From contig JANQIE010000185.1 of assembly GCA_028282295.1 (NCBI GenBank), positions 1 through 41,782 of the forward strand: a stretch of DNA of 41,782 nt. Direction: 5' to 3'. Source of the stretch: Desulfobacterales bacterium (GTDB lineage: Bacteria; Desulfobacterota; Desulfobacteria; Desulfobacterales; JANQIE01). Shown piece by piece: positions 1 through 41,782 of this stretch (positions are counted from its first letter, which is position 1; each line of letters starts with the position of its first letter). The notes beneath the pieces are model-generated. The model was not told the DNA's origin and searched no databases. It saw only the letters and a program-made list of their open reading frames with translations. Position numbers and translations under genes: made by a program.

Positions 1-107
1 GGCAAGGCCCGAGCATTTTTAAAACCGCAGGCATAGCGTGCTATGTCGAGGATTTTAAAAATGCGAGAACGCCGCCAGGGGCCAAAAGATGCTATTTCCG
101 GATGGGC
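1..107. repeat. Long palindromic repeat, copy 1 (cut by the window edge)
   Basis: The right end reads CTATTTCCGGATGGGCA (91-107), the inverted partner of TGYCCATCTGGAAATAG found at 376 and 13572. The inside is itself a large hairpin: GGCAAGGCCCGAGCATTTTT at the start faces AAAAATGCGAGAACGCCGCC further on, around a smaller GCATAGC/GCTATG stem. Combining this copy with the left part of copy 2 gives an inferred full element of about 140 bp. It is non-coding and resembles a REP/MITE-type element; the family name is unknown to me. Confidence 0.6.
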
Positions 108-141
108 ACGAGCTATAGAGGCTCGCACAAGAATAATTTCA

Positions 142-163
142 CATTTTTGCGCAAGCCCTAAGT
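142..163. repeat. Short dispersed motif, copy 1
   Basis: TTTTTGCGCAAGCCCTAA is preceded by TTCACA. Near-identical copies occur at about 335-352 (also preceded by TTCACA) and 5759-5776. All three lie between genes. Confidence 0.45.
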
Positions 164-328
164 CAATGGCATTGATTTCAACATAATAATTTAAACGTCG
201 ATTCACACACAAAAAGCAAGCTTATTTTTGTCCGCAGAACAGGGAAAAAATGATTGGAGGGGGGGGGAAAGGAAAAACAGACGGTTGCGCAAAACCGGCT
301 GGGGGAAAGAGCCACACGTTAAAAACTG

Positions 329-352
329 ATTTCACATTTTTTGCGCGAGCCC
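329..352. repeat. Short dispersed motif, copy 2
   Basis: TTCACATTTTTTGCGCGAGCCCT matches the copies at 142-163 and 5759-5776, with one to three differences. It may mark the edge of a larger degenerate repeat. Confidence 0.45.
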
Positions 353-375
353 TCAGGCGCCCGGATTCAGGTTGG

Positions 376-447
376 TGTCCATCTGGAAATAGTAGTTTTT
401 GGTTCCCGGCAAGGCCCGAGCATTTTTGGAACCGCAGGCATCGCAGG
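376..447. repeat. Long palindromic repeat, copy 2 (left half only)
   Basis: It starts with TGTCCATCTGGAAATAG, then runs through GGCAAGGCCCGAGCATTTTT and an ACCGCAGGCAT segment also present in copy 1. The right half of the element is missing; the sequence runs into the end of the neighbouring minus-strand gene at 458. Confidence 0.55.
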
Positions 448-457
448 CTACTGCCGG

Positions 458-2152
458 CTACAGATAACGGTCGATGATCGTATCCACCGCCTGGGCCGGA
501 ACCGGTTTGGAGAATAGATAGCCTTGGACCATGTCGCACCCGAGTTCCTGTAATCGAAGCATTTGCTCTTCGTGTTCGATGCCTTCGGCGACCACGTTCA
601 GGTTCAGTTTCTTGGCAAGCGCTACGATGGCTTTGACAATCTCGCTGCATTCGGTATCGGCGGTCAGTTGTTTGGTGAAGAAGCTGTCGATTTTCAATTC
701 GTCCAGGGGAAACTGCTGCAGGTAGGCCAATGATGAATAACCGGTTCCGAAATCGTCGATGGCCAGTTTGATGCCGATCGCCTTGATCTGTTTCAGGATG
801 CCGATCGATTTGCGGCTGTCTTCCATCAATACGCTTTCGGTGAGTTCAAGTTTCAAACTTTGCGGATCGATATCGATTTCGCGAATGCTTTCCAGCACAT
901 TGACGGTAAACCCCGATTGCATGAACTGACTGCCGGAGATATTGATGTTCAGGGTCAGGCGTTCGCAACCCGGACGCGCACTTTGCCATTTTTTGAGCTG
1001 GCGTCCGCCTTTCTTGATCATCCAATAACCGATCTGATTGATCAATCCGTTTTTCTCGGCAATCGGTATAAATTTATTGGGATAGACAACGCCGTGTTCG
1101 GGGTGATTCCAGCGGATCAGGGCTTCAAAACCGTTTAACCGGCGGTTTTCCAGGCGCAGGATCGGCTGGTAGTATATTTCAAACTCCTGCTTGGGCAGGC
1201 TCAGACGCAAATCGTTTTCCAGCCGCAACGCCGCGATGTCCTGTTCCAACATGCTGTTTTCAAAAGCCTTAATCTGTCCGCGGCCGTCTGATTTGCAGCG
1301 CGCCAGCACGATTTCAGCATCGCGTAAAACATTATCGGAAGATTTATAAAAATGGGTTTTGAGAACAACACCGATGCTGGTGCTGAGGTTCAATTTGATA
1401 TCGCCGATGTGAATCGGCGCTTCCAAAAGGCGGCGGCATTTTTCGACAAATTCGATGACGGCCTGGTGGTCGGCCAGATCCCGCACCAGCACCGCAAATT
1501 CATTACCGCTCAGACGCGCCACGGTATCGCCGGCGCGTATGCTTGTTTGCAGGCGGCGGGCAAACTCGACCAGGACCTTGTCGCCGACATTGTGCCCGTA
1601 GGCGTCATTGATATCCTTGAACAAGTCGATATCGATAATGAAAACGGCGAAGGAACGACCGGCGTTGCGCCGGCATTGGTCGATGGCGTGATTGAGTCGA
1701 TCACGAAAAACAGCGCGGCCCGGTAAGGCGGTGAGCGTGTCGCAAACAGCCACCTGGTTCACTTTTTTTTCAACCGCCGCAATTTTCTTGGCGCGCCTTT
1801 GAAGGCCGCGGGCAACGGAATCTTTGATGGTCGATAAATCAAGGGGTTTTTCCAGATAATCGCTCACTTCGAGCCGAATGGCTTTGAGTGAACTGTTCAT
1901 GCTGCCCCGACCGGTGATAACAATGGGAATGATGTCGGGCGATGTATGCTTGATACGCTCGATCACTTCGAGCCCGTTTATGTCGGGCAGGCATAAATCG
2001 GTGATCAGTACATCATAGGAACGCTCCTGACCCAGCCGGATACCACTTTCACCGTCGCTGGCGGAATCCACTTCGATTTCATTGGAGGCGAGGCCGAGTT
2101 TCAACGCTTTGCGAATGGAGATTTCATCATCAACAACTAGAATGCGATCCAT
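458..2152 (-). CDS. Response regulator with REC, GGDEF and EAL domains (probable c-di-GMP phosphodiesterase)
   Basis: The 564-residue protein has a receiver domain at 1-115 (phospho-acceptor Asp52 in LITDLCLP, Lys102 in YLEKP), a GGDEF domain at about 137-295 and an EAL domain at about 323-560. The GGDEF signature is SGNEF (215-219) instead of GG(D/E)EF, so diguanylate cyclase activity is unlikely; such domains often bind GTP and regulate the EAL partner. The EAL domain keeps its catalytic residues: FEALIRW (342-348), an NINIS segment, LELTES, IDDFGTGYSS, LKID, VAEGIE and QGYLFSKP. I infer a phosphorylation-controlled c-di-GMP hydrolase. It is the last gene of the minus-strand signalling array, separated by 443 bp from the NtrC-type gene, so it may have its own promoter. 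The soluble protein has no membrane segment. Confidence 0.9.
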   Translation of the reverse strand: MDRILVVDDEISIRKALKLGLASNEIEVDSASDGESGIRLGQERSYDVLITDLCLPDINGLEVIERIKHTSPDIIPIVITGRGSMNSSLKAIRLEVSDYLEKPLDLSTIKDSVARGLQRRAKKIAAVEKKVNQVAVCDTLTALPGRAVFRDRLNHAIDQCRRNAGRSFAVFIIDIDLFKDINDAYGHNVGDKVLVEFARRLQTSIRAGDTVARLSGNEFAVLVRDLADHQAVIEFVEKCRRLLEAPIHIGDIKLNLSTSIGVVLKTHFYKSSDNVLRDAEIVLARCKSDGRGQIKAFENSMLEQDIAALRLENDLRLSLPKQEFEIYYQPILRLENRRLNGFEALIRWNHPEHGVVYPNKFIPIAEKNGLINQIGYWMIKKGGRQLKKWQSARPGCERLTLNINISGSQFMQSGFTVNVLESIREIDIDPQSLKLELTESVLMEDSRKSIGILKQIKAIGIKLAIDDFGTGYSSLAYLQQFPLDELKIDSFFTKQLTADTECSEIVKAIVALAKKLNLNVVAEGIEHEEQMLRLQELGCDMVQGYLFSKPVPAQAVDTIIDRYL

Positions 2153-2595
2153 TACGTTTCTCTCTTAAAGTCGAATTGGTTTCAACAATTAGTGCCCATA
2201 CGGTTTTTCTTCTTCATCTGTAAAAGCACCAAGCATGCCAAGGCACCGCAGTATGTGCTGCCAAGGTGATTATCACATTATATCAAAAAGTTAAAGGCAG
2301 CATAAATTCACGGTTATCCTGCATCGACGGACTGATGGGGGCGAATGTTGAAAGTATTGTCAAACCCGGACGCCCGGGCTGGGCTGATACATTTTTTCAT
2401 ATAAAGATCAGACGGTTATGCGGGTGAGATTATTGTTAGCAAAGTGACAATATTAGAAGCTGTGTGATAAACAGATTTTCGCCCTAGGGCGAGGTGATTT
2501 TTTGTAGCGGCCCACAGGCTGTTTTGATGCCCGGCCTTTAAAACCGGCGTCAAAACATTTTTGCTTCCCCAACGCCGGTACCCAAGGTATCCGGA
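2153..2595. other. Intergenic spacer with palindromes
   Basis: No gene is seen. The stretch contains an imperfect hairpin at 2521-2556 (GTTTTGA facing TCAAAAC with a GC-rich inner stem), about 40 bases past the stop of the NtrC-type gene but without a U tract on the minus strand. A perfect 12-bp palindrome, CGCCCTAGGGCG, lies at 2480-2491. The promoter of the downstream REC-GGDEF-EAL gene should lie here, but I could not find a convincing sigma-70 or sigma-54 site. Confidence 0.5.
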
Positions 2596-3963
2596 TCAAT
2601 CGGGTTTGTAAGTCAGGCCGTATTTTTTGATGCGGTAGCGAAGTTTGTGCGGCGGGATTTTCATGAGCCGGGCGGCTTCGGTCACATTGCCGCGGGCCGA
2701 TTCCATGGCTTCTTGAATCAGGTTCTTCGTCACTTCCTGATAATCGTACTTGGGTTTGGACCGGGGCTTGGTCCCGGCGGTTTGATTCCCGTTGCGGCTT
2801 CCCAGCGCGTGCAAGTGTTCCGGCAAAAGCGCGTTGCCGTTCTCGATAAGAATAATCCGTTCAACGGTGTTGCGCAATTCGCGCACATTGCCGGGCCAAT
2901 TGTATTCCAGCAGCATGGTTTGGGCCTTGGCATCGATCCGGGCAAAATTCTTGCCGAACTTTTTGTTGTATTGATCCATGAAGTGCTGGGTGAGCAGGAT
3001 GATGTCTTCGGGCCGGCGTCGCAACGGCGGCAGGTCAACCCGGATGACGTTAAGCCGGAAAAATAGATCGCGTCTGAACGTGCCGGCTTCGACGGCTTCG
3101 TCCAGATCGGTGTTGGTGGCGGCAATGATCCGGGCGGAGACACGAATTCTACGGCTGCCGCCGATCCGATAAAACGCACGGTCTTCCAGCACGGCCAGCA
3201 GCTTTACCTGTGCCGACAGCGGCATGGCGCCGATTTCATCCAAAAAGAGGGTCCCGCCGGCGGCTTCCTCAAAATGCCCTTTTCGTCCGTCGGATCTTGC
3301 ACCGGTGAATGCGCCGCGTTCGTAGCCGAACAATTCACTCTCAACCAGGTCTTTGGCAATGGCGCCGCAATTGACGGTGATAAATGGTCCGGGTATGTCA
3401 CAGCCCTGATAATGGGTGGCTTTGGCCAAAACACCCTTGCCGGCGCCGCTTTCCCCCATGATCAACAACGGCGTGTCAGGACTTTGCGAGGCTTTGCGGG
3501 CAATTTCGATGCTGGCTTTGATTACGGGATTTTTGCCGATGAGATCAAATTTATATTTTTCCAGCTTTGGTTTCTGGATGGTTCGAAGTTGTTTTTTCAA
3601 CGCCCGGTTTTCAAGGGCGTGTTCCAGCGACAACATCAGGTCCTGCGCATCGATCGGTTTTACCAGGTAGTCATACGCGCCCAGCTTGATCGCCCTGACG
3701 ATGGTTTTTACCTCTTCGACCGCCGTGACCATGATGACGGTCACTTCCGGATAGCGCGCTTTGATCTGTTCCAGCACTTCGACCCCGTCATCCTCCTGCA
3801 ACCTGATGTCCAGCAGGACGATTTCGGGGCTTTCATCATGAACCAGTTTCAGGGCTTCGTCGGCGTTTTTGGCGGTCAGCGCAATATATTTTTTCGACAG
3901 GATCATTGACAGGGCGGATCGAATACTCTTGTCATCGTCGACAACCAGAATTTTTGCATCCAT
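2596..3963 (-). CDS. NtrC-family sigma-54-dependent response regulator
   Basis: The 455-residue protein has a receiver domain at 1-120 (Asp52), a sigma-54-interacting AAA+ domain at about 140-370 and a Fis-type helix-turn-helix at the C-terminus ([20 protein letters not shown]). It shows Walker A GESGAGKG (170-177), an intact GAFTGA loop (217-222) that contacts sigma-54, and Walker B GGTLFLDE (236-243), so it should be an active enhancer-binding protein. The start at 3963 is chosen because GGAGAACTAAG sits just upstream and because it lies one base after the TAA of the kinase gene. A 26-codon upstream extension is possible but would lie inside that gene. Tight coupling makes the upstream REC-PAS histidine kinase its likely phosphodonor. 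Target promoters are unknown. Confidence 0.95.
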
Positions 3964-3964
3964 C

Positions 3965-5503
3965 TTAGTTCTCCATGAACGCTTGATAAGCGGTGGGCAG
4001 CTCGATGATAAAGGTTGTGCCTTCGCCGGGTTTACTTTCAAAAGAAAACGCCCCGCCCTGCCGTTTGATGATCTGGTGCGATATGCTCAACCCCAGCCCG
4101 GTGCCGGTGGCTTTGGTCGTAAAGAAAGGGTTGAAGACATCCTCCTGGTGCTCAGACTTGATACCCGGCCCGGTATCACGAACTTTCAAAAATACAGCTT
4201 CCTTGGCATCACTAAGTGATGAGGCACCCATGGAAGTCAGAATTCTGATCAGCCCATTGTTCCCCATGGCTTCCATGGCATTGGCGACAACGTTGTTGAT
4301 GACCTGCTGCAACCCGATTACGTCGCCCTGGACGGGTATCAAGCCACTGGTCAACTCCAGTTTCAATTCCGTATTGGTCTCCCGTAATCTGGTCGACCAG
4401 AATTTGATGCTTTCCTTGACGAGAACATTCAGATCAATTTCATCCGGCGATTGCACCGGCGGCCGGGCAAAGTCCAGAACCCGTTTGATAATGCCTTCAA
4501 TGCGATTGATGCTCTCCTTTATTTCACCGAACAACTCTTTTTCCTGTGCCGTTCGTTTATATTTGTCTTCATCGCGCAGGATGTCGGTAAATAGATTGAT
4601 GCTGGCCAGCGGGTTCCTGATTTCGTGCGCGATACCACCGGACAACTGTCCCAATGAAGACAGGCGATACGCCCGGATCAGGTGTTCCTCCAGTTTTTTC
4701 TGCTCCGTGATATCGCTGATGCGGATGATTGCATTGCCTTCACCTTTGTCTTTGTCGTGCATGGGATAGATGACAACTTCTTCGATCCGGGACACATCTT
4801 TTAAGCCCTGCCGTTCGAACGTCATTGGTTTGCCGCTTTCAATGGCCACTTTGAAGTTGCAATGGCTGCACGGTTCCTGCCGGCCGGCCAGGATACGAAA
4901 GCAGGGCCTGCCGACAATATCCCGGAAGCGGGACGCCTGCGCGTATTCTTTGGCAGCCCGGTTCAGTACTTTTATCCGCATCTTGCGATTGAGCATGATC
5001 AACGGCTCGGAAATACCGTCGAAGACCGATTGCAACGTGGTTTTACTCTGCAAAAGTTTCTGATCGACTTTACGCCGTTCCTGGACTTCTTTCTTCAGTT
5101 CTTCAAACAGTTTCTGGTTTTCAATGCGCAATTTGCGTTTTTCAAGCGCACGCTTGACGGTGATAAGCAGATCGTCGATCTGAATAAGGGGCTTGGTGAG
5201 ATAATCAAAGGCACCGTCTTCTTTCAGGGCTTTGACGGCGTTTTCAAAGGACGCGTTACCGGTCAGGATGACTACTTCGATATTCGGGTCGAAGCGTTTA
5301 ATCCGCCGCAGGACCTCCAACCCGTTTATCCCGGGCATGGTCATATCGGTGATGGCCAACCCGATCGGCCGGGTGTTCATCAATTCCATTGCCTCTTCAC
5401 CGTTGCCGGCCCGGAAAACCCGGTAGTTTTCGGCGGTCAACAGCGTATCGAGCATTGTCAGAATGTCCGGATCATCGTCTATGAGTAAAATATTGTCGGT
5501 CAT
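3965..5503 (-). CDS. Hybrid sensor histidine kinase: REC - PAS - HisKA - HATPase
   Basis: The 512-residue soluble protein has an N-terminal receiver domain (Asp53), a coiled linker, a PAS domain at about 155-265, a dimerisation/phosphotransfer domain with His293 in AHEIRNPLASI, and an ATPase domain with N box, VRDTGPGIKSE and [10 protein letters not shown]. The PAS domain carries three cysteines (Cys201, Cys212, Cys215) in a C-x10-C-x2-C arrangement that could bind a metal, heme or Fe-S cofactor; this is inference. An N-terminal receiver on a kinase suggests it is itself controlled by another kinase, possibly the membrane kinase upstream. The ATG at 5503 follows a GGTGA sequence; a GTG three codons earlier (5512) is possible. 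It is one base away from the NtrC-type regulator, its probable partner. Confidence 0.92.
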   Translation of the reverse strand: MTDNILLIDDDPDILTMLDTLLTAENYRVFRAGNGEEAMELMNTRPIGLAITDMTMPGINGLEVLRRIKRFDPNIEVVILTGNASFENAVKALKEDGAFDYLTKPLIQIDDLLITVKRALEKRKLRIENQKLFEELKKEVQERRKVDQKLLQSKTTLQSVFDGISEPLIMLNRKMRIKVLNRAAKEYAQASRFRDIVGRPCFRILAGRQEPCSHCNFKVAIESGKPMTFERQGLKDVSRIEEVVIYPMHDKDKGEGNAIIRISDITEQKKLEEHLIRAYRLSSLGQLSGGIAHEIRNPLASINLFTDILRDEDKYKRTAQEKELFGEIKESINRIEGIIKRVLDFARPPVQSPDEIDLNVLVKESIKFWSTRLRETNTELKLELTSGLIPVQGDVIGLQQVINNVVANAMEAMGNNGLIRILTSMGASSLSDAKEAVFLKVRDTGPGIKSEHQEDVFNPFFTTKATGTGLGLSISHQIIKRQGGAFSFESKPGEGTTFIIELPTAYQAFMEN

Positions 5504-5846
5504 TGCATTCACCGCAACGCCCAGCCTTTATCTGTTTCGGTAAGGCGGCATGTTAGATAATATGCTTGAATTATTCGTTTTTTTGAGATTGATCACTTTA
5601 GCCCGCAAATGGGTTCTCACGTGATTAATATCGGTCCTAAAGTCAAAACCTTTACATTTAAAAAACACCCCTTTTGCCCGGTTACGCGGCCAATGCGCGT
5701 GTTCGGGCCGATTGGGATGCGCCTTCGTGGCAATAGCGAATCCTTTGCGGTGTGAGGGATTTTTGCGCGAGCCCTAAGGGCCGCAAAAAAAATAAATTAT
5801 CCCAAGTACGGATGTATTTTGGGATATTTTATTTTTTTTTGCGACC
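5504..5846. other. Intergenic spacer between kinase and diguanylate cyclase genes
   Basis: No gene is seen. It contains the third copy of the TTTTTGCGCGAGCCCTAA motif (5759-5776) directly next to a long A/T-rich inverted repeat (5778-5847) that acts as a terminator for the cyclase gene. The rest, about 5513-5750, is where a separate promoter for the REC-PAS kinase/NtrC pair would lie; I found no clear consensus. Confidence 0.5.
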
Positions 5847-5847
5847 C
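5778..5847 (-). terminator. Intrinsic terminator, probably bidirectional
   Basis: Two arms (5778-5804 and 5820-5847) are nearly perfect inverted copies, GGGYCGC followed by an A tract and TATCCCA. Read on the minus strand, a TATCCCA/TGGGATA stem is followed by a long T-rich tract, immediately after the TAG stop of the diguanylate cyclase gene. The plus strand shows the same pattern. Confidence 0.7.
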
Positions 5848-6788
5848 TAATTTGTTGTCGCATTGGAAGGGTCGTTCGAATTTGTCGGTGGCGGTTCGTT
5901 GCGGTGTTTACCGGCGTCCTTGGCCTTGGCCAGTGATTTGTTGGCCGCTTTGATCAGATCGGTTTTGTCCAGGGCATCCTGCGGATAAAACGCCCCGCCC
6001 ATGCTGACGGAAATTTTGTCATGCCGGTCCTCATACGTAAACGAATAGTTGTGGATGCGCGTCATTAAACGCTCGATCACGCCGGCGATTTCTTCTTTGG
6101 AGATCTCGTTCATGATAATCAGGAACTCTTCACCGCCGTAACGAAATATCCGATCGCTGGCGCGCAACTCACTCTGGATGACACCACTTAAACTGGTGAG
6201 TACGTGGTCGCCGAAAAGATGGCCATGGGTTTCGTTGATGTTTTTAAATTGATCGATATCCAGGACCAAAACAAAAAAGGTGCGCCCATACCGGTTAGAC
6301 AGCTCAATTTCCTGATCAAGGCAATTTTGCAAGTAGCGATAATTATACAGTCCGGTCAACGGGTCCTTGATTGACAGCTCCTCCAATTGCTGGATCAGGC
6401 AGCGGTTGCTGATTTCGAGTTTTCTTTTTTCAATCACCCGGTGAACGGCGTTCAAAAGGACGTCGATGTCTTCCAGCGGTTTACGGAAATAGTCATAGGC
6501 GCCGTGACGCAGGCAATCGATCGCCGTGGCTTCGTCGCTGTGCCCGGTGAGGATAATTACATCCGTGTTCGCTTCCTTGGTCTTGACTTCACGCAACACT
6601 TCGATGCCGTCCATGACCGGCATGCGGATGTCGGTAATGATCAAGCCCGGATCAAATTCCTGAAACCGTTCAATCCCTTCCCTGCCGTTGCTTGCGGTTA
6701 CGATCTGGTAACCTTCGTTTTTCAGCAGATTGGATAAAAGGTTTACGATATCTTGCTCATCATCGATGATTAGAATAATTTCACGCAT
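5847..6788 (-). CDS. Response regulator diguanylate cyclase (REC-GGDEF)
   Basis: The 313-residue protein has a receiver domain at 1-120 (Asp53 in IITDIRMP, Lys103 in FRKP) and a GGDEF domain at about 137-300. The active-site signature is GGEEF (218-222). Five residues before it is an intact RxxD inhibitory site (RASD, 209-212), so product inhibition by c-di-GMP is expected. DIDQFKNINETHGH supplies the metal and GTP-binding residues. The protein should make c-di-GMP from two GTP when phosphorylated. It lies 33 bp downstream of the membrane histidine kinase, its likely phosphodonor, and ends in a strong terminator. The C-terminal tail is low-complexity (Pro, Asn, Thr). PleD/WspR-like in architecture, but no gene symbol is assigned. 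Confidence 0.95.
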   Translation of the reverse strand: MREIILIIDDEQDIVNLLSNLLKNEGYQIVTASNGREGIERFQEFDPGLIITDIRMPVMDGIEVLREVKTKEANTDVIILTGHSDEATAIDCLRHGAYDYFRKPLEDIDVLLNAVHRVIEKRKLEISNRCLIQQLEELSIKDPLTGLYNYRYLQNCLDQEIELSNRYGRTFFVLVLDIDQFKNINETHGHLFGDHVLTSLSGVIQSELRASDRIFRYGGEEFLIIMNEISKEEIAGVIERLMTRIHNYSFTYEDRHDKISVSMGGAFYPQDALDKTDLIKAANKSLAKAKDAGKHRNEPPPTNSNDPSNATTN

Positions 6789-6821
6789 AAGACGTCATAA
6801 CCTCAGAATGAATCGTCAGCC

Positions 6822-8789
6822 TCAGGCAGCGGTTTGGGCGGTCGAGTCCGTAGATTTGTTCGCAACTTTAAGTTGCGCAATGGGCAGTTTTATCTTAAAT
6901 GTCGTGCCTTGCGGTCCGGTTTCGGCGATTTCAATTTTACCATGATGGTCGTTGATAATGCCGTAACTGATCGAAAGCCCCAATCCCGTTCCCTTGCCGA
7001 CTTCTTTGGTGGTAAAGAACGGGTCGAAAATATTTTCCCGATCGGCTTTGGCGATCCCACCGCCGGTGTCCTTGATAACAATCTCGATTTGCTCGTTATT
7101 GGGCGACGAGCACCGGGTTGTAATCGCTATCGATTTTTCATAACCGTTTTGAGTATCTTCATTCGCAGCCCGTTCGTCAATAGCGTCCCGGGCATTGGTA
7201 ACCAAATTCAAAAATACCTGCTCCAACTGGTTGACGTCCCCTTCGATTTCGGGCAGTTCCGGATCGAGATTCTTTTCTATTTCAATGTTCCGCAGCCGCA
7301 ATTGTTCACCGATCATCAGGAAGGATTCATCGATCACGCTGTTGACATCCACCGGGAAAAACTCGGCTTTGGATTGGCGTGAAAATGTTCTAAGATGATT
7401 GATGATATTCATCATCCTTTCCGTGTTGCGCTCGATCGGTTCGATCTGGGCCTTGAAGTTGTCAATGGTTAAATTACCCTTGGCAATAAAGCGTTGGATC
7501 AATTGGGCGTTGCCGCGGATGACCATCAAGGGCTGGTTTAATTCATGGGCCACCCCGGCGGCCAGTTCCCCGATGGACGCCAGCTTGCCCGATTGCACAA
7601 GTTGAGCCTGGGTGCGTTTAAGTTTTTGATAGGCTTCTTTGAGCGACTCTTCGGCGTGATAGCGGTCGGTGACATCGCGGATGATGCCGCGAAATCCGGT
7701 GGGCAGCCCCTCCGCATTCTTGATCAAGGATACGGAAGCCTCCATGAACCGCTTGGTTCCGTCATTGCGTACAATTTTCCAATCGAATTCGCGTGACGGT
7801 TTATGTGAAACATAGACCTTGTTAAAAACATGAAAGATACTGCCGGCATCGGTGGTATCGGTAAAACTGCGATAGTGTTTGCCGACAAGATCATCGCGGC
7901 TGTACCCGGTTATCTTGGAAAATGCCAAATTGAAAAATTTCAATTTCCCGGAAGTATCAAATTCGTAATAGCCCTCTTCCATGTTTTCCAGAATATTGCG
8001 GTATTTCTCCTCACTTTCGCGCAGATGCTCCTCGGCGCGATTACGCTCCATTATTTCCTGTTTCAGGATTTTGTTCGCGCGCAACAACTGCCCGGTTCTT
8101 TCTTCCACCTTTGATTCAAGCTCCAGATTGGCCTGGTATACTTTTTCCTGCTCGGCTTCCAGCAGCCGGGCCTGGATAAATTGCCGGCGTGAATACAGTT
8201 CAATTGAATAGCAGGCAAAAATGCCGAACAGATTCCCGGTTAAAAAGAAAAAGTTGTTGTTGATCAACCTGGGCAGGGGGGTATGATTAATCCAAATGGC
8301 GGCGATCTCATAGCCGACGACAATCAAAAAACCGGCCGCGGTGGCATACAAAAAATCAAGTTTAAAAAAAGTATAACCAAAAATAAACACGAGAATCAAC
8401 CCGGCATAGTAGGAACTGTTGCCGGGATAAGGGGAGATCATGATCATCGCGATAATGCCCAGCCCCGCTATCAGCACGACAAAGGCGATGCAGATCTGCA
8501 TATATTTTTGGAAATTCTTTTTAAAGGAGAATAAAAAGACGGCAAGCGCAAAGGGAGAAAAAATGGCATAGCGGATAAACCAGAGGCGATACTTGGCCTC
8601 GGGCACGATCCATGCGTCAAGAATGCCGAACACGCCGAAAAACACGATCGACAGCAGCAGGGCGATTCTTACATGACGTAACGATTTTTCGAAATGCTCT
8701 TTTTTGTAGTATTTTTCTATGTCTTTGGGAAACGTCAGCGTAAACAGGTTTAAATCCACACGCTCCCATGATGTCTTCGTATCAGTCAT
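6822..8789 (-). CDS. Membrane histidine kinase: six-helix sensor - PAS - HisKA - HATPase
   Basis: The 655-residue protein has about six N-terminal membrane helices (roughly 41-60, 71-90, 97-118, 124-142, 146-166, 178-199), a coiled coil (about 203-260), a PAS domain (about 260-380), a phosphotransfer domain with His415 in [10 protein letters not shown], and an ATPase domain with [16 protein letters not shown] and [10 protein letters not shown]. The sensor region shares DxxIVP, SSYYAGL and LINN-x-FFL with the PP2C phosphatase encoded just upstream, so the two appear to use the same membrane input module. No receiver domain is attached; the REC-GGDEF protein 33 bp downstream is the obvious target. 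AGAGAT precedes the ATG. The ligand is unknown; the near absence of a periplasmic loop suggests a signal in the membrane or a small lipophilic molecule (inference). Confidence 0.93.
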
Positions 8790-8834
8790 TGATTTTATCT
8801 CTGGTCATAGAAAGTCAAGCAGGTTTGCGGTCGA

Positions 8835-10190
8835 TTATTTCTTGATAACCACCAGGGTGATGTCGTCATTTTGTTCTTCCTGAAAAGCCATCACATCGCT
8901 GATAATTTTATCGCGCATTTTGACGACGGGCAAGTGCGCATATTTATTCAGAACTTGCTCAAGTTGCTCTTGACCATACATCTCACCGGCTTTGTTGACC
9001 GCCTCGGTAATACCATCCGTGAACAATAAAACGATATCGCCGTTATCAAGGGTTATGTTGACGTCGACTAAATTGCTCTTGATGTTGTCGGTAATGCCCA
9101 ACCACGTACCGGGCACCGTTACGGTCTCAATGCGGTTTGAAGCCGCGCGGTAAATCAAAAGATCCTGGTGTTTGCCGGCAACTGTTATATTGGATTTGCT
9201 CAGCCGCAATGCCATCATGGTCATGTAGTGGTCGGACCCCAGCCGCGACAGGTTTTCCCGCAAGACCTCGTTCACGGCGCACAGGATATCCGACGGATTG
9301 CAATAGCCGTTGTTGCCGACTTTGGAAAGAATGCTGGTCTGGGCCATCATCATAATCAACCCCGAGTCAAGGCCATGACCGGAAACGTCCCCGATTGTCA
9401 CCCATTTGTTGCCGTGACCCGACTCGATTATATCGTAATAGTCACCGCCGACTTCTTTGGCCGGCAGCATCGTGGCGGCAATGTCGTACCCTTTGATTTT
9501 CTGTCGATTCGGCAAGAGTGCGGTCTGGATTCGTTTGGCCAGTTCCATCTCGCTCCAGATCGAGTCACGTGCCGTTTTGAGCTCGCACATCAGATAGAAT
9601 TCTTTCTTGATCAACAGATGTTTCACATAGTTGATGCTCACGGCGATTATACTTGTGGCACTTAGAAAAAAGAGATTATTAATCAAGACCGGCGAAACCG
9701 GTTGATGGTTCGAGTATTGATTCAACATGACGTACATCACGATGATAATCATGCTGTTAAATGCACTGTGAACCGCCCGCCAGGGCAAAAGCAGGTTGAC
9801 ACCGATAATGACGAGATTCAAGCCGGCATAGTAACTGGAGTCGAAGCCGCCCAGATCGACAGTCATCAGCACAATCACACCACCGACAACGATCGACACG
9901 ATATAACCGTGGATCAATGAAAATTGAGTCGGCCGGGTGGTCTTGATGATGAAGTACTGGGCAATAACGATCAGTGTGGCGATCAGACGATAGATCCCGA
10001 CCTGTTTTAATAACTCCTTGGGTACAATAAAATAGTCCAGAATGAAAAAAAGCGGCACCAGGGAGATTACCAGAAACGTGAGGGTCTTGAGCCAGTCGTG
10101 AATAATGTCGTTCAGGAACTGATCAAAATCCTTGGAGTCGATAATCGCCTGTTTTTCAACGCTCAGTATTTCGTGCTTCGGACTGTTCAT
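8835..10190 (-). CDS. Membrane SpoIIE/RsbU-type PP2C phosphatase
   Basis: The 451-residue protein has about six membrane helices (35-185) followed by a linker and a SpoIIE-type serine phosphatase domain (about 215-450). The metal-binding motifs are present: EVGGDYYD (246-253), GDVSGHG (267-273), LLFTDGITEA and DDITLVVIK at the end. In partner-switching systems such enzymes dephosphorylate a STAS-domain protein; here that would be the STAS-type product of 12197-12568. The start at 10190 (MNSPKHE) is chosen because it matches the start of the duplicated copy at 10773 (MHSPKNN) and follows a purine-rich stretch; a longer version would start with TTG inside duplicated sequence. The gene lies 45 bp upstream of the membrane kinase, with which it shares its sensor module. 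Confidence 0.92.
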   Translation of the reverse strand: MNSPKHEILSVEKQAIIDSKDFDQFLNDIIHDWLKTLTFLVISLVPLFFILDYFIVPKELLKQVGIYRLIATLIVIAQYFIIKTTRPTQFSLIHGYIVSIVVGGVIVLMTVDLGGFDSSYYAGLNLVIIGVNLLLPWRAVHSAFNSMIIIVMYVMLNQYSNHQPVSPVLINNLFFLSATSIIAVSINYVKHLLIKKEFYLMCELKTARDSIWSEMELAKRIQTALLPNRQKIKGYDIAATMLPAKEVGGDYYDIIESGHGNKWVTIGDVSGHGLDSGLIMMMAQTSILSKVGNNGYCNPSDILCAVNEVLRENLSRLGSDHYMTMMALRLSKSNITVAGKHQDLLIYRAASNRIETVTVPGTWLGITDNIKSNLVDVNITLDNGDIVLLFTDGITEAVNKAGEMYGQEQLEQVLNKYAHLPVVKMRDKIISDVMAFQEEQNDDITLVVIKK

Positions 10191-10860
10191 TTTCTTTTCT
10201 TTAGGACTAACCCACAAGTGTATTTTTCAGATGAAAAAACATTTGATTGCCGGTATCTTCAAAATCAGGCTCGGGTTGGGACGCTTGATGATCTGCACAC
10301 CGAGCCAGCACCGCGTTCATCCGGGCAACGATAAGCCTGTTAATCGCGCGATGAATTGCCCACCAGGGCAAAAGCAGGTTAACACCGATAAATACGAGAT
10401 TCAATGCGATATAGTAACTTGAATTAAAACCGCTTAGGTTAACTGTCATTAACACGATCACGCTACCGACGACAATCGATACAATGTAGCCATGAAGCAA
10501 CGAAAACCGGGACGGCCGGATGGTTCGAATGATGAAATACTGAACAATTACAATCAGCGCCCCCAACAGACGGTAGAACCCGACCCACGCCAACAATTCC
10601 CTGGGTACGAAATAATAGTCCAGAAAAAAGAAAAGGGGCACCAGCGATATCAACAGAATCGTGAGGGTCCTGAGCCAATCATGAACAATCCCGTTTACGA
10701 TCTGGTCCAGATCCCCGGAGCTTATAGGCGTCTGTTGTTTAATGCCCGGCTTATTGTTTTTCGGACTATGCATATTCTCTGCTTTGCTTATTTTTTAGTA
10801 AGTGTATTTTTAACATGCAGAAACATTTGATTACCGGTATCTTCGAAACTGATCCTGGTC
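9757..10860. repeat. Diverged tandem duplication, period about 583 bp
   Basis: Two copies, about 9757-10280 and 10340-10860, align with a constant offset of 583-584. Examples are CAGGGCAAAAGCAGGTT at 9781 and 10364, the start codons at 10190 and 10773, and AGTGTATTTTT at 10217 and 10801. Each copy spans the end of the methyltransferase gene, the spacer, and the first half of the phosphatase gene. The copies have diverged but keep open reading frames. Confidence 0.85.
10207..10773 (-). CDS. Chimeric ORF: phosphatase sensor half fused to methyltransferase tail
   Basis: The 188-residue product starts with the same membrane module as the downstream phosphatase (for example SLVPLFF, DYYFVPRELL, LLHGYIVSIVVGSVIVLMTV, SSYYIALNLVFIGVNLLLPW) but breaks off after about four helices. 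It ends with FEDTGNQMFFHLKNTLVG, almost the same as the last residues of the methyltransferase (FEDTGNQMFLHVKNTLTKK). This is what the junction of a tandem duplication would encode. No enzyme domain is left. It may be a dying remnant, or a retained membrane protein that could dimerise with the phosphatase or kinase sensor; the open frame despite clear divergence hints at retention but does not prove it. It lies 14 bp after the methyltransferase gene. Confidence 0.6.
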   Translation of the reverse strand: MHSPKNNKPGIKQQTPISSGDLDQIVNGIVHDWLRTLTILLISLVPLFFFLDYYFVPRELLAWVGFYRLLGALIVIVQYFIIRTIRPSRFSLLHGYIVSIVVGSVIVLMTVNLSGFNSSYYIALNLVFIGVNLLLPWWAIHRAINRLIVARMNAVLARCADHQASQPEPDFEDTGNQMFFHLKNTLVG

Positions 10861-12194
10861 TCGGCAGACGGCACACCTTTCAATAAATCCAGAAACTCCT
10901 GTTCGGTACGATAGAAAAGCACCCAATCCAGCCAATACTCCATGTAAAACCGGCTGGAATTGGAAATATGAAAATTACCGACAACCATTTCACCGCCCGG
11001 TTTCAGGATCTGGTACAGTTTTTCAATTACCGCCTTGGCCACTGGCGGGGTCAGGTAGTCGAACAAGCCCATGGAGTAGATGTAGTCAAACTCGCCCCAC
11101 ATTTTATTCAATTTCGGTGTTGCCAGCATTGTGCGCACCGACTCATTTAAATAGTCGACTTCGATTTTGGTGTCGAACTTCTTCTCAATTTGTGCGATCA
11201 GCACTTTGGCTTCATCAAGTGCTTTTTCATCCTGGTCAAGAAGTGTAAAATGGAATTTAGCGCAGTCACGCGGCGACTTGAGCACGTCGTTAAGTTCAAA
11301 CGCCGGTCCGCAGGCTGCGGACAACACCTTGATTTTTTTTGAAGTACCGGTTTTAGCGCTTTGCTTGTAGTGATTCAGGATTTTACCGATCATCCGGCGA
11401 CGGTTGCGAACCGCTTGAGCCGCGGGATGTTCGATGGGATGCTTATGCATCAGCTTGGCAAAGGTCGAATCACCCATGTAGTCATTATCGTAGATCATGC
11501 GCATCATGATCGAATCGCCGCTATAATTGCGGGGCTTCAGGTTGGTACGGGCCATAAACGGCGCGCACACGATGAAGTCCCACAACTGCCGGCGCAGGTA
11601 GTAGCCGTGCCGCTCATGTTCTTTTCTGCTATAGCTGATAACTATGCTCTCAAAATCCCGCAATTTGTTATCCATAAAGCGCATGAATTTGCGCCCTTCA
11701 TTTTCGATAATCGTCCGTTGGATAACAGCTTTGACGGTATCCGGCTCGTTAGTGTACTTTGCATCCAGGGAGTCGAATAGATTTTTATATACACTCAAAT
11801 CATAAGTTAAATTGGCCGTATATTCCTTAAACTCTTTTTTAATTTTATCTTTATGCGTCAGGATCAACGCGAGATTGAAAAAATCCGACTGGAGTTTTTC
11901 GAGTTTGTTTTCAAAGAACAAACTGTCAAGATCGTAAATATCCTTGCTGAAAATCAAGCGTCCCAACCTGCCGTTGTCTCCGGAGGGGACAATGTACTGA
12001 CAAGGGCCGACCGCTATCTCTTCGCCGTTCTTTTTGAATACCATTTTTTTGAAACGCGAACCATTGTCGGTTTTCACGCCGTTGACAAATTTTACCTTCA
12101 ATGAATAGCGTGACGAATAGATCGCTTCGATGGGAATATTTCGTGATTCCGACACCAAATTTGCCTTGAATACAGGTGCATTATGTTTCGACAT
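10788..12194 (-). CDS. SAM-dependent methyltransferase with unusual N-terminal half
   Basis: The 468-residue protein has a class I methyltransferase domain at about 285-465: a motif-I-like VLSAACGPAFEL (290-301), acidic Asp320 at the end of strand 2 (TLLDQDEKALDEA), FDYIYSMGLFDYL (369-381) and LKPGGEMVVGNF (397-408). The first ~100 residues look like a small beta-rich domain (IEAIYSSRYSLKVKF, GPCQYIV, GRLIFSKDIYDL), perhaps PilZ-like, but the c-di-GMP-binding RxxxR and DxSxxG motifs are not visible. A helical, charged linker (100-200) follows. The substrate is not known; the CGPAFEL type recalls enzymes annotated as making fatty-acid methyl-ester signals (PhcB-like), which is only a suggestion. 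The gene starts two bases after the STAS gene stop, with GAGGGG as ribosome site, so it is probably the output of the partner-switching pair. Confidence 0.75.
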   Translation of the reverse strand: MSKHNAPVFKANLVSESRNIPIEAIYSSRYSLKVKFVNGVKTDNGSRFKKMVFKKNGEEIAVGPCQYIVPSGDNGRLGRLIFSKDIYDLDSLFFENKLEKLQSDFFNLALILTHKDKIKKEFKEYTANLTYDLSVYKNLFDSLDAKYTNEPDTVKAVIQRTIIENEGRKFMRFMDNKLRDFESIVISYSRKEHERHGYYLRRQLWDFIVCAPFMARTNLKPRNYSGDSIMMRMIYDNDYMGDSTFAKLMHKHPIEHPAAQAVRNRRRMIGKILNHYKQSAKTGTSKKIKVLSAACGPAFELNDVLKSPRDCAKFHFTLLDQDEKALDEAKVLIAQIEKKFDTKIEVDYLNESVRTMLATPKLNKMWGEFDYIYSMGLFDYLTPPVAKAVIEKLYQILKPGGEMVVGNFHISNSSRFYMEYWLDWVLFYRTEQEFLDLLKGVPSAETRISFEDTGNQMFLHVKNTLTKK

Positions 12195-12196
12195 TA

Positions 12197-12568
12197 CTAT
12201 AACCCCTCAATTTCAAGTCGATTATCTTCGGTACTAAATATCTTTAAGGCGGAAAAACTCAATTCCTGCCATTTGGTTTTCTTTTGATAAAAGATTGAAA
12301 TTTTATTAACGCTTTTCCTGGCTCTTTCCAGAATCTTGATTATCGGTGTGACCGTCGAAGAATTCATGTACGTCAATTCCTGAAAGTCCATCACAATGCG
12401 TTTATTTAAGGAATAGGCGGAATCCAGCACTTCAACCAGGATCGGCGATATAAACTTGCTCGGTTCGCGATCAATGCTTTTGCCTTTCCAAATCACTTTG
12501 ATCGAAGTGTCGTTTTCGTCCACGGTGATCGTTAAATGGGTAGATGCATGCACTTTTTGTTTTGACAT
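12197..12568 (-). CDS. STAS-type partner-switching protein (anti-sigma antagonist or SiaC-like)
   Basis: The 123-residue soluble protein has the shape of a STAS domain: alternating strands and helices with the key loop VMDFQELTYMNSSTVTPIIKIL (59-80). Ser70, Ser71 or Thr72 would be the phosphorylation site, equivalent to the DSSG serine of SpoIIAA/RsbV. The next helix and strand (SVNKISIFYQ) fit the fold. The start at 12568 (MSKQKV) follows AGGAAAG; eight extra upstream codons are possible. It is 13 bp downstream of the GHKL kinase gene and 2 bp upstream of the methyltransferase gene. I infer that the kinase phosphorylates it and the membrane phosphatase reverses this. The methyltransferase could be the regulated target. 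Confidence 0.75.
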   Translation of the reverse strand: MSKQKVHASTHLTITVDENDTSIKVIWKGKSIDREPSKFISPILVEVLDSAYSLNKRIVMDFQELTYMNSSTVTPIIKILERARKSVNKISIFYQKKTKWQELSFSALKIFSTEDNRLEIEGL

Positions 12569-12581
12569 TTTCTTTCCTATT

Positions 12582-13073
12582 CTAGGTTTCAATATTTGAA
12601 ACTACGGATACATTTAACATATTGTTTTCACTTACAAAAAAATCGAGCAGGGCCTTGCCTTCGTATGCAATGCGCACCAGGCCGATGCCACTTTCGGTAT
12701 CAAAAATCGGTTTTTTGGACACCTCCTTCAACCGCTCGATGTAAGCTTCAAACGGATCTTGATAGCCGCGAATCCATTGAATCATTTTATCCAGTCGCAC
12801 CAGATGCGGTTGCGCACCACCGTCAACGGGATTGAATACTTCAATGGTAACATTGCGGCTTTCAATCTTTATGGTCACCACGATCTTATTTTCGATTAGT
12901 TTGAAATCACCGTATTTAAGGCCGTTTTCGATAAGTTCGCTGATGATCATCGATAACGAATGAACCGTATCATCCGAGAATCGATGCGACTGCAAGAAGT
13001 CGACACTCTGATTCCTGATTTTTTCGATTTCATCCCAATCCGGTTCTACATTGAATTCGATTGAATTCTTCAT
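12582..13073 (-). CDS. GHKL anti-sigma-type serine kinase (HATPase_c_2-like)
   Basis: The 163-residue soluble protein shows the ATPase N box SELIENGLKYGD (45-56), a VFNP strand (79-82) and a C-terminal SGIGLVRIAYEG (128-139) that resembles the G2 lid of anti-sigma kinases such as SpoIIAB/RsbW. There is no histidine phosphotransfer domain, which argues for a serine kinase acting on a STAS partner. The start at 13073 (MKNSIEFN) lies 12 bases after AAAGGAG; a longer form of 25 extra residues is possible but has no better ribosome site. It is the first gene of the minus-strand array, so the operon promoter should lie just upstream (13074-13250). No clear promoter was recognised there; a TATACT hexamer occurs at about 13161-13166 (minus strand) without a good -35. 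Confidence 0.8.
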   Translation of the reverse strand: MKNSIEFNVEPDWDEIEKIRNQSVDFLQSHRFSDDTVHSLSMIISELIENGLKYGDFKLIENKIVVTIKIESRNVTIEVFNPVDGGAQPHLVRLDKMIQWIRGYQDPFEAYIERLKEVSKKPIFDTESGIGLVRIAYEGKALLDFFVSENNMLNVSVVSNIET

Positions 13074-13485
13074 CGGTACCCCGATCTCCTTTAAATTCGT
13101 ACATAATTTGGTGTAAATTTGAACTAACATCCATTTTGCATGAAGCATGCCATGCGCCTTATGCAGTATAACTATTTGGAATTGTTATATTTTTTAAATG
13201 GAGGTGCGCTAAGGAGGATATAGAAACGGTGATGAATGCCAAGCTGTATTGAGAATATTATCAGATGGCAATGAAACCGACGTTATTTCAATGGATTAGC
13301 GGTATTACAATTTTTATGAGAGACTGACATTATTCTCAAATGCCAACAGCTTTGTGCGCGGATAGTGTAGTGGCCGGCTAAGCGGCACCAGGACGATACT
13401 TTAAAAATGTAATCTATTAAACCGGCGACTAAATATGCAAACCTTCGTCATGCCCGACTTGATCCGGCATCCAGAGTTAACGCTT

Positions 13486-13507
13486 GATTCCGGCGCTCGC
13501 CGGAATC
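13486..13507. repeat. Perfect short palindrome (REP-like)
   Basis: GATTCCGGC and GCCGGAATC form a perfect 9-bp stem around GCTC. It is preceded by ATGCCCGACTTGATCCGGCA, the kind of sequence found in dispersed repeats of many proteobacteria. Confidence 0.6.
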
Positions 13508-13541
13508 ACAATTTTAAAGGTATTTTATTGCCGGGTTAATA

Positions 13542-13570
13542 TTGACGTGCGTGCCGTTATTTATTAGATG
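13542..13570 (+). promoter_or_regulatory. Possible sigma-70 promoter of the small conserved gene
   Basis: TTGACG (13542-13547), a 17-base spacer and TAGATG (13565-13570). Transcription would begin almost at the left end of the palindromic repeat at 13572, placing that hairpin in the 5' leader. Confidence 0.35.
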
Positions 13571-13571
13571 A

Positions 13572-13643
13572 TGCCCATCTGGAAATAGTAGATTTTCGTG
13601 AGAACGCTGACCTGAGCCAAAAAATGCTATTTCCGGATGGGCA
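13572..13643. repeat. Palindromic repeat element, copy 3 (complete ends, internally deleted)
   Basis: TGCCCATCTGGAAATAG (13572-13588) faces CTATTTCCGGATGGGCA (13627-13643), a 17-bp terminal inverted repeat with one mismatch. Between them, GAGAACGCTGACCTGAGCC matches the right inner half of copy 1 (GAGAACGCCGCCAGGGGCC). The left inner half is missing, so this is a 72-bp deletion form of the ~140-bp element. Confidence 0.7.
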
Positions 13644-13685
13644 TTCGATGGTACCTCAGTGAACGGATAACCCAAAGGAGTGGAC

Positions 13686-13940
13686 GTGACCAACCATTCG
13701 CACAAATTTGTCGAGTCCTACCAGGGTCTTGTAGGATTCGGAGCTGATCGCCGGACTGACGAAAACACTATTATTTACTATTTGCAAAAATTTTCAGATG
13801 ATCAGCTAATGCAAACGATTGTCAAACGTATGAGCCATGGTGACTTGGAAGCTGTATTCCAGCTCATTTCGCAACAGTTGAAGAAGCATTTGTCCGAACA
13901 GGAATACCACGACTTATTTTTAAAGAATGCTGAATATTGA
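13686..13940 (+). CDS. Small conserved protein of unknown function
   Basis: The 84-residue soluble, helix-rich, charged protein contains HKFVESYQGLVGFGADRRTD, ENTIIYYLQKFSDDQLMQ and LKKHLSEQEYHDLFLK. I recognise this pattern from short proteins of sulfate-reducing bacteria annotated only as cytoplasmic protein; no function is known to me. No membrane segment or metal motif is present. The GTG start at 13686 lies five bases after AAAGGAG (13674-13680); a GTG two codons earlier overlaps the ribosome site and is less likely. The gene stands alone, ends in a strong terminator, and its leader may contain the palindromic repeat. Confidence 0.8.
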   Translation: MTNHSHKFVESYQGLVGFGADRRTDENTIIYYLQKFSDDQLMQTIVKRMSHGDLEAVFQLISQQLKKHLSEQEYHDLFLKNAEY

Positions 13941-13971
13941 TCGTTTTGCCGACAGTACCGATTCAATATAA

Positions 13972-14010
13972 AAAAGGTCAAGGGGTATAAGAAATACCCC
14001 TTGACCTTTT
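13972..14010 (+). terminator. Intrinsic terminator, bidirectional
   Basis: A perfect 17-bp stem (AAAAGGTCAAGGGGTAT with its inverse) around AAGAA, starting 31 bases after the stop of the small conserved gene. The stem ends in T4 on the plus strand and in T5 on the minus strand. Confidence 0.85.
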
Positions 14011-14147
14011 CAATATCTTCTTTGCGAGCCCGCTTTACCTGGGCAGACACAGGAAGTGATCGTGCCATTACCCTGCGCACAAGTGCCCAACGTCAACGCA
14101 CCAATTCGCTGGGATTGATTTGCGAGCGACAATTACGTTGACGTGTG

Positions 14148-14345
14148 CTACGATCCGGAGCGACCGTCGTCACAGGCATCGCCTCCCTCCAGGCGTGAAT
14201 GCTCGGCCGTGGACGACATGTCACAACCCGGCAGTTCTGCTTTCACCATGACGATTTCACAGCATTCCGGAATACCGGATTCCGTTTCAGCCGTTTCAAC
14301 TTTTTTGCCGCACTTTTCGCAATTGTAGATGACTTTATCAGCCAT
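14148..14345 (-). CDS. Desulforedoxin-like small iron protein
   Basis: The 65-residue product begins MADKVIYNCEKCGKKVE. It carries CEKC followed, after 15 residues, by CC. This C-x2-C-x15-CC spacing is the one that binds a single rubredoxin-type iron in desulforedoxin and in the N-terminal domain of desulfoferrodoxin. The protein then has an unusual tail of about 30 residues with two more cysteines (GCDMSS and DACDDG), rich in Ser, Asp and Gly. A role in electron transfer or oxygen/superoxide defence is inferred. The ATG at 14345 follows a strong GGAGGAG; an upstream start would overlap it. It has its own readable promoter (14384-14412) and is divergent from the MFS transporter gene. Confidence 0.8.
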   Translation of the reverse strand: MADKVIYNCEKCGKKVETAETESGIPECCEIVMVKAELPGCDMSSTAEHSRLEGGDACDDGRSGS

Positions 14346-14383
14346 ATTCTCCTCCATTTGAGTCATTTGTAAAAATAAATATT

Positions 14384-14412
14384 ATTTTAGCATACCCCAC
14401 TTGGCGAATCAA
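14384..14412 (-). promoter_or_regulatory. Sigma-70 promoter of the desulforedoxin-like gene
   Basis: On the minus strand: TTGATT (-35), exactly 17 bases, TAAAAT (-10), about 40 bases upstream of the ATG. The -35 overlaps a long inverted repeat (14403-14435). Confidence 0.65.
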
Positions 14413-14435
14413 ATTAAAGCAACGTTTGATTCGCC
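14403..14435. promoter_or_regulatory. Candidate operator: 11-bp inverted repeat
   Basis: GGCGAATCAAA (14403-14413) and TTTGATTCGCC (14425-14435) are perfect inverse copies separated by 11 bases. The repeat covers the -35 of the desulforedoxin-like gene and lies about 90 bp upstream of the MFS promoter. Because both genes diverge from here, a terminator role is unlikely; a regulator binding site is the better reading. Confidence 0.5.
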
Positions 14436-14524
14436 GATGATAAATTATTGATCATATGGTCAGGCCGCCCAGGTGTCAACCCAAAAACCATAAACGCCAT
14501 AACCCAATGAAAATATAAGTTATT

Positions 14525-14553
14525 TTGACAACAACAGTTCTATTTGATATGTA
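14525..14553 (+). promoter_or_regulatory. Sigma-70 promoter of the MFS transporter gene
   Basis: TTGACA (14525-14530), a 17-base spacer and TATGTA (14548-14553). It implies a leader of about 60 bases before the ATG at 14622. Confidence 0.6.
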
Positions 14554-14621
14554 TCGGCAAAACTATCGGTGGTTGCAATTTAAAAGGCACCGGCGTAAAT
14601 GATCAGCTCCTTAAAAAAACA

Positions 14622-15917
14622 ATGAGGTCTTACCGATTGAAGCAGTTCTCACTCCAGGAAAAAAGTTGGATTTTGTATGACGTCGGCAACTCGGCGTTTA
14701 TTTTGGTGGTTGTCACGACGTTGATGCCGATTTTTTTTAAAGATGTGGCTTCCCAGGGCTTGCCCCATCACGTTTCAACAGCCAACTGGGCATTTGCCAA
14801 TGTAACGTCGTCCTCGATTTTAGCCGTATTGGCGCCGGTTTTGGGCAGCTTTGCCGACTATCGCGGCCGGAAAAAGTTTTTTTTCGGTTCTTTTCTGGCC
14901 GCCGGTCTGATCTTTACGGTTTTACTAACAACCATCGGCCGGGGAGATTGGCTGCACGGTTTGATTATTTTTGTAATGGCGCGGGTCGGTTATGCCGGCG
15001 CCAATCTGTTTTATGATGCTTTTTTAGTCGATGTTGCCGCTAAAAAGCGCATGGATTGGGTTTCATCAAGCGGCTATGGTTGGGGATATATCGGCAGTGT
15101 CATTCCGTTTCTACTGGCGATCGGGCTTGTTCTGTACGCCAAGTCATCGGCTCCGACAGACAGTCTGCCGGTGTGGGCCGTCAAGGCGGCCTTTCTTCTG
15201 GTGGCGCTGTGGTGGCTACTGTTTTCGGTCCCGATGCTCAAAAATGTGCGTCAAATCTATTTTATCCCCCCGGAATCCAATCCCGTCCAGGCAAGTTTCA
15301 AGCGCCTGCTGCGCACTTTCAAGGAGATCAAAAAATACCGCGAAGCATTTTTGTTTTTAATCGCTTATTTTTTTTATATCGATGGGGTCAATACGATCAT
15401 TACCATGGCAACCGCCTATGGGCGTGAAATCGGATTAGACATCACGCAACTTATCCTGGCCATTTTGATGACACAGGTTGTCGCTTTTCCTTGTGTTCTG
15501 GTGTATGGCCGTCTGGCCCGGCGCTTTTCCGCCCGCAATATGCTGGTATTCGGAATCGGTATTTACACATTACTCACCTTTCTCGGTTTTTTCCTGCCGG
15601 TAATGCCGACCCGCGAAGCGAAATTGATCATGTTTTGGATTCTGGCTTTTTTAGTCGGAACGTCACAAGGTGGGATTCAGGCGTTAAGCCGGTCTTTCTT
15701 CGGTAAACTGATACCAACCGATCGTTCGGCTGAATTTTTCGGTTTTTACAATATTTTTGGAAAATTCGCGACAATCAGCGGACCGTTTTTGGTCGGTGTT
15801 TTTGGGCGGCTGACAGGGCACACCCGTTACGGTCTGCTGAGCATTGTCGCGCTTTTTATCATCGGTGCTGTCATTTTACTTCGAATCGATGCCCGCGTGG
15901 ATGCAGACACGCCATAG
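14622..15917 (+). CDS. MFS transporter, Atg22/UMF1 family
   Basis: The 431-residue membrane protein has about 12 helices in two halves separated by a charged loop (FKRLLRTFKEIKKYREAFLF). The N-terminal EKSWILYDVGNSAFILVV and PIFFKD match the UMF1/Atg22-like signature (SWALYDWANSAF...PIFFK). FADYRGRKKFFFGS is the MFS loop between helices 2 and 3, and ALSRSFFGKLIPTDRSAEFFGFYN is typical of the family's second half. Yeast Atg22 exports amino acids from the vacuole; bacterial substrates are mostly unknown. The ATG at 14622 has a weak ribosome site, but an upstream TTG start would lie within the recognised promoter, so 14622 is preferred. It converges on the DUF151 gene with only 10 bp between stops. 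Confidence 0.85.
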   Translation: MRSYRLKQFSLQEKSWILYDVGNSAFILVVVTTLMPIFFKDVASQGLPHHVSTANWAFANVTSSSILAVLAPVLGSFADYRGRKKFFFGSFLAAGLIFTVLLTTIGRGDWLHGLIIFVMARVGYAGANLFYDAFLVDVAAKKRMDWVSSSGYGWGYIGSVIPFLLAIGLVLYAKSSAPTDSLPVWAVKAAFLLVALWWLLFSVPMLKNVRQIYFIPPESNPVQASFKRLLRTFKEIKKYREAFLFLIAYFFYIDGVNTIITMATAYGREIGLDITQLILAILMTQVVAFPCVLVYGRLARRFSARNMLVFGIGIYTLLTFLGFFLPVMPTREAKLIMFWILAFLVGTSQGGIQALSRSFFGKLIPTDRSAEFFGFYNIFGKFATISGPFLVGVFGRLTGHTRYGLLSIVALFIIGAVILLRIDARVDADTP

Positions 15918-15927
15918 ACGCGAGCCC

Positions 15928-16425
15928 TTATACCTTATACTTCCCAAAGTCCTCGGGGTTGAGGTTTTCAAGATACTCCGCCCATTTCTTACCCTCCTTG
16001 GTTTGATCAACCGCCTCGCCGGTGCTGTCGCTCATTTTCGATTTTACGATGACTTTCTCATCGACGTATATCGGCGCACCAAAGCGCAGGGATATGGCAA
16101 TCGCATCACTGGGCCGCGCATCCATGATAAAGGATTTGTCCCGCGAGGCGAAATGAATCTTGGCGTAAAACGTATTGTCTTTGATATCACAGACCTCGAC
16201 CTTGGATACGGATATATCGATTACATCCATGAAATTTTTAAACAGATCATGAGTCATAGGGCGATCGAACTTGATGTCCTGCAAGGCCGAGGCAATGGAG
16301 GTGGCTTCAAGCAACCCGATCCAGATCGGGATGGCTTGATCCGTGTCCACTGATTTCAATATGATGATAGGGGTATTCGAGGAAGGATCCATGGTCATGC
16401 CGGCAATGTTAACTTTATGCAGCAT
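15928..16425 (-). CDS. Bifunctional nuclease family protein (DUF151)
   Basis: The 165-residue protein matches the DUF151/bifunctional nuclease family: PIIILKSVDTDQAIPIWIG, EATSIASALQ, RPMTHDLF and ARPSDAIAISLRFGAPIYV are the family hallmarks. Plant members have DNase/RNase activity; the bacterial role is unclear. A C-terminal charged tail (KKWAEYLENLNPEDFGKY) is usual in deltaproteobacterial forms. Its start overlaps the 3' end of miaB by 11 bp, so the two are translated together. Confidence 0.9.
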   Translation of the reverse strand: MLHKVNIAGMTMDPSSNTPIIILKSVDTDQAIPIWIGLLEATSIASALQDIKFDRPMTHDLFKNFMDVIDISVSKVEVCDIKDNTFYAKIHFASRDKSFIMDARPSDAIAISLRFGAPIYVDEKVIVKSKMSDSTGEAVDQTKEGKKWAEYLENLNPEDFGKYKV

Positions 16426-17857
16426 AGTTTTTTTCTCCTTTCAATTCACAACCTGGATCGATTGCAATGGCCTTACCGTATAGACTATGCGATAAAGCAC
16501 GATCGATTCTAACTTGGACCAATTGTCCCACCAGATTTTCTATGTCCGGCAGCCGCTCGGCGTCCCGGACGAAGTGGACGATTTTGTTTTGTGATGTTCG
16601 CCCGGTCCATTGTTCCGCGTCGCTCGCATGCGTCGGTGCACCGTTTTCGGAAGGGCGACTGCGTCCTTCAACCAAAACCGATTGCTGCGTGCCGACTTGC
16701 TGCCGGTTTTTCAGCGACGTGTATTCTTCCTGCAACGCCAAAAGCTCTTGAAGTCGCTGTTTCTTTTCTTTTTCAGCCACCTTCTCCGGATATTGCACAG
16801 CAGGCGCAGGCGGCCGGTCCGAGTACACAAACGCAAACAAGCCATCAAACTCAACTTGTCGCATCAGATCGAGCGTTGCTTCAAAATCCTGCCGGCTTTC
16901 ACCTGGAAAGCCGACGATCATATCCGAAGTAAACGCCATCTGTGGCCGTACTTCTTTTAACCGGCGCACCCTTTCCAGGTAAAGCTCACGGGTATACTTG
17001 CGATTCATCCGCATCAAAACGCGATTGGAACCCGACTGCACCGGCAAGTGCACGTGACTGCATAGTTTATCCAATTGATTGAACGCTTCAACCAACGCAT
17101 CGGACAGGTCCTTGGGATGCGAGGTTGTAAACCGTATTCTTCGCAACCCTTCAATGTCATTGATTCGCGCCAGCAGCTCGGCGAAACTGCAAAGCCCCTC
17201 TTTTTCGCCGTAACTGTTTACATTTTGTCCGAGAAGCGTTATCTCCCGCACACCGCTTTTAACCAACGCGCCGATCTCATCAATAATATGCTCCGGTTTA
17301 CGGCTGATTTCATGGCCACGAACAAAAGGGACGACACAGTATGCACAATAGTTGTCACAGCCGCGCATGATGGTTACAAAACGCGAGGGGGATTGATTCC
17401 CGGCCGGTTCCGGTGTCGCTTGAATCTCCTCGATGAACGTGGCCGTCTCGGTATCAACAAGCTTGCAGCGGACCGTTTCAATCCGCGCTATCAATGCGGG
17501 CAGCCGGCTGATCGCATGGGTGCCGAACACCAGGTCAACATAAGGTGCTCGCTTAAAAATGCGCTGTCCCTCCTGCTGGGCGACACATCCTCCCACGGCA
17601 ACGATCAAATCAGGTTTGTCCTTTTTCAACGCAGCAAGTCGTCCCAAGGCGCTGAACGCTTTTTGTTCGGCCTTGGCACGCACCGAGCAGGTATTGACGA
17701 TTACCAAATCCGCCCGCGCCAAATCCGCTGTGGGGTGGTATCCCAGAGAGAGCAGAACGCGGGCCATCTTTTCGGAATCGGACACATTCATCTGACAGCC
17801 GATGGTCTGTATGTACAGGTGTTTTGGCTGACTGGTGTCATTATCAAATTGGTTCAT
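16415..17857 (-). CDS. miaB: tRNA-2-methylthio-N6-dimethylallyladenosine synthase
   Basis: The 480-residue radical-SAM methylthiotransferase adds a methylthio group to i6A37 of tRNAs reading UNN codons. The N-terminal UPF0004 domain has Cys21, Cys57 and Cys91 for the auxiliary 4Fe-4S cluster; the radical-SAM cluster is bound by Cys167, Cys171 and Cys174 in RGCDNYCAYC. LLGQNVNSYG and the C-terminal TRAM domain (about 405-475) are typical. Length is normal for the family. Its 3' end overlaps the DUF151 gene and the DUF4911 gene lies 147 bp upstream. The region before the ATG at 17857 has only a weak ribosome site. Confidence 0.96.
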   Translation of the reverse strand: MNQFDNDTSQPKHLYIQTIGCQMNVSDSEKMARVLLSLGYHPTADLARADLVIVNTCSVRAKAEQKAFSALGRLAALKKDKPDLIVAVGGCVAQQEGQRIFKRAPYVDLVFGTHAISRLPALIARIETVRCKLVDTETATFIEEIQATPEPAGNQSPSRFVTIMRGCDNYCAYCVVPFVRGHEISRKPEHIIDEIGALVKSGVREITLLGQNVNSYGEKEGLCSFAELLARINDIEGLRRIRFTTSHPKDLSDALVEAFNQLDKLCSHVHLPVQSGSNRVLMRMNRKYTRELYLERVRRLKEVRPQMAFTSDMIVGFPGESRQDFEATLDLMRQVEFDGLFAFVYSDRPPAPAVQYPEKVAEKEKKQRLQELLALQEEYTSLKNRQQVGTQQSVLVEGRSRPSENGAPTHASDAEQWTGRTSQNKIVHFVRDAERLPDIENLVGQLVQVRIDRALSHSLYGKAIAIDPGCELKGEKNYAA

Positions 17858-17930
17858 ATGAAGGTCTTGTCGGTCATTGAGATGTTCACAAATAGCCGTC
17901 CTGACGAAATTGCCGCTACCTGTTTATTTT

Positions 17931-17952
17931 CAAGGGTCTGCCAAGGGTCTGC
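17931..17952. repeat. Tandem 11-mer, two copies
   Basis: CAAGGGTCTGC occurs twice in direct succession in the 147-bp spacer between the DUF4911 gene and miaB. Confidence 0.8.
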
Positions 17953-18004
17953 GAGAAAAGCCATACACAAGGCTAAGCATCCGGCGTGCTATTGCAAGGT
18001 GGAT

Positions 18005-18238
18005 TCAGCGGGCATCATCCGCCAGCGGTTCAATGAGAATATGTTCTGTAAGTCCCGCAAGGATTGTTTCTACATCATCCTCGCAGCCCGGCGGCACCAT
18101 CAATTCTATTCGGCCGGATTGTGCGTCAAGGGTTTTCATCACCGCAATGCCCTCGCACGCCTCGAAAACAAATTTCAAAAACGCAATCTCGTGTCGATCG
18201 ACCCGATAAAATTGTGATCGCGTCCGCATTGTGCGCAC
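18005..18238 (-). CDS. DUF4911 domain protein
   Basis: The 77-residue soluble protein has the pattern YRVDRHEIAFLKFVFEACEG, VMKTLD, GRIELMVPPGCEDDVETIL, which I recognise as DUF4911, a small family common in deltaproteobacteria and often found near miaB-like genes. The fold is probably a ferredoxin-like alpha/beta domain of regulatory type; function unknown. The GTG at 18238 has GGGAGG four bases upstream; the ATG three codons later (18229) is an alternative with a long spacing. It is divergent from recJ. Confidence 0.7.
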   Translation of the reverse strand: MRTMRTRSQFYRVDRHEIAFLKFVFEACEGIAVMKTLDAQSGRIELMVPPGCEDDVETILAGLTEHILIEPLADDAR

Positions 18239-18451
18239 ACTGCCTCCCTGCCGGTGACCAAGCGATATTTTCTACAACTGATTTCAGGGTAACACTAATG
18301 ATACGCGCATTTCAACCTAAATGCAGGGTATCAATGCTCGATCAAGAATAAAGCAACAATAACAGAAAATTATAGTCCCAAGGTTTTTTCGAAAACGGTT
18401 GCCCAGATAACGGTTGTCCCCATGGCGGAATTTGTTTATAGGTCGTAGGTC

Positions 18452-20185
18452 ATGAAAACATACTGGCACATAAGGCAACCATCTCCGGAAGCAGTGGCCG
18501 TTATTCGCAAACAGCTAAATTGCGGTCCGGCCATCGCTTGTATTTTGGCCAACCGCAACCTGGGCGACCCGGCCAAAATCGACGCGTTTTTCAATAGCTC
18601 TCTGGCGAGTCTGCACTCGCCATTCGAACTCAAAGATATGCAGCCGGCGGTCGAACGGATCGCCCAGGCACTTAAACAAAATGAAAAAATACTTCTATTT
18701 GGCGATTATGACGTAGACGGCACAACCGCCACCACGATTCTGTATCTGTTCTTGCGGCAAATCAATGCCGATGTAGCCTACTTTATCCCCAATCGGCTGA
18801 CGGAAGGTTACGGACTGCAGGATGATCACATCGACCGCGTTGCACTGGCGGGCGGCTATTCACTAATTATCACCGCCGATTGCGGCATAAGCAGTCATAG
18901 CGCCATTGGCAAAGCGGCCCACGCCGGTATCGACGTTATCGTGACGGACCATCACAAGGCTGAAGAACGGCTGCCGCCCGCCATGGCCGTCGTGAATCCC
19001 AATCGCCCGGATTGTACTTCCGGTTTAACGTATCTTGCGGGCGTCGGGGTTGCTTTTTATCTATTGATCGGCCTGCGGAAACATCTGCGCGAGCGGGCCT
19101 TTTGGGGACATCGACCCGAACCGAATTTGAAAGATCTGTGCGACCTGGTGGCAATCGGCACGGTAGCGGATGTCGTCCCTTTGATCGCCGACAATCGCAT
19201 ATTGACGCAAACCGGCTTTGCCAACATGCGTAAAGGGACGGTACGACCGGGCATAAAGGCGCTGTTCGACGTCTGCAAATGTGATGCAGCCTTTGTCGAC
19301 GCCGAGGATATCGCGTTTAAAATCGGACCACGGATCAACGCCGCCGGCCGCATGGCTGACGCATCCGGCGTAGTTGACCTGTTTTTGGCCGCTACACCGC
19401 AAACCGCCAAGTCGCTGGCCCGCCAACTTGAACGTTTTAACAAACAACGCAAAGCGACCGAGCAGGAAATCCTCGAACAAATTGGCGCTCACCTGCGCGC
19501 GCACCTGGAGGAACTGCAAAACCGCAGCCTGGTGTTGGCGCAGGAGAACTGGCACCAGGGGGTTCTGGGAATCGTGGCGGCACGCCTGGTGGAACGCTAT
19601 CATCGTCCGGTTGTTCTGATCGGCCTGCGCAACGGCATTGGACGCGGCTCGGCGCGCGGCATCCCCGCAATGAATTTACATGCCGCCTTGCAGGCTTGTT
19701 CCGAAGAACTGCTCGCATTCGGCGGCCATGCCCTGGCTGCCGGCATGAAGATAGAAGCCACCAAGCTGGAACCGTTCAAAGCGCAATTTGAAACCGTAGT
19801 CCGGACAATGACTCAGCGCGACGATATTTATCCAACCCTGACCATCGATTGCGAACTCAGCCTGAATGCCATCAACGATCAGTTGGTGGACGACCTGGAA
19901 CACTTGAAACCGTTTGGCGAAAGCAATCCCAAGCCGCTATTCATGGCCCGGGACGTTACGGTGGTCAACTCCAAGGTATTCGGCGACAACCACCGTCGCA
20001 TGGTGTTGGCGCATCAGGACGCGGACCGCCCGCGCCATGTTGCCGCCATCTGGTTCAACGCTCCCGGTTCGACCCTCTCGGACCATTTTTTCAAGCGCGT
20101 GGCGTTTTATCTGGATTGGAACCGCTGGAATGGTCAAAAAAACATTCAAATGACCATCAAGGCGGTATCGAACGAAGCGGCGTAG
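18452..20185 (+). CDS. recJ: Single-stranded-DNA-specific exonuclease RecJ
   Basis: The 577-residue protein has the DHH phosphoesterase domain: LLFGDYDVDG (81-90), TADCGISSHS (141-150), TDHHKAEERLPP (165-176, the DHH motif) and the DHHA1 domain with IGRGSARGIPAMNLHAAL and FGGHALAAGM, followed by an OB-fold C-terminus. RINAAGRM is the typical linker signature. The enzyme degrades single-stranded DNA 5' to 3' in recombination and mismatch repair. Length matches the family. The ATG follows AGGTC with short spacing; a weak ribosome site. Gap of 254 bp to the next gene with no clear terminator. Confidence 0.96.
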   Translation: MKTYWHIRQPSPEAVAVIRKQLNCGPAIACILANRNLGDPAKIDAFFNSSLASLHSPFELKDMQPAVERIAQALKQNEKILLFGDYDVDGTTATTILYLFLRQINADVAYFIPNRLTEGYGLQDDHIDRVALAGGYSLIITADCGISSHSAIGKAAHAGIDVIVTDHHKAEERLPPAMAVVNPNRPDCTSGLTYLAGVGVAFYLLIGLRKHLRERAFWGHRPEPNLKDLCDLVAIGTVADVVPLIADNRILTQTGFANMRKGTVRPGIKALFDVCKCDAAFVDAEDIAFKIGPRINAAGRMADASGVVDLFLAATPQTAKSLARQLERFNKQRKATEQEILEQIGAHLRAHLEELQNRSLVLAQENWHQGVLGIVAARLVERYHRPVVLIGLRNGIGRGSARGIPAMNLHAALQACSEELLAFGGHALAAGMKIEATKLEPFKAQFETVVRTMTQRDDIYPTLTIDCELSLNAINDQLVDDLEHLKPFGESNPKPLFMARDVTVVNSKVFGDNHRRMVLAHQDADRPRHVAAIWFNAPGSTLSDHFFKRVAFYLDWNRWNGQKNIQMTIKAVSNEAA

Positions 20186-20439
20186 GCCTTTTAATACAGG
20201 ATTATGAGTGCGCACGCTTTCGCTTCAAAGGGTAACATTTTCTCTTGCATTCGCCCGAATATGTCATTAATATGCCAACGAAATTCACGCAGTTCGCGCG
20301 AATGCGGTACGGTCGAAAATGCCGAAAACGTGATCATAGTCAATCTGCTTAAGTGATGAAACGGATGAGATTGCGCGCATCCAACCTGAACCCGGAAAGG
20401 CGCCGATGATAATCCGCCGTGTGAAAGGTAACAAAACCC

Positions 20440-20859
20440 ATGGCAAAAGTATTCCGCCCTAGCACCCGTGAAGCGAGTATCCTATCCAAAATCGAATCTT
20501 CCAAGGAATATGCCCGTCGGTTGGCAATAAACAACGCGCGAGACAATTCCGAACCCCTGGCTAACGCCATTGCCACCAAACTGATCGAGTCCGGTCTGGT
20601 TGAAACAACGAATAAAAACGCCTTGGAAGAGCATCTCAAACAGTGCATCGAAACCCTGGCCCGGGCCGACGATTTTGACGTGGACTACCAGGTCGCCCCC
20701 CTGCGGCAACTCGTCCCCAACCCGAATGTCGTCAGTCTTTATGTCACCTCGTTTGTCATCGAGCAGGTTATCAATCACAAGGAAACCGTCGACATTTTCG
20801 GGTCGGACGAAGATATCTACAACTGTGTAAATCAACAGGTCACGAAGCCTTCGTCTTGA
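20440..20859 (+). CDS. Conserved hypothetical protein, coupled to an RNase Z-like gene
   Basis: I do not recognise a family. The 139-residue soluble protein is helical at first (SKEYARRLAINNARDNSEPLA, IATKLIESGLVETT) and then has a more mixed C-terminal part (LRQLVPNPNVVSLYVTSFVI). There is no membrane segment, no cysteine cluster, and no obvious catalytic motif. AAAGG lies 11 bases before the ATG. Its stop codon is one base from the ATG of the metallo-hydrolase gene, so the two are surely co-translated and may act together. Confidence 0.75.
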   Translation: MAKVFRPSTREASILSKIESSKEYARRLAINNARDNSEPLANAIATKLIESGLVETTNKNALEEHLKQCIETLARADDFDVDYQVAPLRQLVPNPNVVSLYVTSFVIEQVINHKETVDIFGSDEDIYNCVNQQVTKPSS

Positions 20860-20860
20860 A

Positions 20861-21892
20861 ATGCGCCCGTCCTTTTTCCCGCGACTGGTAAATAACGCAT
20901 TTGAAGACCCCGGCCTCTTTCTTCCATTTGAATATCAAAAGCGCGCTTTTTTATGCGATCTGGGTGATCTCCAGGCTCTGTCCACGCGCGACCTGCTCAA
21001 GATCAGCCATGTATTTGTGACCCATACCCACATGGATCACTTTATCGGCTTCGACCGCTTGTTGCGTGTTCTGTTGGGGCGGGAAAAACAATTATACCTG
21101 TTCGGGCCCGAAGGATTTTTGCAACACATCGAAGGAAAGCTCGCCGGCTATACCTGGAATTTGGTTCAACAGTATGAAAACCAACTGATCCTTGAAGCCA
21201 CCGAGGTCCTGCCCGACCACACCCTCACCAAACACTATTCATGCCAGGATCGGTTTAAGTCAACCCGTCCGGTTCAAGAAAAACCATTTACGGGCCAATT
21301 GCTCGCCGAGGCGAACCTGATGGTTTCAAGCGCTGTTTTGGACCATCGCATCGCTTGCCTGGGTTTTGCCGTGCAAGAACACCGGCACATAAATATAAAA
21401 AAAGACGCCGTGGATAATCTGGGGTTGCAGGTCGGGCCGTGGTTGACGGCCTTCAAACGCATGGTAGCCGCCAAGGCCGACCCGGACACTGAATTTGAAG
21501 TTTACTTTTCAACACCGTCTGGTATAAAGCGACGTACTTTTTTGTTGGAACAACTAACGGAAGAAATTGCGGTAATCACACCCGGCCAAAAAGTGGCTTA
21601 TGTCGCCGATTTGGTTTACAGTCCGGAAAACCGGGCCAAAGTATTAAAGCTAGCCGATCAATCCGATCACCTTTTTATCGAAGCGGCGTTTCTGGACCGC
21701 GACAGACAGATCGCCGGCAGCAAATATCATTTAACCGCCAGACAAGCCGGTACATTGGCCGGCGAAGCCGGCGCCAAACAGTTTACATTGTTTCACTTTT
21801 CACCCCGGTATACGGACCAGGGACATCTTCTGGTGCAAGAGGCCCAAACCGCGTATCTGGCGGCGAAGGCCCGGTGCACATCCGCCGGTTGA
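20861..21892 (+). CDS. RNase Z-like metallo-beta-lactamase-fold hydrolase
   Basis: The 343-residue protein has the metal-binding THTHMDHFIGFDRL (54-67), an HRIACLGF strand, YVADLVYS (third metal Asp), a KYHLTARQAG segment and FHFSPRY near the end, an order typical of tRNase Z-type enzymes. It lacks a clear ELAC-type exosite arm and is longer in the middle (about 90-190) than bacterial RNase Z, so it is either a divergent tRNA 3' processing enzyme or a related hydrolase. It starts one base after the preceding stop. Next gene (sulfurylase/APS kinase) starts 53 bp later. Confidence 0.8.
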   Translation: MRPSFFPRLVNNAFEDPGLFLPFEYQKRAFLCDLGDLQALSTRDLLKISHVFVTHTHMDHFIGFDRLLRVLLGREKQLYLFGPEGFLQHIEGKLAGYTWNLVQQYENQLILEATEVLPDHTLTKHYSCQDRFKSTRPVQEKPFTGQLLAEANLMVSSAVLDHRIACLGFAVQEHRHINIKKDAVDNLGLQVGPWLTAFKRMVAAKADPDTEFEVYFSTPSGIKRRTFLLEQLTEEIAVITPGQKVAYVADLVYSPENRAKVLKLADQSDHLFIEAAFLDRDRQIAGSKYHLTARQAGTLAGEAGAKQFTLFHFSPRYTDQGHLLVQEAQTAYLAAKARCTSAG

Positions 21893-21945
21893 ACGCCGGG
21901 GCGGCACTCATGAATCGCCACACCCGTTATGGAGAACACATCCCT

Positions 21946-23661
21946 ATGAATTCTTCGCAAAAACCGCAAGTACAGGAAAACACCATCGTCAATCTGGTCG
22001 TGGATGAAAAACGCGGCAAAATACTCAAAGACATTGCGGTCAATCTTCCCGACATTGCGTTGAACAATCGCCAAATATGCGATCTGGAACTGATCGCCTC
22101 GGGCGTTTTTTCACCGCTGACCGGATTCATGGTACGCGCCGATTATGAGTCGGTGCTCGACCGCATGCGATTGCAGAATGATGTTTTATGGCCCCTCCCC
22201 GTCTGCCTGGATGTAATCGAAACCCAGGCCCAAAGCCTCGAAGCCGGCCAATCGGTGGCTTTGCGCGATCCCGAAGGATTCTTGCTGGCGGTTTTACATG
22301 TCGAAGATATCTGGCCGGTGGACCGGCCGCGCGAAGCCCAAATGATCTACGACACCATGGATCAAGCCCATCCGAGCGTCGATTATCTTTTCAATAAGAC
22401 CGGTGATTACTACATTGGCGGGCAACTGGAAGTAATCAGCCTGCCGCTGCACTTTGACTACCAGCAGTTGCGCCTGACCCCGATGGAATTGCAAGCGGTT
22501 TACCATAAGTTGGGATGGCAGCGAATACTTGGCTTTAAAACCACCCAACCGATCCACCGGGCCCAATTTGAAATGATGTTGCACGCCATGCGCCAAACCA
22601 AGGCCAATCTGCTGCTCCTGCCGGTGGCCGGCATGACCAAACCGGACGATTTCGACCACTATACCCGTGTTCGCTGCTATCGCAATGTGGCGCACCACTT
22701 TCCACCAAATACATTTTTTCTAAACCTGTTGCCGTTGGCAATGCGGCTTGCCGGGCCGCGTGATGCGCTGCTCGATCTGATCATTGCCAGAAACTACGGA
22801 TGTACCCACATGATTGTCGGGCCGGACCACGCCAGCCCCTCTAACTCGGACTCGGAAACAATCTTCTACAAAAAAACCGCAGCGCGCGATGTGGCCCAGA
22901 CGCACTGTGACGAAATCGGCGTCAAGGTTGTCGCTGTGGAGGAGATGGTTTATTTACCGTACGAAGATGAATTTCGCTTTGCCGATCAGGTCCCGGAAAG
23001 TGTTCAAACCCTGTCGCTGAGCGGATCGCAGCTCAGAAACCGCTTTTACCAGGGACGCAAAATTCCCGAATGGGCCACGTTCCCCGAAGTCACCGCCCAA
23101 CTGGAAAAAGCCCACCCCCCGCCATCACGCCAGGGATTCACAGTATTTCTGACCGGGCTTTCCGGCGCCGGCAAATCGACCATCGCCAAAATACTGTATT
23201 CCCGTTTCCTCGAAGCCGGCGACCGTCCGGTCAGTCTGCTCGACGGCGACATTGTCAGGCGCAACCTATCCAGCGAATTATCCTTTTCCAAGGAGCACCG
23301 GGATATCAATGTGAGCCGCATCGGCTTTGTGGCCAGCGAAATCACAAAGAACCGTGGAATTGCCATCTGTGCGCCGATCGCCCCCTATGCCGCCACCCGC
23401 ACGCAAATCCGCAGCACAATCGAACAATACGGCGGCTTTATCGAGGTCTTTGTGGCTACGCCGCTGGAAGTGTGTGAAAAAAGGGATCGCAAAGGGATGT
23501 ACGCCAAGGCACGGGCAGGGCTGATCAAGGGTTTCACAGGTGTGGATGATCCTTATGAAATTCCGGAAACCGCCGAAGTCAAGATCGATACCACCAGCCT
23601 CAGGCCGGATGAAGCCGCCCAGGAAATCATGCTGTATTTGGGGCAACGGGGATTTATTTAA
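21946..23661 (+). CDS. Fused ATP sulfurylase-like domain and APS kinase
   Basis: The 571-residue protein joins an ATP-sulfurylase-like part (about 1-390, with CDLELIASGVFSPLTGFM at 45-62 and MTKPDDFDHYTRVRCY at 230-245) to an APS kinase (about 395-571, P-loop GLSGAGKS at 404-411, LLDGDIVRRNLS, KARAGLIKGFTGVDDPYE). The kinase looks complete and should make PAPS. The sulfurylase active site is not canonical: QTRNPxHRAH is here KTTQPIHRAQ (198-207) and GRDHAGP is GPDHASP (292-298), so several residues for ATP and sulfate binding are replaced. The domain may be inactive, regulatory, or changed in substrate. A separate canonical sat gene would be expected elsewhere. GGAGAA nine bases before the ATG at 21946 supports this start; GTG 21874 and ATG 21910 are in-frame alternatives. 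Confidence 0.9.
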   Translation: MNSSQKPQVQENTIVNLVVDEKRGKILKDIAVNLPDIALNNRQICDLELIASGVFSPLTGFMVRADYESVLDRMRLQNDVLWPLPVCLDVIETQAQSLEAGQSVALRDPEGFLLAVLHVEDIWPVDRPREAQMIYDTMDQAHPSVDYLFNKTGDYYIGGQLEVISLPLHFDYQQLRLTPMELQAVYHKLGWQRILGFKTTQPIHRAQFEMMLHAMRQTKANLLLLPVAGMTKPDDFDHYTRVRCYRNVAHHFPPNTFFLNLLPLAMRLAGPRDALLDLIIARNYGCTHMIVGPDHASPSNSDSETIFYKKTAARDVAQTHCDEIGVKVVAVEEMVYLPYEDEFRFADQVPESVQTLSLSGSQLRNRFYQGRKIPEWATFPEVTAQLEKAHPPPSRQGFTVFLTGLSGAGKSTIAKILYSRFLEAGDRPVSLLDGDIVRRNLSSELSFSKEHRDINVSRIGFVASEITKNRGIAICAPIAPYAATRTQIRSTIEQYGGFIEVFVATPLEVCEKRDRKGMYAKARAGLIKGFTGVDDPYEIPETAEVKIDTTSLRPDEAAQEIMLYLGQRGFI

Positions 23662-23695
23662 AACATCAAGGCAGGTGTGGACATCGGCGGAAAAT

Positions 23696-23728
23696 GGGAA
23701 GATAAGGTTTGGGGGCCGTTATCTTCCC
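23696..23728. terminator. Hairpin between convergent genes, probable bidirectional terminator
   Basis: A perfect 10-bp stem (GGGAAGATAA with TTATCTTCCC) around a 13-base loop, 35 bases after the sulfurylase/kinase stop. On the minus strand it is followed by ATTTTCC; the U tract is short, so the strength is uncertain. Confidence 0.5.
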
Positions 23729-23791
23729 GGTGCGCCGAATTCACCCGTCAAGAAAGGTTGGGGTCAGTTCCCTTCAGGGTGATTGGCAAGC

Positions 23792-24076
23792 TTATTCCTG
23801 AATTTCTTCAATTGAAAGAACGGTCAAAGTTTTACCTTTGTCGCCTTCACTGACAGTGCCGGTCGCCTTGACCTTTTTACCGACCATTCCGGACAGATCC
23901 TGACCGGCGACGATATAGGTGCCGTCATCAGCTTGAATAACCAAACCGTCGTCGGTTTGCTCAACTGTTCCCATAACACTGCTTTCGCCGGCAAAAGCCA
24001 AACCGGCACCCAGCGCCATTGAAACCACGATCATTGAACAGACAAAAAGTTTAATCAACTTATCGTTTTTTTTCAT
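23792..24076 (-). CDS. Small exported protein with OB-fold-like domain
   Basis: The 94-residue precursor has a signal peptide (MKKNDKLIKLF, a hydrophobic core, then GLAFA before GESS, cleavage after about residue 30). The mature part is strand-rich: VMGTVEQTDDGLVIQADDG, YIVAGQDLSGMVGKKVKATG, KTLTVLSIEEI, resembling small bacterial OB-fold domains (BOF/YgiW or DUF5666 type). The ligand is unknown; it probably acts in the periplasm. GGAGG ten bases before the ATG at 24076 fixes the start; 18 upstream codons are possible but have no ribosome site. Single gene, converging on the sulfurylase gene. Confidence 0.7.
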   Translation of the reverse strand: MKKNDKLIKLFVCSMIVVSMALGAGLAFAGESSVMGTVEQTDDGLVIQADDGTYIVAGQDLSGMVGKKVKATGTVSEGDKGKTLTVLSIEEIQE

Positions 24077-24428
24077 GGTGTGAATCCTCCTCATTGCTTT
24101 GCTTGCATTTAAATTGATTTTTGACCCCAACTACAAAATTGAAGCCTTATCAAATGAGAAAACCAAATATGGCGCGCTCAGGTTCTCTCGGTGGGTAACC
24201 AGCGCATCTCATACGGCGCCTGTACAAGATGACCGCTGCGAATGCCAGCCTTCTATAGCAATGCGCATGCCAAACAAATAAACACTTGATATATATACAT
24301 TTATTTACATTAAAGGTTATTTTGCAACAACACCGGATTACGGAACTTGCACTTGGAATTACAATAATTGCATCTGGGTTATAAAAGAAGGAGGATAATG
24401 AAGTGGCAGGGGAGCTTGCTTGAAATTG
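24077..24428. other. Intergenic region with an orphan ribosome site
   Basis: No established gene. On the plus strand an excellent ribosome site (GAAGGAGGATA) precedes an ATG at 24398 that opens a 56-codon frame running into the antisense of the cyclase gene. An AT-rich stretch TTGATATATATACATTT at 24282 may belong to a promoter. No terminator was seen between the cyclase and the exported-protein gene. Confidence 0.45.
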
Positions 24429-24568
24429 TTATTTCGAAATCGGTTTATAACGCCCCTCATTTAAAAGGATGCGTAAATCTTCATCTGCTTCATGACGGGT
24501 CTGATCGGCGAGAAACAACGCACGTTCCTTGTCTACCTGATAGGCAAACTCATGTCCCTGAACCTTGA
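24398..24568 (+). CDS. Doubtful small ORF with strong ribosome site
   Basis: A 56-codon frame starts MKWQGSLLEIVISKSVYNAP, preceded by AAGGAGGATA at ideal spacing. Most of it is antisense to the end of the nucleotide cyclase gene and its later composition (many His, Arg, Pro) looks like antisense translation. It may be the start of a lost gene. No family is recognised. Confidence 0.2.
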   Translation: MKWQGSLLEIVISKSVYNAPHLKGCVNLHLLHDGSDRRETTHVPCLPDRQTHVPEP

Positions 24569-25265
24569 TAATCGAGGCGATTTTGACCGGACCGATACCT
24601 TTCAAGGAGACTTCACGCACCGGCAGTTCCTTCCAGTACGGCGGCACGTTGCATTGCTCGCCCGGCTCGTCATCATTGCGGAACAAATCCTCAAGCGTGT
24701 AATAACGCCAAGGCGTTGCCGGTAAAATGATCGACGCATAATTGGGATCTTCAATCTTCAGATTGGCGCACCGTGAGGCCAAATTGACCGGCCCGCCGAA
24801 GACCGTACAATTATAACGCAACGGTGTTCCCACATAGCCGACCGTTACAAGCCCGCTGGCAATTCCCATATGGGGATGGAACCCAAGCACGTCACGCTCG
24901 GCAAACCAGCGCGCGGCGCGTAGCGCCTCCAGAAAATGATCCTCGGATCCAAATTCATTGGAAAAGACGATCATAATCTGATCGCCGATATACTTATCGA
25001 CGATACACGGAATCCCTTTGAGGGCCTCATTTGTAATCCACGTGAAGAAACGATTGACATAGATAAGGGTGGCGGTCGGAGAAAGGTCCAACGTCTTTTG
25101 CGAGAAAAGCGAAATATCGGCAAACAAAATGGTCGCCTCTATTTCCCTGCCTTTGACCGGATATTTGGCGCCCAGGCCGTCATCCAGTTCGGCATCCACC
25201 GACAATTCTTTGGTTATTAAAAAATCTTCCAGGGACCTGTAAAATATCCTTTGTTTGGCTGACAA
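24429..25265 (-). CDS. Class III adenylate/guanylate cyclase domain protein
   Basis: The 278-residue soluble protein is essentially one class III cyclase domain (about 40-205) plus a C-terminal extension of 70 residues. Visible active-site parts: metal Asp50 in ATILFADIS, DKYIGDQIM with Lys91 and Asp95, and Asn161 plus Arg165 in GGPVNLASR. The position that is normally Asp in IGDxVN, which reads the adenine base, is Gly158 here, so the substrate cannot be told and activity could be altered. No sensor domain is attached. The start appears to be TTG at 25265, with GAGGTGA just upstream; no ATG exists near the N-terminus. It stands alone on the minus strand. Confidence 0.85.
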   Translation of the reverse strand: MSAKQRIFYRSLEDFLITKELSVDAELDDGLGAKYPVKGREIEATILFADISLFSQKTLDLSPTATLIYVNRFFTWITNEALKGIPCIVDKYIGDQIMIVFSNEFGSEDHFLEALRAARWFAERDVLGFHPHMGIASGLVTVGYVGTPLRYNCTVFGGPVNLASRCANLKIEDPNYASIILPATPWRYYTLEDLFRNDDEPGEQCNVPPYWKELPVREVSLKGIGPVKIASIIKVQGHEFAYQVDKERALFLADQTRHEADEDLRILLNEGRYKPISK

Positions 25266-25594
25266 AACTCACCTCAATGCATCCTGTCATTGTGTCGGGC
25301 AGGAGGCGCAACCTGATGCAAATCGAATAAAACTGGAAGTGCTAAACCTGAATCATATTTATAATTCGGTTTAATCGCAATGTTGCTTTAGAACTATTTT
25401 GTACGGCAAGAACAAGATCACACAATCGAAATGGAGGAACAAGTGTGAAAGATTCATATCTGTTCCTTTCAATTTGCCACACTAAGCTTTTATGCAAGGT
25501 TGGGTCAAGTTTTTTATGCCGGGCGCATCTTTATGGCACCGGCAGTATCGACCGGATTTAATTTTGCGGTCGTTTTTAAAATGGCAAAAGGATG
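25266..25594. other. Intergenic region upstream of the cyclase
   Basis: The stretch should hold the cyclase promoter (minus strand); none is clear. On the plus strand GGAGG (25433-25437) lies seven bases before a GTG opening a 38-codon frame (25445-25561). Just at its end, GACCG and CGGTC flank an AT-rich loop followed by TTTTT, a weak terminator-like structure in the plus direction. Confidence 0.4.
25445..25561 (+). CDS. Doubtful 38-residue ORF with strong ribosome site
   Basis: The frame opens with GTG seven bases after GGAGG and starts with KDSYLFLSICHTKLLCKVGS. It ends inside a weak hairpin followed by a T tract. No homology is recognised. Listed only because the ribosome site and the following terminator-like structure fit a short transcript; chance is quite possible. 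Confidence 0.2.
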   Translation: MKDSYLFLSICHTKLLCKVGSSFLCRAHLYGTGSIDRI

Positions 25595-26248
25595 TTATTT
25601 GGTCAGGATCGCATCCAATCGATCCAGATCCTTGATGACGGTTAATTTACCGCCACCGTCTTCGATCCGTAAACGCAGTTTCTCGATGCGCTCGTAATAT
25701 TTACGGGGATCGATATTGTCCTTGTTCAACTTAATAACGTTCAGCGCCAACACGTTGTATCCCGGCATCTTAAACGGTATTTTTTCACGAACATGGCCCT
25801 TGGGCAGATCCTGGACCAGATCCGAAAAAATAAGAATGTGTTTTTTGCCGGCATCGTGTTCGTCCAAGTAATCGATTGCCTGCAAAATACCGCCGTCGAT
25901 ATCCGTGAACGAACTGCTTTTGGCCGTTCGCATGAATTCGTCGATATTTTTGCGGAATTGGCGTTTCTGGCGTACCGTCATTGACGGGCGGCGATCAAAG
26001 GTTGTTTTGGCGATTATATCCTTTTCGCTGAAGCTACCGCTGTCGATCCGCGCCACCGCCAGGTAGTCACCGGGATTGAGTGTGCCGAGCAAGTAGTTGA
26101 TGATCGCTTCGGATTGCTTGAGCTCTTTCTTATATGTTCCAGAGCTGTCGAGCAGCATGAACACTCCGCGTGAATGACTCGACGTGTCCGGGCAGCCCCA
26201 AATCAGCAGCACACCAACAAGTAGTAGCGAGCCGATCAACCGCTTCAT
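25595..26248 (-). CDS. VWA-domain lipoprotein
   Basis: The 217-residue protein has a lipoprotein-type signal (MKRLIGSLLLVGVLLIWGC; acylation expected at Cys19) followed by a von Willebrand A-like domain. DSSGT (34-38) gives a DxSxT metal site (MIDAS), SFTDIDGGILQAIDYL and HILIFSDLVQDL provide the further loop residues. It is probably anchored on the outer side of a membrane. Its start overlaps the stop of the preceding membrane-protein gene (ATGA), with GGAGGAG as ribosome site, so the two are co-translated and likely form a complex. Function unknown. Confidence 0.8.
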   Translation of the reverse strand: MKRLIGSLLLVGVLLIWGCPDTSSHSRGVFMLLDSSGTYKKELKQSEAIINYLLGTLNPGDYLAVARIDSGSFSEKDIIAKTTFDRRPSMTVRQKRQFRKNIDEFMRTAKSSSFTDIDGGILQAIDYLDEHDAGKKHILIFSDLVQDLPKGHVREKIPFKMPGYNVLALNVIKLNKDNIDPRKYYERIEKLRLRIEDGGGKLTVIKDLDRLDAILTK

Positions 26249-27705
26249 CGCGTCTCCTCCTCCACGGCAACGCCAACGTCCACAGTCGCCGGCTCAACGC
26301 CGTCGGCTGCTTTTTCACGCCTGCGCATGCGAATTTTGTTTTCAACATACAACGTGGGAAAAATAATGCAGTCATACAGGTTCACAGTCAATTCACCCAG
26401 ATAATGAATGATGTTGCCTACCAGCCGCAACAAAAAAGCCAGCCCTCTGAGCGCCATCGACACGATAACACCCAACACCGTGCGGGTTGAGTGGACGAAT
26501 GACTCAAGCGGTATGGCAACAAATGTCAGCGCAAACGGCAAAATAAAGCCCATGGTCATCTGCCCGACCATGGGAATCCAACTGTTGGCGGTGGTTTCGA
26601 CTTCAGAGCCGCTGAGCGATTGTCGCAGGGCTTGAATTTCGCCGGCAATATGATCGCGCATGAACGCCAGGGAAGATTCGATCAGCGCCAGGACCAGCAA
26701 GATGGTAAAGGATATCCAGATCATCCGATGGCGCATGCGATCGTCCATCTGGCCGATAATCGGAAACAGATGGGTAATACGCAACGATTCCATCAAATAA
26801 AAGCCCATGGCGACCTCGACCAAAATTATCACCAGAGCCGCCACATTGGCGGTCTTGAAATTGCCGATATAACTGCCGCCGCCCACCATTTCAGACATGG
26901 GCAGGGCGATCAGATTGAAATTGATGATCGCACCGCCCACAGCGATCAACAACACAAAGGCCGAGATAAAAAACTGCGTCAGGGATGATGAGGTGAGACT
27001 CCGTTCGGCTTTATCCGTTCGGGCCCGAATCTCCTCGTACTCGGTCATACGGGTATCGATAATACGCGATCTTTCCTGGAGCCGATTGAACTTTTTCCCC
27101 ATATTGTCCAAGGTTTGGTTCAGCTTGCGCCACGCCGGCATCATGCGGTTCAACACACCATGGCGTTCGGCGGAAACCTTGCGGAATTCTTCCATGGTGT
27201 GTTTGAACTGATGTTCGGTGGTTTTGTGAATTTCAGCGAGGATATTAGCCACCGAGGAATCACTGTCCGACGGAATCTTGGCCACCGCTTCAATGGCCCG
27301 AATCCAGACCGGCGATGGCGGCGGCAATTCAGCGCTTTTGTGATAATCTTCCTCAACCCTTGCGAGCTGGTCGGCCATGGAGCGTTGCAGAACCGGAAAG
27401 TTACTTAGATCCCGTTTAATTACGGCATCAACCCGTTGGAACTCGCGTTCGATGATCCGTTCCGCTGATTCAAGGCCCGATGAAAACAGAACCTCGCGAT
27501 TGCGCATCGTCACCTTTTTTTCGGCCAGCAGTGTTGATCGCGCCATGAGACGCAACGCATTGTGCATCACCCGGCCCAGCGATTTGATCGCATGATGCGC
27601 CGGTGTTCGCGCCAGATAAAGCAAGACTACACCAATACATAAAAATGGTATGACATGTGCCAACGACACATTTTCCAAGCGCAGCATTAAATCTGAAATA
27701 GTCAT
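26245..27705 (-). CDS. Membrane protein with long coiled coil, partner of a VWA lipoprotein
   Basis: The 486-residue protein has one membrane helix near the N-terminus (VIPFLCIGVVLLYLA), a long charged and helical segment (about 55-240) that should form a coiled coil, and then about four to five membrane helices (for example FFISAFVLLIAVGGAI, VAALVIILVEVAMGFYL, MIWISFTILLVLALIESS, MTMGFILPFALTFVAIPL) followed by an amphipathic region and a charged C-terminal tail. I recognise no family. GGAGG seven bases before the ATG gives a clear start. Because of the ATGA overlap the VWA lipoprotein is its probable partner. Confidence 0.7.
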   Translation of the reverse strand: MTISDLMLRLENVSLAHVIPFLCIGVVLLYLARTPAHHAIKSLGRVMHNALRLMARSTLLAEKKVTMRNREVLFSSGLESAERIIEREFQRVDAVIKRDLSNFPVLQRSMADQLARVEEDYHKSAELPPPSPVWIRAIEAVAKIPSDSDSSVANILAEIHKTTEHQFKHTMEEFRKVSAERHGVLNRMMPAWRKLNQTLDNMGKKFNRLQERSRIIDTRMTEYEEIRARTDKAERSLTSSSLTQFFISAFVLLIAVGGAIINFNLIALPMSEMVGGGSYIGNFKTANVAALVIILVEVAMGFYLMESLRITHLFPIIGQMDDRMRHRMIWISFTILLVLALIESSLAFMRDHIAGEIQALRQSLSGSEVETTANSWIPMVGQMTMGFILPFALTFVAIPLESFVHSTRTVLGVIVSMALRGLAFLLRLVGNIIHYLGELTVNLYDCIIFPTLYVENKIRMRRREKAADGVEPATVDVGVAVEEETR

Positions 27706-28150
27706 ATCCGCCTCCTCGGCTAATACGATGAAAAGGGCAATTCGATACGAAGCAATGGAATCATATGGAGAAGCAAACCTTGCGTCAACTGCGTATCATA
27801 AAATACACACCCCAAGGATACTTAAACACATTTTGAGGGCAAAAACCCGACACCTCACCGCCCGCAACGGATTGAATCGATTCGGCGTATTTGCCGTGAT
27901 TCTGCAGGGTCAACCATTTGTTGTGACCATCGAAACCATCCATCGAATCTGCATGAAAAATTTTGCAAGAGCGGTGCCAGCGCAATTTGGATCGAACCCA
28001 CCACGAATTGCCCGGTGAAACCGACAACCTTTCGGATTCATTGGGATATTGAAACACTCCCCCAAAAAAAGCCCGGTGCAACCGGGCGTTTTTCAATCCG
28101 TATTTTTTTTTATGCCAAGCAACACCCAAATGTATGCAACGCGTATGGGG
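27706..28150. other. Intergenic region
   Basis: No gene is seen; possible frames lack ribosome sites and family motifs. The right part holds the terminator of the aminotransferase gene (28064-28093). The left part should contain the promoter of the membrane-protein/VWA pair; none is clear. Confidence 0.5.
28064..28093 (-). terminator. Intrinsic terminator of the manC-aminotransferase operon
   Basis: A perfect 7-bp GC-rich stem, GCCCGGT/ACCGGGC, around three bases, with seven T on the minus-strand exit and five T on the plus-strand exit. It lies about 60 bases beyond the stop at 28151. Confidence 0.9.
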
Positions 28151-29287
28151 CTACCCTTCAATAAAGGCTCGGATACAATCGACAACAAAGGTTTGCTGTG
28201 ACACGGTGAGTTCCGGATAGATGGGCAGGGCCAACGTTTGCCGGGCAGCAGCCTCGGACACCGGGAAATCGCCCTGGCGGTACCCCAAATCGGCAAAGCA
28301 CGCCTGCAGGTGCAACGGGACAGGATAATAGATCTCGGTACCCACTCCGGCTGCGGTTAAATACTGCCGCAACTCGTCCCGGCGCGTCTGCACACGAATG
28401 ACAAACTGATTGTAGATATGCCGGTTCTGAGTCGTCTGCGGCAATGTGACGGCCTCGTTCAAACCGGCCTCGGTAAACAGTTGGTGGTATCGGGCGGCAT
28501 TGGTTTGACGCATGTTGGTCCAGGTGTCCAAATGGGTCAGCTTGACATCCACGATGGCGGCCTGCAGGGCATCCAAGCGAAAATTCCCCCCAACCAGGTG
28601 ATGGTAGTATTTGGGCTCCGCGCCATGGTTGCGAAGAACTTTCAATTTTTGATGGTCGGTTTCGTTTTGCACGGTTACGATCCCACCGTCACCAAACGCC
28701 CCCAAATTTTTGGACGGAAAAAAGGAGAAACACCCATAGGCCCCCATGGATCCGGCGCGTCGCCCCCGGTATTCGGCGCCGATAGCCTGGGCCGCGTCCT
28801 CGATAACGGTCAACCGGTATTGTGCCGCTAAATCCAAAATCGGCTGCATGTCACAGCACTGACCGTATAAATGCACCGGGATAATGGCTTTGACCTTACG
28901 TTGTTCTTCATCACTTAGCGCTTCGACACACTGACGCAACCGTTGCGGAGAAAGATTGTACGAATCCGGTTCAATATCGACAAACAGCGGCCGCGCCCCC
29001 AGGCGCACGATGGCCCCGGCCGTGGCGAAAAAGGTATACGGGGTGGTAATCACGGCGTCGCCGGCTTTTACGCCGGCGGCCATCAGCGCAATAATCAAGG
29101 CATCCGAGCCCGACGAAACACCCAACGCATGGTTGCACTGACAATAAGCGGCAATGTGGTGTTCCAACCGCTCCACATGGGGGCCCAGGATAAAATATTG
29201 ACTGTCATAGATGTCACGGGTAACGGCCAGAACATCTTCTTTGATTTGCCGATACTGTTGTTTTAAATCAAGCAGGGGGACTTTCAT
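28151..29287 (-). CDS. DegT/DnrJ/EryC1/StrS-family sugar aminotransferase
   Basis: The 378-residue PLP enzyme begins MKVPLLDLKQQYRQIKED, the usual start of this family. It shows LGVSSGSDALIIAL for cofactor phosphate binding, IEDAAQAIGA (Asp164 toward the pyridine nitrogen) and SFFPSKNLGAFGDGG with the probable PLP Lys193. It should transfer an amino group to a keto-sugar nucleotide, giving an amino sugar for surface polysaccharide (FdtB/WecE/DesV type); the substrate cannot be told. AGGA six bases before the ATG at 29287 supports this start. Seven bases separate it from the manC-like gene; the two are one operon ending in a strong terminator. Confidence 0.92.
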   Translation of the reverse strand: MKVPLLDLKQQYRQIKEDVLAVTRDIYDSQYFILGPHVERLEHHIAAYCQCNHALGVSSGSDALIIALMAAGVKAGDAVITTPYTFFATAGAIVRLGARPLFVDIEPDSYNLSPQRLRQCVEALSDEEQRKVKAIIPVHLYGQCCDMQPILDLAAQYRLTVIEDAAQAIGAEYRGRRAGSMGAYGCFSFFPSKNLGAFGDGGIVTVQNETDHQKLKVLRNHGAEPKYYHHLVGGNFRLDALQAAIVDVKLTHLDTWTNMRQTNAARYHQLFTEAGLNEAVTLPQTTQNRHIYNQFVIRVQTRRDELRQYLTAAGVGTEIYYPVPLHLQACFADLGYRQGDFPVSEAAARQTLALPIYPELTVSQQTFVVDCIRAFIEG

Positions 29288-29294
29288 CGTCATC

Positions 29295-30668
29295 CTATTC
29301 CGTATGTCCATTACTATCAATCTGGCTGCGAATCAGCACGATTTTATTTTGTCCGTCATTGGCTATAGTTGCAGACGCCTCGGTTTTTAACGCAAAGGCA
29401 TCGCCTTTGTATAGAAATCTTTTTTCATCCCCTTGCAATAACGTCGCTACCCCGGCCAGAACCAGGTGCTGAGTTAAAGAGGTCTTTTTGGCCGGCAGTT
29501 CAAACTGCGCGCGCGGATAGACGGTCAAGCGGTCGACCCGGTAGCCGTCCTTGTGCTCCAGTTCGGTGACACTGCCCCAGGGGTGGTAAACAGTTTTATG
29601 TTCGTGGTATTCCAGGCGCCCCTTTTCCTTGAGTTTACGTACAATCGCCTTGACATCCCGGCTGTTGTCCATATCGGAAACAAACACGGAATCGGGCGTC
29701 TCGACAATCACGAGGTTGCGCAAATGATTGGTGGCGATGAGCCGTCGGCCCATGATAAAGCAGTGGTGCGTGTCTTCGGCGATTACATCCCCGTCGATCA
29801 CATTGGCGGCCTGGTCTTTCGGTAAAAAATCGTATAAGGATTTCCACGAGCCAATATCACTCCAACCAAAATCCGACGGCAGGACCACCCCCTTGTCGGT
29901 TTTTTCCATGATGGCATAGTCGATGGAAATATCTTCCAGGCGTTGGTAAGCCTCGGCGCTCAAGGGCTCGCCGGCCTCGATAAGCTGAGTCATGTCGGCC
30001 AGCAAACCGGGTTGCAAGCGAGCAAATTCCTCGCGCATCACCGAGGCACTAAACGCAAACATGCCACTGTTCCAGAAGTAATTGCCGGCCTCCAGATATT
30101 GCCGGGCCGTGGGCAGATCGGGCTTTTCTACAAAACGTTTGATCGACAACGCACCTTGGGCGACTTTCTTGTCACCTTCAATGTAGCCGTAACCGGTTTC
30201 GGGATAATCCGGGGTGATGCCGAACGTCACAATATGACCTTGCGCCGCCAATTGCAAAGCTGCCGTGAGCTTGGTGTGAAACATCTTGATATCCCGAATG
30301 ACGTGATCGGCAGGGAAAATACACAAAACGGCGTCTTCCCGGGATTTCATAATGTCGAACAACGCCAGCAGAATTGCCGGCGCCGTATTGCGTCCACTCG
30401 GCTCACAAATAATTTTGCCGTCAGCCGGCACACCGATCTCGGCCATGTGCCGCCCGATCTCATGATGATGCTCCTTGCCGCAGACCACACGGATGCGGTC
30501 CGGATCGAGAATCGGGCTCAAGCGCTTGATGGTCCGCTGGACCAATGAGTCATCGCCGATAAAATTGACCAACTGCTTGGGGTACAATTCGCGCGAAACC
30601 GGCCACAAGCGGGTTCCGGAACCGCCCGCCAACAAGACGGCATACGCATTTAAATTATTTTCAGCCAT
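29295..30668 (-). CDS. manC: Mannose-1-phosphate guanylyltransferase, ManC/AlgA-type with degenerate isomerase domain
   Basis: The 457-residue protein has a nucleotidyltransferase domain with GGSGTRLWPVSRELYPKQL (15-33), FPADHVI, FVEKPD, NYFWNSGMF and FGWSDIGSW, all typical of GDP-mannose pyrophosphorylase. The C-terminal cupin domain begins normally (HPWGSVTELEHKDGYRVDRL) but the metal-binding segment that usually reads HHHRxEH is here KKTSLTQH, so phosphomannose isomerase activity is unlikely. It should make GDP-mannose for polysaccharide or glycan synthesis; mannose-6-phosphate would have to come from another isomerase. The start at 30668 follows GAGG and overlaps the last codons of dnaE by eight bases, an unusual coupling. 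Confidence 0.92.
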   Translation of the reverse strand: MAENNLNAYAVLLAGGSGTRLWPVSRELYPKQLVNFIGDDSLVQRTIKRLSPILDPDRIRVVCGKEHHHEIGRHMAEIGVPADGKIICEPSGRNTAPAILLALFDIMKSREDAVLCIFPADHVIRDIKMFHTKLTAALQLAAQGHIVTFGITPDYPETGYGYIEGDKKVAQGALSIKRFVEKPDLPTARQYLEAGNYFWNSGMFAFSASVMREEFARLQPGLLADMTQLIEAGEPLSAEAYQRLEDISIDYAIMEKTDKGVVLPSDFGWSDIGSWKSLYDFLPKDQAANVIDGDVIAEDTHHCFIMGRRLIATNHLRNLVIVETPDSVFVSDMDNSRDVKAIVRKLKEKGRLEYHEHKTVYHPWGSVTELEHKDGYRVDRLTVYPRAQFELPAKKTSLTQHLVLAGVATLLQGDEKRFLYKGDAFALKTEASATIANDGQNKIVLIRSQIDSNGHTE

Positions 30669-33600
30669 GGGCTTTTTTTCCTCGCCATCGATTTTTGTCG
30701 TTGCGGTTATTGCTGAGGTTGATGGGGCGGCAGACGGTTTCGACGCTCTTAGTGCCGAGCAATGCATTGACTTCGCGCGTCAGCGCCGGGCCGGCCTGCG
30801 CGGTGAGATTTTCCGGCAATGCCACAATCGTTTCGGTCTTGCCGGCATCCCGCAAGTGCAAAAAGACCCGGCAGGTGCCGGGATGGCGGCCCACTGTGTC
30901 GCGCAGTTTTTCCAGCAGCGGCCGGTCGGCGCCGGCAAGATCGACAAAGATCAACATATTGGCGGCCCAGGTTTCCTCGGCCTGTTCAATGGGAATGATG
31001 GCATCGGCGATAACCTTGACCGAATTTTCTTCCTTCTGGGCTTGCCCCTGGATCAAAACGGCCTTGTCGTCGATCAGCAGTTCATGGGTATCATTGTATG
31101 TGTTGGGAAAAACGATTACCTCCACCGTCCCTTGCATGTCTTCGATGGCAACGAAAGCCATCATATCACCCTTTTTAGTTCGCAGGGTGCGCATGCTGCT
31201 GATGATCCCGCCGATACGAATCTGGGCGCCGTCCTTGACCTCCAAAATGGTCGTGCTGGTGGCATTGGTGTATTTCGCAATAATCTTCTCAAACCGCTCC
31301 AGCGGGTGGCCGCTCAAAAAAAAGCCGAGCGACTCCTTCTCATACGCCAAACGCTGCTTTTCCTCCCATTCGGCGATCTGCGGTATGGACGGCTGGTTGA
31401 TCGAGGGCTTGCCGGTTTTGACGACATCGAACAGGCTCATTTGCGGGTCGGCTTTTTCACGCTGAATCCGCTGGCCATATTCGACCGCCTCGTCGATGGC
31501 CGCAAACATACGGCTGCGTTGTTCGCCGGTCGAATCAAAAGCCCCGCACTTAATCAGGCTCTCTAAAACCCGCTTGTTGATTTTCTTTAAATCGACCCGC
31601 TCGCAAAAATCGAACAGCGAGGCAAAGGCGCCTTCCTCACGGGCCTCGATGATTCCGGTGATCGGCCCTTCGCCGACATTCTTGACCGCCACCATGCCGA
31701 ACCGAATCTTGCCGTCCTCCACCGAAAACTCGATTCCGCTCGCATTGATGTCCGGCGGCAAAATATCGATTTGATGGGTCTTACATTCGGCGATGTACTT
31801 GACCACTCCGTCGATGGACTGCATTTCACTGGTTAGCAGAGCAGCCATGAATTCAACCGGGAAATGGGCCTTGAGATAGGCGGTCTGAAACGCAATCAGG
31901 GCGTAGGCCGCACTATGTGATTTATTGAATCCGTAGCCGCCGAACTTTTCCATCAAATCGAAAATCTGAACAGCCTTGTCCTTGGGAATATTATTTGCCA
32001 CGGCACCGCTGACAAATCGTTCGCGATGCTCGGCCATGATTTCGACAATCTTCTTCCCCATGGCCTTGCGCAGGCCGTCGGCTTCGGCCATGGAATAATT
32101 GGCCAGGTCACCGGCGATTTTCATAACCTGTTCCTGATACACAATAACGCCATAGGTGTCATTCAGAAGCGGTTCGAGCTGCGGGACCAAATATTCGACT
32201 TTCTTGCGGCCATGTTTGCGTTCCACAAAATCGTCCACCATCCCGCTGTCGAGCGGTCCCGGCCGATACAACGCCACCAGGGCGATCACGTCGTCAAAGC
32301 AGGCCGGCTTCATGCGCACCAGCAGGTCTTTCATCCCCGAACTTTCCAGCTGAAACACCCCGGTGGTGTCGCCGGCCGACAGCAGGTCGTAGGTGGCTTG
32401 ATCGTCAAAATCGAGCGCCAGCAAATCGGGCGGGGTTTTACCCTGCTGGGCAATGAGCTTGATCGCACTGTCGATAACCGTCAGATTGCGCAGGCCTAGA
32501 AAATCGAATTTGACCAACCCGATCTGCTCCACCCGCTTCATATCCAGTTGGGTAACAACTTCCCCTTTTTTACCCCGATACAACGGCAGGTAATTCACCA
32601 GGGGCTTGTCGCCGATCACCACACCGGCGGCATGGGTGGACGCGTGTCGTGGCAACCCTTCCAGGACACGGCAAATATTGATCAAATCATCGATTTCAGG
32701 CCGTTCCCCGGCCAGTTCCAGAATTTTGGGCTCCTGTTTGAGGGCGTCGTCCAAACTGATGTTCAACACGTCCGGCACCATTTTGGCCAGGGCATCGACC
32801 TCCTTGAGCGGTATATCCAAAGCGCGCCCCACATCCCGGATCACGGCGCGGGTCTTCAATTTTCCGTAGGTGATGATCTGGGCCACATAGTCGCCCCCGC
32901 CGTACTTATCGACGACGTATTTAAACACCTTTTCCCGGCCATTGATGCAAAAGTCGACATCGATATCCGGCATGCTGATACGGGCCGGATTTAAAAAGCG
33001 CTCAAAGATCAAACCGTGTTCAATCGGGTCCAGATCCGTGATCCCCAGCGAGTAGGCCACAATGCTGCCCGCAGCCGACCCGCGGCCGGGGCCGACCGGC
33101 ACATTGTTCTGCTTGCCGTAGCGAATAAAGTCGGCCACGATCAAAAAGTAGCCCGGAAACTCCATATCCTTGATAGTCTTGATTTCATACTCGAGCCGCT
33201 CAAGATAAATCTTCTCGTCTGCATCCGGATTGTGCCGTTTGATCGCTTCAAAGCGTTGTTTAAAACCGGCGCGTACTTCGCGGTCAAATATCTCATCGAC
33301 CGAGGCGCCGCTGGCATCTTCAAACTTGGGGAAGTGATAGGTGTTGAAATCGAACTCGACCTCGCAACGTCCGGCGATATCGACCGTGTTAGCCAGGGCG
33401 TCGGGGTAGTCCTTGAAGTAGGCGTGCATTTCATCCTTGGACTTGAAATAAAGCTGATCCGTACCGAATTTAAAACGGTCCGTATCGTGGATCGTTTTGC
33501 CGGTCTGAATGCAAAGCAGCACACCGTGTGCGCGGACATCGTTTTTATCCAGATAATGACAGTCGTTGGTCGCGACCAGGGGGATCGACAGTCGTTGGCT

Positions 33601-34206
33601 CATTTCCAAAAGCGCCTGGTTTACGATTTCCTGTTCATCGATCCCGTTATTCTGAACCTCTAAAAAGAAATTATTCTCCCCGAATATCGCCTGGTATTCC
33701 CGCGCTGCCGCGTCCGCCGCGTCACTTTGATTGACCTTGAGTTTCTGGGGGATTTCGCCATGCAGGCAGGCCGACAGAGCGATCAGCCCTTCACTATATT
33801 CCCGCAAAACCTCCTTGTCGATGCGGGGTTTATAGTAAAAGCCCTGCAATTGGGCGATGGTGGCAAGACGACATAGATTCTGGTAGCCGGTTTGATTTTC
33901 GGCCAGCAGGATCAAATGGTTGTTGCCCTTATCCATGGTGGTTTTATCGGTGAGCCGGCGCGGCGCCAGGTAGCATTCGCAACCGATGATCGGTTTGATG
34001 CCGGCCTTGTGCGCTTTTTCATAGAACTCGACCACACCGAACATGGTGCCATGGTCGGTAATGGCCAACTGATCCATGCCGAATTCCTTGGCACGCTTTA
34101 ACAGCGCGTCGATCCGAATCGCACCGTCGAGCAAACTGTATTGGGTGTGTACATGCAGATGGGTAAAAGGGATAGCGTTAGTCGACATGACCTGATTTGC
34201 TGACAT
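30661..34206 (-). CDS. dnaE: DNA polymerase III alpha subunit
   Basis: The 1181-residue replicative polymerase begins with the PHP domain (FTHLHVHTQYSLLDG), followed by the palm with the catalytic ISMPDIDVDF, GPGRGSAAGS, the fingers (LVALYRPGPLDSG, KAMGKK, FNKSHSAAYA), helix-hairpin-helix and an OB-fold domain near 1000-1080 (IRIGGIISSMRTLRTKKGD). The length and order are those of the proteobacterial DnaE1 class. There is no proofreading exonuclease insertion. M1 at 34206 has a poor ribosome site; Met7 (34188), three bases after AGGTC-like sequence, is a possible true start. The 3' end overlaps manC. guaB lies 132 bp upstream on the same strand. Confidence 0.97.
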   Translation of the reverse strand: MSANQVMSTNAIPFTHLHVHTQYSLLDGAIRIDALLKRAKEFGMDQLAITDHGTMFGVVEFYEKAHKAGIKPIIGCECYLAPRRLTDKTTMDKGNNHLILLAENQTGYQNLCRLATIAQLQGFYYKPRIDKEVLREYSEGLIALSACLHGEIPQKLKVNQSDAADAAAREYQAIFGENNFFLEVQNNGIDEQEIVNQALLEMSQRLSIPLVATNDCHYLDKNDVRAHGVLLCIQTGKTIHDTDRFKFGTDQLYFKSKDEMHAYFKDYPDALANTVDIAGRCEVEFDFNTYHFPKFEDASGASVDEIFDREVRAGFKQRFEAIKRHNPDADEKIYLERLEYEIKTIKDMEFPGYFLIVADFIRYGKQNNVPVGPGRGSAAGSIVAYSLGITDLDPIEHGLIFERFLNPARISMPDIDVDFCINGREKVFKYVVDKYGGGDYVAQIITYGKLKTRAVIRDVGRALDIPLKEVDALAKMVPDVLNISLDDALKQEPKILELAGERPEIDDLINICRVLEGLPRHASTHAAGVVIGDKPLVNYLPLYRGKKGEVVTQLDMKRVEQIGLVKFDFLGLRNLTVIDSAIKLIAQQGKTPPDLLALDFDDQATYDLLSAGDTTGVFQLESSGMKDLLVRMKPACFDDVIALVALYRPGPLDSGMVDDFVERKHGRKKVEYLVPQLEPLLNDTYGVIVYQEQVMKIAGDLANYSMAEADGLRKAMGKKIVEIMAEHRERFVSGAVANNIPKDKAVQIFDLMEKFGGYGFNKSHSAAYALIAFQTAYLKAHFPVEFMAALLTSEMQSIDGVVKYIAECKTHQIDILPPDINASGIEFSVEDGKIRFGMVAVKNVGEGPITGIIEAREEGAFASLFDFCERVDLKKINKRVLESLIKCGAFDSTGEQRSRMFAAIDEAVEYGQRIQREKADPQMSLFDVVKTGKPSINQPSIPQIAEWEEKQRLAYEKESLGFFLSGHPLERFEKIIAKYTNATSTTILEVKDGAQIRIGGIISSMRTLRTKKGDMMAFVAIEDMQGTVEVIVFPNTYNDTHELLIDDKAVLIQGQAQKEENSVKVIADAIIPIEQAEETWAANMLIFVDLAGADRPLLEKLRDTVGRHPGTCRVFLHLRDAGKTETIVALPENLTAQAGPALTREVNALLGTKSVETVCRPINLSNNRNDKNRWRGKKAHG

Positions 34207-34250
34207 TACAGGTTAATAGATCGGCAGGCCTTCCCATGGCGTATTCGTGT

Positions 34251-34286
34251 CCGGCTATCACTGCGCGTCCGGGCGCGGATAGCCGG
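34251..34286. other. Hairpin between guaB and dnaE
   Basis: CCGGCTATC and GATAGCCGG form a perfect 9-bp stem with a GC-rich inner part (GCGCG/CGCG). No T tract follows on the minus strand, so it may weaken rather than stop read-through from guaB into dnaE. Confidence 0.5.
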
Positions 34287-34338
34287 CATCACAATTTGGG
34301 AAACGCCCGCCCCCTTGATTCAAGAAAACACCGCCCGA

Positions 34339-35802
34339 TCAATCCAACCGGTAATTGGGGGCTTCTTTGGTGATGATGACATCATGCACATGACTTTCGC
34401 GCATACCGGCGGCGCTGATTTTGGCAAAACGCGCCTTTTCGCGCAACTCATCCAGCGTCCGGCTGCCCACGTAGCCCATGCCGGCCTTCAAGCCACCGAT
34501 CAGTTGATGAATATTGGCCGAAAGCGACCCTTTATAAGGCACCCGTCCCACGATGCCCTCGGGAACGAGTTTTTCTTCATCTTCGTCCTCGCCCAGGTAG
34601 TAGCGATCCTTGGAGCCTTTCTTCATGGCTTCCAGAGATCCCATGCCACGGTAGACCTTGTAACTGCGCCCCTGAAATAAAATTGTCTCACCGGGGCTCT
34701 CTTCGGTGCCGGCAAAAAGACCGCCGATCATGACGGAATGCGCCCCGGCACCGATGGCCTTGGTTAGATCACCCGAAAAACGGACACCGCCGTCAGCGAT
34801 CAAGGGCACCCCGGTTTTGGCCGACACGCTACGGCAATTCATAATCGCGGAAACCTGCGGCACCCCGACCCCGGCAACGATGCGGGTGGTACAGATCGAG
34901 CCGGGACCAATGCCGATTTTAACCCCATCGACACCGGCTTTGATGAGGTCTTCCGCCCCTTTGGCCGTACCGACATTGCCAGCGATCAGCTCGACGTTGT
35001 CAAACGTACCTTTTATTTTCATCACTGCATCGATTACATTTTTGGTGTGGCCATGAGCCGTATCGATCAAAATAACATCCGCGTCGGCATCGACCAGGGC
35101 CTGGGTGCGCTCGAGCATGTCGGGTCCAACACCAATGGCCGCACCGACTCGCAACCGTCCCATCTGGTCCTTGCATGCCCGCGGATATTTTTTGATCTTC
35201 TCAATGTCTTTGATGGTGATCATCCCTTTGAGCCCCTCGTCCTCATTGACCACCAGAAGCTTTTCGATGCGATGTTTGTGCAATAATTTTTTGGATTCCT
35301 CCAGCGAGATACCTTCACGCACCGTCACCAGGTTATCCTTGGTCATGACGTCATCGATTCTCTTCTCCAAGTCGGTTTCAAAGCGCAAATCACGATTGGT
35401 GACGATTCCGACCAATCGATTGCCCTTGGTGACCGGCACACCGGAGATGCGATATTTTTTCATCATTTCGAGCACCTCCCAAACCTGCTGGTCCGGATGG
35501 ATGGTGACCGGATCGACAATCATGCCGCTTTCCGATTTTTTGACCTTATCGACTTCCATGGCCTGATTTTCGATACTCATATTGCGGTGGATAAAGCCCA
35601 GACCGCCTTCGCGGGCCATGCTGATCGACGTCAGCGCCTCGGTGACCGTATCCATGGCGGCACTGGCAAGCGGAATGTTCAGGGTTATATTGGTAGTCAG
35701 GCGAGTGGTGACGTCACAATCGGCGGGCAGGACATCCGAATAGTTCGGTACCAATAGGACATCATCAAAAGAATAGGCTGACTCAGGCGGTAATTTGTTC
35801 AT
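34339..35802 (-). CDS. guaB: Inosine-5'-monophosphate dehydrogenase
   Basis: The 487-residue enzyme oxidises IMP to XMP, the committed step of GMP synthesis. [10 protein letters not shown] near the start, two CBS domains inserted at about 95-205, [22 protein letters not shown] and [11 protein letters not shown] with catalytic Cys304 are all present, followed by the flap region and a [10 protein letters not shown] segment. Length is normal. GGGAG nine bases upstream of the ATG supports the start. It lies upstream of dnaE on the same strand; promoter not clear. Confidence 0.97.
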
Positions 35803-36171
35803 CTGAAGCTCTCCCTGTTACGATGTGCACATATATGAAAATGTGAAAAAGATGATTCAGTTATAGCGATCAAGAGCACCGTCAACTCGCGAATTATTAA
35901 CGTTTTCGAATAACAAATGGGGATTTCTTTAGCAATCCTTAATTTGCAAACTTGACAAACAGGTGACCGGCCTTGTAGATACTCAGCCTGTTGCCGCCTA
36001 ATTGCTTTGCCCGCTCACCTGCAACGTGTGGAATCCTTTCGTGCAAACCAAACGGCACACTTAACTGCCATTTAGCGGCCAGCCGTCAAAATTCGAAACC
36101 GAAATCGATATTTCACACCATAACGCAAAGCACTCCGGCGAATCATGGGGTGTTTGATTCGGGGTAATACT
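35803..36171. other. Divergent intergenic region between guaB and yciO
   Basis: No gene is seen. It contains a good plus-strand promoter candidate (35952-35981). A guaB promoter on the minus strand is expected between 35810 and 35900, but the best match there (TTGACG and TATAAC) has a spacer of only 14 bases. Confidence 0.5.
35952..35981 (+). promoter_or_regulatory. Sigma-70 promoter candidate for yciO
   Basis: A consensus TTGACA (35952-35957), an 18-base spacer and TAGATA (35976-35981). It implies a 5' leader of about 180 bases before the start at 36172. Confidence 0.5.
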
Positions 36172-36780
36172 GTGCTCCTTAAAATCAATCCTGTCAATCC
36201 ACAAGAACGGCTGATCAACCGGGCCGTCGATATTCTCAAAAAAGGCGGCATCATTGCGTTTCCCACCGACACTTATTACGGTATCGGCTGCGATATCATG
36301 AACAAAAAGGCCATTGAGCGCACCTATCAACTGAAGCAACGGAGTAAAAACAAACCCTTCAGTTTTTTGTGCTCCAGCCTCAAAAATATCAGCCACTACG
36401 CCAAAGTCTCCAATTACGCTTACAAGACCATGAAGCGCCTGTTGCCCGGCCCCTATACGTTCATTCTGGAAGGTTCCAAGCTGGTCCCTAAAATCATGCT
36501 GACCAAACGTAAAACAGCCGGCATCCGCGTGCCGGCCAACCGAATCTGCATCGCAATCATCGAATCTTTGGGTCACCCGATCATTTCCACAAGCTGCACC
36601 GAACCCCGTGGCCATTTTTATAACGATCCTTCAATAATCCATGATCATTTCGGCAAACGGTTGGATGCCGTCATAGACGGCGGCCCCTCCCCCAACAACC
36701 CATCCAGTGTCATTTCACTCATCGACGACGAGCCCGAGATAATTCGCGAAGGTTTAGGGGATGTAAGTCTGTTCGAATGA
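36172..36780 (+). CDS. yciO: YciO-type protein of the YrdC/Sua5 family
   Basis: The 202-residue protein begins (GTG)LLKINPVNPQERLINRAVDIL, followed by GGIIAFPTDTYYGIGCDI, the nucleotide-binding KRSxxKPFSFLC region (here QRSKNKPFSFLC), PGPYTFILEGSKLVPK, KRKTAGIRVP and a C-terminal REGLGDVSLFE. Motifs match E. coli YciO more closely than the threonylcarbamoyl-AMP synthase TsaC. YciO's role is less settled than TsaC's. The GTG at 36172 is chosen because YciO proteins start at this point and GGGG lies seven bases upstream; an ATG nine codons earlier (36145) is possible. It converges on sppA. Confidence 0.85.
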   Translation: MLLKINPVNPQERLINRAVDILKKGGIIAFPTDTYYGIGCDIMNKKAIERTYQLKQRSKNKPFSFLCSSLKNISHYAKVSNYAYKTMKRLLPGPYTFILEGSKLVPKIMLTKRKTAGIRVPANRICIAIIESLGHPIISTSCTEPRGHFYNDPSIIHDHFGKRLDAVIDGGPSPNNPSSVISLIDDEPEIIREGLGDVSLFE

Positions 36781-36837
36781 TGACGGCCTGAAGCCAAGCC
36801 CTGGCCCTGGTTTTATTGGGGGGCGGTGTGGCGAGAA

Positions 36838-37752
36838 TTATGGAAGGACAGAAGGTTCCAGGATATAACCGGCGTTAAGCCGCGGCTCGAGGGCCTCGCG
36901 CTCAAGGGCTTGCATGACCGAATCCATAACATACTTGAGCCATGACGCTTTTTTCTCACGGGCGTAGACCCGCGTGATTTTGCCTTTGATACCGGCCAAC
37001 TCACCGGCCCATTGGATGGCATCTTCCAGATTGCCGAGACGATCCACCAATCCGACTTCATGTGCGGTTTGACCGGTATAAATACGCCCGTCGGCCAGCT
37101 TGGCGACTTTATCGGCTTGCATGGCGCGCCCCTCGACAATGGCATCGACAAATTGCTGCTTGGTCTGATTGACAAATTCCTGCAAAATTCTTCGCTCGGC
37201 GGCGCTCAATTCCCGCACCGGCGATGCCATGTCTTTGTAAGGCCCGCTCTTGATCACCACCGGCACCAGACCGATTTTATCCACCAGCGCCCTGAAATTG
37301 GTATAACTGATGATCACACCGATGCTACCGGTGATGGTTCCGGGATTGGCCATGATTTTGTTGCAACCGGCGGCGACATAGTACCCACCGGAAGCGGCCA
37401 CGGCGCCCATGGAAGTCACAACCTTCTTTTTGGTGACCGTTTTGCGCACTTCCCGATAGATTTCCTGGGAAGGTCCCACACCGCCTCCGGGCGAATCGAT
37501 ACGCAATACAATCGCCTTGATCGACTTGTCTTCACGAAACTGTTTTAACTGGTGAATAACGGTCTTGGCATCTGCAATAACACCCACCACCTCAATGATG
37601 CCGACTTTTTCACCCCCACCGTCAATTTGGGTGTAGCGGCCGCTGCCCGCCACGATCCCGGCGATCATCAGGCTAACGACGACCGTCGTCAAGGCACCGA
37701 TGGAAGCCAGGCACAAAAGGAAAAAAAGGTAGGGGTGTCTACGGGCAAACAT
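36838..37752 (-). CDS. sppA: Signal peptide peptidase SppA (short form)
   Basis: The 304-residue membrane-anchored serine protease has one N-terminal helix (LFFLLCLASIGALTTVVVSLMI) and a single peptidase S49 domain. VLRIDSPGGGVGPSQEIY precedes GAVAASGGYYVAAG with catalytic Ser121; SGPYKD carries Lys173 as the probable general base, 52 residues further, the same distance as in B. subtilis SppA. It degrades leftover signal peptides at the membrane. The tandem-domain arrangement of E. coli is absent. The ribosome site is weak. It lies 98 bp downstream of rpsA, separated by a large hairpin. Confidence 0.95.
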   Translation of the reverse strand: MFARRHPYLFFLLCLASIGALTTVVVSLMIAGIVAGSGRYTQIDGGGEKVGIIEVVGVIADAKTVIHQLKQFREDKSIKAIVLRIDSPGGGVGPSQEIYREVRKTVTKKKVVTSMGAVAASGGYYVAAGCNKIMANPGTITGSIGVIISYTNFRALVDKIGLVPVVIKSGPYKDMASPVRELSAAERRILQEFVNQTKQQFVDAIVEGRAMQADKVAKLADGRIYTGQTAHEVGLVDRLGNLEDAIQWAGELAGIKGKITRVYAREKKASWLKYVMDSVMQALEREALEPRLNAGYILEPSVLP

Positions 37753-37796
37753 AGTGACTGTATTCGTGATTTAGGGTCTGTTAGAGGCTGAAACGC

Positions 37797-37832
37797 ACCG
37801 CAAGCCGTGTGCAAGCTGCACCGGCTTGCGGT
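37797..37832 (-). other. Large hairpin between rpsA and sppA
   Basis: ACCGCAAGCCG (37797-37807) pairs with CGGCTTGCGGT (37822-37832), extended by an inner GTGCA/TGCAC stem around AGC, with one bulged base. No U tract follows on the minus strand. It could partly terminate rpsA transcription or protect the mRNA end and set the rpsA:sppA ratio. Confidence 0.6.
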
Positions 37833-37850
37833 ATAAAAGGATAAGTCGAA

Positions 37851-39677
37851 TTATTTATCTTCGTTCAGTTTTTCCTGAAGGTTTTCACGCAGGATTTCAC
37901 CGAAAGATGATGTGGCGGGTCCCATATTGTTGACATAATCGCTCAACAGGGCCTGCTCATCGTCGATCTCAAGACGCTTGATCGACAACCCGATGCGCCG
38001 TTCGTCACTGTTGATATTCATGACCTTGGCGGTAATCACATCACCGACATTGAATTGTGCTGACGGATCCTTGATCTTTTCCTTGCTGATTTCGGAGATA
38101 TGCACCAACCCCTCGATACCTTCCTCCAATTCAATGAAAATACCGAAATCGGTGATATTGGTGATGGTGCCGGTGATTTCCTTACCGACTTCATAGCGTT
38201 CCGCAACACTTTCCCACGGATCGGCGGCCAATTGTTTGATCCCCAGTGAGAAACGTTCGTTGTCCTTGTCGATATCCAACACGATGGCCTGCACGACATC
38301 GCCTTTTTTGAAAACCTCGGAAGGGTGTTTGATCCGCTTGGTCCAGGAAATATCGGAGATGTGAACCAAACCGTCAATGCCTTCGTCGATCCCGATAAAG
38401 AGACCGAAATCGGTAATATTTTTAATTTTACCTTCAATGGTTGTGCCGATGGGATATTTCTCGCTAATAACGTCCCAGGGATTCGGGGAAACCTGTTTCA
38501 TACCCAAGGAAATCCGCCGGCTGTCCGGCTTGATATCCAAAACAACGGCGTCGACTTCCTCGCCCACCGATACGATTTTGGACGGATGGCGCACTTTACG
38601 TGTCCAGGACATTTCCGACACATGGATAAGGCCCTCGATCCCTTCTTCCAGCTCGACGAAAGCACCGTAATCGGTCAGACTGACCACTTTGCCGCCAATG
38701 CGGGAACCGACCGGATATTTGCTCATGGCCGAAGCCCACGGATCTTCGACCAACTGTTTCATACCCAGGGATACGCGTTCGCGCTGCATATCATAATTAA
38801 GTACTTTGACTTTGATCTGATCGCCGATGTTGAACATTTCCGAGGGATGTTTGACCCGTCCCCAGGAAATATCGGTAATGTGCAGCAGACCGTCAACACC
38901 GCCCAGGTCGACAAAGACACCGTATTCGGTAATATTTTTGACCACGCCGTCCATGACCTTGCCCTCTTCAATGTTTTCCAGGGTGGAGGCGCGTTTCTGC
39001 TCACGTTCGGCTTCAAGAATAACGCGGCGCGACAAGACGATGTTGCTGCGCTTGCGGTTGTATTTCAAAATTTTAAAGTCGAAGGTTTGGCCGACCATTT
39101 CGTCCAAATTGCGAATCGGCCTTAAATCAGCCTGACTGCCCGGCAAGAATGCCTGCACACCGATATCGACCGAAAAACCGCCCTTGACGCGATTGACGAT
39201 TACGCCCTGAACAATACCATCGTCATCGTAAGCCTTTTTAATCTCTTCCCAAACTTTTACCTTTACAGCTTTTTCCTTGGACAGGACGACCATTTCCTCT
39301 TCATCGTCCCACCACTCGACCATGACTTCGACCGTATCGCCGACAGCGGCCTCGATGTTGCCTTCTTCGTTTTTAAACTCATGGATGCGGATTTGCCCCT
39401 CCGACTTATACCCGATGTCGACCAGAACATAATCTTTGTCCACGGAGATAATGCGGCCTTTGACAACCTCTCCTTCGGCGAACCGTTTGAAGCTCTCCTC
39501 ATACATGTCCATGAGGTTTTCCATGCTGTCTTCAAATCCGGCATCATCCATCGATTCATTTTCCGTTGCCTGATCGTCTTCAGTCGTCATTTTGCTTTCT
39601 TTTGACGTATCGGGCTGGGCCGTGATTTCATCCGCTTTCACTTGTTCGGTCTCATCATTCTTGTCAATGTTTTCCAT
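37851..39677 (-). CDS. rpsA: 30S ribosomal protein S1
   Basis: The 608-residue protein has an acidic N-terminal extension of about 65 residues (rich in Glu, Asp, Thr) followed by six S1 RNA-binding domains, at about 68-135, 153-220, 240-308, 325-395, 412-482 and 500-568. Domains 3-6 repeat VDLGGVDGLLHITDISWGR-like segments. A short tail follows (LLSDYVNNMGPATSSFG). S1 brings mRNA to the 30S subunit. The length is slightly greater than E. coli S1 because of the N-terminal extension. GGGGG about 12 bases before the ATG is the ribosome site. A 19-bp palindrome lies 72 bases upstream. Genes cmk and sppA on either side are typical neighbours. Confidence 0.96.
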   Translation of the reverse strand: MENIDKNDETEQVKADEITAQPDTSKESKMTTEDDQATENESMDDAGFEDSMENLMDMYEESFKRFAEGEVVKGRIISVDKDYVLVDIGYKSEGQIRIHEFKNEEGNIEAAVGDTVEVMVEWWDDEEEMVVLSKEKAVKVKVWEEIKKAYDDDGIVQGVIVNRVKGGFSVDIGVQAFLPGSQADLRPIRNLDEMVGQTFDFKILKYNRKRSNIVLSRRVILEAEREQKRASTLENIEEGKVMDGVVKNITEYGVFVDLGGVDGLLHITDISWGRVKHPSEMFNIGDQIKVKVLNYDMQRERVSLGMKQLVEDPWASAMSKYPVGSRIGGKVVSLTDYGAFVELEEGIEGLIHVSEMSWTRKVRHPSKIVSVGEEVDAVVLDIKPDSRRISLGMKQVSPNPWDVISEKYPIGTTIEGKIKNITDFGLFIGIDEGIDGLVHISDISWTKRIKHPSEVFKKGDVVQAIVLDIDKDNERFSLGIKQLAADPWESVAERYEVGKEITGTITNITDFGIFIELEEGIEGLVHISEISKEKIKDPSAQFNVGDVITAKVMNINSDERRIGLSIKRLEIDDEQALLSDYVNNMGPATSSFGEILRENLQEKLNEDK

Positions 39678-39748
39678 TAAAAAAAATACCCCCTTAGCCT
39701 ATTTTTTACCGCAAGTCCATTTTAGTGGATTGCATAACTTATAATGCC

Positions 39749-39767
39749 TATCAAATTAAATTTGATA
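39749..39767. promoter_or_regulatory. Candidate operator: 19-bp perfect palindrome upstream of rpsA
   Basis: TATCAAATT and AATTTGATA flank a single central base. It lies 72 bp before the rpsA start in the spacer from cmk, next to a TATAAG hexamer (minus strand, 39738-39743) that may be a -10. The form suits a dimeric regulator. Confidence 0.5.
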
Positions 39768-39789
39768 ACACAATGATTATTTTGGATAA

Positions 39790-39806
39790 CATCCGCAGTG
39801 CGGATG
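39790..39806. other. Short hairpin downstream of cmk
   Basis: CATCCGC and GCGGATG around AGT, 27 bases after the cmk stop on the minus strand. The following TTATCC is only weakly U-rich; a weak terminator at most. Confidence 0.4.
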
Positions 39807-39832
39807 CGATCCGGCAACAACCAGTTTCGTAA

Positions 39833-40519
39833 TCATCCGGCCCGGGCAATGTGCTGTTCCATGGACGCCACCACTTGCTCGGCAGACATATGCGTCGAAT
39901 CGACAAAAATCGCATCCGGAGCCGGTTTCAAGGGGGCTGCCTGCCTGTTGCTGTCGTTGCGGTCGCGTTGGCACATATCCTTTTCGATGTCGGCCAGAGC
40001 GATATTCTTCTGCGGGGCAAGTTCGTTGTATCGCCTTTGGACCCGAGCCTTGGGATCGGCATCCAGATAAAACTTCACATCTGCATCCGGAAAGACCACC
40101 GTCCCCATGTCCCGCCCTTCGAAAACCGCGGCTTTGCGGCGCCCCAGCGCCCGCTGCAAGCCGAGCAAACAGGATCTTACCACCGGACGCGCCGATACAG
40201 CCGAGGCCAGCATTGTGATCTCAGGGTCACGGATCTCATCGGTTATGTCCACGTTATTTAAAAGCAACCGCGGTTGGTCATCGAAAATTTTAAACCGCAA
40301 TTCGATTTCACGGCCCAGTTTTTCGAGTGCAGCGTCATCGTCGGGCGCAATCCCGGCCCGCTGCACGGCCACGGCAACCCCGCGGTACAACGCACCGGTA
40401 TCGACGTAAGTATACCCCAGCCGGGCCGCCAACATGCGGCTGACAGTGGTCTTACCGGCCCCGGCCGGTCCGTCAATGGTGATTAACAAATCCTTTTCAA
40501 AAGAGGGGGTAGACGTCAT
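39833..40519 (-). CDS. cmk: Cytidylate kinase
   Basis: The 228-residue enzyme phosphorylates CMP and dCMP. It has the P-loop GPAGAGKTT (17-25), YVDTGALYRGVA, the NMP-binding insert (FDDQPRLLLNNVDITDEIR), VFEGRDMGTVVFPDADVKFYL and the lid RDRNDSNRQAAPLKPAPDA. Length is normal. AGG eight bases upstream of the ATG is the ribosome site. The gene lies 46 bp downstream of hisC and upstream of rpsA, a common arrangement in proteobacteria. Confidence 0.96.
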   Translation of the reverse strand: MTSTPSFEKDLLITIDGPAGAGKTTVSRMLAARLGYTYVDTGALYRGVAVAVQRAGIAPDDDAALEKLGREIELRFKIFDDQPRLLLNNVDITDEIRDPEITMLASAVSARPVVRSCLLGLQRALGRRKAAVFEGRDMGTVVFPDADVKFYLDADPKARVQRRYNELAPQKNIALADIEKDMCQRDRNDSNRQAAPLKPAPDAIFVDSTHMSAEQVVASMEQHIARAG

Positions 40520-40565
40520 TCAATCGCCTGGATATTTAAGTGATTGATAAAAAAACAAATCGCCT

Positions 40566-41651
40566 CTAAAGCACTTTATCCAACGCACGCACAAACCATT
40601 TGTTTTCCTCGGGCAAACCGACATTCACGCGGATAAATTGGGGATAACCATACGAAGTCATCGGCCGCACGATCACGCCTTGATGCAGCATGTTTTCGAA
40701 AATCGCGTCGGCGCTTTGTTTTACATCGATTAAGAAAAAATTGGTCTGGGTCGGAAAATGGGCGATCCCGCGCTTGTTCAATGCCGCCCTCAGATATGCC
40801 AGCCCATCATGCACCACCTGCAGAGTGCGCTCCAAAAATTCATGATCATCCAATGCCGCACAGGCGCCGATCTGGGCCAGATTGTTGGTATTAAACGGCT
40901 GACGAATGCGATTCAATAGGGCGGCCAGATTTGGCGGCATTACCCCGTAACCGATGCGCAGACCGGCAAGACCATAGGCTTTGGAAAAGGTCCGCAGGGT
41001 CACCAAAGCGCGCTCGCTGTCATACAGAGACAGGCTTTGAGCGCATTCGGGATCGGTGGCAAATTCGATGTAGGCTTCGTCAACCACCACGACCACCTCA
41101 GGCGGGACTTTTGCCAAAAATGCTTGCAGTGCCGCCTGCGAAAATGCGCCGCCGGTCGGGTTGTTCGGATTGGTCACGTAGATCAGCCGCGTGCGATCGG
41201 TGATGCGATCCGCAATTCGGTCCAGATCGACCTGCATATCCTCGAGCGGTACAAATACCGGCTGAGCCCCCACCGCCCGCACAACAATCTCATACATCAA
41301 AAAACAGGGCCGATGCAGGATTACTTCATCCCTCTTGGTCAACAAACCGCGCGCCAGCAGTTCGATTATTTCATCCGACCCGTTGCCGATCACAACCGTT
41401 TCCGGAGGCACACGCAGCCGTTCGGCCAGTTTGCGGATAAGGTAGTAACCGCCGGCATCCGGATAACGGTGCAGGTTCGGCAGGGCCTCCTGCATGGCCG
41501 CCAATGCTTTTGGGGAGGGCCCCAGCGGATTTTCATTACTGGCGATTTTGACCGAGTCGGTGATACCGTATTCGCGTTCCAATTCTTCCAGTGGCTTGCC
41601 GGCGACATACGGTTTTATCGCGGCAATGTGGTCTGGAATCGTAAGCTTCAT
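40566..41651 (-). CDS. hisC: Histidinol-phosphate aminotransferase
   Basis: The 361-residue PLP enzyme converts imidazole acetol phosphate to histidinol phosphate in histidine synthesis. It shows KIASNENPLGPSPKAL (35-50), HRYPDAGGYYL, GNGSDEIIELL, TNPNNPTGG (160-168), VVDEAYIEF and TFSKAYGLAGLRIGYG with the PLP Lys224. Related enzymes can act on aromatic amino acids, so aminotransferase breadth is open. The ATG at 41651 is preferred over the TTG two codons upstream; AGGATGG lies upstream. A group II intron ends 40 bp upstream, so the natural promoter may have been displaced. Confidence 0.93.
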   Translation of the reverse strand: MKLTIPDHIAAIKPYVAGKPLEELEREYGITDSVKIASNENPLGPSPKALAAMQEALPNLHRYPDAGGYYLIRKLAERLRVPPETVVIGNGSDEIIELLARGLLTKRDEVILHRPCFLMYEIVVRAVGAQPVFVPLEDMQVDLDRIADRITDRTRLIYVTNPNNPTGGAFSQAALQAFLAKVPPEVVVVVDEAYIEFATDPECAQSLSLYDSERALVTLRTFSKAYGLAGLRIGYGVMPPNLAALLNRIRQPFNTNNLAQIGACAALDDHEFLERTLQVVHDGLAYLRAALNKRGIAHFPTQTNFFLIDVKQSADAIFENMLHQGVIVRPMTSYGYPQFIRVNVGLPEENKWFVRALDKVL

Positions 41652-41690
41652 TTTCAATCCATCCTAAAATTTATCGGTGCTGCAAATCGA

Positions 41691-41782
41691 GTAGGAGGGG
41701 GAGTCGCCTCCCCCGTCCTCTCACACCACCGGGCATACGGTTCCGTACCACGGCGGTTCATGTTGTACATTGAAGTTTTCGC
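41691..41782 (-). mobile_element. Group II intron, 3' end (domains V and VI), continuing beyond the window
   Basis: On the minus strand the sequence reads GAACCGCCGTGGTACGGAAC then CGTATGCCCGGTGGTGTGAG, the form of a group II intron domain V hairpin, followed by GGACGGGGGAGGCGACTCCC and CCCTCCTAC, a domain VI-like stem with the intron ending in AC. The 3' exon would begin TCGATTTGCAGC at 41690. The intron body and its reverse transcriptase, if any, lie to the right of the window. Recognised from memory of such intron ends, not from a search. Confidence 0.75.

Follow-up and report, generated by a model that had tools for sequence, protein, structure and literature searches.

The window, as the whole stretch of 41,782 nucleotides of Desulfobacterales DNA analysed here is called, contains a real and conserved operon in which a synthase and receptor pair like that of the Phc quorum-sensing system is joined to a partner switch like that of the Sia system. 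It is this joining that appears to be new, both kinds of component being already known. The locus may be a cell-to-cell signalling module, in which a signal made by the methyltransferase (MT) reaches a membrane PP2C phosphatase and a histidine kinase (HK), with the STAS protein most likely feeding back on the MT; this reading is given about an even chance of being correct.

Gene organisation of the locus

The genes of the locus, in their order of transcription, are:

12582..13073, minus strand: GHKL serine kinase of the slr1658/SiaB (partner-switch) type; ATG at 13073, start placed according to the orthologs
12197..12592, minus strand: single-domain STAS phosphoprotein of the SiaC/slr1659 type; probable start at 12568
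10788..12194, minus strand: PhcB-family SAM-dependent MT of 468 aa; proposed signal synthase
10207..10773, minus strand: remnant (scar) ORF, an MT/PP2C chimera, between the MT and PP2C genes
8835..10217, minus strand: membrane PP2C phosphatase; probable start at 10190
6822..8789, minus strand: HK with the six-helix domain of the PP2C, PAS, HisKA and HATPase; PhcS-like receptor kinase
5847..6788, minus strand: response regulator with diguanylate cyclase domain (RR-GGDEF; GGDEF 5e-40, Response_reg 3e-31)
3965..5512, minus strand: receiver-PAS-histidine kinase (RR-PAS-HK), PhcR-like in architecture

A preliminary description of this DNA had recognised four genes on one strand, for the kinase, the STAS protein, the MT and the membrane PP2C. 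All four are present, on the minus strand, but the scar ORF was overlooked, as were the two-component genes downstream, where the run of genes on the same strand continues past the PP2C with the HK, then RR-GGDEF, then RR-PAS-HK. Only two bases separate the STAS stop codon from the MT gene. The cyclase domain of RR-GGDEF looks active, judging by its RASD I-site and GGEEF motif, and a homologue of RR-PAS-HK is retained in two other genomes (G246 and G262). Promoter and terminator scans of the locus found nothing beyond the level of shuffled sequence.

A complete partner switch of the Sia/Rsb type

The earlier reading of the kinase, STAS protein and PP2C as a complete partner switch is borne out, the motifs of all three being intact: SELIEN (the N-box) and SGIGL in the kinase, YMNSSTV in the STAS protein, of which NSST is invariant in 12 relatives, and GGDYYD, GDVSGHG and DDITL in the PP2C. 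The kinase and the STAS protein score best against the NCBIfam slr1658 and slr1659 superfamilies, under the cut-offs of these models (for the kinase, E 1e-11), and the STAS protein matches Pfam SiaC with 25.5 bits against a cut-off of 24.5. The PP2C matches Pfam SpoIIE with 114 bits (E 9e-33); its match to NCBIfam SiaA (E 3e-18) is far under the cut-off of that model.

In SiaABCD of Pseudomonas aeruginosa, unphosphorylated SiaC binds and activates SiaD, which is blocked by the kinase SiaB and restored by the phosphatase SiaA (PMC8457831). The window operon resembles this system in its GHKL kinase, in its SiaC-type STAS protein with an N-[ST]-S motif, where YMNSSTV matches Y65, N67, T68 and S69 of SiaC (PMC8457831), in having an enzyme gene that adjoins the STAS gene, and in its PP2C domain, for which the best structural match is SiaA-PP2C (6k4e, Z 26.3). 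It differs in that the STAS-adjacent enzyme is an MT rather than the stalked diguanylate cyclase SiaD, in that the GGDEF protein of the window has a receiver domain, and in the sensor of the phosphatase, which is a PhcS-like six-helix domain. With SpoIIA and Rsb the operon shares the logic of kinase, STAS protein and PP2C, but it contains no sigma factor. Indeed, as noted in the preliminary description, no sigma factor is encoded nearby, none being found among the eight operon and cluster genes scanned; an unlinked sigma factor could still be the target of the switch.

Conservation of the operon

Eight sampled genomes have an orthologous MT (E under 1e-150), and the order kinase-STAS-MT-PP2C is present in six of these: the window genome (G000), G246, G262, G119, G267 and G662. 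The remaining two are G221 and G573. The six genomes with the full order come from five families and include distantly related members of the phylum, and the operon proteins of the five other than the window genome are about 51-76% identical to those of the window. The association of the MT with the kinase and STAS genes, which had been seen in one sequence, is upheld by this recurrence. Across the sample of 291 genomes of the class, strong kinase matches (E under 1e-36) are found in exactly the six genomes of that sample that have an MT ortholog.

Weaker kinase-STAS pairs are present in seven genomes, without an MT of this type. The STAS gene adjoins a GAF and class III cyclase gene in two of these (G016 and G001), and in others there is a PP2C or GGDEF gene nearby; this family of switches thus teams with different enzymes. 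At the two cyclase loci (L166 and L167) there is also a PP2C gene, and each is probably a partner switch that controls the cyclase.

The methyltransferase is a PhcB homologue

The MT has a beta-barrel (residues 8-82), a helical region (89-279) and a Rossmann core (288-463), in a structure model with a pLDDT of 86, and it is 54-68% identical to its orthologs in the class over the full length. Its ACGPAFE motif is intact. Against Pfam there are generic methyltransferase matches only, with a weak CheR-like score. Profile comparison by hhalign matches it to the PhcB group (P 100, E 2e-46, 292 columns), and it is 29% identical (E 2e-32) to a PhcB-type protein of Ralstonia pickettii. The locus of the latter (L105) has the order MT(470)-HK(442)-receiver+HK(368)-receiver(335), which agrees with the order phcB-phcS-phcR-phcQ published for Ralstonia, where PhcB is the synthase of a 3-hydroxy-fatty-acid methyl-ester quorum signal and PhcS its sensor (PMC8578825). 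In a tree of the MT family, the window MT groups with its orthologs in a clade of their own, outside that of PhcB. By sequence, the window MT is therefore a homologue of PhcB and not its ortholog, and because it falls outside the PhcB clade its substrate may differ from that of PhcB. The earlier suggestion that the MT produces a methylated small signal gains support from this homology. Neither the MT nor the STAS protein had a significant match in a sequence search of the PDB, and no relatives of the MT were found in the viral contigs searched.

The locus as a whole can be compared with the Phc system of Ralstonia and Cupriavidus (PhcB-PhcS-PhcR-PhcQ, with 3-OH PAME or 3-OH MAME as signal). 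It is alike in having a PhcB-family MT, a six-helix receptor on an HK, and a receiver-HK protein in the cluster, the product of 3965-5512 sharing the domain order of PhcR (architecture being what was compared). It is different in that the MT belongs to its own clade and has an N-terminal barrel of another kind, in that a PP2C bears the receptor domain as well, and in the presence of both a kinase-STAS switch and RR-GGDEF.

Homology between the N-terminal barrel of the MT and that of PhcB is undetectable (E 0.65). In other members of the MT family the place of the barrel is taken by a cNMP-binding or PilZ domain, and the site therefore looks regulatory. The nearest relatives of the window MT clade are in family f92 (L238-L243), which matches Pfam PilZ with 26.7 bits against a cut-off of 22.5; the f92 PilZ domain aligns weakly with the window MT barrel (E 1.5e-4, probability 51). 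The window clade has no c-di-GMP motif, and its barrel is not claimed here as a c-di-GMP sensor. The PilZ-domain MTs of f92 have no six-helix neighbour; the idea that their neighbours form a second partner switch was rejected, these being EF-G and MoaB genes. The window genome has a second MT-family protein (L002:452-2155, on G000:C226), which carries a cNMP-binding-like N-terminal domain, and in the stretch searched there is no six-helix gene beside it.

The six-helix membrane domain and its pairing with the methyltransferase family

The N-terminal halves of the PP2C and of the HK are the same six-helix domain of ~200 residues, which is also found in PhcS. In the PP2C this PhcS-like receptor domain (about aa 23-233) is followed by a SpoIIE/SiaA-type PP2C domain, and the structure model (pLDDT 90) has six membrane helices leading into the phosphatase; compared with PhcS by hhalign, the PP2C six-helix domain gives P 96 and E 3e-9. 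The domain contains a conserved SSYYAGL stretch. A distant relative with the same membrane fold is ImcA (8wcn) of P. aeruginosa, matched with a profile E of 9e-6 and Z 16.9; its output is a diguanylate cyclase, its control lies with the protein IsmP, and no lipid ligand is known for it.

A search for the six-helix domain in the 291 class genomes found it in 86, among them all 40 of the genomes that are positive for the MT family (Fisher 2e-25, with kinship ignored). At 39 of the 49 MT-family loci in these genomes there is a six-helix gene within 3 kb. The window genome has just three matches to the domain, the PP2C, the HK and the scar ORF, all of them in the cluster. The output domain of the six-helix partner is an HK in most cases, the PP2C here, HD-GYP in G274, G213, G105 and G090 among others, and GGDEF-EAL in Rhizobium. 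At least 4 changes of partner output can be placed on the MT tree, on which the HK labels of L014, L019 and L028, whose flanks ended short of the partner, were assigned manually. Outputs that change while synthase and membrane domain stay the same are what would be predicted for a signal and receptor pair.

Two further observations agree with such a pair. In the PP2C, conservation of the receptor domain equals or exceeds that of the phosphatase, with identities of 75/71, 78/72, 74/73 and 65/54% for the membrane and catalytic domains respectively (65-78% vs 54-73%). The HK of G221 has kept a six-helix domain that is 60% identical, with 28% identity in the PAS and 30% in the kinase domain. The stable core consists of the MT together with the membrane domain, and the partner switch can be lost from around it.

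Other arrangements were seen among the loci collected. At L165:5136-7900 (G221), a degenerate switch kinase adjoins a six-helix HK with an exchanged kinase part, with no STAS gene there. In L041, L044, L045, L046, L047 and L247, a cNBD-type MT is directly followed by a six-helix HD-GYP protein, possibly a module leading from quorum to c-di-GMP. On a plasmid of Rhizobium leguminosarum (L033:3832-7047), a divergent MT-family gene is beside that for a six-helix GGDEF-EAL protein, and the MT family matches 125 Rhizobium plasmid records.

A possible signalling circuit

What was observed directly is the set of homologies, the intact state of the motifs, the conservation of gene order and the MT/six-helix pairing. 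From these we infer a circuit, in which the substrate, the ligand, the signs of regulation and the binding of STAS to MT are supplied by analogy. The MT, given its homology to PhcB, would make a methylated signal of hydrophobic character, which is probably a 3-hydroxy-fatty-acid methyl ester or something related to it. The signal would enter the membrane and be bound there by the PP2C and the HK through their six-helix domains, as suggested by the pairing of these domains with the MT family and by their homology to PhcS. If the Sia/Rsb mechanism applies, the kinase would phosphorylate S78 of the STAS protein (in NSST), the PP2C would remove this phosphate, and ligand binding would alter the rate at which it does so. 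Unphosphorylated STAS protein would most likely then bind the MT and set its activity, as SiaC does with SiaD, to judge from the position of the genes, giving a feedback loop on signal production at the level of protein. Through the HK, the same signal may be passed to RR-GGDEF and RR-PAS-HK, with c-di-GMP as a second output.

Quorum sensing by methyl esters of the Phc type has been described in Ralstonia and its relatives, where the receptor is a histidine kinase. Should the circuit hold, the same kind of signal would be used in the phylum of the window, where part of its effect would run through a serine phosphatase that acts as receptor and drives a partner switch; elsewhere, a signal of the methyl-ester type would act through c-di-GMP phosphodiesterases. 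It would also supply an upstream cue for a partner switch and a testable class of ligand for a set of six-helix sensors. In open-access PMC, no paper was found in which a PhcB-type synthase is connected with either a PP2C or a partner switch. A more tentative proposal, held with clearly less than even confidence, is that a quorum-signal synthase is here the target of a switch whose phosphatase is the signal receptor, so that autoinduction would work by phosphorylation and not by transcription, and that synthase and six-helix domain are a plug-in pair for HK, PP2C, HD-GYP and GGDEF-EAL outputs.

Does the switch control the methyltransferase?

The preliminary description had taken the MT as the output of the switch. 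In favour of this are the SiaD-like slot of its gene beside that for a SiaC-type STAS protein, the GAF-cyclase genes similarly placed in G016 and G001, and a fusion in G573 (L216:6468-7862), where the kinase domain is joined in frame to the MT and replaces the N-terminal barrel. The kinase part of this fusion has no SGIGL box, and it may be a plain deletion between the kinase and MT genes. On the other side, the strongest partnership of the MT family is with the six-helix membrane receptor domain and not with STAS, and two genomes keep the MT without STAS, which would mean that the MT can do without it. One of these is G573, where no STAS gene was found, though the MT and a six-helix receptor remain. 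The other is G221, where no convincing STAS gene was found, there being one weak, unlinked match (E 1.5e-4); here the MT is kept at a different locus, the kinase is without the N-box Asn, and a six-helix HK is present but no six-helix PP2C was found. The MT of this genome gave no clear signal when inspected for relaxed regions, the helical region being without extra decay. Control of the MT by STAS is, given the stronger six-helix pairing and the two STAS-less genomes, plausible but unproven, resting on the SiaD-like position and the kinase-MT fusion, and the MT looks to be at least as much a source of input to the switch as its output.

It is possible, though somewhat doubtful, that synthase and receptors are as proposed but that the MT is constitutive and provides input only, with STAS controlling an unlinked protein, or with the switch and HK/RR-GGDEF as parallel outputs. 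Many genomes have the MT and six-helix pairing without kinase-STAS, and PhcB of Ralstonia functions without any switch (PMC8578825), both of which are consistent with such an arrangement, as is the retention of the MT in G221 and G573. It accounts less well for an MT gene two bases past that of STAS, for the exact co-occurrence with the kinase in the class sample and the G573 fusion, and for the fact that the operon has no other candidate target except RR-GGDEF, which has its own receiver.

That the MT methylates a protein or an internal metabolite, with no diffusible signal, and that the six-helix domains sense the state of the membrane, another lipid or a partner protein, is improbable. It would fit the position of the window MT outside the PhcB clade, its weak CheR-like score, and the control of six-helix relatives such as ImcA by protein partners. 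Against it, the MT has kept its link to one membrane domain while the output changed, as expected of synthase and receptor, and the characterised proteins of the two families respectively produce and detect a methyl ester. That unrelated regulators lie together here by chance, or that the cluster was created by the assembly, might be suspected of a genome in 326 contigs that is the sole sampled member of its family, but can hardly be reconciled with the recurrence of the gene order in six genomes, which belong to five families and include distant phylum members.

The scar ORF

The ORF between the MT and PP2C genes consists of a PP2C-type six-helix domain to which the final ~20 codons of an MT gene are attached. 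Over 512 bp it matches the MT 3' end and the 5' part of the PP2C gene at 73% nucleotide identity, from which it is read as the trace of an MT-PP2C unit that was duplicated in tandem and then collapsed by deletion. No such ORF is present in the orthologous operons. Compared with the PP2C, its dN/dS is about 0.19, which indicates purifying selection for much of its history. As it stands, the scar ORF is a free-standing six-helix domain, possibly a decoy receptor and possibly a decaying remnant.
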